Shown: piece after piece, positions 1 through 38,058 of the stretch
How the letters are laid out: each line of letters starts with the position of its first letter
How positions within the stretch are numbered: position 1 is the stretch's first letter
Origin: Deltaproteobacteria bacterium
GTDB taxonomy: Bacteria; Desulfobacterota; WTBG01; CAIYCZ01; CAIRTM01
Assembly (NCBI GenBank): GCA_024276465.1
Contig: JAJRXD010000052.1
Span: 1-38,058 of the forward strand
DNA: 38,058 nt
Direction: 5' to 3'
Made by a program: the position numbers and the translations under genes
The notes under the pieces: model-generated
The model's input: only the letters and a program-made list of their open reading frames with translations
What the model was told of the DNA's origin: nothing
Databases searched by the model: none

Positions 1-90
1 AGAAACTCGCCGACTTTATAAAATGTCGTTCAAGACATAATGGAGTACTGCGCCTAAAAATAATGGGGTTTCTATCTTGCTGATATTGCA

Positions 91-237
91 TCAAAATTTA
101 TTTTTTATTTTTTTCTTGACAGGAGAACTATAGGATGTCCCATAAGTCCTACGGTCTATCATCACCTGAACACCTCGAACGGTGAAGATCATGCCCTGTA
201 TATTTTCAATGGGAACAAGTTGATTGAGCTCTGCCAT
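91..237 (-). pseudogene. truncated ORF6N-domain protein
   Basis: A 48-codon minus-strand frame starts at the ATG at 237, only 3 bases after the stop of the hsdM remnant. It reads MAELNQLVPIENIQGMIFTV followed by RGVQVMIDR, which is how ORF6N-domain proteins (PF10543, phage and R-M-associated DNA-binding proteins) begin. The family then continues DLAELYGVET, but here the frame changes to an unrelated lysine-rich tail and stops at 91-93. I read this as a gene cut off after about 30 residues. ORF6N proteins are often found inside type I R-M loci, which fits the hsdM neighbour. Family recognition rests on the short N-terminal match only. Confidence 0.6.
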
Positions 238-240
238 AAA

Positions 241-759
241 CTATTCCCCGAATCCAAGGTGTGTCAGATTCTTCCTGATCGTGGCCTCAAGCTGGTCAGC
301 CTTGGCGAATTGGGCATACAGCTCGGCGGAGAGCTCCTTCATCTTCTCTTTAAACGGGATACCGCCTGCTTGCCGCGCCCGTCTTTCGGCGATGGCCTTT
401 TTTAACCATCTTCTTCCACTGGTTGATTTTAACTCCTTTTCTCTGGCAACCGCATCTTCCCTGCTTGTGAACTCTTCATAGTGGGCAATATTAAATAGGC
501 TTATGCTTTTTCGTCCAATCAGCGCCTTTGCCCGACACATGCTCTTGCCATCGCCGAGGAATGTTGTCAGTATGACCAATGTAGTAGCTTCCGCCTTCAC
601 ATTTAATGCATAAACAAAGAAAACTCCTGGACGCGGCGCAGGCAGGTCGTCCTCAACCTCTTCCGCGCCCACATAACGGTCAGGGGTCAGGACATATCCA
701 TGGCCTTTGATATCATCAAGCGAGGCTGACTTCCACCAGCCGGCTTTATCTTTATACTT
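241..759 (-). pseudogene. hsdM: HsdM C-terminal fragment, interrupted by a GIY-YIG domain
   Basis: Translated from 759 downward, the frame gives YKDKAGWWKSASLDDIKGHG then YVLTPDRYVGAEEVEDD. This is the conserved C-terminal segment of type I N6-adenine methyltransferase subunits (family form AT-LEEI..HGYVLTPGRYVG-EEVEDD). About 95 codons of GIY-YIG nuclease sequence follow (361-645). The HsdM sequence then resumes with GIPFKEKMKELSAELYAQFA and ends GFGE at 241-243, matching the family tail PFEEKM..L..EL..QF. The catalytic NPPF region and the whole N-terminal three quarters are missing; upstream an in-frame stop and an HTH gene fragment follow instead. The fragment therefore cannot be a working methyltransferase. 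No HsdR or HsdS is visible. The intact continuity of the HsdM frame on both sides of the insert is directly visible; the family assignment is from motif memory and is strong. Confidence 0.8.
361..645 (-). pseudogene. GIY-YIG nuclease domain inserted in hsdM, with two compensating frameshifts
   Basis: The insert begins LPAPRPGVFFVYAL in the hsdM frame. The reading then only makes sense one frame over, as GGSYYIGHTDNIPRRWQEHV and SGKGADWTKKHKPI, the classic GIY-YIG core with the YIG tyrosine, the catalytic-type Arg (RRW) and the following helix. After this it returns to the hsdM frame as NIAHYEEFTSREDAVAREKE and LKSTSGRRWLKKAI...RARQAG, a typical C-terminus of small UvrC-like GIY-YIG proteins. 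The first shift lies near 596-606 (one base too few) and the second near 490-496 (one base too many in a T/A run). The two shifts cancel, so the hsdM frame stays open across about 36 codons of nonsense. The domain is probably inactive as it stands. A pair of sequencing errors is the main alternative. Confidence 0.75.
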
Positions 760-766
760 CGTACCC

Positions 767-907
767 TCACCCCCAACCCCTCTCCCAGCGGTTTACCGTG
801 GCGAAGCTGATGCCGAGTTCCCGTGCCAGATCCTCCTGGCTTAAGGCCAACTGTTTCCGAAGCTCTTTCAACAGTGCTGCAAGATTCTGATCGTCTATTG
901 CCATCAT
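767..907 (-). pseudogene. XRE-type HTH protein, N-terminal fragment
   Basis: A 46-codon frame starts at tandem ATGs (907 and 904) behind a GTGAGGA ribosome-binding site. It reads [20 protein letters not shown] then [20 protein letters not shown] and WERG. This is a complete XRE helix-turn-helix ([20 protein letters not shown]), as in the small regulators that precede N6-methylase/R-M genes. Family members continue with a KSKPS-like turn and a further helix. Here the frame runs into WG and a stop at 767-769, next to a C-rich run (plus strand CCTCACCCCCAACCCCTCTC). The hsdM remnant begins within 10 bases. This looks like an internal deletion that joined the HTH start to the HsdM end. Confidence 0.6.
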
Positions 908-938
908 TCCTCACCTTTGCCTTAAGGCTACGGCGCGA

Positions 939-977
939 CATCCTTCGCTTCTGCACTTCGTTTCGAAGCGAAGGATG
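939..977. repeat. 13-bp inverted repeat at the 3' end of ssrA
   Basis: CATCCTTCGCTTC (939-951) and GAAGCGAAGGATG (965-977) are perfect inverted copies around a 13-base loop. The second arm overlaps the last two bases of the tmRNA acceptor stem. No T-run follows on the minus strand, so it is not a standard intrinsic terminator. It could be a processing or termination hairpin for tmRNA, or an end of an integrated element. Confidence 0.6.
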
Positions 978-1332
978 GAGGCGCGGGGAGTCGAACCCCG
1001 GTCCGAAAGCATTCCACACTAACATCTACATACTTATCCCCTGTTTTAAGGTTCATTTTTTCAGACCCCCAGGAGCAGGATTCCGAAAAAACTATCTCAG
1101 GATGAGATTTGCCGCAAGTTCCCTGAGAAAAAACCAGCAGCTATCCTGCTTAAGTTACGCCCCATTCATCTCCGCAGGAAAGATCAGATGGGACGCCGGC
1201 CGGCAATTAAGCGGCCAGAGCGTAATTATAATCGTTTGCGATTATGTTATGTTCTACCTTTTTAACGAGCCGATAGAAACCTCGGTATGCAGTCAGTGCT
1301 TCACTTACCTCCGTCGAATCCGTTTCGCCCCC
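976..1332 (-). ncRNA. ssrA: transfer-messenger RNA (tmRNA)
   Basis: The minus strand starts GGGGGCGAAACGGATTCGAC at 1332 and ends with the T-arm and acceptor GGTTCGACTCCCCGCGCCTCCA at 976, giving 357 nt. The two ends form a 7-bp acceptor stem (GGGGGCG with CGCCTCC, one G-U). The tag reading frame is at 1239-1207. tmRNA rescues stalled ribosomes by acting as tRNA-Ala and then as mRNA for a degradation tag. The CCA end is not encoded: the discriminator A at 976 is followed by TCC. Open frames on either strand across this stretch are by-products of the RNA gene. Confidence 0.95.
1207..1239 (-). other. tmRNA tag-peptide reading frame
   Basis: The resume codon GCA at 1239-1237 opens GCA AAC GAT TAT AAT TAC and continues GCT CTG GCC GCT TAA, giving the tag A-NDYNYALAA. 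The ALAA end is the usual ClpXP/ClpAP degron type, and ANDY is typical of proteobacterial tags. Confidence 0.9.
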
Positions 1333-1403
1333 ATTTATTCTTGATTTTTTTTTGGGAAAGGGTTAAGGAAACTACATGTTTCCGCTTAGCCATCTGTTTT
1401 TAC

Positions 1404-1432
1404 AGTATAGCATAAATCCAGAGCTCAGGGAA
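1404..1432 (-). promoter_or_regulatory. probable ssrA promoter (extended -10)
   Basis: On the minus strand TGCTATACT (extended -10; hexamer TATACT at 1409-1404) lies about 70 bases before the mature tmRNA 5' end, leaving room for a precursor leader. The -35 hexamer at 17-bp spacing (TTCCCT, 1432-1427) is weak, as is usual for extended -10 promoters. Confidence 0.4.
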
Positions 1433-1466
1433 TGTCTTTTTCCTGACACTATGGGTCTGAATTAAG

Positions 1467-1496
1467 TTTACATAATAGAGAGGCAGGGTGTATACT
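1467..1496 (+). promoter_or_regulatory. probable sigma-70 promoter
   Basis: TTTACA (1467-1472), an 18-bp spacer and TATACT (1491-1496) precede the gene at 1539 by a short leader. Each hexamer matches the consensus at five of six bases. Confidence 0.5.
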
Positions 1497-1538
1497 GCGA
1501 AATCATCAGACTGAAGAAAAATTGTTTCAGGAGGAATA

Positions 1539-2417
1539 ATGGCAAAGAAAATATTTTTATCCATATTAATAGTTTTTGTTTTAGCAGCTGCAGGATATTT
1601 TTTAAAGGACAGGTTTGTTGAGAAGACCACCAGGCAGGCTGTTTTAGAAGAACGGAAGCAGTGGCAGAAAAGAGCAGAAGAACTTGAGGAAAAAGTTGCC
1701 ACCCTTGAAAATGAAATAGTTCAGAAGGAACCGGGAGTTGATGAAAAGAAGCTTTCAGAAGCTTTTGGCAAAGCCCCTGAAGGAACCTATGGTGAAGGGG
1801 CTGAAACAGAAAAAACAGCCAATAAAGTAATAAATTTTTTCATGTACCTTGACCAGAAGGGGTACCTGACAAAAAACAAAATCTATGACAGCTCCCAGGA
1901 CTATTTTTTGAAGCTTATAGACAGATTGAATCAGGCAAGACCTGTAGTGAGTGGTGAAACAAAAGATTTATATACGCTTATTAAAAATATTACATATTTT
2001 TACCGGGTCCTTGGAAAGGAAAACATTCAGGTAATAAAGGATATTCTTAAGGGCGAAGCTGAAATTATCGAGCCCACAATGGAACTTTTTTTCAAATGGA
2101 TGGACCCGTGGAACAGATCTGATGAGCCGGGTAGAACAGCTGTTTCGCCTGAGGTGATGTATGAGTATGCATGTTTTTTTATTAAAACAATTGCTGGCCA
2201 GTCATATCTGTTCAGAAGGGATTCAAAAATAAGAAGCTTAATGCTTTATTACTGTATTCTTATTCTTGATGAGGCTAACAGGCATGAATTAAACAGATAT
2301 GGAGTCGACATCAGGCCGCATCTTGATGCTCTGATAAATGATATTCAGAGTCACAGCCAGCTTGCAAACAGAGTTGCTTATCTGAAAAAACTGAAAGCCA
2401 TTAAAAAAAGATATTAG
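1539..2417 (+). CDS. membrane-anchored coiled-coil protein of unknown function
   Basis: The 292-residue product starts at an ATG behind a strong AGGAGGAATA ribosome-binding site. Residues 5-22 (IFLSILIVFVLAAAGYFL) are an uncleaved-looking N-terminal membrane anchor. Residues about 34-65 are a charged heptad-like coiled coil (EERKQWQKRAEELEEKVATL). The remainder is helical and soluble, with no motif I can assign. The expected topology is N-terminus in the cytoplasm and body in the periplasm. It is divergent to ssrA and convergent with the next gene, so it is probably monocistronic from the promoter at 1467. I do not recognise the family. Confidence 0.75.
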   Translation: MAKKIFLSILIVFVLAAAGYFLKDRFVEKTTRQAVLEERKQWQKRAEELEEKVATLENEIVQKEPGVDEKKLSEAFGKAPEGTYGEGAETEKTANKVINFFMYLDQKGYLTKNKIYDSSQDYFLKLIDRLNQARPVVSGETKDLYTLIKNITYFYRVLGKENIQVIKDILKGEAEIIEPTMELFFKWMDPWNRSDEPGRTAVSPEVMYEYACFFIKTIAGQSYLFRRDSKIRSLMLYYCILILDEANRHELNRYGVDIRPHLDALINDIQSHSQLANRVAYLKKLKAIKKRY

Positions 2418-2443
2418 CCTGAGCTGAACAGGAATTTCTGGTG

Positions 2444-2926
2444 TTACAGGTCCTCAAGCGTCTCCTCTGCCAGATCCCTTAATTTTTCATCAGGTGATGT
2501 CATGGCTATTATGTTCAGCTTGCTTTTAAACCCCTCTTTCAGGCTGAGAGGCTCCTCCTTTGACATTTCTTTAAGCAGAGTTATAACCTGTTTTACAACC
2601 TTTAATTCTTTATAATCAATAAGAAGAAACAGAGTGCTCCAGTCATCGGGCAATCCGTATTCTTTAATGTATTTTTTTGCAGCAGTATTGAACTGTTTTG
2701 TTCCTGTTTTTTTATGTATTGCCTCTAATGCAACGCTGTGTTCCTTTGAGCCTCTTTTTCCTTTAAAAAGGCCTTCTATTTCCTTAAGATACATTTTATG
2801 TATCCAGTCCTTTTTAGGTGATTTTGGTCTGGAATCAGCGGAATCCCCTGAGGCATGTTTGCTGGAGTCTTTTTTTTTGTCAATTTCACTCCAGCTTGGC
2901 TTGTCTTCGTAATTGTCGGAAGTCAT
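2444..2926 (-). CDS. hypothetical cytoplasmic protein
   Basis: I place the start at the ATG at 2926, because AAGGAGAGC lies 7 bases upstream; a longer frame to 2959 has no such site. The 160-residue product has a polar, probably disordered N-terminus of about 40 residues rich in Lys, Asp and Ser. It continues as a helical region containing KDWIHKMYLKEIEGLFKG and, later, paired helices (ELKVVKQVITLLKEM, SPDEKLRDLAEETLEDL) that suggest a small HEAT-like or helical-bundle fold. There is no signal peptide and no membrane segment. I do not recognise a named family. It ends 26 bases from the convergent gene at 1539-2417. Confidence 0.65.
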   Translation of the reverse strand: MTSDNYEDKPSWSEIDKKKDSSKHASGDSADSRPKSPKKDWIHKMYLKEIEGLFKGKRGSKEHSVALEAIHKKTGTKQFNTAAKKYIKEYGLPDDWSTLFLLIDYKELKVVKQVITLLKEMSKEEPLSLKEGFKSKLNIIAMTSPDEKLRDLAEETLEDL

Positions 2927-2985
2927 TTTATGCTCTCCTTGAAAGTAACGTATTGTCAAATGAAACCACAGAACACACAGAGGAT

Positions 2986-3018
2986 AGTAAGGGCACGATG
3001 ATGTATCGTGCCCTTACT
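2986..3018. repeat. perfect 14-bp hairpin repeat
   Basis: AGTAAGGGCACGAT (2986-2999) and ATCGTGCCCTTACT (3005-3018) pair perfectly around GATGT. Outer arms AACCACAG and CTGTGGTT flank it, so the whole unit is a nested palindrome of REP/MITE type. It lies in the 149-bp gap between two minus-strand genes and could act as a terminator-like structure for the crotonase operon or the upstream gene; no T-run is present. Confidence 0.7.
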
Positions 3019-3075
3019 CTGTGGTTCATGTTTCTTTCCCTGTTTTTATAGAATTTTTTACGATGCCATCAAAGT

Positions 3076-3858
3076 TCATCTTTCTTTGAAGTCAGGCTTT
3101 CTCTTTTCAAGAAATGCTTTCATCCCCTCTTTCTGGTCTTCAGTCTGAAAACATGTTACAAATGCATCTGTCTCCATCCTGCACCCATCCTTAAAAGATT
3201 TATCAATTCCTTCATTGATTATTTTTTTAGCCTGAGAGATTGCAATCTGTCCATTCCTGCAGATTTTTCCTGCCATGTCCATTGCCGCAGCCATGAGGTT
3301 TTCAGGAGGTACTATCTGATTGACAAGGCCAATTCCCAGGGCTCGATCAGCGCTGATGATATCGCCCGTAAAGATAAGCTCCTTTGCCATTGCAGGTCCG
3401 ATCAGTCTGGCAGCACGCTGGGTTGCGCCCCATCCCGGAATTACAGCGAGGCTTGTTTCAGGCAGCCCGAATTTGGCTTTGTCTGAGGCCAGGCGTATGT
3501 CACAGGCAAGGGCAACCTCTGTTCCTCCTCCAAGGGCATAGCCGTTAACTGCGGCTATGACAGGTTTTTCCATGAACTGGATGGTGTTCATAAGATCATG
3601 CCCTAATTCAGAATATCTTTGTGCATCTTCAGGAGTTTTTCTGATCATCTCTGAAATATCAGCACCAGCTATAAATGCCCTTCCAGCTCCTGTGAGGATT
3701 ATGACCCTTATCCCGGACTTGTTTTCAAGTTCCTGAACAGCTGCAAGTGTTTCAGAGACAGTTTCGCTGTTAAGGGCATTAAGCACATCAGGTCTGTTAA
3801 ATGTCAGGGTAGCTATGTTTTTTTCAATGGTAATTTTTATATTTTTATATTTTTCCAT
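3076..3858 (-). CDS. enoyl-CoA hydratase / crotonase family protein
   Basis: The 260-residue product fits the usual crotonase length when started at the ATG at 3858; a TTG at 3873 overlapping the thiolase stop is the other option. It adds water to a 2-enoyl-CoA, or removes it in the reverse direction (crotonase, Crt). The oxyanion-hole segments AFIAGADIS (61-69) and GYALGGGTEVALACD (106-120) are intact. Both catalytic glutamates of hydratases are present: Glu114 in GGTE, and Glu134 in GLPETSLAVIPGWGATQR. It follows the thiolase gene in the same operon, so the two likely work together in acyl-CoA beta-oxidation or in acetoacetyl-CoA to crotonyl-CoA conversion. Exact chain-length preference cannot be read from sequence. 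Confidence 0.9.
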   Translation of the reverse strand: MEKYKNIKITIEKNIATLTFNRPDVLNALNSETVSETLAAVQELENKSGIRVIILTGAGRAFIAGADISEMIRKTPEDAQRYSELGHDLMNTIQFMEKPVIAAVNGYALGGGTEVALACDIRLASDKAKFGLPETSLAVIPGWGATQRAARLIGPAMAKELIFTGDIISADRALGIGLVNQIVPPENLMAAAMDMAGKICRNGQIAISQAKKIINEGIDKSFKDGCRMETDAFVTCFQTEDQKEGMKAFLEKRKPDFKER

Positions 3859-3869
3859 GAATTTTATTT

Positions 3870-5057
3870 TCAATCAGATGAGTCCATCTCGACCATCAGG
3901 CTGACAGCTTCTGCCCCGCCAAGGCAAAGGGATGCCATGCCCCGCCGGGCATTTCTCTTTTTCATTGCAGAAAGAAGCGTAACCAGTACCCTTGCGCCGC
4001 TTGCACCTATGGGATGTCCAAGAGCAACCGCCCCTCCGTGGACATTTAATTTTTCAAACGGGATGCCCAACTCTCTGCTTATGGCGACGGTAGATACTGC
4101 AAAAGCTTCGTTTACTTCATGCAGGTCGATATCCTCAAGTTTCAGGCCTGCTTTTTTTAAAACCTTTGGAATTGACTTTATCGGTGTTACCAGCACATCC
4201 TCAAGGTCCATTCCTGCAGCAGCCTGTGCCCCTACAGAGGCAAGGGGTTTGAGCCCGGCATTAAGAGCTTTCTGTTTTTCCATAATTACAAGTGCTGCAG
4301 CACCGTCACTGATTTTGGAAGCATTGCCGGCTGTTACTTTCCCCCCCTTTTTAAAGGCCGGTTTTAACTGCGATAAAGCCTCCATTGTTAACGGTCGGGG
4401 AGTTTCATCCGTGTCAACCAGCCTGGGCTCTTTCTTTCTCCGGGGGACACTGACAGGCACAATCTCTTCCCGGAAAAGCCCGTTTTCAATACTTTTTATT
4501 GCACGTTCTGCTGACATAAGGGCGAACCTGTCCATATCCTCCCTGGAGATGCCGAATTTTTCAGATACGATTTCTGCAGCATATCCCATGTGAAAATCGC
4601 TTACCACATCCCAAATGCCATCATGAACCATGCTGTCTATCAAAGGGGCATTTCCCATTCGGTAGCCGAAGCGGGCTTTGTCAAGATAGTATGGAGCCTG
4701 ATTCATGCTTTCCATTCCGCCTGCTACGACCACATCAGCATCACCGCATGCGATGGCCTGCGCTCCAAGCATCACAGCCTTTAGCCCTGAGCCGCATACC
4801 TTGTTTATTGTCAGAGCAGAACCTGTCATTGGAAGGCCGGACTTTATCATGGCCTGTCTCGCAGGATTCTGTCCAAGTCCAGCAGGCAGGACGTTGCCCA
4901 TTATGACTTCATCAACATCTTCCTTTTCAATGCCTGCCCGGCTGATGGATTCTGATATTACCATGCTGCCAAGCTCTGTAGCGGCCAGGTCTTTAAATAC
5001 CCCGTTAAAATCTCCAACAGGGGTTCTCACAGCACTTACAATTACAACTTCTCTCAT
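3870..5057 (-). CDS. acetyl-CoA acetyltransferase (thiolase)
   Basis: The 395-residue product has the classical thiolase length and active site: nucleophile Cys88 in NKVCGSG, His348 in ALGHPIGASGAR, and Cys378 in SLCLGG, plus NEAFA. It condenses two acetyl-CoA molecules or cleaves 3-ketoacyl-CoA. The C-terminal glycine loop reads CLGGAEA where most family members have C-GGG, a mild variation next to the catalytic Cys378. The stop overlaps the earliest possible start of the crotonase gene, so the two are translationally coupled or tightly spaced. No 3-hydroxyacyl-CoA dehydrogenase is present in the window. A biosynthetic thiolase (PhaA/AtoB type) is most likely; a long-chain FadA role cannot be excluded. 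Confidence 0.92.
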   Translation of the reverse strand: MREVVIVSAVRTPVGDFNGVFKDLAATELGSMVISESISRAGIEKEDVDEVIMGNVLPAGLGQNPARQAMIKSGLPMTGSALTINKVCGSGLKAVMLGAQAIACGDADVVVAGGMESMNQAPYYLDKARFGYRMGNAPLIDSMVHDGIWDVVSDFHMGYAAEIVSEKFGISREDMDRFALMSAERAIKSIENGLFREEIVPVSVPRRKKEPRLVDTDETPRPLTMEALSQLKPAFKKGGKVTAGNASKISDGAAALVIMEKQKALNAGLKPLASVGAQAAAGMDLEDVLVTPIKSIPKVLKKAGLKLEDIDLHEVNEAFAVSTVAISRELGIPFEKLNVHGGAVALGHPIGASGARVLVTLLSAMKKRNARRGMASLCLGGAEAVSLMVEMDSSD

Positions 5058-5082
5058 GATAACTCCAATAAAGATAATAAAG

Positions 5083-5222
5083 TAGTGTCTGAACGAAAAC
5101 CCTGATTCAGGTTGGAAACCGAAAAATAATTTTCTGCAGGAGCGCCTTCAGGCGCGATATCAGTTCTGTTTTTCGCGCCTGAAGGCGCTTCTGCAGACTC
5201 AGGAATTTACGTTCAGCCACTA
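5083..5222. mobile_element. hairpin MITE, copy A
   Basis: The ends are imperfect terminal inverted repeats: TAGTGTCTGAACGAAAA on the left, and TAGTGGCTGAACGTAAA as the reverse complement of the right. Inside is a second, longer inverted repeat built on GGAGCGCCTTCAGGCGCGA and TCGCGCCTGAAGGCGCTTC. There is no coding capacity. About 80 bases of the left half match the reverse complement of the right half of the element at 35444-35610. It lies upstream of the thiolase gene. Confidence 0.7.
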
Positions 5223-5494
5223 TATAGAGGTTGACTGAATGTTTCATTTAACCCGGAACCGTGAAGGAGACATGGAGCATTAATGCGGGTTTAAATGATC
5301 AGGAGGGGGTTGCCTTAAAGCAACCCTGCATCCAGATTTATCATAGATCAGCCCAAACTGTCAAGGAGATAAAAAATTTGACTTATTGGAAGAAAGCGCC
5401 TAAAATTTTTCTGATTTTGGGCAGATGGAGAGATCTGCTGCGGAAAAAGAGGTGCAATGTTCAGGTATTAACACAAAGCAGTAAGGCGAGAGGG
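5223..5494. other. intergenic region, no gene seen
   Basis: Together with the MITE this makes a 437-bp gap. Apart from a 7-bp hairpin (GGGTTGC at 5307-5313 with GCAACCC at 5320-5326) I see no gene, RNA or clear promoter. A GTG-started frame runs through it but has no recognisable content and invades the 3' end of the opposite-strand gene. Confidence 0.5.
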
Positions 5495-5824
5495 TTAGTC
5501 TGTAATTCTCAATCTTATTCTGAGATCCTGCAGCATCTCCCAGGCTCTTTCCACGTTTCGTTGTTCCTCACGTGTCAGGGGAGTGCCTGAGGGTTTGCCT
5601 GTTGAGTATGTTCTTGAAGATTCGTCCTCTGTTATACGGATTGAAGATCCGGACAGTTTTTTATTGTCTGTTTCTTTTTGTATCATTAGCTGGATTGTAT
5701 CATCAGAAACCCCGTTTTGCTTTAAAAGAATGACTTCATCAGTAGTAAGTGCATACAAAGGCATTTTAAAAAAGGAAAGAAAAGCTGAAAGCAGACAAAA
5801 AGCTAATAATATTATTAATCGCAT
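5495..5824 (-). CDS. small exported protein with SHOCT-like helical segment
   Basis: The start is the ATG at 5824, preceded by AGGAGTTTTAAT; an ATG at 5839 lies upstream of this site. The 109-residue product begins with a signal peptide (residues about 1-26, LIILLAFCLLSAFLSFF, ending near PLYA). The next segment, LTTDEVILLKQNGVSDDTIQ, resembles the short helical 'EV..L...GVSD..I..MI' motif common in small secreted proteins of Desulfobacterota. A polar middle and a basic helical end follow. It likely acts in the periplasm or outer envelope. I cannot assign a function. Confidence 0.65.
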   Translation of the reverse strand: MRLIILLAFCLLSAFLSFFKMPLYALTTDEVILLKQNGVSDDTIQLMIQKETDNKKLSGSSIRITEDESSRTYSTGKPSGTPLTREEQRNVERAWEMLQDLRIRLRITD

Positions 5825-6073
5825 ATTAAAACTCCTCATTAATTATTTATACAGTATACAAACAGAAAATTTTTAAGTTGCACAGGAATTTTTTCGTACC
5901 CTTTGCAGTGCGACTATCCATGGACAGTAATTTCTTATATATATAATATTACATTTTTTTTAAAACTTTTCAACTTTAGATGGGTTAAAAGAGAAACAGC
6001 AGGGAAGATATTTTACCTGTAAAAACAGCAAATTCACAACCTGGACGGAAAACATGGAAGGAGCAATAAAAGA

Positions 6074-7039
6074 GTGAAAGTTCTCATTACAGGAGGAGCA
6101 GGATTCATAGGGTCACATCTTGCAGAGCATCTGTTAGGGCGGGGAGATGAAGTTTTTGTCATTGATGATCTTTCAACAGGAAGCATGGAAAATATTATCC
6201 ATCTGAAAGAAAACCCCTTGTTCCATTATACCCTTGATTCCATAAGAAATCTGCAGGTGTTAGCTGAGCTTGTGGACATGTGTGACGTGATTTTTCACCT
6301 TGCAGCAGCAGTCGGAGTTAAACTCATTGTAGAGTCGCCTGTTAATACTATAGAGACAAACATTTACGGAACAGAGGTGGTACTGCAGTTTGCAAACAAG
6401 AAAAAAAAGAAGGTTGTGATTGCATCAACCTCTGAGGTTTATGGAAAAAGCGACAGGGTGCCTTTCCGGGAAGATGATGACATGGTATTAGGGTCCACAA
6501 AAAAAGCCAGGTGGAGCTATGCCTGCTCAAAGGCAATTGATGAATTTCTTGCTCTGGCCTATTACAGGGAAAAAGGGCTGCCGGTTGTAATAGTAAGGCT
6601 TTTCAACACGGTCGGGCCAAGACAGACAGGTCGCTACGGAATGGTTATTCCCACGCTTGTCCAGCAGGCATTAGAATCCCGGCCCATAACTGTTTACGGT
6701 GACGGGCAGCAGACACGCAGTTTTACTTTTGTAAAAGACGTTATAGGGTGCATTATCCCCCTGTGTGAGCACCCTGACGCTGTTGGAGAGGTTTTCAATG
6801 TGGGGAGCGACCGCGAGATAAGCATTAAAGACCTTGCGTATTTAATCAAGGAAAAGGCACAAAGTCCATCGGAGATTGTCTATATTCCATATGACAGGGC
6901 GTACCAGGAGGGTTTTGAGGATATGAGAAGGCGTGTTCCGGACATATCAAAAGCCAGAAATTTTGTAGGTTTTGACCCTTCTGTGGACATAGAGGGAATT
7001 ATTGATTCTGTGATTGAATATTATAAGTATAAGGAATAA
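6074..7039 (+). CDS. NAD-dependent sugar-nucleotide epimerase/decarboxylase (SDR)
   Basis: The 321-residue extended SDR starts at a GTG behind AAGGAGC. The NAD-binding loop TGGAGFIGSHLAEHL is at residues 6-20. The catalytic Ser/Thr is in ASTSEVYGKS and the YxxxK pair in SYACSK. The region VRLFNTVGPRQTGRYGMVIP and YGDGQQTRSFTFVKDV are typical of UDP-glucuronate decarboxylases, UDP-glucose 4-epimerases and ArnA-like enzymes. It makes an activated sugar for surface glycan synthesis in the cytoplasm. The following gene encodes a lipid-linked sugar transferase, consistent with a shared pathway. The precise substrate cannot be fixed from sequence. Confidence 0.85.
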   Translation: MKVLITGGAGFIGSHLAEHLLGRGDEVFVIDDLSTGSMENIIHLKENPLFHYTLDSIRNLQVLAELVDMCDVIFHLAAAVGVKLIVESPVNTIETNIYGTEVVLQFANKKKKKVVIASTSEVYGKSDRVPFREDDDMVLGSTKKARWSYACSKAIDEFLALAYYREKGLPVVIVRLFNTVGPRQTGRYGMVIPTLVQQALESRPITVYGDGQQTRSFTFVKDVIGCIIPLCEHPDAVGEVFNVGSDREISIKDLAYLIKEKAQSPSEIVYIPYDRAYQEGFEDMRRRVPDISKARNFVGFDPSVDIEGIIDSVIEYYKYKE

Positions 7040-7056
7040 AGGCGCAGAGGGAAAAA

Positions 7057-7112
7057 GGGTTCGAGGGTTCAAGGGGTCAAGGGGTCAAGGGGTCGAGGGT
7101 TCAAGGGAACCC
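7057..7112. repeat. degenerate GGGTTCAAGG / GGGGTCAAGG tandem repeat
   Basis: About five near-identical 10-bp units (GGTTCGAGG, GGTTCAAGG, GGGTCAAGG) follow the stop of the SDR gene and end in AGGGAACCCTTT. The units are the same sequence that builds the terminal repeats of the element at 8933-9369, so this may be an end-only remnant of that family. Confidence 0.6.
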
Positions 7113-7175
7113 TTTGTCTTTGCTGTCTTTGTTCCTGTTTTTTCTAACTTTAGTTCACTTTAGTTGCTTTTACAT

Positions 7176-8930
7176 ATGAAATACCTTCTTTTTTTTATCA
7201 TATCCATGGCGCTTTCAGCGCTTATTACCCCCCTTGTCAGGCTTACGGCTCTAAAAGCTGGTTGTGTTAATGAGCCGCGCAGGGACAGGTGGCACACAAA
7301 ATCCACACCTGTTTTAGGTGGCATTGCAATTTTTTTATCTTTTGTCACTCTTTTTCTTTATAATTATGGGTTTTCAGAAAAAACACTGCCGATTTTGATA
7401 GGGGGATGTTTTATATTTTTGTTAGGGCTTGCGGATGATCTGAGGGGGCTTACACCCCAGGTAAAATTTATAGGGCAGATTGCTGTTACAGCACTTTTGA
7501 TCAGCATGGGAACTGTAGTGGAAATTATCCCGTGGCCTGTTGTTTCCTACCCTCTTACATTTTTCTGGATAGTAGGTCTTACAAATGCATTTAATCTGAT
7601 TGACAACATGGATGGTCTTTCTGCAGGAATTGCAGCCATAAGCTCAAGTGCACTGTTTATCTTCTCGTTTCCTAATGGAAATGACCCTGTTACCCTGCTG
7701 TCGATTGTGTTAGCCGGATCATGTATCGGGTTTCTTTTTTACAATTTCAATCCTGCCCGCATCTTCATGGGTGACTGCGGGAGTATGTTTCTGGGATTTA
7801 TGCTTGCTTCCCTTTCTGTATCAGGTACCTGGAAGCATGCCTCAAGCCTTTTTGTAACGTTTCTTGTTCCTGTGCTTATCCTGGGAATACCAATTATTGA
7901 TACAGCTTTTGTAACTTTGATGAGAAGGATCAAAGGGACGCCGATTTCTCAGGGAGGCAGGGATCATCTCTCGCATCGCCTTGTTGCCCTTGGGTTCAGC
8001 GAAAAAAAGACAGTTCTCATCCTTTACACAATTTCAGCGGTTGCCGGTCTCGGAGCGCTTTTTTTCAGCGAGATTAACCCCTTTGCTTTTGGGGCAGTTG
8101 CCCTGGTATTTTTGATAGGTCTTTTCTATTTCTGTGTTTTTTTAGGGTATTCAGAGGGGAAAAACAGTGATGCAAACCAGGCAGCATACACTCCGGGAAG
8201 GCAGGTGAAGGCACTGCTTGTCAATTCCCAGAGGTTTATGGAAATATTTGTTGACCTTGTTCTTGTAGTTGTTTCCTATTTTGCCGCATATCTTATCAGG
8301 TTTGAAGGAGGTGTGCCTGAGCTCCAGCGCAGCTATTTTATTAACACCCTTCCGATTGTTGTGGTTGTCAAGATATCTGTTTTCTATTTTTTCGGGCTTT
8401 ACCAGACAGTCTGGCGGCATGTCAGTGTGCGGGACTTTATCAACATACTGAAATCAGTCCTGATAAGCTCGCTAATTATTGTTTTTATAATTCTGATGTA
8501 TGCGCGGTTTCAGTATTTTTCCAGAACTGTTTTTGTAGTGGATGCGATGCTGAGTCTTCTTTTGATCAGCGGGGCGCATTTTTCGCTGCGCATTTTCCGG
8601 GAGTATCTTGAGAGCCAGCCTGTGGGCAGGAGCAGGGTGCTGCTGATAGGGGCTGGAGATGCCGGTGAGATGGCCCTCAGGGAGATACGGAACAATCCGG
8701 CAATGAAATTTAATGTTGTCGGATTTCTTGATGATGACCCATTTAAACAGAAAAGAAGGATTCATGGGGTGCAGGTGCTTGGGAAAATAGAGGATATCGG
8801 AACTGTGTCGGACAGGACAGGAGCAACCGAGGCTTTTGTTGCCATTGCTTCTGTACCCGGAGACAGGCTTGAAAGGATTTTTGATGTCTGCGGGCAGAAT
8901 AATGTTTTGTGCAGAAGGTTTGGGGAGTAA
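7176..8930 (+). CDS. WecA-like phosphoglycosyl transferase fused to the N-terminal half of a FlaA1/CapD-like protein
   Basis: The 584-residue product starts at the ATG at 7176; a TTG 12 bases upstream is also in frame, and neither has a good ribosome site. Residues about 1-325 form a polytopic WecA/TagO/MraY-type transferase that loads a sugar-1-phosphate onto undecaprenyl phosphate. Its motifs are LADDLRGL, NAFNLIDNMDGLSAG, FNPARIFMGDCGSMFLGF and GGRDHLSHRL. Residues about 340-580 are a different module: four membrane helices starting VDLVLVVVSYFAAYLIRF, then a nucleotide-binding fold VLLIGAGDAGEMALREIRNN and VVGFLDDDPFKQKRRIHGV. This equals the N-terminal half of FlaA1/CapD/PglF dehydratases. 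The chain stops at RRFGE, where those proteins would start their catalytic SDR domain. The separate SDR gene just upstream may supply catalysis, but that is only an inference. Confidence 0.85.
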   Translation: MKYLLFFIISMALSALITPLVRLTALKAGCVNEPRRDRWHTKSTPVLGGIAIFLSFVTLFLYNYGFSEKTLPILIGGCFIFLLGLADDLRGLTPQVKFIGQIAVTALLISMGTVVEIIPWPVVSYPLTFFWIVGLTNAFNLIDNMDGLSAGIAAISSSALFIFSFPNGNDPVTLLSIVLAGSCIGFLFYNFNPARIFMGDCGSMFLGFMLASLSVSGTWKHASSLFVTFLVPVLILGIPIIDTAFVTLMRRIKGTPISQGGRDHLSHRLVALGFSEKKTVLILYTISAVAGLGALFFSEINPFAFGAVALVFLIGLFYFCVFLGYSEGKNSDANQAAYTPGRQVKALLVNSQRFMEIFVDLVLVVVSYFAAYLIRFEGGVPELQRSYFINTLPIVVVVKISVFYFFGLYQTVWRHVSVRDFINILKSVLISSLIIVFIILMYARFQYFSRTVFVVDAMLSLLLISGAHFSLRIFREYLESQPVGRSRVLLIGAGDAGEMALREIRNNPAMKFNVVGFLDDDPFKQKRRIHGVQVLGKIEDIGTVSDRTGATEAFVAIASVPGDRLERIFDVCGQNNVLCRRFGE

Positions 8931-8932
8931 AG

Positions 8933-9369
8933 AAAGGGTTCCAGGGTTCAAGGATTTGAGGGGTCAAGTGAAATGCTTAAAAATTATAAAGAGTTAAAAG
9001 TTTGGAAGAAATCCTATAAGCTGTGTTTGGAAATTTACAGAACAACAAAGGGATTTCCTAAAGAAGAAAGATATGGTCTGACATCGCAAACAAGAAGAGC
9101 AGCAGTCTCAGTGTGTAGTAATATAGCACAAGGATATGGGAGAAAAACAACACCGGACTATATTAGATTTCTATATATATAGCCTATGGTTCAATTTGTG
9201 AGTTAGAGACCCAGCTATTATTGTCAGGTGATCTGAATTATGTTGAAACCGGTACTTTAAAAGCACTTAAGGAAGAAATGGGAGATGTTGAGAGGATGCT
9301 CAAAGCACTCATTAAATCATTAGAAGAAAAACACTCGACCCCTTGAATCCTTGACCCCTGGAACCCTTT
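8933..9369. mobile_element. TIR-bounded element carrying a four-helix-bundle gene
   Basis: The left end (8933-8970) and the reverse complement of the right end (9332-9369) match at 34 of 38 positions. Both begin AAAGGGTTCCAGGG and end GGGGTCAAGTG or GGGGTCGAGTG. They enclose just one gene, of the S23/IVP four-helix-bundle family, whose ATG is 3 bases inside the left repeat and whose last codons run into the right repeat. No transposase is present, so it would move in trans. Shorter relatives lie at 18001 and 22154. I see no clear target-site duplication. Confidence 0.65.
8973..9346 (+). pseudogene. four-helix-bundle protein (S23 / 23S-rRNA IVS family), frameshifted
   Basis: The first frame reads MLKNYKELKVWKKSYKLCLE, IYRTTKGFPKEERYGLTSQT and RRAAVSVCSNIAQGYGRKTT, the hallmark of the TIGR02436 four-helix-bundle family encoded in 23S rRNA intervening sequences. 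It hits a TAG at 9180-9182. Skipping one TA unit in CTATATATATAG (9171-9182) restores the family continuation AYGSICELETQLLLSGDLNY, followed by a last helix (EEMGDVERMLKALIKSLEEK) and a stop at 9344-9346. The restored length, about 123 residues, is normal for the family. The extra TA dinucleotide is either slippage, a real inactivation, or a sequencing error. Family members are thought to form pentameric bundles; their function is not established. Confidence 0.8.
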
Positions 9370-9912
9370 ATCTTAGCGTTTCAAGCGAAGTGGTCGGTTA
9401 GTATTAAAAAAAACATTGTCCCTGTATTTATAAAACTTTTTTGAAACTTTTTTATGAATTCTGTGTTTAAGTAGGTAAAAAATTTGCAAAAAAAAGGAAG
9501 AATAAATCCTCTGAGCGTATAAAAACGTATAAGAATTGTCTAAAAAGGGGTTTGTTTATAAAATCTTTTCTTTTTTTGCAATTAATTTTATTAGAATAAA
9601 TTAAAAAAAACTTGACAACCCCCATAAAAATCCTTTAGTTTGTTTTTCAACTGCCGATATTTACAGATATTTTTTTATCGGGGCTGACAAAGGTGTATCT
9701 TTTTGCAAAATACTTACATAAATACTGTAAGTATTCGATGATAACTAACAGGAAAAAGCAGATGAAATTAAAAAGAGGAAAAATATTTTTTATAGAAGGA
9801 GGTGATTAAGGGAACATAAACATAATATTTAAATACAGCAGTAATTAAGTAAATACAGCAGTTTATTAGCAGGAAATTTTTTTACTCACTTAATAAGTGA
9901 AAGGAGTAAAGT
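9370..9912 (+). promoter_or_regulatory. 543-bp AT-rich leader upstream of the large exported protein
   Basis: This long gene-free stretch probably carries the promoter and 5' untranslated region of the next gene. Visible elements: a consensus TTGACA at 9612-9617 without a strong -10; a perfect 9-bp inverted repeat AATACTTAC/GTAAGTATT (9709-9735); a 15-codon frame MKLKRGKIFFIEGGD (9762-9809); a near-perfect anti-SD match GAAGGAGGTGATT (9795-9807) with no gene behind it; and a direct repeat TAAATACAGCAG (9830-9841 and 9850-9861). A hairpin TCACTT-AAT-AAGTGA (9886-9900) touches the gene's own Shine-Dalgarno AAGGAG (9901-9906). No riboswitch family is recognised. Confidence 0.45.
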
Positions 9913-12900
9913 ATGACAAAAAAACTTTTAGTACTTTTTATCAGTCTTATGATGTCAATGGCATTTTTTGCCGGCAATGTCATTGCAGGTGAGGCTACAA
10001 CTTTGCATATTGAAGCTGACACCACTTCCCCTGAGGTTTTTGGTGATGAGATGAGATGCAGGGTTGTGATTCTGGATGACAATGGTGAGCTGGCAACAAC
10101 ATTTGGCGGCGCGGATATAACAGATTCCACACTTTCCATTCAGTCTGCAAACTATGGTGATGATGTGCGTTTTTCAACCCAGCCTGCAACTGACCTTACT
10201 CTTTCAAGGTTTGGTGACTTTCTGGCTGCAGCTGAAAAAGTAACTGTCAGTGTAAACCAGGCATGGCAGGAGTTTGCTGTAAATTTTGACGGTGTCAAGG
10301 AAGTTGGAGATGACACAATAACTGTTACTCTCAAAAAGGGCAGTTCCACAATTACAGCTGATCAGGATTATACTCTTATGGCTCCGGAGGCAGACACATT
10401 TGTTGCCCTGACCGGTGGCGTTGGAACCCTGCCGGATGTGCTTGATGAGCTGCCGTCTGCTCAGTCAGACAAGGGCGCAACAAAGACAGCCGGGGACTCA
10501 ACAACCGTTGATATTTTTGCTGCAAGATATTATGATGGTGATAATGACGGTACAAAGGAATTCTACTATACTGACAATGTGCCTGACTGCATGCAGAATG
10601 TTACGGTTCTTGGACTGTTCGGTATTACCTCGGTTACAACTGACTTAAAGGTTACATCATCTGAAACACTTACTGACGGTCATGTGAGCACATCCGTGCC
10701 GGTTCATGATATCATGATTCCCGAGTGGATTGCTGCAAACCAGAGCAACTGGTCAACCAGGGCTTCACAGATGAATGCCATGAGCTGGCTGTTTGCAAAC
10801 GGTATTACAGTGACATGGTCTGCATCTGCAGGATGTACCAGAGTGATCGGCTCCAAGATGAATGATGTAAACTCCAATGAGGAACTTGAAGTTTCTCTGT
10901 TTGACAGGGAAAAATATTACATTTCACCTACTGCCCCCTCATCAAGAAGTGATACGTCACATTACAAAGCAGATGAGACAGAAAACATAACAATTGTCGG
11001 ACTGCCTTTAAACCAGATAACCAAGTATTCTGCTCATCTGGAATGCGGTTTCTTAGGCCAGGGAAGTCCACCAAAAACAATGAGCATATCACCCCTTGAT
11101 GTATTCTATCTGCCCCCGGATCCGCTGAAAAAGCCTTCAGGAGGCCAGTTCAAGGTGGCAGGAGAATCCGGATCAACAAATATCTATGGTGCTGTTGTAT
11201 CCTATGACAGGTATGACAACCCGGCACCTTTTAACCCTGATAATTCCGGAGCAGGAAATGTAAGGGTTTCTCTTAAGAAAACAGCTGATGCCGGAACAGG
11301 CAATCCCATTGCTGTAAACAGTGCTGATAGCGGAGAGGTTGTTTCTCCATGGAATTATGATTCTGACTATGCGAATGCCTATATTACAAATACCTACAGC
11401 CTGCAGTCATTTATTCCATTTGCAATCCCGGCTACAAATTCCAATGGAACATATGCTTCCATAACAAACTGCTTTATCAGCAGTATAAGCGTGGACGGTG
11501 GTTCAAATACGATTGCCACTGATCCTTTCGAGGATAATGTGGGCTCTGAAACCCTTGGTGTTGACTTTTTTGCACAGGATTATGTGGGAGCCATAACCCA
11601 GACAATTGCAACAGATATTAAACAGGTTCAGCAGGATGATTCTGAGGTTAAGGTGATTGGAACCGGAAAAGAGAAGTCATGGGTGATGAATTCTGTTCTT
11701 TCAACTGATGGATCAGCCATGGACGTGGGTCCTGAAGATTCAACAACCGGATCAAGCTCTGTTACAATTGCAAATGACAAAGACGAGCTTGCAAAGACAA
11801 AAGTTGTTTACTTTACCACAGCAAAGAACGCCAGTAATATTTTCTGTATATTCAAGGGCGCTGATGCCAGCACCTTTGCTGTTTCTCCGGTAACTGTTAC
11901 TGCAAATTCAAGTACCGGAATCAAACCGCTTGACGGAGGCGATGGTGAGCCTTCAGCCATAGGTCCTATTGTTAAGACAGTCAGGGTCAACCTTGATCCT
12001 GAGGAAGACCATAATATCCTTTCCATTAATAATGCTCCATCCAATGAGGGTCCTGCACTGATAGTTCTTGATGCACACGGGAATGCATACCAGTCAACTC
12101 ATGGTAATTCCTCGCTTGAGGATGCTGAACTTACAGGCAAGGTCCTGAAACCAATGGACAATGACACTGACACTGCGTCAGACGTTGAAGCCGAGCATAC
12201 GGTTGATTTTGATAATGATCTTGTCAAGGTAGAGTTTGATCTGGATACCATAGGCCCTGATGAAGGAACATACTTTGTGGAGCTTCAATCATCCCAGGGC
12301 AATAAAAGCGGAACAATCAAGGTTCAGGTTAATGCCATGCAGTCGCTGAACATGAAGAACAAGTTTGTTGCTGTACCAGGTATTACTGATACGCCAGTAG
12401 ATCTCTTCTTTGCAGACCAGGCCGGCGACAAGATTGAACCTGTAACAATCACATCCACCACAGCAGGTTCCGGAAAGAGCTACGGGACAAGCGGTAATAA
12501 ACTTGATGTGGAGTTTGAGGTTGACAATGGAACACTGAGCGGTGTCAGCACCAGCAGTGCATCAAAGCTGTCAACTGCTTCACCGAAAATCGTATTTACA
12601 GCAAAACCATCATCAGGCAAGACCACCATGGAGATTACAGCTGATCCTGATGTGAGCGGACTTGATGATTCAGTACTGAGCCTGAAGTTTGCGCCTGATT
12701 TCAACAAGCCTGAGGTTGGAACACCAACAGGAATTGACTGCGGAATCTCCATTCCGATCACTGATGATATTGCTGTTGATACAGCAGCATCCACGGTAAC
12801 AGTTAAAAACTCTGATGGCGAGGATGTTACCGACACATTTACAAGAACAGATACTGACAGCGGAGCAAGCGGTACTATCGAGCTCAAGGGACCAGCAGGA

Positions 12901-13719
12901 ACCACAGGCACATATACTGTTGTTGTTGTTGCAGCTGATCAGGCAGGAAATCTGTCTGAAGAGGTGACAAAGCCAGCTGAAATCACTTCATGTTCTGGTG
13001 TAGTGCCAAGCTGCCTGGACGTTGACCCTATGTTTGCTCTTCTTGGTGAGACTGAGAGCGTAACCATTACAGGTGAGGATACTAACTTTGCAGACGGAAC
13101 AACAGTGGTATCATTCGGATGTACTGGTGTGACCATTGACAGCACAACTGTCAACAGTGCTACTGAGGTTCTTGTTAATATCACAGTTGCAGATGATGCA
13201 GCAGAGGAGACCTGTGATGTGACCGTGACAACCGGAAGTGAAGAGATTACATGTGCTGATTTATTTGAGGTCACAAGCATAGCTCCGTGTATTGATGAGG
13301 ATGGAGACGGATACGGTGAAAACTGTGATGCAGGCATTGACTGTGACGATACTGACGCTGATGTGAATCCTGGAGCAGAGGAAGTTTGCGATGACGGAAT
13401 CGACAATGACTGCAGCGGCAGCGATGAGGTATGTGCACCATCTGGATGCAGCATTGCGAGTGTCAGCCCGGACAGTGTCAGAACCGGACTGGGCCTGCTG
13501 CCGAGGTTCAAAAGTGTTACAATTACCGGAGATGAAACTGCAGACTTTAGCGATATCACTAAAGATGATGTTGATTTCGGAGCAAGCGGTATTACAGTTA
13601 TTTCTGCATCCGGAACCGGCAACTCAGTAAGAGCCCTTATAATGGTATGGGGAGCTGCAAAAGGCGACTCTGACGTGAGTGTTGGTGACTGTGACGGCGG
13701 AACATTTACCGTGCAGTAA
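9913..13719 (+). CDS. large exported surface protein with Ig-like/IPT domains and a MopE-type metal-binding motif
   Basis: The 1268-residue product starts at an ATG behind AAGGAGTAAAGT. Residues 1-25 are a signal peptide (KKLLVLFISLMMSMAFFAG, cleavage after VIA). The rest is strongly acidic, Thr/Ser/Asp-rich beta-type sequence without membrane helices. A bacterial Ig-like section lies around 935-1035 (DDIAVDTAASTVTVKNSDGE). An IPT/TIG-like domain lies around 1040-1122. Residues 1126-1175 carry the repeated Asp/Cys motif DEDGDGYGENCD, DCDDTDADVNPGAEEVCDDG and IDNDCSGSDEVC, matching the MopE-like putative metal-binding family (PF11617). It has no sortase or PEP-CTERM signal. Length, composition, long leader and a dedicated terminator suggest an abundant cell-surface protein, perhaps an S-layer or adhesin; that role is an inference. 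Confidence 0.85.
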   Translation: MTKKLLVLFISLMMSMAFFAGNVIAGEATTLHIEADTTSPEVFGDEMRCRVVILDDNGELATTFGGADITDSTLSIQSANYGDDVRFSTQPATDLTLSRFGDFLAAAEKVTVSVNQAWQEFAVNFDGVKEVGDDTITVTLKKGSSTITADQDYTLMAPEADTFVALTGGVGTLPDVLDELPSAQSDKGATKTAGDSTTVDIFAARYYDGDNDGTKEFYYTDNVPDCMQNVTVLGLFGITSVTTDLKVTSSETLTDGHVSTSVPVHDIMIPEWIAANQSNWSTRASQMNAMSWLFANGITVTWSASAGCTRVIGSKMNDVNSNEELEVSLFDREKYYISPTAPSSRSDTSHYKADETENITIVGLPLNQITKYSAHLECGFLGQGSPPKTMSISPLDVFYLPPDPLKKPSGGQFKVAGESGSTNIYGAVVSYDRYDNPAPFNPDNSGAGNVRVSLKKTADAGTGNPIAVNSADSGEVVSPWNYDSDYANAYITNTYSLQSFIPFAIPATNSNGTYASITNCFISSISVDGGSNTIATDPFEDNVGSETLGVDFFAQDYVGAITQTIATDIKQVQQDDSEVKVIGTGKEKSWVMNSVLSTDGSAMDVGPEDSTTGSSSVTIANDKDELAKTKVVYFTTAKNASNIFCIFKGADASTFAVSPVTVTANSSTGIKPLDGGDGEPSAIGPIVKTVRVNLDPEEDHNILSINNAPSNEGPALIVLDAHGNAYQSTHGNSSLEDAELTGKVLKPMDNDTDTASDVEAEHTVDFDNDLVKVEFDLDTIGPDEGTYFVELQSSQGNKSGTIKVQVNAMQSLNMKNKFVAVPGITDTPVDLFFADQAGDKIEPVTITSTTAGSGKSYGTSGNKLDVEFEVDNGTLSGVSTSSASKLSTASPKIVFTAKPSSGKTTMEITADPDVSGLDDSVLSLKFAPDFNKPEVGTPTGIDCGISIPITDDIAVDTAASTVTVKNSDGEDVTDTFTRTDTDSGASGTIELKGPAGTTGTYTVVVVAADQAGNLSEEVTKPAEITSCSGVVPSCLDVDPMFALLGETESVTITGEDTNFADGTTVVSFGCTGVTIDSTTVNSATEVLVNITVADDAAEETCDVTVTTGSEEITCADLFEVTSIAPCIDEDGDGYGENCDAGIDCDDTDADVNPGAEEVCDDGIDNDCSGSDEVCAPSGCSIASVSPDSVRTGLGLLPRFKSVTITGDETADFSDITKDDVDFGASGITVISASGTGNSVRALIMVWGAAKGDSDVSVGDCDGGTFTVQ

Positions 13720-13730
13720 AAAAGCAAGTA

Positions 13731-13762
13731 ACCTGACTCGCATTTTCCATGCGAACAAGGTT
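13731..13762 (+). repeat. hairpin after the large surface-protein gene
   Basis: AACCT..TCGCA and TGCGA..AGGTT can pair around TTTTCCA just after the stop codon. It may protect the 3' end of the message upstream of the terminator. Confidence 0.35.
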
Positions 13763-13771
13763 GTCTGAAAC

Positions 13772-13814
13772 AAAAAAAGAGCCTGGAGGCAGACTGCTTC
13801 CGGGCTCTTTTTTT
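13772..13814 (+). terminator. intrinsic terminator of the large surface-protein gene
   Basis: AAAAAAAGAGCC (13772-13783) pairs with GGCTCTTTTTTT (13803-13814), with an inner stem GGAGGC/GCTTCC. A U-run follows the stem. The A-run on the left makes it potentially bidirectional. Confidence 0.85.
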
Positions 13815-13985
13815 GTTGACGGCCTTTATTTCTATTTGTATATTGTATTCAGCAGGCATAATAATTTTTATATTAAACAACCCCATACCCTGAAAAGGGA
13901 GGGTGTAAAACAGGTTCTGGCAGTTATTCCCGAAGCCTGTGCGAATATAATTAGTTAAGAACAAGCATATTTTCTGGAGCAGACC

Positions 13986-14636
13986 ATGAAGAGAGTTTTA
14001 ATTGTAATTATTGTATTATCAGCCTTTATATTCAGCGGCTGTGCAACTGACACAAAGAGAAAGAAAGGAGCTGTGATAGGTGCTGCTCTGGGAACGGTTG
14101 TGGGGGCTGGTGTTGGTTATGCAATCGGAGGCAAAAAGGGGGCTGCCATAGGCGCAGGCTCTGGTCTTGTGGTGGGAGGTCTTACCGGTGCTGCTATTGG
14201 CGATTACATGGACAAGCAGGAAAAGGAGATGCGGCAGGCACTTGCCGGTGCTGAAGCGGCAAGCATTCAGCGGGAACAGGAGATCCTGGCTATTACCTTC
14301 AAGGCAGATCTTATGTATGATGTTGATTCGGCAGTGCTTAAACCAGGCGCCTATGAAGAGTTAGACCGTGTTGCCGAGGTTCTGAACAAATATCCCCAAA
14401 CAAAAATACGCATTGAAGGCCACACAGACAGCACCGGATCTGAAGATTACAACCTGAAACTGTCAGAAAAACGCGCCATGGCTGTTAAGAATGCTCTTAT
14501 ACTCAGGAATGTTGATCCGGCACGTCTGCAAACAGTTGGTCTGGGTGAGTCAAAACCGGTTGCAGGCAATGAAACTGAAGCCGGAAGGCAGATGAACAGG
14601 AGAGTCAGGATTGTAATTAACCCTGTGCAGGTCTGA
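13986..14636 (+). CDS. OmpA-family lipoprotein with glycine-zipper domain
   Basis: The 216-residue product has a lipoprotein signal peptide with lipobox FSGC (Cys19), so it is tethered to a membrane, probably the outer one (Ala at +2). Residues about 29-72 are a glycine-zipper segment (GAVIGAALGTVVGAGVGYAI and GAAIGAGSGLVVGGLTGAAIG). Residues about 100-212 are the OmpA C-terminal peptidoglycan-binding domain, with NKYPQTKIRIEGHTDSTGSE and the conserved RRVRI end (GRQMNRRVRIVI). It links the outer membrane to the cell wall. Ribosome site GGAG at 13977. This is the common YiaD/Pal-like type. Confidence 0.92.
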   Translation: MKRVLIVIIVLSAFIFSGCATDTKRKKGAVIGAALGTVVGAGVGYAIGGKKGAAIGAGSGLVVGGLTGAAIGDYMDKQEKEMRQALAGAEAASIQREQEILAITFKADLMYDVDSAVLKPGAYEELDRVAEVLNKYPQTKIRIEGHTDSTGSEDYNLKLSEKRAMAVKNALILRNVDPARLQTVGLGESKPVAGNETEAGRQMNRRVRIVINPVQV

Positions 14637-14721
14637 GCAGGGCATTTGCTGTTCCTGCATTATTGTGTTTCAATGTCCTTGATCCTCAGAGTTTGATTGA
14701 CGAAAAAACAGTGAGGAGCTG

Positions 14722-14730
14722 TGCTATACT
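14722..14730 (+). promoter_or_regulatory. possible extended -10 promoter
   Basis: TGCTATACT, the same nine bases as in the ssrA promoter, lies 38 bases before the gene at 14768. There is no -35 at standard spacing. Confidence 0.35.
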
Positions 14731-14767
14731 TAAAAACAAAGCATGAATCATTATTCAGGGTAATCTG

Positions 14768-15553
14768 ATGTATAAAAAAATATTTTTTACTGTTTTTTTT
14801 CTTTTTGCAGGATTTTTCCTGAACAGTGGGCTGAGTGCTGAAAAGGAATCGGATGATGTTAAAGCAGTAACAGATGATGCCAAATCAGTATTGGATGATA
14901 TCATTGTTGAGAAGAACCTGTTTCACCCTGAGCGGAAAAAATGGGTAATGAAGCAAAAAAAGGAGAAGAAGTCAGGTAAGCCCAAAACAAAAAAGCCTGT
15001 AATTTCCAAAATTGAACTTTTCGGAACAATAATAGAAGGTGATAAAAGTTATGCTGTATTAAGGACCAAAAAGAGGAGAAAAAAAGGCGGTGATAACAAA
15101 CTATACATGGTTGGAGATTATATAAGCGGTTATTACATAAAGGAGATAGACAGGAAAAAGGTTGTTTTAAAGGATGAAACCGCAAATGAAGACTTTGAAA
15201 TATTTATAAACGAGGGGAAAAAGAACCGCATTGCAGCAAAAACAGAAGTCAGGGAAGAAGCGCCTCAACGGATAGGAAAGCAGGCGAGAAAAGCAGGAGG
15301 GAGCACAGGGAAGAAGCAGAAAGTAAAATCAGGGAAAAAAGCCCCGAATCCAAAAAAGGCAAAAACAGCTGAATTCCTGAAAAAGAGATTAAAAAAACAT
15401 GCAAAGATATTAAAAACAAAAAAAAGCAAGCTTGTAAGAAAACAGGCGGATAAAGATTATAAGAAGATTGAAGAGTTATTGCCTTACATGTCACCTTCAG
15501 ACAGAAGGGAAGTTCTGGAGCTGAAAAGGGAACTTGACAGTTTGGGGCAATAG
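14768..15553 (+). CDS. periplasmic GspC/PilP-like protein with basic C-terminal tail
   Basis: The 261-residue product has a signal peptide (residues 1-24, KIFFTVFFLFAGFFLNSGLS). Residues about 46-55 read VEKNLFHPER, the start motif of GspC/PulC-like periplasmic regions. Residues about 78-150 contain ISKIELFGTIIEGDKSYAVL, YMVGDYISGYYIKEIDRKKV and VLKDETANEDFEIFI, the beta fold shared by GspC homology regions and PilP. The last 110 residues are extremely Lys-rich and helical (KKRLKKHAKILKTKKSKLVR), unusual for a GspC. It may be an accessory factor for type II secretion or type IV pili, but no gsp or pil neighbours are in view. The domain assignment is moderate. Confidence 0.7.
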   Translation: MYKKIFFTVFFLFAGFFLNSGLSAEKESDDVKAVTDDAKSVLDDIIVEKNLFHPERKKWVMKQKKEKKSGKPKTKKPVISKIELFGTIIEGDKSYAVLRTKKRRKKGGDNKLYMVGDYISGYYIKEIDRKKVVLKDETANEDFEIFINEGKKNRIAAKTEVREEAPQRIGKQARKAGGSTGKKQKVKSGKKAPNPKKAKTAEFLKKRLKKHAKILKTKKSKLVRKQADKDYKKIEELLPYMSPSDRREVLELKRELDSLGQ

Positions 15554-15956
15554 AAAGGCGGGTTACGGGATATACATGAACATAATGAAAAGAAAATAAA
15601 AACATTTCTTGATTCATATAATGAATTAGTAGTCCGTTCTGTAATTTTTATTGCATACGAACCTGTCATTGCGAGGAGCAAAGCGACGCGGCAATCTCAT
15701 GAAATATCAGTCGGATAGAGATTGCTTCGCTGAGTTTATCCTGTTTCAAGTAACGGGGCTCGCAATGACAGTTGTAATACTACGTTATTTAGGAAACGTT
15801 CTATTAGGGAGTAAAGTTAACAGATTTATTCAGTATGTTGAGAAAGAATGGAAATAACGCCTGAAAAAGAACAAAAAACAGTATTTTCAAACCCGCGACA
15901 CGCAACCCGTAACACGCAACTCATAAAATTCACATATCCCAAATCACATTTCTTAA
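15554..15956. other. 403-bp repeat-rich gap
   Basis: The stretch holds the palindromic element at 15663-15771. It also has GAAAGAATGGAAATAA at 15842-15857, which recurs at 18122-18137 before purL, and a degenerate ACCCGYAAC-type tandem at about 15890-15920. A 68-codon frame across the palindrome (15651-15857) is repeat-derived and not counted as a gene. Confidence 0.6.
15663..15771. repeat. palindromic CATTGCGAGGAGC-type dispersed element
   Basis: CTGTCATTGCGAG (15663-15675) is the exact inverse of CTCGCAATGACAG (15759-15771). Inner arms GGCAATCT and AGATTGC also pair. The same 'CATTGCGAGGAGCGAAGCGAC' word (here slightly altered) is a familiar dispersed palindrome in many bacterial genomes. 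It is non-coding. Confidence 0.8.
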
Positions 15957-18035
15957 ATGCACATGCTTAAATTCCTTCAAAACAAGGGTTCAGCTTACAG
16001 AGGTTTTGCTGTTTTGCTGCTGCTTGTGGCAATATCATTTATCCTCTACGGCAATACCATTTCAAATCAGTTTGTCTTTGATGATATCCCCCTTATTGTT
16101 GAAAACAGTGCAATTAAAAGCCTTAAAAATATTCCGGAAATAATCGGCTTTAAAAACGGAACCCCCCTGTACAGGCCTGTGAGGTTCCTGTCTTATCTCA
16201 TTGACTATTCGTTTTCAGGACTGAACCCCAAATCCTATCACATATCAAACATCCTGTACCATGCAGCAACAGCATTTGTTTTGTTTTGCCTGCTGAAACT
16301 TCTTACAGGATCAGCAGCTGTTGCTGTTACTGGCGCACTGCTTTTTACTGTCCATCCTGTCCATACTGACAGTGTTGCTTATATATCAGGCAGAAGGGAT
16401 ATTCTGTGCACGCTTTTTTATCTCTCGGGGTTTTACTGTTTTATCCTGTTCAGGCAGAAAGAGAAAAAACTGTACATGGTGCTGACCAGCATTCTGTTTG
16501 CTGCAGCACTTGGTTCAAAGGAGATGGCTGTAACACTTCCTGCTGTCTGCCTGTTGTATGATTTTATCTGCGTATATGGAAGGTTCAGCGGCAAAGTGTT
16601 CAGGAAAGAGCTTTTGACCCGTTTGAAGCCATATGTTGTCCTCTCCCTGATGGGAGCACTGTACCTGTACTATAAAATTATCCTTCACTATCCATCGCTC
16701 AGAACGCAGTATTACGGGGGAAGTGCAGAAAGCAACTTTTCCACGGTTTTCAGGATATTATGGCGCTACATAAAGCTTACCCTTTTTCCGGTAGTTCTTC
16801 ATGCTGACTATTCATACAATGCGTTTTCTGTTTCAAGCACGTTTTTTGAACCTGGTGTGATAGGATCAGCATCTGTTGTAATATTGCTTATCTTTTCAGG
16901 CATTCTGAGCCTCAGAAGAGAAAAACTGGTTTTTTTTGGCATCATCTGGTTTTTTGTGACCCTTCTTCCGGTCTGCCATATTTTTCCGCACCATGAAATT
17001 TTAGCCGAGCATTACCTGTATCTTCCCTCTGTCGGGTTTATAATAGCTCTCAGTCCTCTCTGGAAGCATGTTTTTTCATGGGATAAACCGGAGGCACAAA
17101 GGCACAAAGGCACAGAGGCACAGAGGCACAGAGGTACAGAGGTACAGAGGTACAAAGGCACAGAGGAGGCACAGAGGCACAGATGCACAAAGGGGCAGGG
17201 TGACAGGGGTACAGGGGCTAAGTGGAACAAAGCATTTATTGCGGTAATTATTTCCATACTGTTTCTTTTTTCAGTCCGGACAATTGTCAGAAACCGGGAC
17301 TGGAAGGATGGAATGACGCTCTGGGCAAGTGTTCTTGAGACGACTCCTGAGTGTGCCAGAGCACACGACAATCTGGGAAGTGAATTTTTCAGGATAAAAG
17401 ACTTTAAGAAAGCCCTGTACCATTACCGTCAGGCTGTAAACATCAGGCCCGGGCATGGTATTTTCCACAACAACCTGGGGATGGCCCTTGGGGCAACAGG
17501 GGATATTGATCAGGCAGAGGCTGAGTTTAAAAAAGCCATTGCCCTTAACAGCGGACTTGCTGCTGCATATAATAACCTGGGAATTGTATATTATAAAAAG
17601 AAAAAATACACAAAAGCTGCCTGGTTTTTCTGGAAAAGCGCCAGGATGAAGCCAGGTGCAAAGGCGTGGTTTAACTGTGGAAAAGCACAGCTCAAAAGAG
17701 GGGCGATTTTTAAAGCTGCGTTTTCATTCCAGAGGGCAATTCGCTACAACAATACCTATGCAGAAGCGTACAAGAGCCTTGGAACAGCGCTGAAAAAGGT
17801 AAAGCAGTATAAAAAGGCAATCAAAGTATTACAAAGGGCCACTGTCCTGAAACCAGGTGATGCTGAGACCTATTATATAACAGCATCGGTGTATGAGAAA
17901 ATGGGAGACAGAAAAAAGGCTTTATGGTATCTTGAAAGGGCTATGCAGGCAGCAGGTGATCCGGTTTTGAAATCAAGGATTGAGAAAGAATTAAAAAAAG
18001 GAGTCGAGGATTCAAGGGTTCGAGGGGTCAAGTGA
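15957..18035 (+). CDS. multi-spanning membrane protein with C-terminal TPR repeats (TMTC-like)
   Basis: The 692-residue product has about ten membrane helices in residues 1-375 and one more near 424-440. A TPR array follows at about 463-680 (ARAHDNLGSEFFRIKDFKKA, IFHNNLGMALGATGDIDQAE, AAAYNNLGIVYYKKKKYTKA). N-terminal FVFDDIPLIVEN and LYRPV..LSY..DY recall GT-C glycosyltransferase-like TMTC/DUF1736 proteins, with a DD motif in the first loop. Two segments are repeat-derived. Residues about 379-421 are encoded by the GGCACAGA minisatellite (EAQRHKGTE and relatives) and lie in a loop between membrane helices. The last eleven residues plus the stop come from the TIR element at 18001. Start ATG at 15957 has no clear ribosome site. 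It probably acts in envelope glycosylation. Confidence 0.8.
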   Translation: MHMLKFLQNKGSAYRGFAVLLLLVAISFILYGNTISNQFVFDDIPLIVENSAIKSLKNIPEIIGFKNGTPLYRPVRFLSYLIDYSFSGLNPKSYHISNILYHAATAFVLFCLLKLLTGSAAVAVTGALLFTVHPVHTDSVAYISGRRDILCTLFYLSGFYCFILFRQKEKKLYMVLTSILFAAALGSKEMAVTLPAVCLLYDFICVYGRFSGKVFRKELLTRLKPYVVLSLMGALYLYYKIILHYPSLRTQYYGGSAESNFSTVFRILWRYIKLTLFPVVLHADYSYNAFSVSSTFFEPGVIGSASVVILLIFSGILSLRREKLVFFGIIWFFVTLLPVCHIFPHHEILAEHYLYLPSVGFIIALSPLWKHVFSWDKPEAQRHKGTEAQRHRGTEVQRYKGTEEAQRHRCTKGQGDRGTGAKWNKAFIAVIISILFLFSVRTIVRNRDWKDGMTLWASVLETTPECARAHDNLGSEFFRIKDFKKALYHYRQAVNIRPGHGIFHNNLGMALGATGDIDQAEAEFKKAIALNSGLAAAYNNLGIVYYKKKKYTKAAWFFWKSARMKPGAKAWFNCGKAQLKRGAIFKAAFSFQRAIRYNNTYAEAYKSLGTALKKVKQYKKAIKVLQRATVLKPGDAETYYITASVYEKMGDRKKALWYLERAMQAAGDPVLKSRIEKELKKGVEDSRVRGVK
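17091..17218. repeat. GGCACAGA minisatellite inside a coding region
   Basis: Some 14 copies of an 8-bp unit (GGCACAGA with GGCACAAA, GGTACAGA and related variants) run in frame through the membrane protein gene. The same unit occurs between etfB and etfA at 36443-36509, which shows the array is an invading genomic repeat and not a native protein motif. Confidence 0.9.
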
Positions 18036-18086
18036 ATCGAAGAGAAAAGTTTTGATTTATTTTTAAATCCTCGACCCCTTTATCTC
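18001..18086. mobile_element. short TIR element related to the four-helix-bundle element
   Basis: It opens GAGTCGAGGATTCAAGGG, continues GGGGTCAAGTGAATCGAAGA, and closes with CCTCGACCCCTTTATCTC. The 55-base core matches the reverse complement of the copy at 22154-22248 almost base for base (GAATCGAAGAGAAAA then TTTTGATTTATT). Its outer sequence is the terminal repeat of the element at 8933-9369. It supplies the last codons and the TGA stop of the upstream gene. Confidence 0.75.
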
Positions 18087-18140
18087 AGTGCTTTTTATTT
18101 TAATATTATTCATTATTCTGTGAAAGAATGGAAATAAACA

Positions 18141-21100
18141 ATGCCCAAAAGTACAACGCAACCTGAATCCGCACCCCGCACCCCGCATCCTGTAGTAGAT
18201 AATATTCCCCACAGAATTGAAGTCGGGTTCAAGGATGGTGTAAAAGACCCGCATGGAGAAAAGATCAGGAGAATGGTAGCCAGTGAGCTTTCCCTGTCTG
18301 TTCATAGTGTCAGAACTGTTGAGGTCTATACACTTGACATGGAACTTACCGGCAGCGAGCTTAAACTTTTAGCATCAGGTCCTTTCTCAGACCCTGTTGT
18401 TCAGAACTACAGCATTGACAGCCCCCTGACAGATGATTTTGACTGGCTTGTTGAGGTTGGCCTCAAGCCTGGAGTTACAGACAATGTTGGAAGGACAGCC
18501 CTTGAGGCTGCCCTGTTTTGTATTGGCAGGGAGTGTCCGGGGGGTGGGAAAATTTATGCTTCCCGCCAGTATCTTTTTAAGGGCAGATTGTCAAGGGATG
18601 ATCTGCAGATTGCTGTGGACCGTCTGTTAGCTAATGAATTGATTCACTGCTGTGAAATTGTGCACAGGGACTTTTTTGACAGTAAAAAGGGCTTAAAAAT
18701 TGTCATTCCAAAGGTCAGGGGAGCGGACAATATTGAGGTAGAAGAAATTGATCTGAATGTTCCGGAAAAAATGCTTCTAAAGATAAGCAGGGAAAGACTT
18801 CTTGCCCTTGGCATTGATGAGATGATGGCAGTAAAGAGCAATTTCAATTCTCCTGAAATTATTGCGGAGAGAAAGGCCTGCGGGCTTTCATCGCTTGTAA
18901 CGGATGTTGAACTTGAGGTTCTTGCCCAAACATGGTCTGAGCACTGCAAACATAAAATATTCAATGCAGACATAGAATATACTGATGAGAAGGGTCGTTG
19001 CAGGATTATCAACAGTCTTTTTGACACGTATATAAAGGCTTCAACTGAAACTATCCGCAAAAGGCTTGGAGAGCGTGACTGGTGTGTGTCTGTGTTTAAA
19101 GACAACGCAGGTATCATTGCCTGGGATGAAATGAACAACCTGGTCTTTAAGGTTGAAACCCACAACAGCCCTTCAGCTCTTGATCCATATGGAGGCGCAC
19201 TGACTGGAATTGTCGGAGTTAACAGGGATACTCTTGGAACAGGCAAAGGGGCAAAGCTTATTTTTAACACAGATGTATTCTGCTTTGCATCACCATTTTA
19301 CAACAAAGCCCTTCCGCCCCGTATCCTTCATCCGGCAAGAATCTTTGAGGGAGTGAGAGAAGGGGTAGAGCATGGCGGAAACAAAAGCGGCATTCCTACT
19401 GTAAACGGCAGCATGGTTTTTGATGACAGATTCTTAGGCAAGCCCCTTGTCTACTGCGGCACGGGAGGTATAATTCCAAAGAAGATTCTTGGTGAGCCTT
19501 CAGAGGAAAAGACGGCCAGACCGGGTGACTGCATTGTAATGACAGGGGGGCGTATAGGCAAGGACGGCATACACGGCGCCACGTTTTCATCTGAAGAGTT
19601 TCACGAAGGCTCACCCGTAACAGCTGTACAGATCGGGGACCCGATCACCCAGAAAAGAATGTCGGATTTTATTCTTGAAGCAAGGGACAGGGGTCTGTAC
19701 AACTGCATTACGGACAATGGTGCGGGCGGCCTTTCATCATCTGTCGGAGAGATGGCCCTGTCCAGCAATGGATGTGAAATAAACCTGGAAGATGCGCCCC
19801 TGAAATACAGCGGCCTTCAGCCCTGGGAGATTTTACTGTCGGAAGCTCAGGAACGTATGACCTTTGCGGTTGATCCCGGCAGCATAAATGATTTTCTTCA
19901 GCTTGCATGTGAAATGGGAGTGGAAGCGACAACTCTTGGAAAATTTACTGACAGCGGTTTTTTTCATGTTTGTTATGAGGGAAAAACAGTAGCATATCTG
20001 TCCATGGATTTTCTTCACAATGGGCTTCCAACCATGAAGCTTAAGGCAAAATGGCGATCCCCTCTTCAGGATAACCCTGATTTTGCCGAGCCGGAGGACC
20101 TTACCGGTGTGCTCAAAAAAATGCTTTCCCGGCTGAACATCTGCAGCAAGGAATTTGTTGTCAGACAATACGATCACGAGGTGCAGGGTGGAAGTGTGGT
20201 GAAGCCGCTGTGTGGCCTGAATAATGACGGGCCGAGCGATGCCGCTGTTTTGAGGCCTGTTCTTGAAAGCATGAAAGGTGTTGTTGTCAGCCACGGCATC
20301 TGTCCCCGCTATTCTGATATTGATGCGTATCACATGATGGCCTGTGCCATTGATGAGGCATTGAGAAACTACCTGTGCGTGGGTGGCAGCCTTGAGGGTG
20401 TTGCAGGGCTTGACAATTTCTGCTGGTGTGATCCTGTTGCTTCTGAAAAGAACCCTGATGGGGAGTACAAACTTGCACAGCTTGTGCGTGCAAACATGGC
20501 CCTTTTTGATTACACAACAGCATTTTCAATTCCGTGTATATCAGGTAAGGACAGCATGAAAAATGACTATGTTATTGGCGGGCACAGGATATCAATTCCA
20601 CCGACGGTTCTTTTTTCCATTATAGGCAGGGCAGATGATGTCAGAAAAGCCCAGACAATGGATGCAAAGAATGCTGAAGATATTGTGTTTTTACTTGGGC
20701 AAACCCGTGATGAGCTGGGAGGGTCTGAATACTATGCGATGAGCGGTTTTACGGGTAACAGTGTCCCAAATGTAAATGCCGGGGAGGCCCTTAAACTTTA
20801 CAGGGCACTGAGTACAGCAATCCACAGAGGACTTTTAAAGTCATGTCATGACTGTTCTGACGGGGGGCTGGGGGTGGCTCTGGCTGAGACTGCTTTTTCA
20901 GGAGGGTTTGGGATGGAGGTTGATTTGAGAAGGGTTCCTGTTGATGGGCTTGACAGGAATGATTCCATTCTGTTTTCCGAAACCCAGAGCAGGTTTGTTG
21001 TAACAGTATCACCGGAAAACAAAGCAGATTTTGAAAAGTGTATGGATGGAAATATTTTTGCAGAAATTGGCATTATGCTTGAGAAACCGGTGTTTCTTGT

Positions 21101-21179
21101 CAATGGCCTGAACGCAGAGATTGTTGTTAACGCGGATATCGGGTCCCTGAAAGAGGCCTGGCAGAGGACCTTGGGGTAA
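18141..21179 (+). CDS. purL: phosphoribosylformylglycinamidine synthase subunit PurL with N-terminal PurS-like region
   Basis: The 1012-residue product converts FGAR to FGAM with ATP and ammonia in purine synthesis. After a Pro-rich leader of about 25 residues, residues about 27-170 contain two PurS-like halves (RIEVGFKDGVKDPHGEKIRR and WLVEVGLKPGVTDNVGRTAL). The two catalytic repeats of PurL follow, with TWSEHCKHK, KVETHNSPSALDPYGGALTG and the second-half SCHDCSDGGLGVALAETAF. So it is larger than stand-alone small PurL (about 740) and smaller than E. coli PurL (about 1295), because the glutaminase domain is separate. That glutaminase is encoded 97 bases downstream (PurQ). ATG at 18141 follows GGAAATAAAC. 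Its Pro-rich leader is encoded by a CCCGCAC-type repeat. Confidence 0.95.
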   Translation: MPKSTTQPESAPRTPHPVVDNIPHRIEVGFKDGVKDPHGEKIRRMVASELSLSVHSVRTVEVYTLDMELTGSELKLLASGPFSDPVVQNYSIDSPLTDDFDWLVEVGLKPGVTDNVGRTALEAALFCIGRECPGGGKIYASRQYLFKGRLSRDDLQIAVDRLLANELIHCCEIVHRDFFDSKKGLKIVIPKVRGADNIEVEEIDLNVPEKMLLKISRERLLALGIDEMMAVKSNFNSPEIIAERKACGLSSLVTDVELEVLAQTWSEHCKHKIFNADIEYTDEKGRCRIINSLFDTYIKASTETIRKRLGERDWCVSVFKDNAGIIAWDEMNNLVFKVETHNSPSALDPYGGALTGIVGVNRDTLGTGKGAKLIFNTDVFCFASPFYNKALPPRILHPARIFEGVREGVEHGGNKSGIPTVNGSMVFDDRFLGKPLVYCGTGGIIPKKILGEPSEEKTARPGDCIVMTGGRIGKDGIHGATFSSEEFHEGSPVTAVQIGDPITQKRMSDFILEARDRGLYNCITDNGAGGLSSSVGEMALSSNGCEINLEDAPLKYSGLQPWEILLSEAQERMTFAVDPGSINDFLQLACEMGVEATTLGKFTDSGFFHVCYEGKTVAYLSMDFLHNGLPTMKLKAKWRSPLQDNPDFAEPEDLTGVLKKMLSRLNICSKEFVVRQYDHEVQGGSVVKPLCGLNNDGPSDAAVLRPVLESMKGVVVSHGICPRYSDIDAYHMMACAIDEALRNYLCVGGSLEGVAGLDNFCWCDPVASEKNPDGEYKLAQLVRANMALFDYTTAFSIPCISGKDSMKNDYVIGGHRISIPPTVLFSIIGRADDVRKAQTMDAKNAEDIVFLLGQTRDELGGSEYYAMSGFTGNSVPNVNAGEALKLYRALSTAIHRGLLKSCHDCSDGGLGVALAETAFSGGFGMEVDLRRVPVDGLDRNDSILFSETQSRFVVTVSPENKADFEKCMDGNIFAEIGIMLEKPVFLVNGLNAEIVVNADIGSLKEAWQRTLG

Positions 21180-21188
21180 AGAAGGCAT

Positions 21189-21233
21189 AGAGGGGTAGGA
21201 GCGCATTTATGCGCGAAAGAATTGGGGAAAAGG
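21189..21233. repeat. GCGCAT-hairpin dispersed repeat, copy 1
   Basis: AGAGGGGTAGGAGCGCATTT continues ATGCGCGAAAGAATTGGGG. It matches 36505-36549 with only small differences. The centre GCGCAT-TT-ATGCGC is a short palindrome. It sits between purL and purQ. Confidence 0.8.
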
Positions 21234-21275
21234 TGTAAAAAGTCTTTATAATAATAAAGCAGGCGATTAATAGAA

Positions 21276-22091
21276 ATGAAAAAAGTAAAAGCAATAGTAA
21301 TAACCGGGAATGGAACAAACTGTGAGATGGAGACTGCCCATGCCTGCAGGCTTGGCGGTGCAGATGATGTTGAAATAGTTCATATCTGCAAATTGTTAAG
21401 CGGAGAAAAAAAACTTGACGATTATCATTTTCTGAACCTCCCGGGAGGTTTTCTTGACGGGGATGACCTGGGTTCTGCAAAGGCCAATGCAGCAAGACTC
21501 AGATATGCCCGTACGTCCCGGGGGTTGACCCTTTTTGATCAGATTTGCAGGTTTATACAGGAGGGAAAGCTTATTCTTGGAATATGCAACGGGTTTCAGC
21601 TTCTTGTAAAGTTAGGGCTTATACCTTCTCTTAACAGCAGCTTTTCCCAGGATGCGACACTTACCTTTAATGATTCCGGAAGGTTTGAAGACAGGTGGGT
21701 TTATCTCAGGATAAATGAGAAGTCTCCGTGTGTATTTACAAAGGGGCTGAAAAACCTGTATCTTCCTGTAAGGCATGGCGAAGGTAAATTTGCTTTAACC
21801 AGTGAAAAGGTACTGCAGGATCTGAAAAAACGCAACCTTATTGCTGTTCAGTACAGCGATGAAAACTGTGAAACCCCTGTAATGAAATATCCACTGAACC
21901 CGAACGGGTCTGTGGAGGCAATAGCCGGGATATGTGATGAAACCGGCAGGGTGTTCGGAATGATGCCCCATGCAGAAGCATACCTGCATTATACAAATCA
22001 TCCCAGATGGACACGTGAGATATTGCCGGTGGAGGGGCTTGGTGTGGCGCTTTTCAGGAACGGGATTGAGTACATAAGAAAAAATTTGTAA
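21276..22091 (+). CDS. purQ: phosphoribosylformylglycinamidine synthase, glutamine amidotransferase subunit PurQ
   Basis: The 271-residue class I glutaminase supplies ammonia to PurL. The nucleophile elbow is LGICNGFQLL (Cys104). The His/Glu of the triad are in MMPHAEAYLHYTNHPRW near residues 230-246. The oxyanion segment is LNLPGGFLDGDDLGSAK. It is longer than Bacillus-type PurQ (about 227), which agrees with a PurSL partner. The gene is in the same direction as purL, separated by a repeat, and probably cotranscribed. Confidence 0.93.
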   Translation: MKKVKAIVITGNGTNCEMETAHACRLGGADDVEIVHICKLLSGEKKLDDYHFLNLPGGFLDGDDLGSAKANAARLRYARTSRGLTLFDQICRFIQEGKLILGICNGFQLLVKLGLIPSLNSSFSQDATLTFNDSGRFEDRWVYLRINEKSPCVFTKGLKNLYLPVRHGEGKFALTSEKVLQDLKKRNLIAVQYSDENCETPVMKYPLNPNGSVEAIAGICDETGRVFGMMPHAEAYLHYTNHPRWTREILPVEGLGVALFRNGIEYIRKNL

Positions 22092-22118
22092 AAGATTGTA
22101 GGCACAGAGGGGAGAAAA

Positions 22119-22147
22119 GGGAGATCTTGAGAGGATGCTCAAAACAC
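22119..22147 (+). pseudogene. fragment of a four-helix-bundle gene tail
   Basis: These 29 bases (GGGAGATCTTGAGAGGATGC and the next nine) match 27 of 29 positions of 9280-9308, which encode GDVERMLKA of the four-helix-bundle protein. It lies just outside the element at 22154. It is the trace of a second, almost wholly deleted copy. Confidence 0.7.
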
Positions 22148-22153
22148 AAAGAT

Positions 22154-22248
22154 AAAGGGTTCCAGGGGTCGAGTGTTTTTAATAAATCAAAAATTTTCTC
22201 TTCGATTCACTTGACCCCTGGAACCCTTGACTCCTTGAACCCTTATCT
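22154..22248. mobile_element. TIR element related to the four-helix-bundle element, inverted copy
   Basis: The left end AAAGGGTTCCAGGGGTCGAG (22154 on) is the inverse of the right end CACTTGACCCCTGGAACCCT (from 22208). The core is shared with 18001-18086 in the opposite orientation. There is no coding content. It fills most of the 236-bp gap between purQ and the Nudix gene. Confidence 0.75.
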
Positions 22249-22327
22249 CTTTGCCCCTTGATTTCCTGAATCCTTTATCTTTGTGCCTGTTTTTTTTAAA
22301 CCCGTAACCCGAAAGAGGTTTTTAGAA

Positions 22328-22837
22328 ATGCCGAAAAAAGAGGCTAAATTTTGTCCCTGGTGTGGAGGCCTGCTTGAAAAAAAGTTCATCCAGGGGAAGG
22401 AGAGGCTGGTCTGTACATTATGCAGTGAGATTTATTATAAAAACCCCCTGCCTGCTGCTACAGCGCTTGTACTTAACCAGGACAACCAGCTTCTGTTAGG
22501 GCTGAGGGCAATTGAGCCTGCCAGAGGAATGTGGTGCCTGCCAGGTGGGTTTATAGAGATGGGTGAAACAATGGAGCAGGCTGCGCTGAGGGAGTTGAAA
22601 GAGGAAACCTGCATTGAAGGAAAAGTTATGTCATTTGTGGGCTGCTTTTATCAGGAAAGCCGTTTTTATGGAGGTGTGATTATCTTTGGCTACAGGATAG
22701 AGCCGGTATGCGGTGAACCGAAGGCAGGTGATGATGTGGAAGAGGTGTTTTTTTATAGCCTGGATGACCTGCCTGTTCTGGCATTTGAAGCACACCGGAA
22801 ACTTGTAGAAAAGCTGAAAAAGCAGTTGAACCTTTAA
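22328..22837 (+). CDS. Nudix hydrolase with N-terminal zinc ribbon
   Basis: I start at the ATG at 22328, giving MPKKEAKFCPWCGG; an upstream ATG at 22283 lies in repeat-like sequence and adds no family residues. The 169-residue product has a CPWC...CTLC zinc ribbon (residues 9-33) as in NudC/NADH-pyrophosphatase-like proteins. The Nudix box GGFIEMGETMEQAALRELKE-ET is complete. It hydrolyses a nucleoside-diphosphate-linked substrate, possibly NADH or ADP-ribose. It is convergent with thiC, 8 bases apart. Confidence 0.88.
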   Translation: MPKKEAKFCPWCGGLLEKKFIQGKERLVCTLCSEIYYKNPLPAATALVLNQDNQLLLGLRAIEPARGMWCLPGGFIEMGETMEQAALRELKEETCIEGKVMSFVGCFYQESRFYGGVIIFGYRIEPVCGEPKAGDDVEEVFFYSLDDLPVLAFEAHRKLVEKLKKQLNL

Positions 22838-22845
22838 TCGTGAGT

Positions 22846-24132
22846 TCAGAAACCCCAGTTTTCCTCCTTGTTAAGAACCTTTATGGCACAGAATTCTCCG
22901 CACATGGTGCAGACATCCTTGTCTGATGGTGTACTGCTGCCCCTGATGCTCCTTGCGCGTTCAGGGTCAAGAGATGCCTTGATCTGTCCTTCCCAGTCCA
23001 GTTTTTTTCTGCATTTTGCCATTGTGATGTCCCTGTTCATTGCACCTTTAATACCTTTTGCAATATCTGCGGCGTGAGCGGCAATTTTTGAAGCTATAAC
23101 CCCTTCCCGAACATCATCAACTGTCGGAAGCCTCAGATGCTCAGATGGTGTGACATAGCAGAGAAAGTCAGCCCCGTGCATTGCAGCGATTGCTCCGCCT
23201 ATTGCAGAGGTAATGTGGTCGTATCCCGGGGCTGAGTCTGTTACAAGCGGCACAAGGACATAAAACGGAGCACCGTGACACAGGCTTTTCTGAATCAGGA
23301 TGTTTGATTCGATCTGGTCAATCGGCACATGTCCCGGCCCCTCTATCATAACCTGCACGCCTTTGGATAATGCCTCCTGGGCCAGTTCGCCAAGGGTTAT
23401 GAGCTCCTGTATCTGGCCCCTGTCTGTTGCATCTGCAATACATCCGGGTCTCAGGCCGTCTCCAAGGCTCAGGGTCATATCATAGGACAGGGCTATATCA
23501 AGCAGCCTTTCAAAATGTTCATAAAGCGGATTTTCTTTCTTGTTATGAATCATCCATGCAATGGTAAAGGAGCCCCCCCGGCTCACAACATCCATGAGCC
23601 TTCCCTCCTTTTTAATTCTGCCTGCAGCTTCCCGTGTAAGCCCGCAGTGAACAGTTATAAAATCAACGCCGTCTTCAGCCTGCTGCTCAATAACACTGAA
23701 GATCTCTTCGGCTGTCATGTCCACAAGGGTTTTTTTGTTCCTCGCAGCTTCAATTGCAACCTGGTATATAGGCACCGTACCCACAGGAACAGTTGAACGG
23801 CGCAGAATTTCGCGTCTTATTCCGTCTATATCCCCCCCGGTGCTCAGATCCATTATGGTATCTGCACCAGCCTTTATTGACACATCAAGTTTTCTCAGTT
23901 CTTCATCAATGTTTGAGCAGTCTCTGGATGTCCCGATGTTGGCATTAACCTTTGTCCTGAGCCCTTTTCCGATACCTAACGGTTGAATTTTTCCGTGGTT
24001 TCTGTTAACAGGGATAATTATTCTGCCCTGTGAAATTTCGTTCAGGATCTGCAGATCTTCCAGACCTTCTGATGCAGCAACTGACCTTATTACAGGTGAA
24101 ATTTTACCTTCCCTTGCATCTTGAATTATCAT
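22846..24132 (-). CDS. thiC: phosphomethylpyrimidine synthase ThiC
   Basis: The 428-residue radical-SAM enzyme turns aminoimidazole ribotide into the pyrimidine HMP-P of thiamine. Visible features include RTKVNANIGTS, DTIMDLSTGGDIDGIRREIL, IEGPGHVPIDQIESN and VTPSEHLRLPTVDDVREGVI. The C-terminal cluster motif CTMCGEFC (Cys408, 411, 415) is spaced CX2CX3C, one residue shorter than the CX2CX4C of E. coli-type ThiC. I believe this is usual in the shorter ThiC form, but I cannot check. The start ATG overlaps the thiDN stop by 4 bases, showing an operon. Confidence 0.95.
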   Translation of the reverse strand: MIIQDAREGKISPVIRSVAASEGLEDLQILNEISQGRIIIPVNRNHGKIQPLGIGKGLRTKVNANIGTSRDCSNIDEELRKLDVSIKAGADTIMDLSTGGDIDGIRREILRRSTVPVGTVPIYQVAIEAARNKKTLVDMTAEEIFSVIEQQAEDGVDFITVHCGLTREAAGRIKKEGRLMDVVSRGGSFTIAWMIHNKKENPLYEHFERLLDIALSYDMTLSLGDGLRPGCIADATDRGQIQELITLGELAQEALSKGVQVMIEGPGHVPIDQIESNILIQKSLCHGAPFYVLVPLVTDSAPGYDHITSAIGGAIAAMHGADFLCYVTPSEHLRLPTVDDVREGVIASKIAAHAADIAKGIKGAMNRDITMAKCRKKLDWEGQIKASLDPERARSIRGSSTPSDKDVCTMCGEFCAIKVLNKEENWGF

Positions 24133-25472
24133 TGCCGGTTTATCTCCTTTGAAATTCTGATTATTTTATCTGCAACAGCCGCAGGATCAGTGCCAAGAAC
24201 CCTGGTCATCGGCTCTTTGCCGAAATCTCCCCTGTCAAATATTATATCCGGTACTTTTCCCAAACTGAAGATTGCTTTTTCAGTTCCCCATTCAAGGGTT
24301 GAACCTTCAATATCTTTTATATCCGGTGGCTCATTGCTTCTGTCAAACTCGCAGACACTGAAACCCAATGTTTTGCAGTGTTCAATTACAGCCGGGCTGT
24401 AGGAAATGTTCATTGCAGAGCGAAATCTTCTATTGTACTTTAAAGCAGTCAGAATTATTTTTGCAATATGTCTGGATGCACCTGCTTCAGGGTCTGAGAC
24501 AGTTGTTACAGTTTCTCCAATTCTTATGATTCTGCCCGGGAAAGCCAGAATATCTTCTCTGCATGCGGCTGATGGTATGGCATAGCCAAGGTTTGCCTGA
24601 ACCTCAGGAATCAGATGACCTGTTTTTTCTTCCCTGAGTTTTTTGAAAGCATTTTTGAGTTCTGAAAGGCATTGAAATATCTGGGCATCACGTGCAATAT
24701 TTGCAAACGGGTTGGTAGGGCCATGACCACTGCCCATGGAAAAAGAAAACCTTATGGCGACCGTAATAAAATCTTTTGCCCTTTTGACAGCCTCAAATAC
24801 AGAAAAGCCTTTTGCAAGCTCTGTTGCAATTGCAGCAGAAAAGGTACAGCCTGTTCCATGGGTGTTTTTTGTGTCAATTCTTTCTGAAGACAGTTCTGAA
24901 AATTTTTGTCCGTCATAAAGAATATCCGTAGAATCACCTTTCAGGTGACCGCCCTTTATCAGAACATTTTCAGTGCCCATTTTGTGTATTTTCAATGCAG
25001 CCTCTTTCATGGCTTCAATTGAGTTCACACTGAACCCGCAAAGAATCGAAGCCTCATCAATGTTAGGGGTGACAATAAAGGACAAAGGGATGAGATCTGT
25101 TTTTAATGCTTCTATTGCAGTCTGTTCAAGCAGTGTATCACCTGCCTTTGATTTCATTACAGGATCAATAATCAGAGGAGACACTCTGTTTTTTTGCAGC
25201 ATTGCCGCAACGGTTTTAATGGTTTCACTATTCAGCAGCATCCCTGTTTTTACTGAATCTGCGCCTATATCCCCCAGGACAGCATCAATCTGATTTTCGA
25301 TGAAAGCCAGGGGTACGGGATGAACAGCTTTAACATTTACAGTATTTTGTGCGGTCAGTGCTGTTACAGCAGTCATTGCAAACCCGCCTAATATGGTTAT
25401 GGTTTTAATATCTGCCTGAATGCCTGCACCGCCACCTGAATCAGATGCTGCTATTGTCAGTATTTTTTTCAT
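24129..25472 (-). CDS. thiD: bifunctional HMP/HMP-P kinase and ThiN-type thiamine-phosphate synthase
   Basis: The 447-residue product is a fusion. Residues 1-260 are ThiD, a ribokinase-fold kinase (IAASDSGGGAGIQADIKTIT, ATP-site KNTHGTGCTFSAAIATEL) that phosphorylates HMP-P to HMP-PP. Residues about 270-447 are a ThiN domain (IPEVQANLGYAIPSA, FPGRIIRIGETVTTV, PDIIFDRGDFGKEPMTRVLG) that can replace ThiE in joining HMP-PP and thiazole phosphate. It is first in the thiDN-thiC operon. No TPP riboswitch is visible upstream: the 300-bp gap to the next gene lacks the CTGAGA and ACCTGA core words on this strand. Confidence 0.93.
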   Translation of the reverse strand: MKKILTIAASDSGGGAGIQADIKTITILGGFAMTAVTALTAQNTVNVKAVHPVPLAFIENQIDAVLGDIGADSVKTGMLLNSETIKTVAAMLQKNRVSPLIIDPVMKSKAGDTLLEQTAIEALKTDLIPLSFIVTPNIDEASILCGFSVNSIEAMKEAALKIHKMGTENVLIKGGHLKGDSTDILYDGQKFSELSSERIDTKNTHGTGCTFSAAIATELAKGFSVFEAVKRAKDFITVAIRFSFSMGSGHGPTNPFANIARDAQIFQCLSELKNAFKKLREEKTGHLIPEVQANLGYAIPSAACREDILAFPGRIIRIGETVTTVSDPEAGASRHIAKIILTALKYNRRFRSAMNISYSPAVIEHCKTLGFSVCEFDRSNEPPDIKDIEGSTLEWGTEKAIFSLGKVPDIIFDRGDFGKEPMTRVLGTDPAAVADKIIRISKEINRQ

Positions 25473-25772
25473 TTTAAATACATGAAAAGGATGGTCCCGT
25501 AAAAAGACAAAAATCAGACGAAGTCGTCAAATAGAATAACGCGCTGTGAACAAAGCGAGTTGGTTAATAAACATTTACAAAATATATCAGAAGCCATTTT
25601 TTATCAAGATTTTTGTTTTTCTTCTTGTTTGTTCAATGAGTTCATGTTATCTCTCTGAGACTGAGGAAGCGGGGGGGACAATTTATTGCATCGGAATTTT
25701 CTTAACTCAGACTTTTCAGACTGTGTTAAGTCTTTCAAAACTTCTTTTTTTCCTAAAAATATATCACCCACT

Positions 25773-26573
25773 ATGGAAACTGCAGGCTCATTATTAAAAT
25801 CAGAAAGGGAGAAGAAGCAAAAAACCCTGAAGGATATTGCAGATGCAACAAAGATCAGCATGTCAGTCCTGAAGGCAATGGAAGAGGGCAGGGCTGAACT
25901 TCTGCCTGCTCTGTCATATGTCAGAGGTTTCCTGAAATTGTATGCAGCGGAACTGGATTTAGACCCGTATGAGGTTGTTGAATTATATGAAAAGGGATTA
26001 AAAAAGAGAAAAAACTGCAACTCACAAAAAAAGCATAACTACTATCCAGTAAGAAAAATTCCTTATTTTACAGCAGGGGCTGTTTTTCTTGTTTTGCTCA
26101 TAGCGTACTTTGTTAACAGGAATGCAAATCCTGAAAAAAAGCTTCCGGATCAGCCTGTTAATTCAGTTACAACCACTGTTAGAGATACTCCTGACCGGAA
26201 AGAAGCCCGGACTCCTTTTGTGCCTGAGAAAGAGGGGGGTGAAGATCATTATGTTATACCAGGTGGTTTTGAATTCTCATCTGATGATGCCAGGCACGAT
26301 GCATTGAAACAGAACGAAAACTTTACTGTCAGGTTTGTTGCCAGGGAACTGACATGGATAAAGATAACCGCAGATGACAGGGAGACATTTGACATAATGC
26401 TGAGGGCAGGCGAGGCATATAGAAAAACAGTAAAAAAGTCAATGAAAGTACGAATAGGCAATGGCGGTGGTCTTTTGCTGTTTTTTAACGACATTCCACT
26501 TGGGGTGCCTGGTGAACAGGGCAAACCCCTCAACCTCCTGTTTCCGGAGGCAGCAGAGGATTTGCAGAATTAA
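25773..26573 (+). CDS. RodZ-like HTH membrane protein
   Basis: The start is the ATG at 25773 (METAGSLLKSEREKKQKTLK); upstream in-frame Met codons add only non-family sequence. The 266-residue product has an HTH_25 domain (residues 5-75, DIADATKISMSVLKAMEEGR, YVRGFLKLYAAELDLDP), a basic stretch and a membrane helix at about 97-115. A Pro/Thr linker leads to a C-terminal DUF4115 beta domain (WIKITADDRETFDIMLRAGE). RodZ links MreB filaments to the wall machinery. No mre genes are near. The 300 bp upstream of the start show no other gene. Confidence 0.85.
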   Translation: METAGSLLKSEREKKQKTLKDIADATKISMSVLKAMEEGRAELLPALSYVRGFLKLYAAELDLDPYEVVELYEKGLKKRKNCNSQKKHNYYPVRKIPYFTAGAVFLVLLIAYFVNRNANPEKKLPDQPVNSVTTTVRDTPDRKEARTPFVPEKEGGEDHYVIPGGFEFSSDDARHDALKQNENFTVRFVARELTWIKITADDRETFDIMLRAGEAYRKTVKKSMKVRIGNGGGLLLFFNDIPLGVPGEQGKPLNLLFPEAAEDLQN

Positions 26574-26591
26574 GGGGGCTGTGGGCAGGCA

Positions 26592-27632
26592 TTACCCAGC
26601 GCTTTTTTTTCTGTACCATTCATAATACATCCTGATGCCTGTTTTTAAATCAATTTCCGGCTGCCACCCCAGGTTTTTTATTTTTGTTATGTCCAACTGC
26701 TTTTTAGGTGTTCCATCAGGCCTGGATGTGTCCCATTTTATTTCAGCATCAAATGCAATCTCATTTTTAACAATATCCGCAAGTTCACTTATTGTCAGGT
26801 CTTTGCCTGTGCCGATGTTTACAAACTCTCCTGTTTCAGATGTTGAATGGTTTTGCATCAGAAACAGGCATGCCTCAGCCAGGTCATCCACATAAAGAAA
26901 TTCCCTGCAGGGTGTTCCTGTACCCCAGAGAACAATTTCATGGCCAGGTTTTTTGCAGGAATGCAGTGCCAAAGCAGTTGAAAAATCCTCTGGAATTGGT
27001 CCGAAAATTTCCGCATCTTTTTGAATCTGATCCTGTTTTCCCTCATGGGCAAGCTTGAAAAGATGAAATTTCCTCAAAATTGCAGGCAGCACATGGCATG
27101 TTTCCAGATCGAAATTGTCGTTTGGCCCATATAGATTTGTCGGCATCACAGAGATAAACTCAGAGCCATACTGTTCGTAATAATAGCGGCATAATTTTAT
27201 CGCGGCAATCTTTGCTATTGCGTAAGGCTCGTTTGTGGGTTCCAGGATGCCGGTAAGAAGATATTCTTCTTTCAGGGGCTGGGGCGCAGATCTTGGATAA
27301 ATGCACGATGACCCCAGGTTGAGAAGCTTTTTAACGCCGGACTTATATGAAGCATGAATTACATTGCAGGCTATGGTGAGGTTATCATAAATGAACTGAG
27401 CTTTGTAAGTGTTGTTTGCAGCTATGCCACCAACCTTTGCAGCGGCAAGGAAAACATATTCTGGTCTGGACTGCTTAAAAAAAAATTCAGTATCGCTTTG
27501 TCTTCTCAGGTCGAGCTCAGAGCTTCCACGGGTTATTAAATTGGTGAAACCATTTGACACTAATGTTCGGATAATGCTGCTTCCAACCAGACCACTGTGT
27601 CCTGCAACATATATTCTTGAATCAGGGTTCAA
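26592..27632 (-). CDS. fcl: GDP-L-fucose synthase
   Basis: The 346-residue SDR converts GDP-4-keto-6-deoxymannose to GDP-L-fucose. Its NADP loop is [10 protein letters not shown], the catalytic Ser is in [20 protein letters not shown], and the YxxxK is [26 protein letters not shown] is characteristic of the family. It is about 25 residues longer than the E. coli enzyme, from an insertion before [14 protein letters not shown] ([20 protein letters not shown] region). The start overlaps the end of gmd (27629-27632), giving a tight two-gene operon. Confidence 0.95.
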
Positions 27633-28786
27633 AGCTCATGCCTCTGGGTAACTTGAAAACCATGGTGCTTCAAATGGGCTTCTTTTCTGGACTGTTCAAT
27701 GTCGTGGAGCACCATTTCAGAAACCATTTCATCAAAGCTGATTTCAGGCTGCCAGTTAAGTTCTCTGCGTGCTTTCGAAGAATCTCCAAGGAGCAGATCA
27801 ACCTCTGTGGGCCGGAAATATCGTCTGTCAATTTCAACCAGGACCTGCCCCTTTTTCAGAGGTGTATTGTTCTGCTTTAGGGAAAAAACATCATTTATTT
27901 CAGATAATTCCGCAGGAAATATCTCCTTTACCAGACCCTTTTCATCTATACCGCTTCCCTCCCAGGAAAGTTCTATGCCCAGCTTTTTAAATGCAAGCTC
28001 AACAAACTGTCTTACTGTTCGTGTGTTTCCTGTTGCAATTATGAAGTCATCAGGCCTGTGATGCTGAAGGACAAGCCACATTGCTTTTATAAAGTCTTTG
28101 GCATGGCCCCAGTCGCGCTTAGCGTCAAGGTTTCCAAGATGCAGCTTGTCATGAAGCCCAAGTACAATTTGAGCTGCTCCGTGGGTAATCTTTCTCGTTA
28201 CAAAGGTTTCACCGCGCAAAGGAGACTCATGGTTGAAGAGAATTCCATTGCTGGCAAATATCCCGTATGCTTCCCTGTAGTTAACTGTCATCCAGTATGC
28301 ATAAAGCTTTGCAACCCCATAGGCGCTGCGTGGATAAAACGGGGTAGTCTCTTTCTGGGGAGTCTCCGCTGCTTTTCCAAAAAGCTCGCTGGTTGATGCC
28401 TGATAGAACTTTGTTTTTTTTTCAAGCCCTAATATCCTTATGGCCTCAAGCACCCTTAGGGTTCCTATGCCGTCAGCATTTGCAGTATACTCGGGTGTGT
28501 CAAAGGAAACCCTTACATGGCTTTGTGCACCAAGATTGTATATTTCATCAGGCTGAACCTCCTGGACTATCCTTATAAGGTTGGTAGAATCGGTAAGGTC
28601 ACCATAATGGAGTGTGAACCTTACGTCTTTCTCATGAGGGTCCTGATATAAATGATCAATTCTGTCGGTGTTAAAAAGCGATGCCCTTCTTTTTATTCCG
28701 TGGACATAATAGCCTTTTTCAAGCAGAAATTCTGCGAGATAAGCTCCGTCCTGTCCAGTAACGCCTGTAATTAATGCTTTTTTCAT
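27629..28786 (-). CDS. gmd: GDP-mannose 4,6-dehydratase
   Basis: The 385-residue product makes GDP-4-keto-6-deoxy-D-mannose, the precursor of GDP-fucose, rhamnose or perosamine. It starts [20 protein letters not shown] (cofactor loop). It has [20 protein letters not shown] with the catalytic Thr/Glu, [10 protein letters not shown] (YxxxK) and [17 protein letters not shown]. The length is normal for the family (about 370-385). With fcl it commits mannose to fucose for a surface glycan; the neighbouring membrane proteins may use the product. Confidence 0.96.
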
Positions 28787-28868
28787 TGAATGATCCCTGT
28801 TTCTAATGATGTTTTTGCCACAAGTCTGATACCAATGCTAAACGGATTTTGATATGCTTGTCAATAAG

Positions 28869-31121
28869 TTAATATACTTCAATAACTGGCTCACCCCATA
28901 GAGCAATATCGTTTCTGTCATTATTCCTCGGGCCGGGATCAGCAACAAATTCAAAATCAACCACCTTTCCGGAAAACCTTGAGAGATCAAGAGATATATT
29001 GTGCCATTTTCTCTGGTCCTGATTGTGTTTTGGGTCAAGGTAATGCATATATATTGGCTGGGACCGGAAAAAGTAGCCGCGGGGTTTTAAAAAGGTGGTT
29101 TTCTGATCCTCTCCAACCATGCCGATTTCATCAAAAAAGTTCTCAAACAGATTGTCATTCATCATTATCTTAAATGTTATCCCATCACCGTCTGAATTCC
29201 ATGTCCCGGGATCTGTTGCAAGGGAAACTCTTAATCTGCAATTTTGCGGGGGCACAGAAACTCTGAACGCTATGCCAGTCCTGGAAAGGTGCACGAGCGC
29301 ATTGCAGCTGATACTGTTTAAAGTAATATGCCCTGTCCTGACAGCTTTTTTTCTTTCCTGATAATTTTTTTCAGAGCTGATTTCTGCTCCGATAAAGTTG
29401 TCCAGGAGCCTGTTCCTGATCTCCCCCTCATGGTTTTTATAACTTCGAGGCTGTCTTTTTAAAAGCAATATTTTCATTTTTTTTCGATACAGCAGGCTGT
29501 AATAATCCTCTGCATCTACTGCTGCATATGAATCCAGATAGAAATACCTGAACAGGTAAAAACCGGTGGGCACAGCCGAATTTGAAATAAGGTACTCCGG
29601 ATCTATGGCAGGGGTCATTATTTCCAGCCACCATGGGATATCATATGAATATGGAACCATGTCATACGGATTGGCCCTGCAGTAGTCCATATTATGCCAG
29701 CAGTCCCATGGGAAGCCTCCTGAAAGCCTGCGGGCAGAGATTCCCTGGCGGAGAGCCCTTTCCCCCAGTTTCCAGTGAGCCTCATTCCAGGAAAGAAAAT
29801 CCTGAGTCCCGGCAAAAGAAAAAAGAACAAACCCTGCTAAAAGGGGAAAGCAATATTTTTTCTGAATTTTAATGTGCTTCAGAGCCCTGCTGATCAGAAG
29901 GATGAAAAACGGCAGGAGAACAAGGTAATACCTTGTAAATTTGTAGCGCACTATCATCAGAAACATGAACTGAAGAACTGGAATCAGAATGAGCAGGAGG
30001 AAAGGAGATGACAGTGATTGTTTGATTTCCATTCTTTTTTTTATCAGCAGCCAGGAAAGAAATGTTATCGAAAAGAAAGAAAAAAAAGCCAGTATCTTAT
30101 AAAAAAACAGTAAAATGTTTTCTGTTCCCCTGTAGCCATATTCAGAGACAAAGGCAAAATGGAACCCGTTTTCCCAGTTATAAATTGAGGATGTTATTCC
30201 AATGTGGTCCTGAATGATGTAAAAAAGAATTCCTGACAGGCAGAACATTATAAGCACAGAACTGTGCTGCCTGGAAAAGTACTGTCTGGAACGGGGCAGT
30301 ATTGCCAGACTGAAAGGAATGAGGCAGAATCCGAAGAAATCAAGAATGATGGCTGGGCGATTGAAAAACTTTGAAATAATGTAGACAGGGTTGCCAAGGC
30401 ATTCTATAATCCATTTCATCTGTTGTCTGGCTGAGAATGTCTGGCCGTGCACATCCTGAAGCCAGTATGTATAAATGGCAAAGGTTATGGCAGGTAAAAA
30501 CAATGACAGGGTGATTTTTTTCCAGCCATCCTTTCGCAGCATTAGATATAAAGCAGCTGCAACAGAAATGAGCAGGCCGGGCTGCCGGATCAGTACTGCA
30601 CAGGATGCAAAGACAGCTCCAAGCAGAAGAGAAAGATTTTTTTTACGGGCTGCTCCGCGGTAGTAAAAAAAAACAGAGATCAGCATAAGGGCTACAAAAT
30701 GCTGGTCTGTAAAAAACGTATATAATAAAGGAAATGAAAAGGGGTTAAATATTAAAAGAAGTGTAAAAAAAATGGCTTTGCGCGGGGTGCACTGTATTTC
30801 GCGCAGAAGCAGGTAAAAAAACACCATCCCTGTGAAACTTATGACCTGTGTGGAAAGGATAAGGGTGTTTACGGAAAAACCGAATATCCATGCAAAAAGT
30901 CCGCCCCACACCACCTGAAAAACAAGGCTTGGGCTTGTCCACGGTGTGAATTTTATTTCACCTGTTTTGTAAAATGTTTCTGCTGCTCTTATGTAAGACC
31001 AGTCGTCATCTACAGGATGGCTGACATAGAACCGTGAAAAAAGTATTATGGCTGAAAAGACAAGGGCAATAACAGCAATATTAGTTGAATCTGTTTTTCC
31101 TGAAAATTTTTGTAAGGTCAT
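28869..31121 (-). CDS. large membrane glycosyltransferase-like protein (GT39/GT-C type)
   Basis: The 750-residue product has about eleven membrane helices in residues 15-440. The first loop carries VSHPVDDDWSYIRAAETFYK, an acidic D-D-D motif typical of GT-C transferases that use lipid-linked sugars. The following segment (SPSLVFQVVWGG) fits the PMT_2 arrangement. The last 300 residues are soluble and would lie outside the membrane. They end in a beta-rich region (NCRLRVSLATDPGTWNSDGD, DFEFVADPGPRNNDRNDIAL) resembling carbohydrate-binding folds. It is on the same strand as gmd-fcl, 82 bases upstream of gmd, and may share transcription. The substrate is unknown. Confidence 0.75.
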   Translation of the reverse strand: MTLQKFSGKTDSTNIAVIALVFSAIILFSRFYVSHPVDDDWSYIRAAETFYKTGEIKFTPWTSPSLVFQVVWGGLFAWIFGFSVNTLILSTQVISFTGMVFFYLLLREIQCTPRKAIFFTLLLIFNPFSFPLLYTFFTDQHFVALMLISVFFYYRGAARKKNLSLLLGAVFASCAVLIRQPGLLISVAAALYLMLRKDGWKKITLSLFLPAITFAIYTYWLQDVHGQTFSARQQMKWIIECLGNPVYIISKFFNRPAIILDFFGFCLIPFSLAILPRSRQYFSRQHSSVLIMFCLSGILFYIIQDHIGITSSIYNWENGFHFAFVSEYGYRGTENILLFFYKILAFFSFFSITFLSWLLIKKRMEIKQSLSSPFLLLILIPVLQFMFLMIVRYKFTRYYLVLLPFFILLISRALKHIKIQKKYCFPLLAGFVLFSFAGTQDFLSWNEAHWKLGERALRQGISARRLSGGFPWDCWHNMDYCRANPYDMVPYSYDIPWWLEIMTPAIDPEYLISNSAVPTGFYLFRYFYLDSYAAVDAEDYYSLLYRKKMKILLLKRQPRSYKNHEGEIRNRLLDNFIGAEISSEKNYQERKKAVRTGHITLNSISCNALVHLSRTGIAFRVSVPPQNCRLRVSLATDPGTWNSDGDGITFKIMMNDNLFENFFDEIGMVGEDQKTTFLKPRGYFFRSQPIYMHYLDPKHNQDQRKWHNISLDLSRFSGKVVDFEFVADPGPRNNDRNDIALWGEPVIEVY

Positions 31122-31201
31122 AATAAAATATTTGTTTTTATTCTAACGATTAATATCCCATAGGCAACCCTGATTCAAGAAAAAAATTAAGAGGATATAA
31201 A

Positions 31202-33148
31202 TTGCAAACCCGTGTTCTTTTCCCATCAGCGCTGTTTTTCATTATATTGTTCCTGTATTTTTTCTATCTTAATGGCAATCCGCATGTTTTTCCCCTGGAC
31301 GATGCCTACATACATTTTGTGTATGCCCAAAATTTAGCCAGTGGACAGGGGCTGTGCTTTAACACCGGAGAGACAAGCTTTGGCACATCAAGCCCGCTTT
31401 GGGTAATTCTCCTTGCTTTGTGCAAGAAGTCAGGTATTGACCTTTATGTGGCTGCTTTAATGCTTTCATTTTTCAGCTACCTTTTTTCAGCCATACTGGT
31501 TTTTTTTATCTGTGGTGAAATCATAGAGTTCAGGGGCAGATCACTTTATTCGTTTACAGCAGCGCTTTTGTATGTTTCGAGCGGAAACATGACATGGCTG
31601 TCTTTGTCAGGAATGGAGACACCCCTTTTTCAAATGCTCTGCCTTTTATCTGTTTATCTGTTTCTGAAGAAAGGATACTGCTTTGCCACAGCCCTGACAG
31701 CAGGCCTGGTTGTTCTGTGCCGCCTGACAGGCATTTTCCTCGTAATCCCTCTGTTTGCAGTTTCTTTTCTTGAAGAGAAGAAAATCAGGCCGGCTTTTAT
31801 CTGCACGTTTTTTATCGTGTTTCCATACTACCTGTATCAGAGGATCATCACAGGATCTTTTTTTCCGGTTACAGCAGGGGGTAAAACCCTTACATATGTG
31901 GCGCATGGCTGGAATATAACGGATATATTATCCTATCTTACAGCTGTTTTCAAATACCTGTTTCTTTATGAGCAGCTGTTTTTTGTTGTTTTAATCGTGG
32001 CAGTTCCATGGGCTGTTATCAGTGCATTTAAAAAAAGTAAAACTGTAAAAAACAATGCCGGTCTTATCATATTGTGTCTGTGGGCAGGTTTGCATATGGC
32101 AGTACATGCTTTGATGTTCCGAACGCTCAATCAGAATTTCCGCTACCTTGCGGTGCTTTTCCCTGTGCTGTCAATCCTGGCGGCATATTTTACAGGGTGT
32201 GTTGTGAGAAGCAGGTTGTTTTCTTCAATTATTATGTTTATTCTTGTTCTTTTTTCTTTTTCAAATCAGACCTTCTGGAAAGAACTCTACGGCAATAACC
32301 TCAGACACATTGAGACGGTGTATGTCAGATGTGCCGACTGGATTAATAAAAACACTGCAGATACGGCTATTGCTGCCTTTGACATAGGGATTATAAAATT
32401 TTTTACAGGCCGTTATGTCGTAGACCTTGGAGGGGTGACAGACAGATTCATTCATCCCTACCTTGCAGCTCACGAAGCTGGTAGATTTATTCGCAAAAAA
32501 GGTGTTTCGCTTATTGTCTATTCACGTTTTCCTGATTGTGATATATGGCCTGGAATTTATCGCTCTGCATATGACAGGGAAGGTCTAATGAAAGAAACTC
32601 ACCTTGTTTCATTTAAAGTGCCTTACTATAAAGTTCCCTCCATTACACACTCGTTTGAACTGGATGTAAGCCGCGTAAACAAATGGGTGCTTCCAACCAT
32701 TTCAGCACTGGAAGATTTTTTTTATGTGGAACATGCGCCGGGGAAGGGGCAGGGGATTAAAAAATTTGAGAACAATCTGGAACTTGTAGCTGTTGAACCT
32801 GGAAGAAGGACAATAAAGGTTACAAAGAATATGTCCCAGCATATTTGCCTGACATATTACTGGCGCGCAGTAGAAAAAATCATGAAAAAGCCCGTAATTA
32901 AAACCAGGTTAATTAACAGCAGATCAGGCAAGGTTATCATGGATAAAGACCACATCCCGACCCATAATCTTCTGCAACCCGAATTGTGGGAGCCCGGGAA
33001 AATCGTTCGGGAAAGACATGTGGTGTGGATTCCTGACAATTCACCCCCGGGCATTTATGAAATCCGGATCAGCTGTGAAAACAAAGATGGCGGGATAAAA
33101 GGAAATGAATTTGTAATAGAGCCGTCTATACTGCAAATTTTGTATTGA
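31202..33148 (+). CDS. second membrane glycosyltransferase-like protein
   Basis: The 648-residue product begins at a TTG (31202) behind AGAGGATATAAA; no ATG lies before the first membrane helix, so TTG is the supported start. About ten helices span residues 5-365. The first loop has FPLDDAYIHFVYAQNLASGQ, the DD of GT-C enzymes, and SPLWVILLALC. The C-terminal 270 residues are outside the membrane. One part contains the segment AAFDIGIIKFFTGRYVVDLG-GVTD typical of these bacterial 'DDAYI' proteins. A last beta domain contains SQHICLTYYWRA. It is divergent from the gene at 28869, with only 80 bases between them. It is likely a glycan-assembly transferase. Confidence 0.75.
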   Translation: MQTRVLFPSALFFIILFLYFFYLNGNPHVFPLDDAYIHFVYAQNLASGQGLCFNTGETSFGTSSPLWVILLALCKKSGIDLYVAALMLSFFSYLFSAILVFFICGEIIEFRGRSLYSFTAALLYVSSGNMTWLSLSGMETPLFQMLCLLSVYLFLKKGYCFATALTAGLVVLCRLTGIFLVIPLFAVSFLEEKKIRPAFICTFFIVFPYYLYQRIITGSFFPVTAGGKTLTYVAHGWNITDILSYLTAVFKYLFLYEQLFFVVLIVAVPWAVISAFKKSKTVKNNAGLIILCLWAGLHMAVHALMFRTLNQNFRYLAVLFPVLSILAAYFTGCVVRSRLFSSIIMFILVLFSFSNQTFWKELYGNNLRHIETVYVRCADWINKNTADTAIAAFDIGIIKFFTGRYVVDLGGVTDRFIHPYLAAHEAGRFIRKKGVSLIVYSRFPDCDIWPGIYRSAYDREGLMKETHLVSFKVPYYKVPSITHSFELDVSRVNKWVLPTISALEDFFYVEHAPGKGQGIKKFENNLELVAVEPGRRTIKVTKNMSQHICLTYYWRAVEKIMKKPVIKTRLINSRSGKVIMDKDHIPTHNLLQPELWEPGKIVRERHVVWIPDNSPPGIYEIRISCENKDGGIKGNEFVIEPSILQILY

Positions 33149-33236
33149 ATTTTTTCAAAAAAGCATCATAATTGTCCTGGTGTCAGTAGGGATACAAAAA
33201 CTTTTGACATAACGTCACCAAACCATGGGGGATAAC

Positions 33237-34265
33237 ATGAAAATAGAGTGTCAACATTGCCACAAAACATTCGACATACCTGACGAGCGTATCAGGTCTT
33301 TTGGAGAACATGTTGTTTTCCCATGCCCTGAGTGTAAGGCAAGCATAGAAATCAGCCTCAGCCAGCCAGGCAACAGACCTGAACCTGCAGGCGGTCCTCA
33401 AACCCCATCAGAAAAAGCGCCAACCGGAGATGTTTTAAAAAAAAGGATTTTAAGGACACTCAAGGACCTCCCCCCCATGCCGGAAGTAGCTCAGAAAGCC
33501 CGCAAGGTTGTTTCAGATGAAAGCTCAAACTTCACGGATCTTGCAAAAGTCATTGAAACTGATCAGGCAATTGCAGCAAGGGTGTTGAAGCTGTCGAATT
33601 CTCCATACTATGGAGTCAGGGGAAGTGTAACATCGATTCAGCACGCCTCTGTTGTTCTTGGTATGAAAACATTAAATGAAGTTTTAACACTGGCGTGTGC
33701 GTCAAGTGTTTTAGGTTCTGAGCTTAAAGGCTATGGACAGGCCTCAGGAGATTTATGGAAACATTCACTTGCTGTTGCCGGTTGTGCGAAAATTATTGCA
33801 AACAGTAAAAATCCAGGTCTTGCAGACGATGCCTTTTCTGCAGGCCTTATACATGATTGCGGGAAACTGGTTTTAGATGAGTTTGTTTTCGAAAGGCAGG
33901 GTGATTTTCAGAAGTATATGTCTGAAGGCAACAGAACATTTCCTGAGGCTGAAAAGGCTGTACTTGGATTTGAACATGCCGACCTTGCCGGTGAGATATG
34001 TGACAAGTGGAAAATCCCTAAAAAACTGTCAATTGCCATAAAGTATCACCACAACCCATCCAGATTGCAGGTTAATGAACTTGCATATATTGTTCATACG
34101 GCAGATGCAATTGCCATGATGAGTGGCATAGGGGCAGGTATAGATGGAATGATGTATCAGATTGATAATATGGCCGCGGAATTTTTAGAGCTTGACAATA
34201 CCCGAATCAGTAAGTTTATGGCTGAAACAGTGGAATATGTTGAAAAAACACTAACGGAATTTTGA
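33237..34265 (+). CDS. HDOD-domain protein with N-terminal zinc ribbon
   Basis: The start is the ATG at 33237, preceded by GGGGGATAAC; an ATG 12 bases earlier forms part of that site. The 342-residue product opens with an MJ0042-type zinc finger (Cys5, Cys8, Cys30, Cys33). A low-complexity linker follows, then an HDOD domain (about 72-290) with LKDLPPMPEVAQKARKVVSD, KLSNSPYYGVRGSVTSIQHA and SAGLIHDCGKLVLDE. The HD pair is present, whereas many HDOD proteins have lost it. HDOD proteins act in signalling, often near chemotaxis or c-di-GMP genes; here it precedes the acyl-CoA dehydrogenase gene by one base, so the two are probably cotranscribed. Confidence 0.88.
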   Translation: MKIECQHCHKTFDIPDERIRSFGEHVVFPCPECKASIEISLSQPGNRPEPAGGPQTPSEKAPTGDVLKKRILRTLKDLPPMPEVAQKARKVVSDESSNFTDLAKVIETDQAIAARVLKLSNSPYYGVRGSVTSIQHASVVLGMKTLNEVLTLACASSVLGSELKGYGQASGDLWKHSLAVAGCAKIIANSKNPGLADDAFSAGLIHDCGKLVLDEFVFERQGDFQKYMSEGNRTFPEAEKAVLGFEHADLAGEICDKWKIPKKLSIAIKYHHNPSRLQVNELAYIVHTADAIAMMSGIGAGIDGMMYQIDNMAAEFLELDNTRISKFMAETVEYVEKTLTEF

Positions 34266-34266
34266 T

Positions 34267-35406
34267 ATGGATTTTGATTTTACAAAGCAGCAGAAGCTGG
34301 CACGGAAAATAGCCCGGAATTTTGCTGAAAAAGAACTTGAGCCTTTTGCCCAGGAACGTGATGAAAAAGCGGAGTTTCCCGTAGAGGCTGTTAAAAAGAT
34401 AGCTGAGCTTGGATTTATGGGGATAACCATTCCTAAAGAATACGGGGGATGCGGGCTTGACACAGTCACTTATGTTTTGATAGTGGAGGAGCTTGCAAGG
34501 TATTGCGCATCAACAGCAATTATTGTGGCTGTGCATAATTCAGTTGCTGCATATCCTGTGTATTTGTTAGGGACAGAAGCGCAGAAAAAAAAATATCTTT
34601 TTGATCTGGCATCAGGGAAAAAGCTTGGTGCTTTTGCCCTCACAGAAGCAAATGCAGGTTCTGACCCGGCCTCAATAAGGACTACAGCAGAGCTGAAAGG
34701 GGAAAACCATGTACTGAATGGCGTGAAAACATTTATCACCAGTGGCGGAACCTCTGATATTGTTATTGTCATGGCATCAACCGACAGATCAAAACGGGGC
34801 AGGGGCATAACTGCTTTTATTGTAGAAAAGGGCATTAAAGGATTTACCGTTGGGAAGAAGGAGAACAAAATTGGTATAAGGGCGTCAGACACTTGTGAGC
34901 TTATTTTTGAAAACTGTGTTGTGCCGTCTGAAAACATTCTTGGCAAGCCGGGAGGAGGACTGTTTGCAGCACTCAAGGCATTGAGCTATGGCAGGATCGG
35001 TGTTGCAGCGCAGGCCCTTGGGGTTGCCCGCTGTGCCATGGAAGAGTGCATAAAGTACAGCAGGGAAAGAAAACAGTTTGGGAAACAGATTTCTGATTTC
35101 CAGGCTATTCAGTGGATGATAGCTGATATGGCAACAGAAATTGAAGCAGCCAGACTGCTTACATTAAAGGCCGCAGGGATTAAAGATGAGGACAGGCCCT
35201 TTTCTGCTGAGGATTCCATGGCAAAGCTGTATGCTTCAGAGGTTGCAATGCGTGCTGCAACAAAGGCTGTTCAAATTCATGGGGGCTACGGGTGCATGAA
35301 GGACTATAAAGTTGAGAGGTGTTTCAGGGATGCAAAGGTTATAGAAATTTATGAGGGTACATCTGAAATACAGCGCTTGATAATTGCGAGGAGCCTTTTG
35401 AAATGA
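34267..35406 (+). CDS. acyl-CoA dehydrogenase
   Basis: The 379-residue flavoenzyme oxidises acyl-CoA to 2-enoyl-CoA and passes electrons to electron-transfer flavoprotein. Family signatures are GAFALTEANAGSDPASIRTT (FAD site), RKQFGKQISDFQAIQWMIAD and GGYGCMKDYKVERCFRDAK. The catalytic Glu is Glu363 in IYEGTSEIQRL, the position of short/medium-chain enzymes. It is followed by etfB and etfA after a MITE, a functional trio. Butyryl-CoA-type activity is likely. Chain length and a CoA-ester specialisation cannot be read. Confidence 0.93.
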   Translation: MDFDFTKQQKLARKIARNFAEKELEPFAQERDEKAEFPVEAVKKIAELGFMGITIPKEYGGCGLDTVTYVLIVEELARYCASTAIIVAVHNSVAAYPVYLLGTEAQKKKYLFDLASGKKLGAFALTEANAGSDPASIRTTAELKGENHVLNGVKTFITSGGTSDIVIVMASTDRSKRGRGITAFIVEKGIKGFTVGKKENKIGIRASDTCELIFENCVVPSENILGKPGGGLFAALKALSYGRIGVAAQALGVARCAMEECIKYSRERKQFGKQISDFQAIQWMIADMATEIEAARLLTLKAAGIKDEDRPFSAEDSMAKLYASEVAMRAATKAVQIHGGYGCMKDYKVERCFRDAKVIEIYEGTSEIQRLIIARSLLK

Positions 35407-35443
35407 ACTTTGCCGGGAACAGGGATGCTTCTGAGATATTAAA

Positions 35444-35610
35444 TAGTGCCTGAACGGAAACCCTGTTTTTTGTTAGCGCGGCGTATGTAGGAGCCGGCTT
35501 TAGCCGCTAAAAACAGACTTGTTGTTGCGTAATATCGCGCCTGAAGGCGCTCCTACAGAAAATTATTGATCAGATTTTAACCTGAATCAGGGCTTTTCGT
35601 TCAGGCACTA
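35444..35610. mobile_element. hairpin MITE, copy B
   Basis: It begins TAGTGCCTGAACGGAAACCC and ends with the inverse of TAGTGCCTGAACGAAAAGCC. The right half is the reverse complement of the left 80 bases of copy A at 5083. The left half has a different core, GTAGGAGCCGGCTTTAGCCG. There is no coding capacity. It lies in the 242-bp gap between the acyl-CoA dehydrogenase gene and etfB. Confidence 0.75.
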
Positions 35611-35648
35611 AATAAGGATAACCTGAGAGACTGCAGGGATAAGGTTAT

Positions 35649-36443
35649 ATGAAGGGATTAAAGATTATAGTTGCTGTTAAACAGGTGCCTGGCACTGATG
35701 AGGTTAGAACTGATCCGAAAACAAATTCACTGATCAGGCAGGGGGTTCCGGGGATTTTAAACCCTGAGGACAGGAATGCGGTTGAAGCTGCCCTGTGTCT
35801 TAAGGAAAAGCATGGCGCAGCTGTCACAGCATTGACAATGGGCCCCCCCGAGGCTGGTGATGTTCTCGAAGAGGTTTTTGCCATGGGAGTTGACAAAGGA
35901 ATTCTTTTAACTGACATGGCCTTTGCCGGATCTGATACTTTGATAACAGCGTTTATCCTTTCAAGGGCAATAATCAAGTCAGGACGTTTTGATCTTATTC
36001 TCTGCGGGCGTCATGCAATTGATGGAGAAACCGCCCAGGTTGGGCCCCAGATTGCCGGATTCATGGATCTGCCTCAGGTCACATATGCTGAAGAGATTGT
36101 GCTTGAAAAAGGATTTATTACAGTCAGGAGAGACCTTGAGGATTGCCAGGAATGGGTAAAAGTGAAACTGCCTGCTGTTGTAACAGTAACATCCCGGATT
36201 AACCGGCCCCGGTACCCCTCACTCTATAATGTTCAAACAGCATGTGACGGCAGCCTTCTTACCACCTGGGGCGCAGAGGATTTAAAAGTGCCTGCTTCAA
36301 TGCTGGGCCTTGATGCGTCACCCACGGTTATAAAAAAAATATTTGAACCTGATCACAAAAAAAGGGGTGAAATTATTCCAGGTGATGAAAAAGAGATGGC
36401 AGCTTCTCTTATAGAGAAGTTAAAAGGAGTAAATGTTATTTAG
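35649..36443 (+). CDS. etfB: electron-transfer flavoprotein beta subunit
   Basis: The 264-residue product begins LKIIVAVKQVPGTDEVRTDP and holds LNPEDRNAVEAALCLKEKHG, AVTALTMGPPEAGDVLEEVF and CGRHAIDGETAQVGPQIAGF. These are the usual EtfB/FixA landmarks. It binds AMP or FAD and forms a dimer with EtfA, taking electrons from the dehydrogenase encoded upstream. ATG at 35649 follows AAGGTTAT. Its TAG stop (36441-36443) is the first three bases of the repeat tract that separates it from etfA. Confidence 0.94.
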   Translation: MKGLKIIVAVKQVPGTDEVRTDPKTNSLIRQGVPGILNPEDRNAVEAALCLKEKHGAAVTALTMGPPEAGDVLEEVFAMGVDKGILLTDMAFAGSDTLITAFILSRAIIKSGRFDLILCGRHAIDGETAQVGPQIAGFMDLPQVTYAEEIVLEKGFITVRRDLEDCQEWVKVKLPAVVTVTSRINRPRYPSLYNVQTACDGSLLTTWGAEDLKVPASMLGLDASPTVIKKIFEPDHKKRGEIIPGDEKEMAASLIEKLKGVNVI

Positions 36444-36509
36444 GCACAGAGGCACAGAGGCACAGAGGCGCAAAGGGACAGAGGCACAGAGGCACAAAGG
36501 GACAGAGGG
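36443..36509. repeat. GGCACAGA minisatellite between etfB and etfA
   Basis: About eight 8-bp units (GGCACAGA, GGGACAGA, GGCGCAAA) start on the last base of the etfB stop. The same unit forms the coding tract at 17091-17218. It is directly followed by the GCGCAT-hairpin repeat. Confidence 0.9.
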
Positions 36510-36549
36510 GTAGGAGCGCATTCATGCGCGAAAGGAATTGGGAAAAAGG
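36505..36549. repeat. GCGCAT-hairpin dispersed repeat, copy 2
   Basis: AGAGGGGTAGGAGCGCATTC continues ATGCGCGAAAGGAATTGGG. It is the second copy of 21189-21233, in the same orientation relative to the downstream gene. Confidence 0.8.
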
Positions 36550-36610
36550 CAAGGATGCAAAAGAAAATGTCAAATAATTAATGAACAGGCACAAAGTAAA
36601 GTAAATTATT

Positions 36611-37786
36611 ATGATTACACTTATTCCGGAAAATTGTAATGCATGCAGGCAGTGCACATATGCGTGCCTTTATGGTGGAATAGTCCTTGAGGGTAAAACC
36701 CCTGTGCGGACAGACTCCTGTACAGGATGTGATGCTTGCATTGATATATGCAAAACAGGGGCTATTGTATCCTCAGGGCAGAACATCCGGCTTGGTCACG
36801 ATATTGCGGAATACAAAGGAGTATGGGTCATTGCGGAACAGAGGCAGGGGCATATCCTTCCAGTAGCCCTGGAACTGCTTGGAAAGGCACGGGAGCTTGC
36901 AGATATTCGTGAAACCGGAGTAACAGCAGTGCTGCTTGGAGATGGGGTTGATAAATCAGGAGATTTATTGATAAAACATGGCGCTGACAGGGTGTTTATT
37001 GCAAGCGCACCTTTTTTAGGATCCTACAGGACATCTCCCTTTGTGCGAATTATTTCCGGAGTGATTAAAGAGCACAGGCCCGAAATTGTCCTTTTCGGTG
37101 CCACTGCCATGGGCAGGGACCTTGCCCCAAGGCTTGCAAACAGTCTGAGGACCGGCCTTACCGCAGACTGTACCCAGCTTGAAATGTCAGCCGATGACGG
37201 GGTTCTTCTTCAAACCAAGCCAGCCTTTGGCGGCAATATTATGGCTGCCATTACAGCTGCAAATCACCGACCGCAGATGGCAACAGTTCGCCCGGGGGTC
37301 ATGCAGCCTGTTTGTTCCCCGTCAAGGAAAGGGGATACAGTGTTTCTTGATGTCAGGGAAGAACATTCGGACACTATTGTCAGCATTCTGAAAACAGTAA
37401 AGAAAAAACAGAGTAGAGCGACTCTTGAGAAAGCAGATATTATTATCTCAGGTGGCCGTGGATTAGGTGATTCAAAAGGTTTTAAACTGCTGAAGGATCT
37501 GGCAGCTGTTTTTTCCGGACAGATAGGCGCATCAAGGGCTGCAGTGGATATGGGCTTGATTGATCATGACCATCAGGTCGGGCAGACAGGCAGGACAGTT
37601 CGGCCCTGCCTTTATATTGCCTGTGGAATTTCAGGGGCTGTTCAGCATCTTGCCGGAATGCAAAGCTCAGATATAATAGTTGCAATCAACAAAGATCCGA
37701 AAGCACCGATTTTTCAGGTTGCAGATTTCGGGCTTGTAGGGGACTTGAACAGAATTATTCCGGAGATTATTGAACAGCTGAAGTAA
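36611..37786 (+). CDS. etfA: electron-transfer flavoprotein alpha subunit with two N-terminal 4Fe-4S clusters
   Basis: The 391-residue product has a ferredoxin-like N-terminus with eight cysteines: Cys9, 12, 15, 19 (CNACRQCTYAC) and Cys37, 40, 43, 47 (CTGCDACIDIC). A normal EtfA body follows. The C-terminal FAD domain has IIISGGRGLGDSKGFKLLKD, VGQTGRTVRPCLYIACGISG and VAINKDPKAPIFQVADFGLV. Ferredoxin-extended EtfA is known in anaerobes and lets electrons leave to, or arrive from, iron-sulfur partners; with the dehydrogenase it could support beta-oxidation or electron-bifurcating chemistry. No ribosome site is evident before the ATG at 36611, probably because repeats occupy the leader. Confidence 0.93.
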   Translation: MITLIPENCNACRQCTYACLYGGIVLEGKTPVRTDSCTGCDACIDICKTGAIVSSGQNIRLGHDIAEYKGVWVIAEQRQGHILPVALELLGKARELADIRETGVTAVLLGDGVDKSGDLLIKHGADRVFIASAPFLGSYRTSPFVRIISGVIKEHRPEIVLFGATAMGRDLAPRLANSLRTGLTADCTQLEMSADDGVLLQTKPAFGGNIMAAITAANHRPQMATVRPGVMQPVCSPSRKGDTVFLDVREEHSDTIVSILKTVKKKQSRATLEKADIIISGGRGLGDSKGFKLLKDLAAVFSGQIGASRAAVDMGLIDHDHQVGQTGRTVRPCLYIACGISGAVQHLAGMQSSDIIVAINKDPKAPIFQVADFGLVGDLNRIIPEIIEQLK

Positions 37787-37923
37787 TGATAGCAAAGCTG
37801 CCAAGCCTGCCCCCGATGCCTTTCTTAAGATTATTCCCTGTACAGACTGTGTTGCAATAAGATTTTGATAGCCGCAAATTAATCAAGTTTAATTACCGGG
37901 ATGCCCTGCTTGCTGAACGGGAT

Positions 37924-38058
37924 CTACTGACCCGCGCTATGCGCGGGGAGCACTACTACTTCATTTTCAATTCTTTTCCCGACGGTTTGTTCAGCTAATG
38001 CAAGTTCATACCTGGTTTGAAGGTTCATCCAGAATCTGGAGCTGTTGCCGAAATATCG
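37924..38058 (-). CDS. HigA-like antitoxin, C-terminal part (cut by window edge)
   Basis: The minus strand enters at 38058 in frame as RYFGNSSRFWMNLQTRYELA then LAEQTVGKRIENEVVV, and stops at 37924. This is the typical C-terminus of HigA/VapI-type XRE antitoxins (RYFGNS-FW-NLQ-RYDL). The N-terminal HTH would lie to the right of the window. Upstream of it one would expect the RelE-like toxin HigB. The last residues (LPAHSAGQ) come from a GC-rich hairpin. Confidence 0.8.
   Translation of the reverse strand, partial: RYFGNSSRFWMNLQTRYELALAEQTVGKRIENEVVVLPAHSAGQ
37931..37947. repeat. CCCGCGC-TAT-GCGCGGG hairpin
   Basis: A perfect 7-bp stem with a 3-base loop at the 3' end of the antitoxin gene. 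It is partly coding and may serve as a REP-type unit or terminator-like structure. Confidence 0.6.

Follow-up and report, generated by a model that had tools for sequence, protein, structure and literature searches.

An S23/IVP gene between inverted octamer arrays: a probable minimal insertion element and its relatives

The closest known system to the elements described here is the intervening sequence (IVS) of 23S rRNA genes that carries an S23 open reading frame. The IVS of Coxiella burnetii contains tandem GACAGAT heptamers 5' of its ORF, in a copy number that varies between strains, and has a 28-bp terminal stem; like the elements here, it encodes a homologous protein, is about 430 bp long, has terminal inverted repeats and is suspected to be mobile (PMC4990558). 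The rRNA IVSs lie inside rRNA helices, from which RNase III excises them. The elements described here are found in spacers of protein-coding operons instead, and arrays at both ends, unlike in the IVS description, are the rule for the S23 family. MITEs and REPINs with RAYTs provide a second parallel, as gene-less copies with inverted ends are likewise dispersed from a gene-bearing parent. The S23 parent, however, has no known transposase, and its ends are fast-evolving tandem arrays rather than a fixed sequence. The Avd protein of diversity-generating retroelements is a homologous four-helix bundle (PF22296 E-value: about 1e-6, NF033474 E-value: 5e-9, both below the curated cut-offs), but the host genome of the element studied here has no reverse transcriptase (RT) gene (no PF00078 match).

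Bacterial heptamer repeats (STRR) offer a further comparison. GGGAATC heptamers occur in Xanthomonas at 186 sites, with 70 inverted pairs, and their origin is not known (PMC4692102). The Nostoc unit is GGGGA(C/T)T (PMC4692102), and Nostoc trnL introns have heptamers on either side of the P6b stem (PMC4476775); in Beggiatoaceae the unit is TAACTGA (PMC4679880). These repeats resemble S23 arrays in unit length, in having one G-rich strand, in their partial arrangement as inverted pairs and in their intergenic location. Unlike S23 arrays, they have been described without a gene or mechanism and without a link to S23 (PMC4692102, PMC4679880, PMC4476775). No report linking S23 genes generally to inverted heptamer arrays was found in the open-access literature, and there is a realistic chance that S23 elements form a class of their own.

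The window analyzed here is positions 1-38,058 (forward strand) of contig JAJRXD010000052.1 of a Deltaproteobacteria bacterium (GCA_024276465.1). Its relevant features are as follows.

7055..7107 (+): lone array of the NAGGRKTC octamer, 5' of the 588-aa gene
7164..8930 (+): upstream gene, 588 aa; left anchor of the empty-site comparison, with orthologs in genomes G004 and G002
8933..8970 (+): left end of the element, inverted octamer array (NAGGRKTC units), starting 2 nt past the stop codon of the 588-aa gene
8973..9182 (+): S23/IVP four-helix-bundle gene, N-terminal part, from the ATG to the frameshift (PF05635 E-value: 1.8e-26)
9137..9346 (+): remainder of the S23/IVP gene (C-terminal), read in the shifted frame and ending with the TGA at 9344-9346 within the right array
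9172..9182 (+): frameshift, TATATATATA, with one extra TA relative to an open frame
9332..9369 (-): right end of the element, inverted octamer array, from arm alignment and the reading of tandem units
9913..13719 (+): downstream gene for a large secreted protein (MTKK...); serves as the right anchor when empty sites are compared
17998..18085 (+): gene-less or nearly gene-less copy with the ends of the element
22155..22244 (-): gene-less or nearly gene-less copy with the ends of the element, in reverse orientation

The element (8933-9369) is located in a 982-bp spacer between two protein-coding genes that are both on the + strand, and not inside an rRNA gene. Both of its arms are 38 nt long and complementary at 34/38 positions. 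The start codon (8973) lies 2 nt beyond the left arm and the stop codon inside the right one. Alignment and the PF05635 match bear out what had been read from the letters alone: an S23/IVP gene between inverted arms. The description of these arms as terminal inverted repeats holds for their inverted arrangement, but they are not one classical repeat; each is a tandem array of the octamer NAGGRKTC, and across the family such ends are arrays of 7-8-nt units with a lineage-specific unit. When the upstream flank is aligned to the reverse-complemented downstream flank (best alignment taken as the arm score), the window element scores 28; mismatched pairings of an upstream with a downstream flank from the same data (6222 pairs) have a median score of 8 and reach 16 at the 99th percentile. 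The RNA fold of 8925-9375 has a z-score of -5.45, and none of 100 shuffled sequences is equally stable.

Both halves of the gene match PF05635, and the window protein (P0001) scores above the curated cut-offs of PF05635 (92.8 bits, cut-off 33.8) and TIGR02436 (83.1 bits, cut-off 24). The nearest relative, L047, matches the solved structure 2gsc (XCC0516; E-value: 5.8e-26). In the closest relatives, the final residues (KHLNP) and the stop codon are likewise encoded by the array. The family and position given by the sequence-only reading thus stand, but the gene is not intact: because of the extra TA at 9172-9182, the ATG frame ends at the TAG at 9180-9182 and the remainder is read in another frame. 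The gene is either a pseudogene or the product of an assembly slip and, being frameshifted, the window copy as read is no active source. Profile searches found no transposase or recombinase family match in the element, of which S23 is the only gene. Two other origins were tried and rejected: no Rfam match in 8800-9950 points to an RNA family already described, and a tblastn search of 50,697 phage records gave no match that would indicate a phage.

Among eight other genomes of the family, two from sister genera (G004 and G002) lack the element at the orthologous site. In both, the upstream gene (74% and 70% identity, respectively) is followed directly by the downstream gene, with spacers of 643 and 648 bp in which neither S23 nor octamers were found; the spacer portion nearest the downstream gene is recognizably common to the host, G004 and G002. 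Within the host genome, about ten further copies of the window element were counted by search, some of them with a gene-less copy as the query; they comprise remnants of the gene with internal deletions, hairpins that lack the gene, and lone arrays. C83 and C146 are internally deleted remnants of the window S23 gene that keep both ends, at least one end is preserved in the remnant C31, C20 derives from the 5' end of the gene, C11 and C76 are gene-less or nearly so, and C150 resembles half an element. The gene-less copies that had been noticed in the window are real: those at 17998-18085 and 22155-22244 share, whole or in part, the inner ends of the element (GGGGTCAAGTGAA...AAAAACACTCGACCCC). 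Elsewhere in the genome, the ends enclose either what is left of this S23 gene or no gene at all, and in no copy an unrelated one. The host genome has two more complete S23 genes, and these carry different arms, of the AATGGCCAATAGGC type (C34) and the AGCTATCAGC type (C166).

This layout is not confined to the window. A total of 161 PF05635 loci was collected in two independent sets: 81 belong to relatives within the host's phylum, and 80 come from scanned GTDB genomes that span about 20 phyla and include Methanophagales archaea. Median arm scores are 18 (same-phylum set) and 16 (GTDB set) compared with 8 for mismatched flanks, and the 99th percentile of mismatched flanks, used as the threshold, is exceeded by 51/81 and 46/80 loci, respectively; clear arms are absent in about a fifth of the loci of the two sets. 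Of 117 arms, 87 have a period of 7 nt, 21 of 8 nt and six of 9 nt, and the mean autocorrelation is 0.60 at lag 7 and 0.56 at lag 14 (0.23-0.35 at other lags). Period-7 arrays are found in 33-36% of S23 flanks compared with 1-3% of control stretches 650-800 bp away. Inverted arrays of 7-8-nt units are the rule around most genes of the S23/IVP family. None of the loci examined is located in rRNA, where a search for IVS copies had been proposed (three exact 23S motifs were tried).

The arms have a consistent polarity and position. The left arm is G-rich on the gene strand in 114/128 loci (GC skew +0.45). The gene upstream of S23 is co-directional in 125/146 loci, S23 agrees in direction with a same-direction neighbor pair in 99 cases and opposes it in eight, and the usual position of the element is immediately 3' of a stop codon. 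Between genomes, unit sequence tracks protein similarity (Mantel test, 0/1000 permutations as high). Arms of the AATAGCCAATAGG type, for example, are common to L001 of the host genome and L135 of a Methanophagales archaeon; below a relative protein score of about 60-70%, the units diverge and the inverted layout stays. The order of units in the two arms is mirrored more than in permuted order, which is only suggestive because the arm region was picked by best alignment.

Base-level evidence for insertion comes from cyanobacterial plasmids. Filled copies are found in Trichormus variabilis ATCC 29413 and 0441 and in Scytonema NIES-4073, and empty copies in Nostoc linckia and N. carneum and, as judged by coverage, in Aulosira, Microchaete and Tolypothrix; filled and empty plasmid copies are about 98% identical. 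The empty site reads aaaaaGTAATTAACAAATA and the filled site aaaaaGTAAT[aaatcagaattcag...S23...ttcttctttG]TAATTAACAAATA. This is a clean insertion at one plasmid site with duplication of 4-5 bp, (G)TAAT; the upstream gene has its stop codon within these bases. In Brasilonema, the identical place is occupied by an element that lacks the gene, has units of the same family and may have duplicated 7 bp; the element there in Nostoc C052 is truncated. At other plasmid sites (a TraM gene, an integrase gene and two further spacers), copies that are about 90-97% identical are variously filled, gene-less or empty. Neither these sites nor others compared show a second unambiguous target duplication; at the sites without one, the spacer is replaced or altered.

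Many Flavobacterium species also have empty sites. In 200 species, the spacer between two genes that we take, from their sequences, to be pRiA4b-ORF-3-like and NdpA-like was compared. Among the matches listed, S23 is present in dozens of species, mostly of one clade, whose spacers measure about 480-650 bp, and sampled empty sites have spacers of 87-192 bp, often with a short hairpin. At the identical spacer, two species carry an S23 of another lineage with GTTTAAA-type arms; these were gained separately on the tree, and one adjoins an empty sister. Across 36 filled sites, a left arm is more similar to the right arm of its own element (median 21) than to the right arms of other species (median 12), and two groups of species differ in most units of both arms (AGGTTCAA versus AGGTTCTA). 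The better match to the own arm and the change common to both arms indicate concerted evolution of the arms. In one Flavobacterium genome (L279, G142), the first element is followed by another incomplete S23 C-terminus that has a right array of its own, an arrangement suggestive of nesting or duplication.

A prediction about the published heptamer repeats was set beforehand: in a genome with GGGAATC repeats, S23 should be bounded by GGGAATC arrays. (GGGAATC)3 is present in one of 369 gammaproteobacterial genomes (G633), whose single S23 match (L359, 1457-1917, frameshifted, in sense) is flanked by GGGAATCGGCAATGGGGAATCGGGAATC and inverted CGATTCCCTACTCCCCATTCCCGATTCCCG, both GGGAATC arrays, as predicted, in this one genome and locus. 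The neighbors of L359 are presumably accB and accC of a fatty-acid synthesis operon. In Sphaerospermopsis, GGGAATA, the unit of S23 locus L166, gives 543 three-unit matches (two mismatches allowed, overlapping windows included) and the reversed pattern none; 19 sampled sites are mostly lone arrays rather than pairs. GGGAATC and GGGAATA arrays border S23 genes in two genomes here, and the S23 element layout may be the source of some long-unexplained bacterial heptamer repeats.

The excess of lone arrays over S23 genes in one cyanobacterium is what would be seen if the arrays themselves were the spreading entity, multiplied by slippage and hairpin-driven copying, and the S23 gene a passenger with an unrelated host or addiction role; gene-less heptamer hairpins at identical sites are in keeping with this. 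Arrays that flank S23, however, are inverted, mutually matched and track the protein lineage, and the internal-deletion derivatives resemble a parent that lost its gene, so we regard this explanation as unlikely.

The next alternative, which we consider quite unlikely, is an IVS-like RNA element: the arms would pair in the transcript, RNase III would excise the RNA, and an RT acting in trans, with the Avd-like S23 as its partner, would copy it, so that the element spreads by way of an RNA intermediate. The homology of S23 to IVS proteins and its weak homology to Avd, the sense orientation within operons, the stable fold of the window element and the excision of the Coxiella IVS by RNase III (PMC4990558) all fit such a route. 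An RT is nevertheless disfavored, because the host genome (95% complete) has no PF00078 match and RT is not associated with S23 over 58 genomes (p = 0.77). Selection for a helix in the sense RNA is disfavored because G-U pairs on the sense strand are not enriched among arm mismatches (205 vs 245); on this wobble test, the role in RNA folding that had been suggested for the element is not borne out.

Mobilization in trans by Y1/RAYT transposases, in a REPIN-like manner, is improbable. Y1_Tnp presence does go with S23 (31/39 genomes with S23 vs 7/19 without, p = 0.003), and copy numbers of S23 and Y1_Tnp, unlike those of RT, correlate (Spearman 0.58 over 58 genomes, uncorrected for phylogeny and genome size). 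However, RAYT genes of the surveyed genomes have other ends and no heptamer arrays, and eight S23-bearing genomes have no Y1_Tnp match. That the element is an ordinary, immobile spacer, in which a small gene lies within an inverted repeat of the terminator kind, is hardly credible, despite the short terminator-like hairpins at some empty sites, given the dispersed copies, the empty sites, the one target duplication and a layout that recurs over about 20 phyla, and filled and empty sites at about 98% identity already speak against it.

An insertion element is the reading we prefer because orthologous sites are empty, the ends are conserved, deletion derivatives exist, the same unit and lineage recur in distant genomes and one duplication was found. 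The window feature is probably a minimal insertion element of about 440 bp, composed of one S23/IVP gene between inverted arrays of 7-8-nt units, whose S23 protein would recognize its own unit. The idea of a minimal mobile element, put forward from the window by itself, has gained support from empty sites (in two sister genera, many Flavobacterium species and the cyanobacterial plasmids), from dispersed deletion derivatives and from the base-level insertion on plasmids; neither of the two outcomes named in advance as speaking against it, ends around random unrelated genes and a lack of empty sites, was seen. Members of the S23 family and the homologous Avd are reported to form pentamers, and we know of no catalytic function for the S23/IVP family.

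The proposed model for movement of the element is as follows. S23 would bind its own repeat unit at both ends and pair the ends of the element. Together with host enzymes, it would then move the element and, in trans, gene-less copies. Arrays would lengthen by slippage, and the two arms would be kept alike by copying one to the other. The first steps of this model, recognition of the unit by S23 and pairing of the ends, are proposed because of the link between unit and protein and the distant similarity to Avd; the former could be explained by linkage alone. More tentatively, and at a little short of even chances, S23/IVP may be the protein of an unnamed class of mobile elements in bacteria and archaea, a four-helix bundle that would recognize a fast-evolving 7-8-nt unit in the terminal inverted arrays, with the rRNA IVS and at least some bacterial heptamer families as special cases or by-products. 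A widespread family annotated by the place of its first discovery, the rRNA IVS, would then become a mobile-element product with definable ends, and the heptamer repeats of Xanthomonas, Nostoc and Beggiatoaceae would be offered a testable origin. If S23 does read its own unit, then a bundle of helices only about 120 residues long would itself serve as an integration machinery of a so far undescribed kind, or recruit one, and nature offers many pairs of protein and unit for testing.

A second octamer array, of the AGGCACAG type, is found in the window at 17091-17217. It lies in frame within a 692-aa ORF (15957-18035), to which it contributes a low-complexity stretch (EAQRHKGTEAQRHRGTE...), and is an array that landed in coding sequence. 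A lone array of the same type at 36442-36535 is directly followed by a GTAG-tagged palindrome (GTAGGAGCGC...GCGCG). REP-like palindromes (TCTGCAGGAGCGCCTTCAGGCGCGA) are present at 5096-5197 and 35532-35596 as 65-nt inverted copies that are 88% alike, and the host genome has 14 Y1_Tnp matches, several of them RAYT-sized. An outer second inverted repeat, TCATCTCCCAAAGAGTTGG...CCAACTAATTGGGAGAAGAACC, surrounds the octamer arms of L051 and L063 (both in G054) and L052 (in G025), three copies of the S23 lineage of the window; the two genomes belong to different families. A single contig of G025 (C31) carries several S23 copies of one lineage (L075, L080 and L088) with GCGTTCGGC-type arms.
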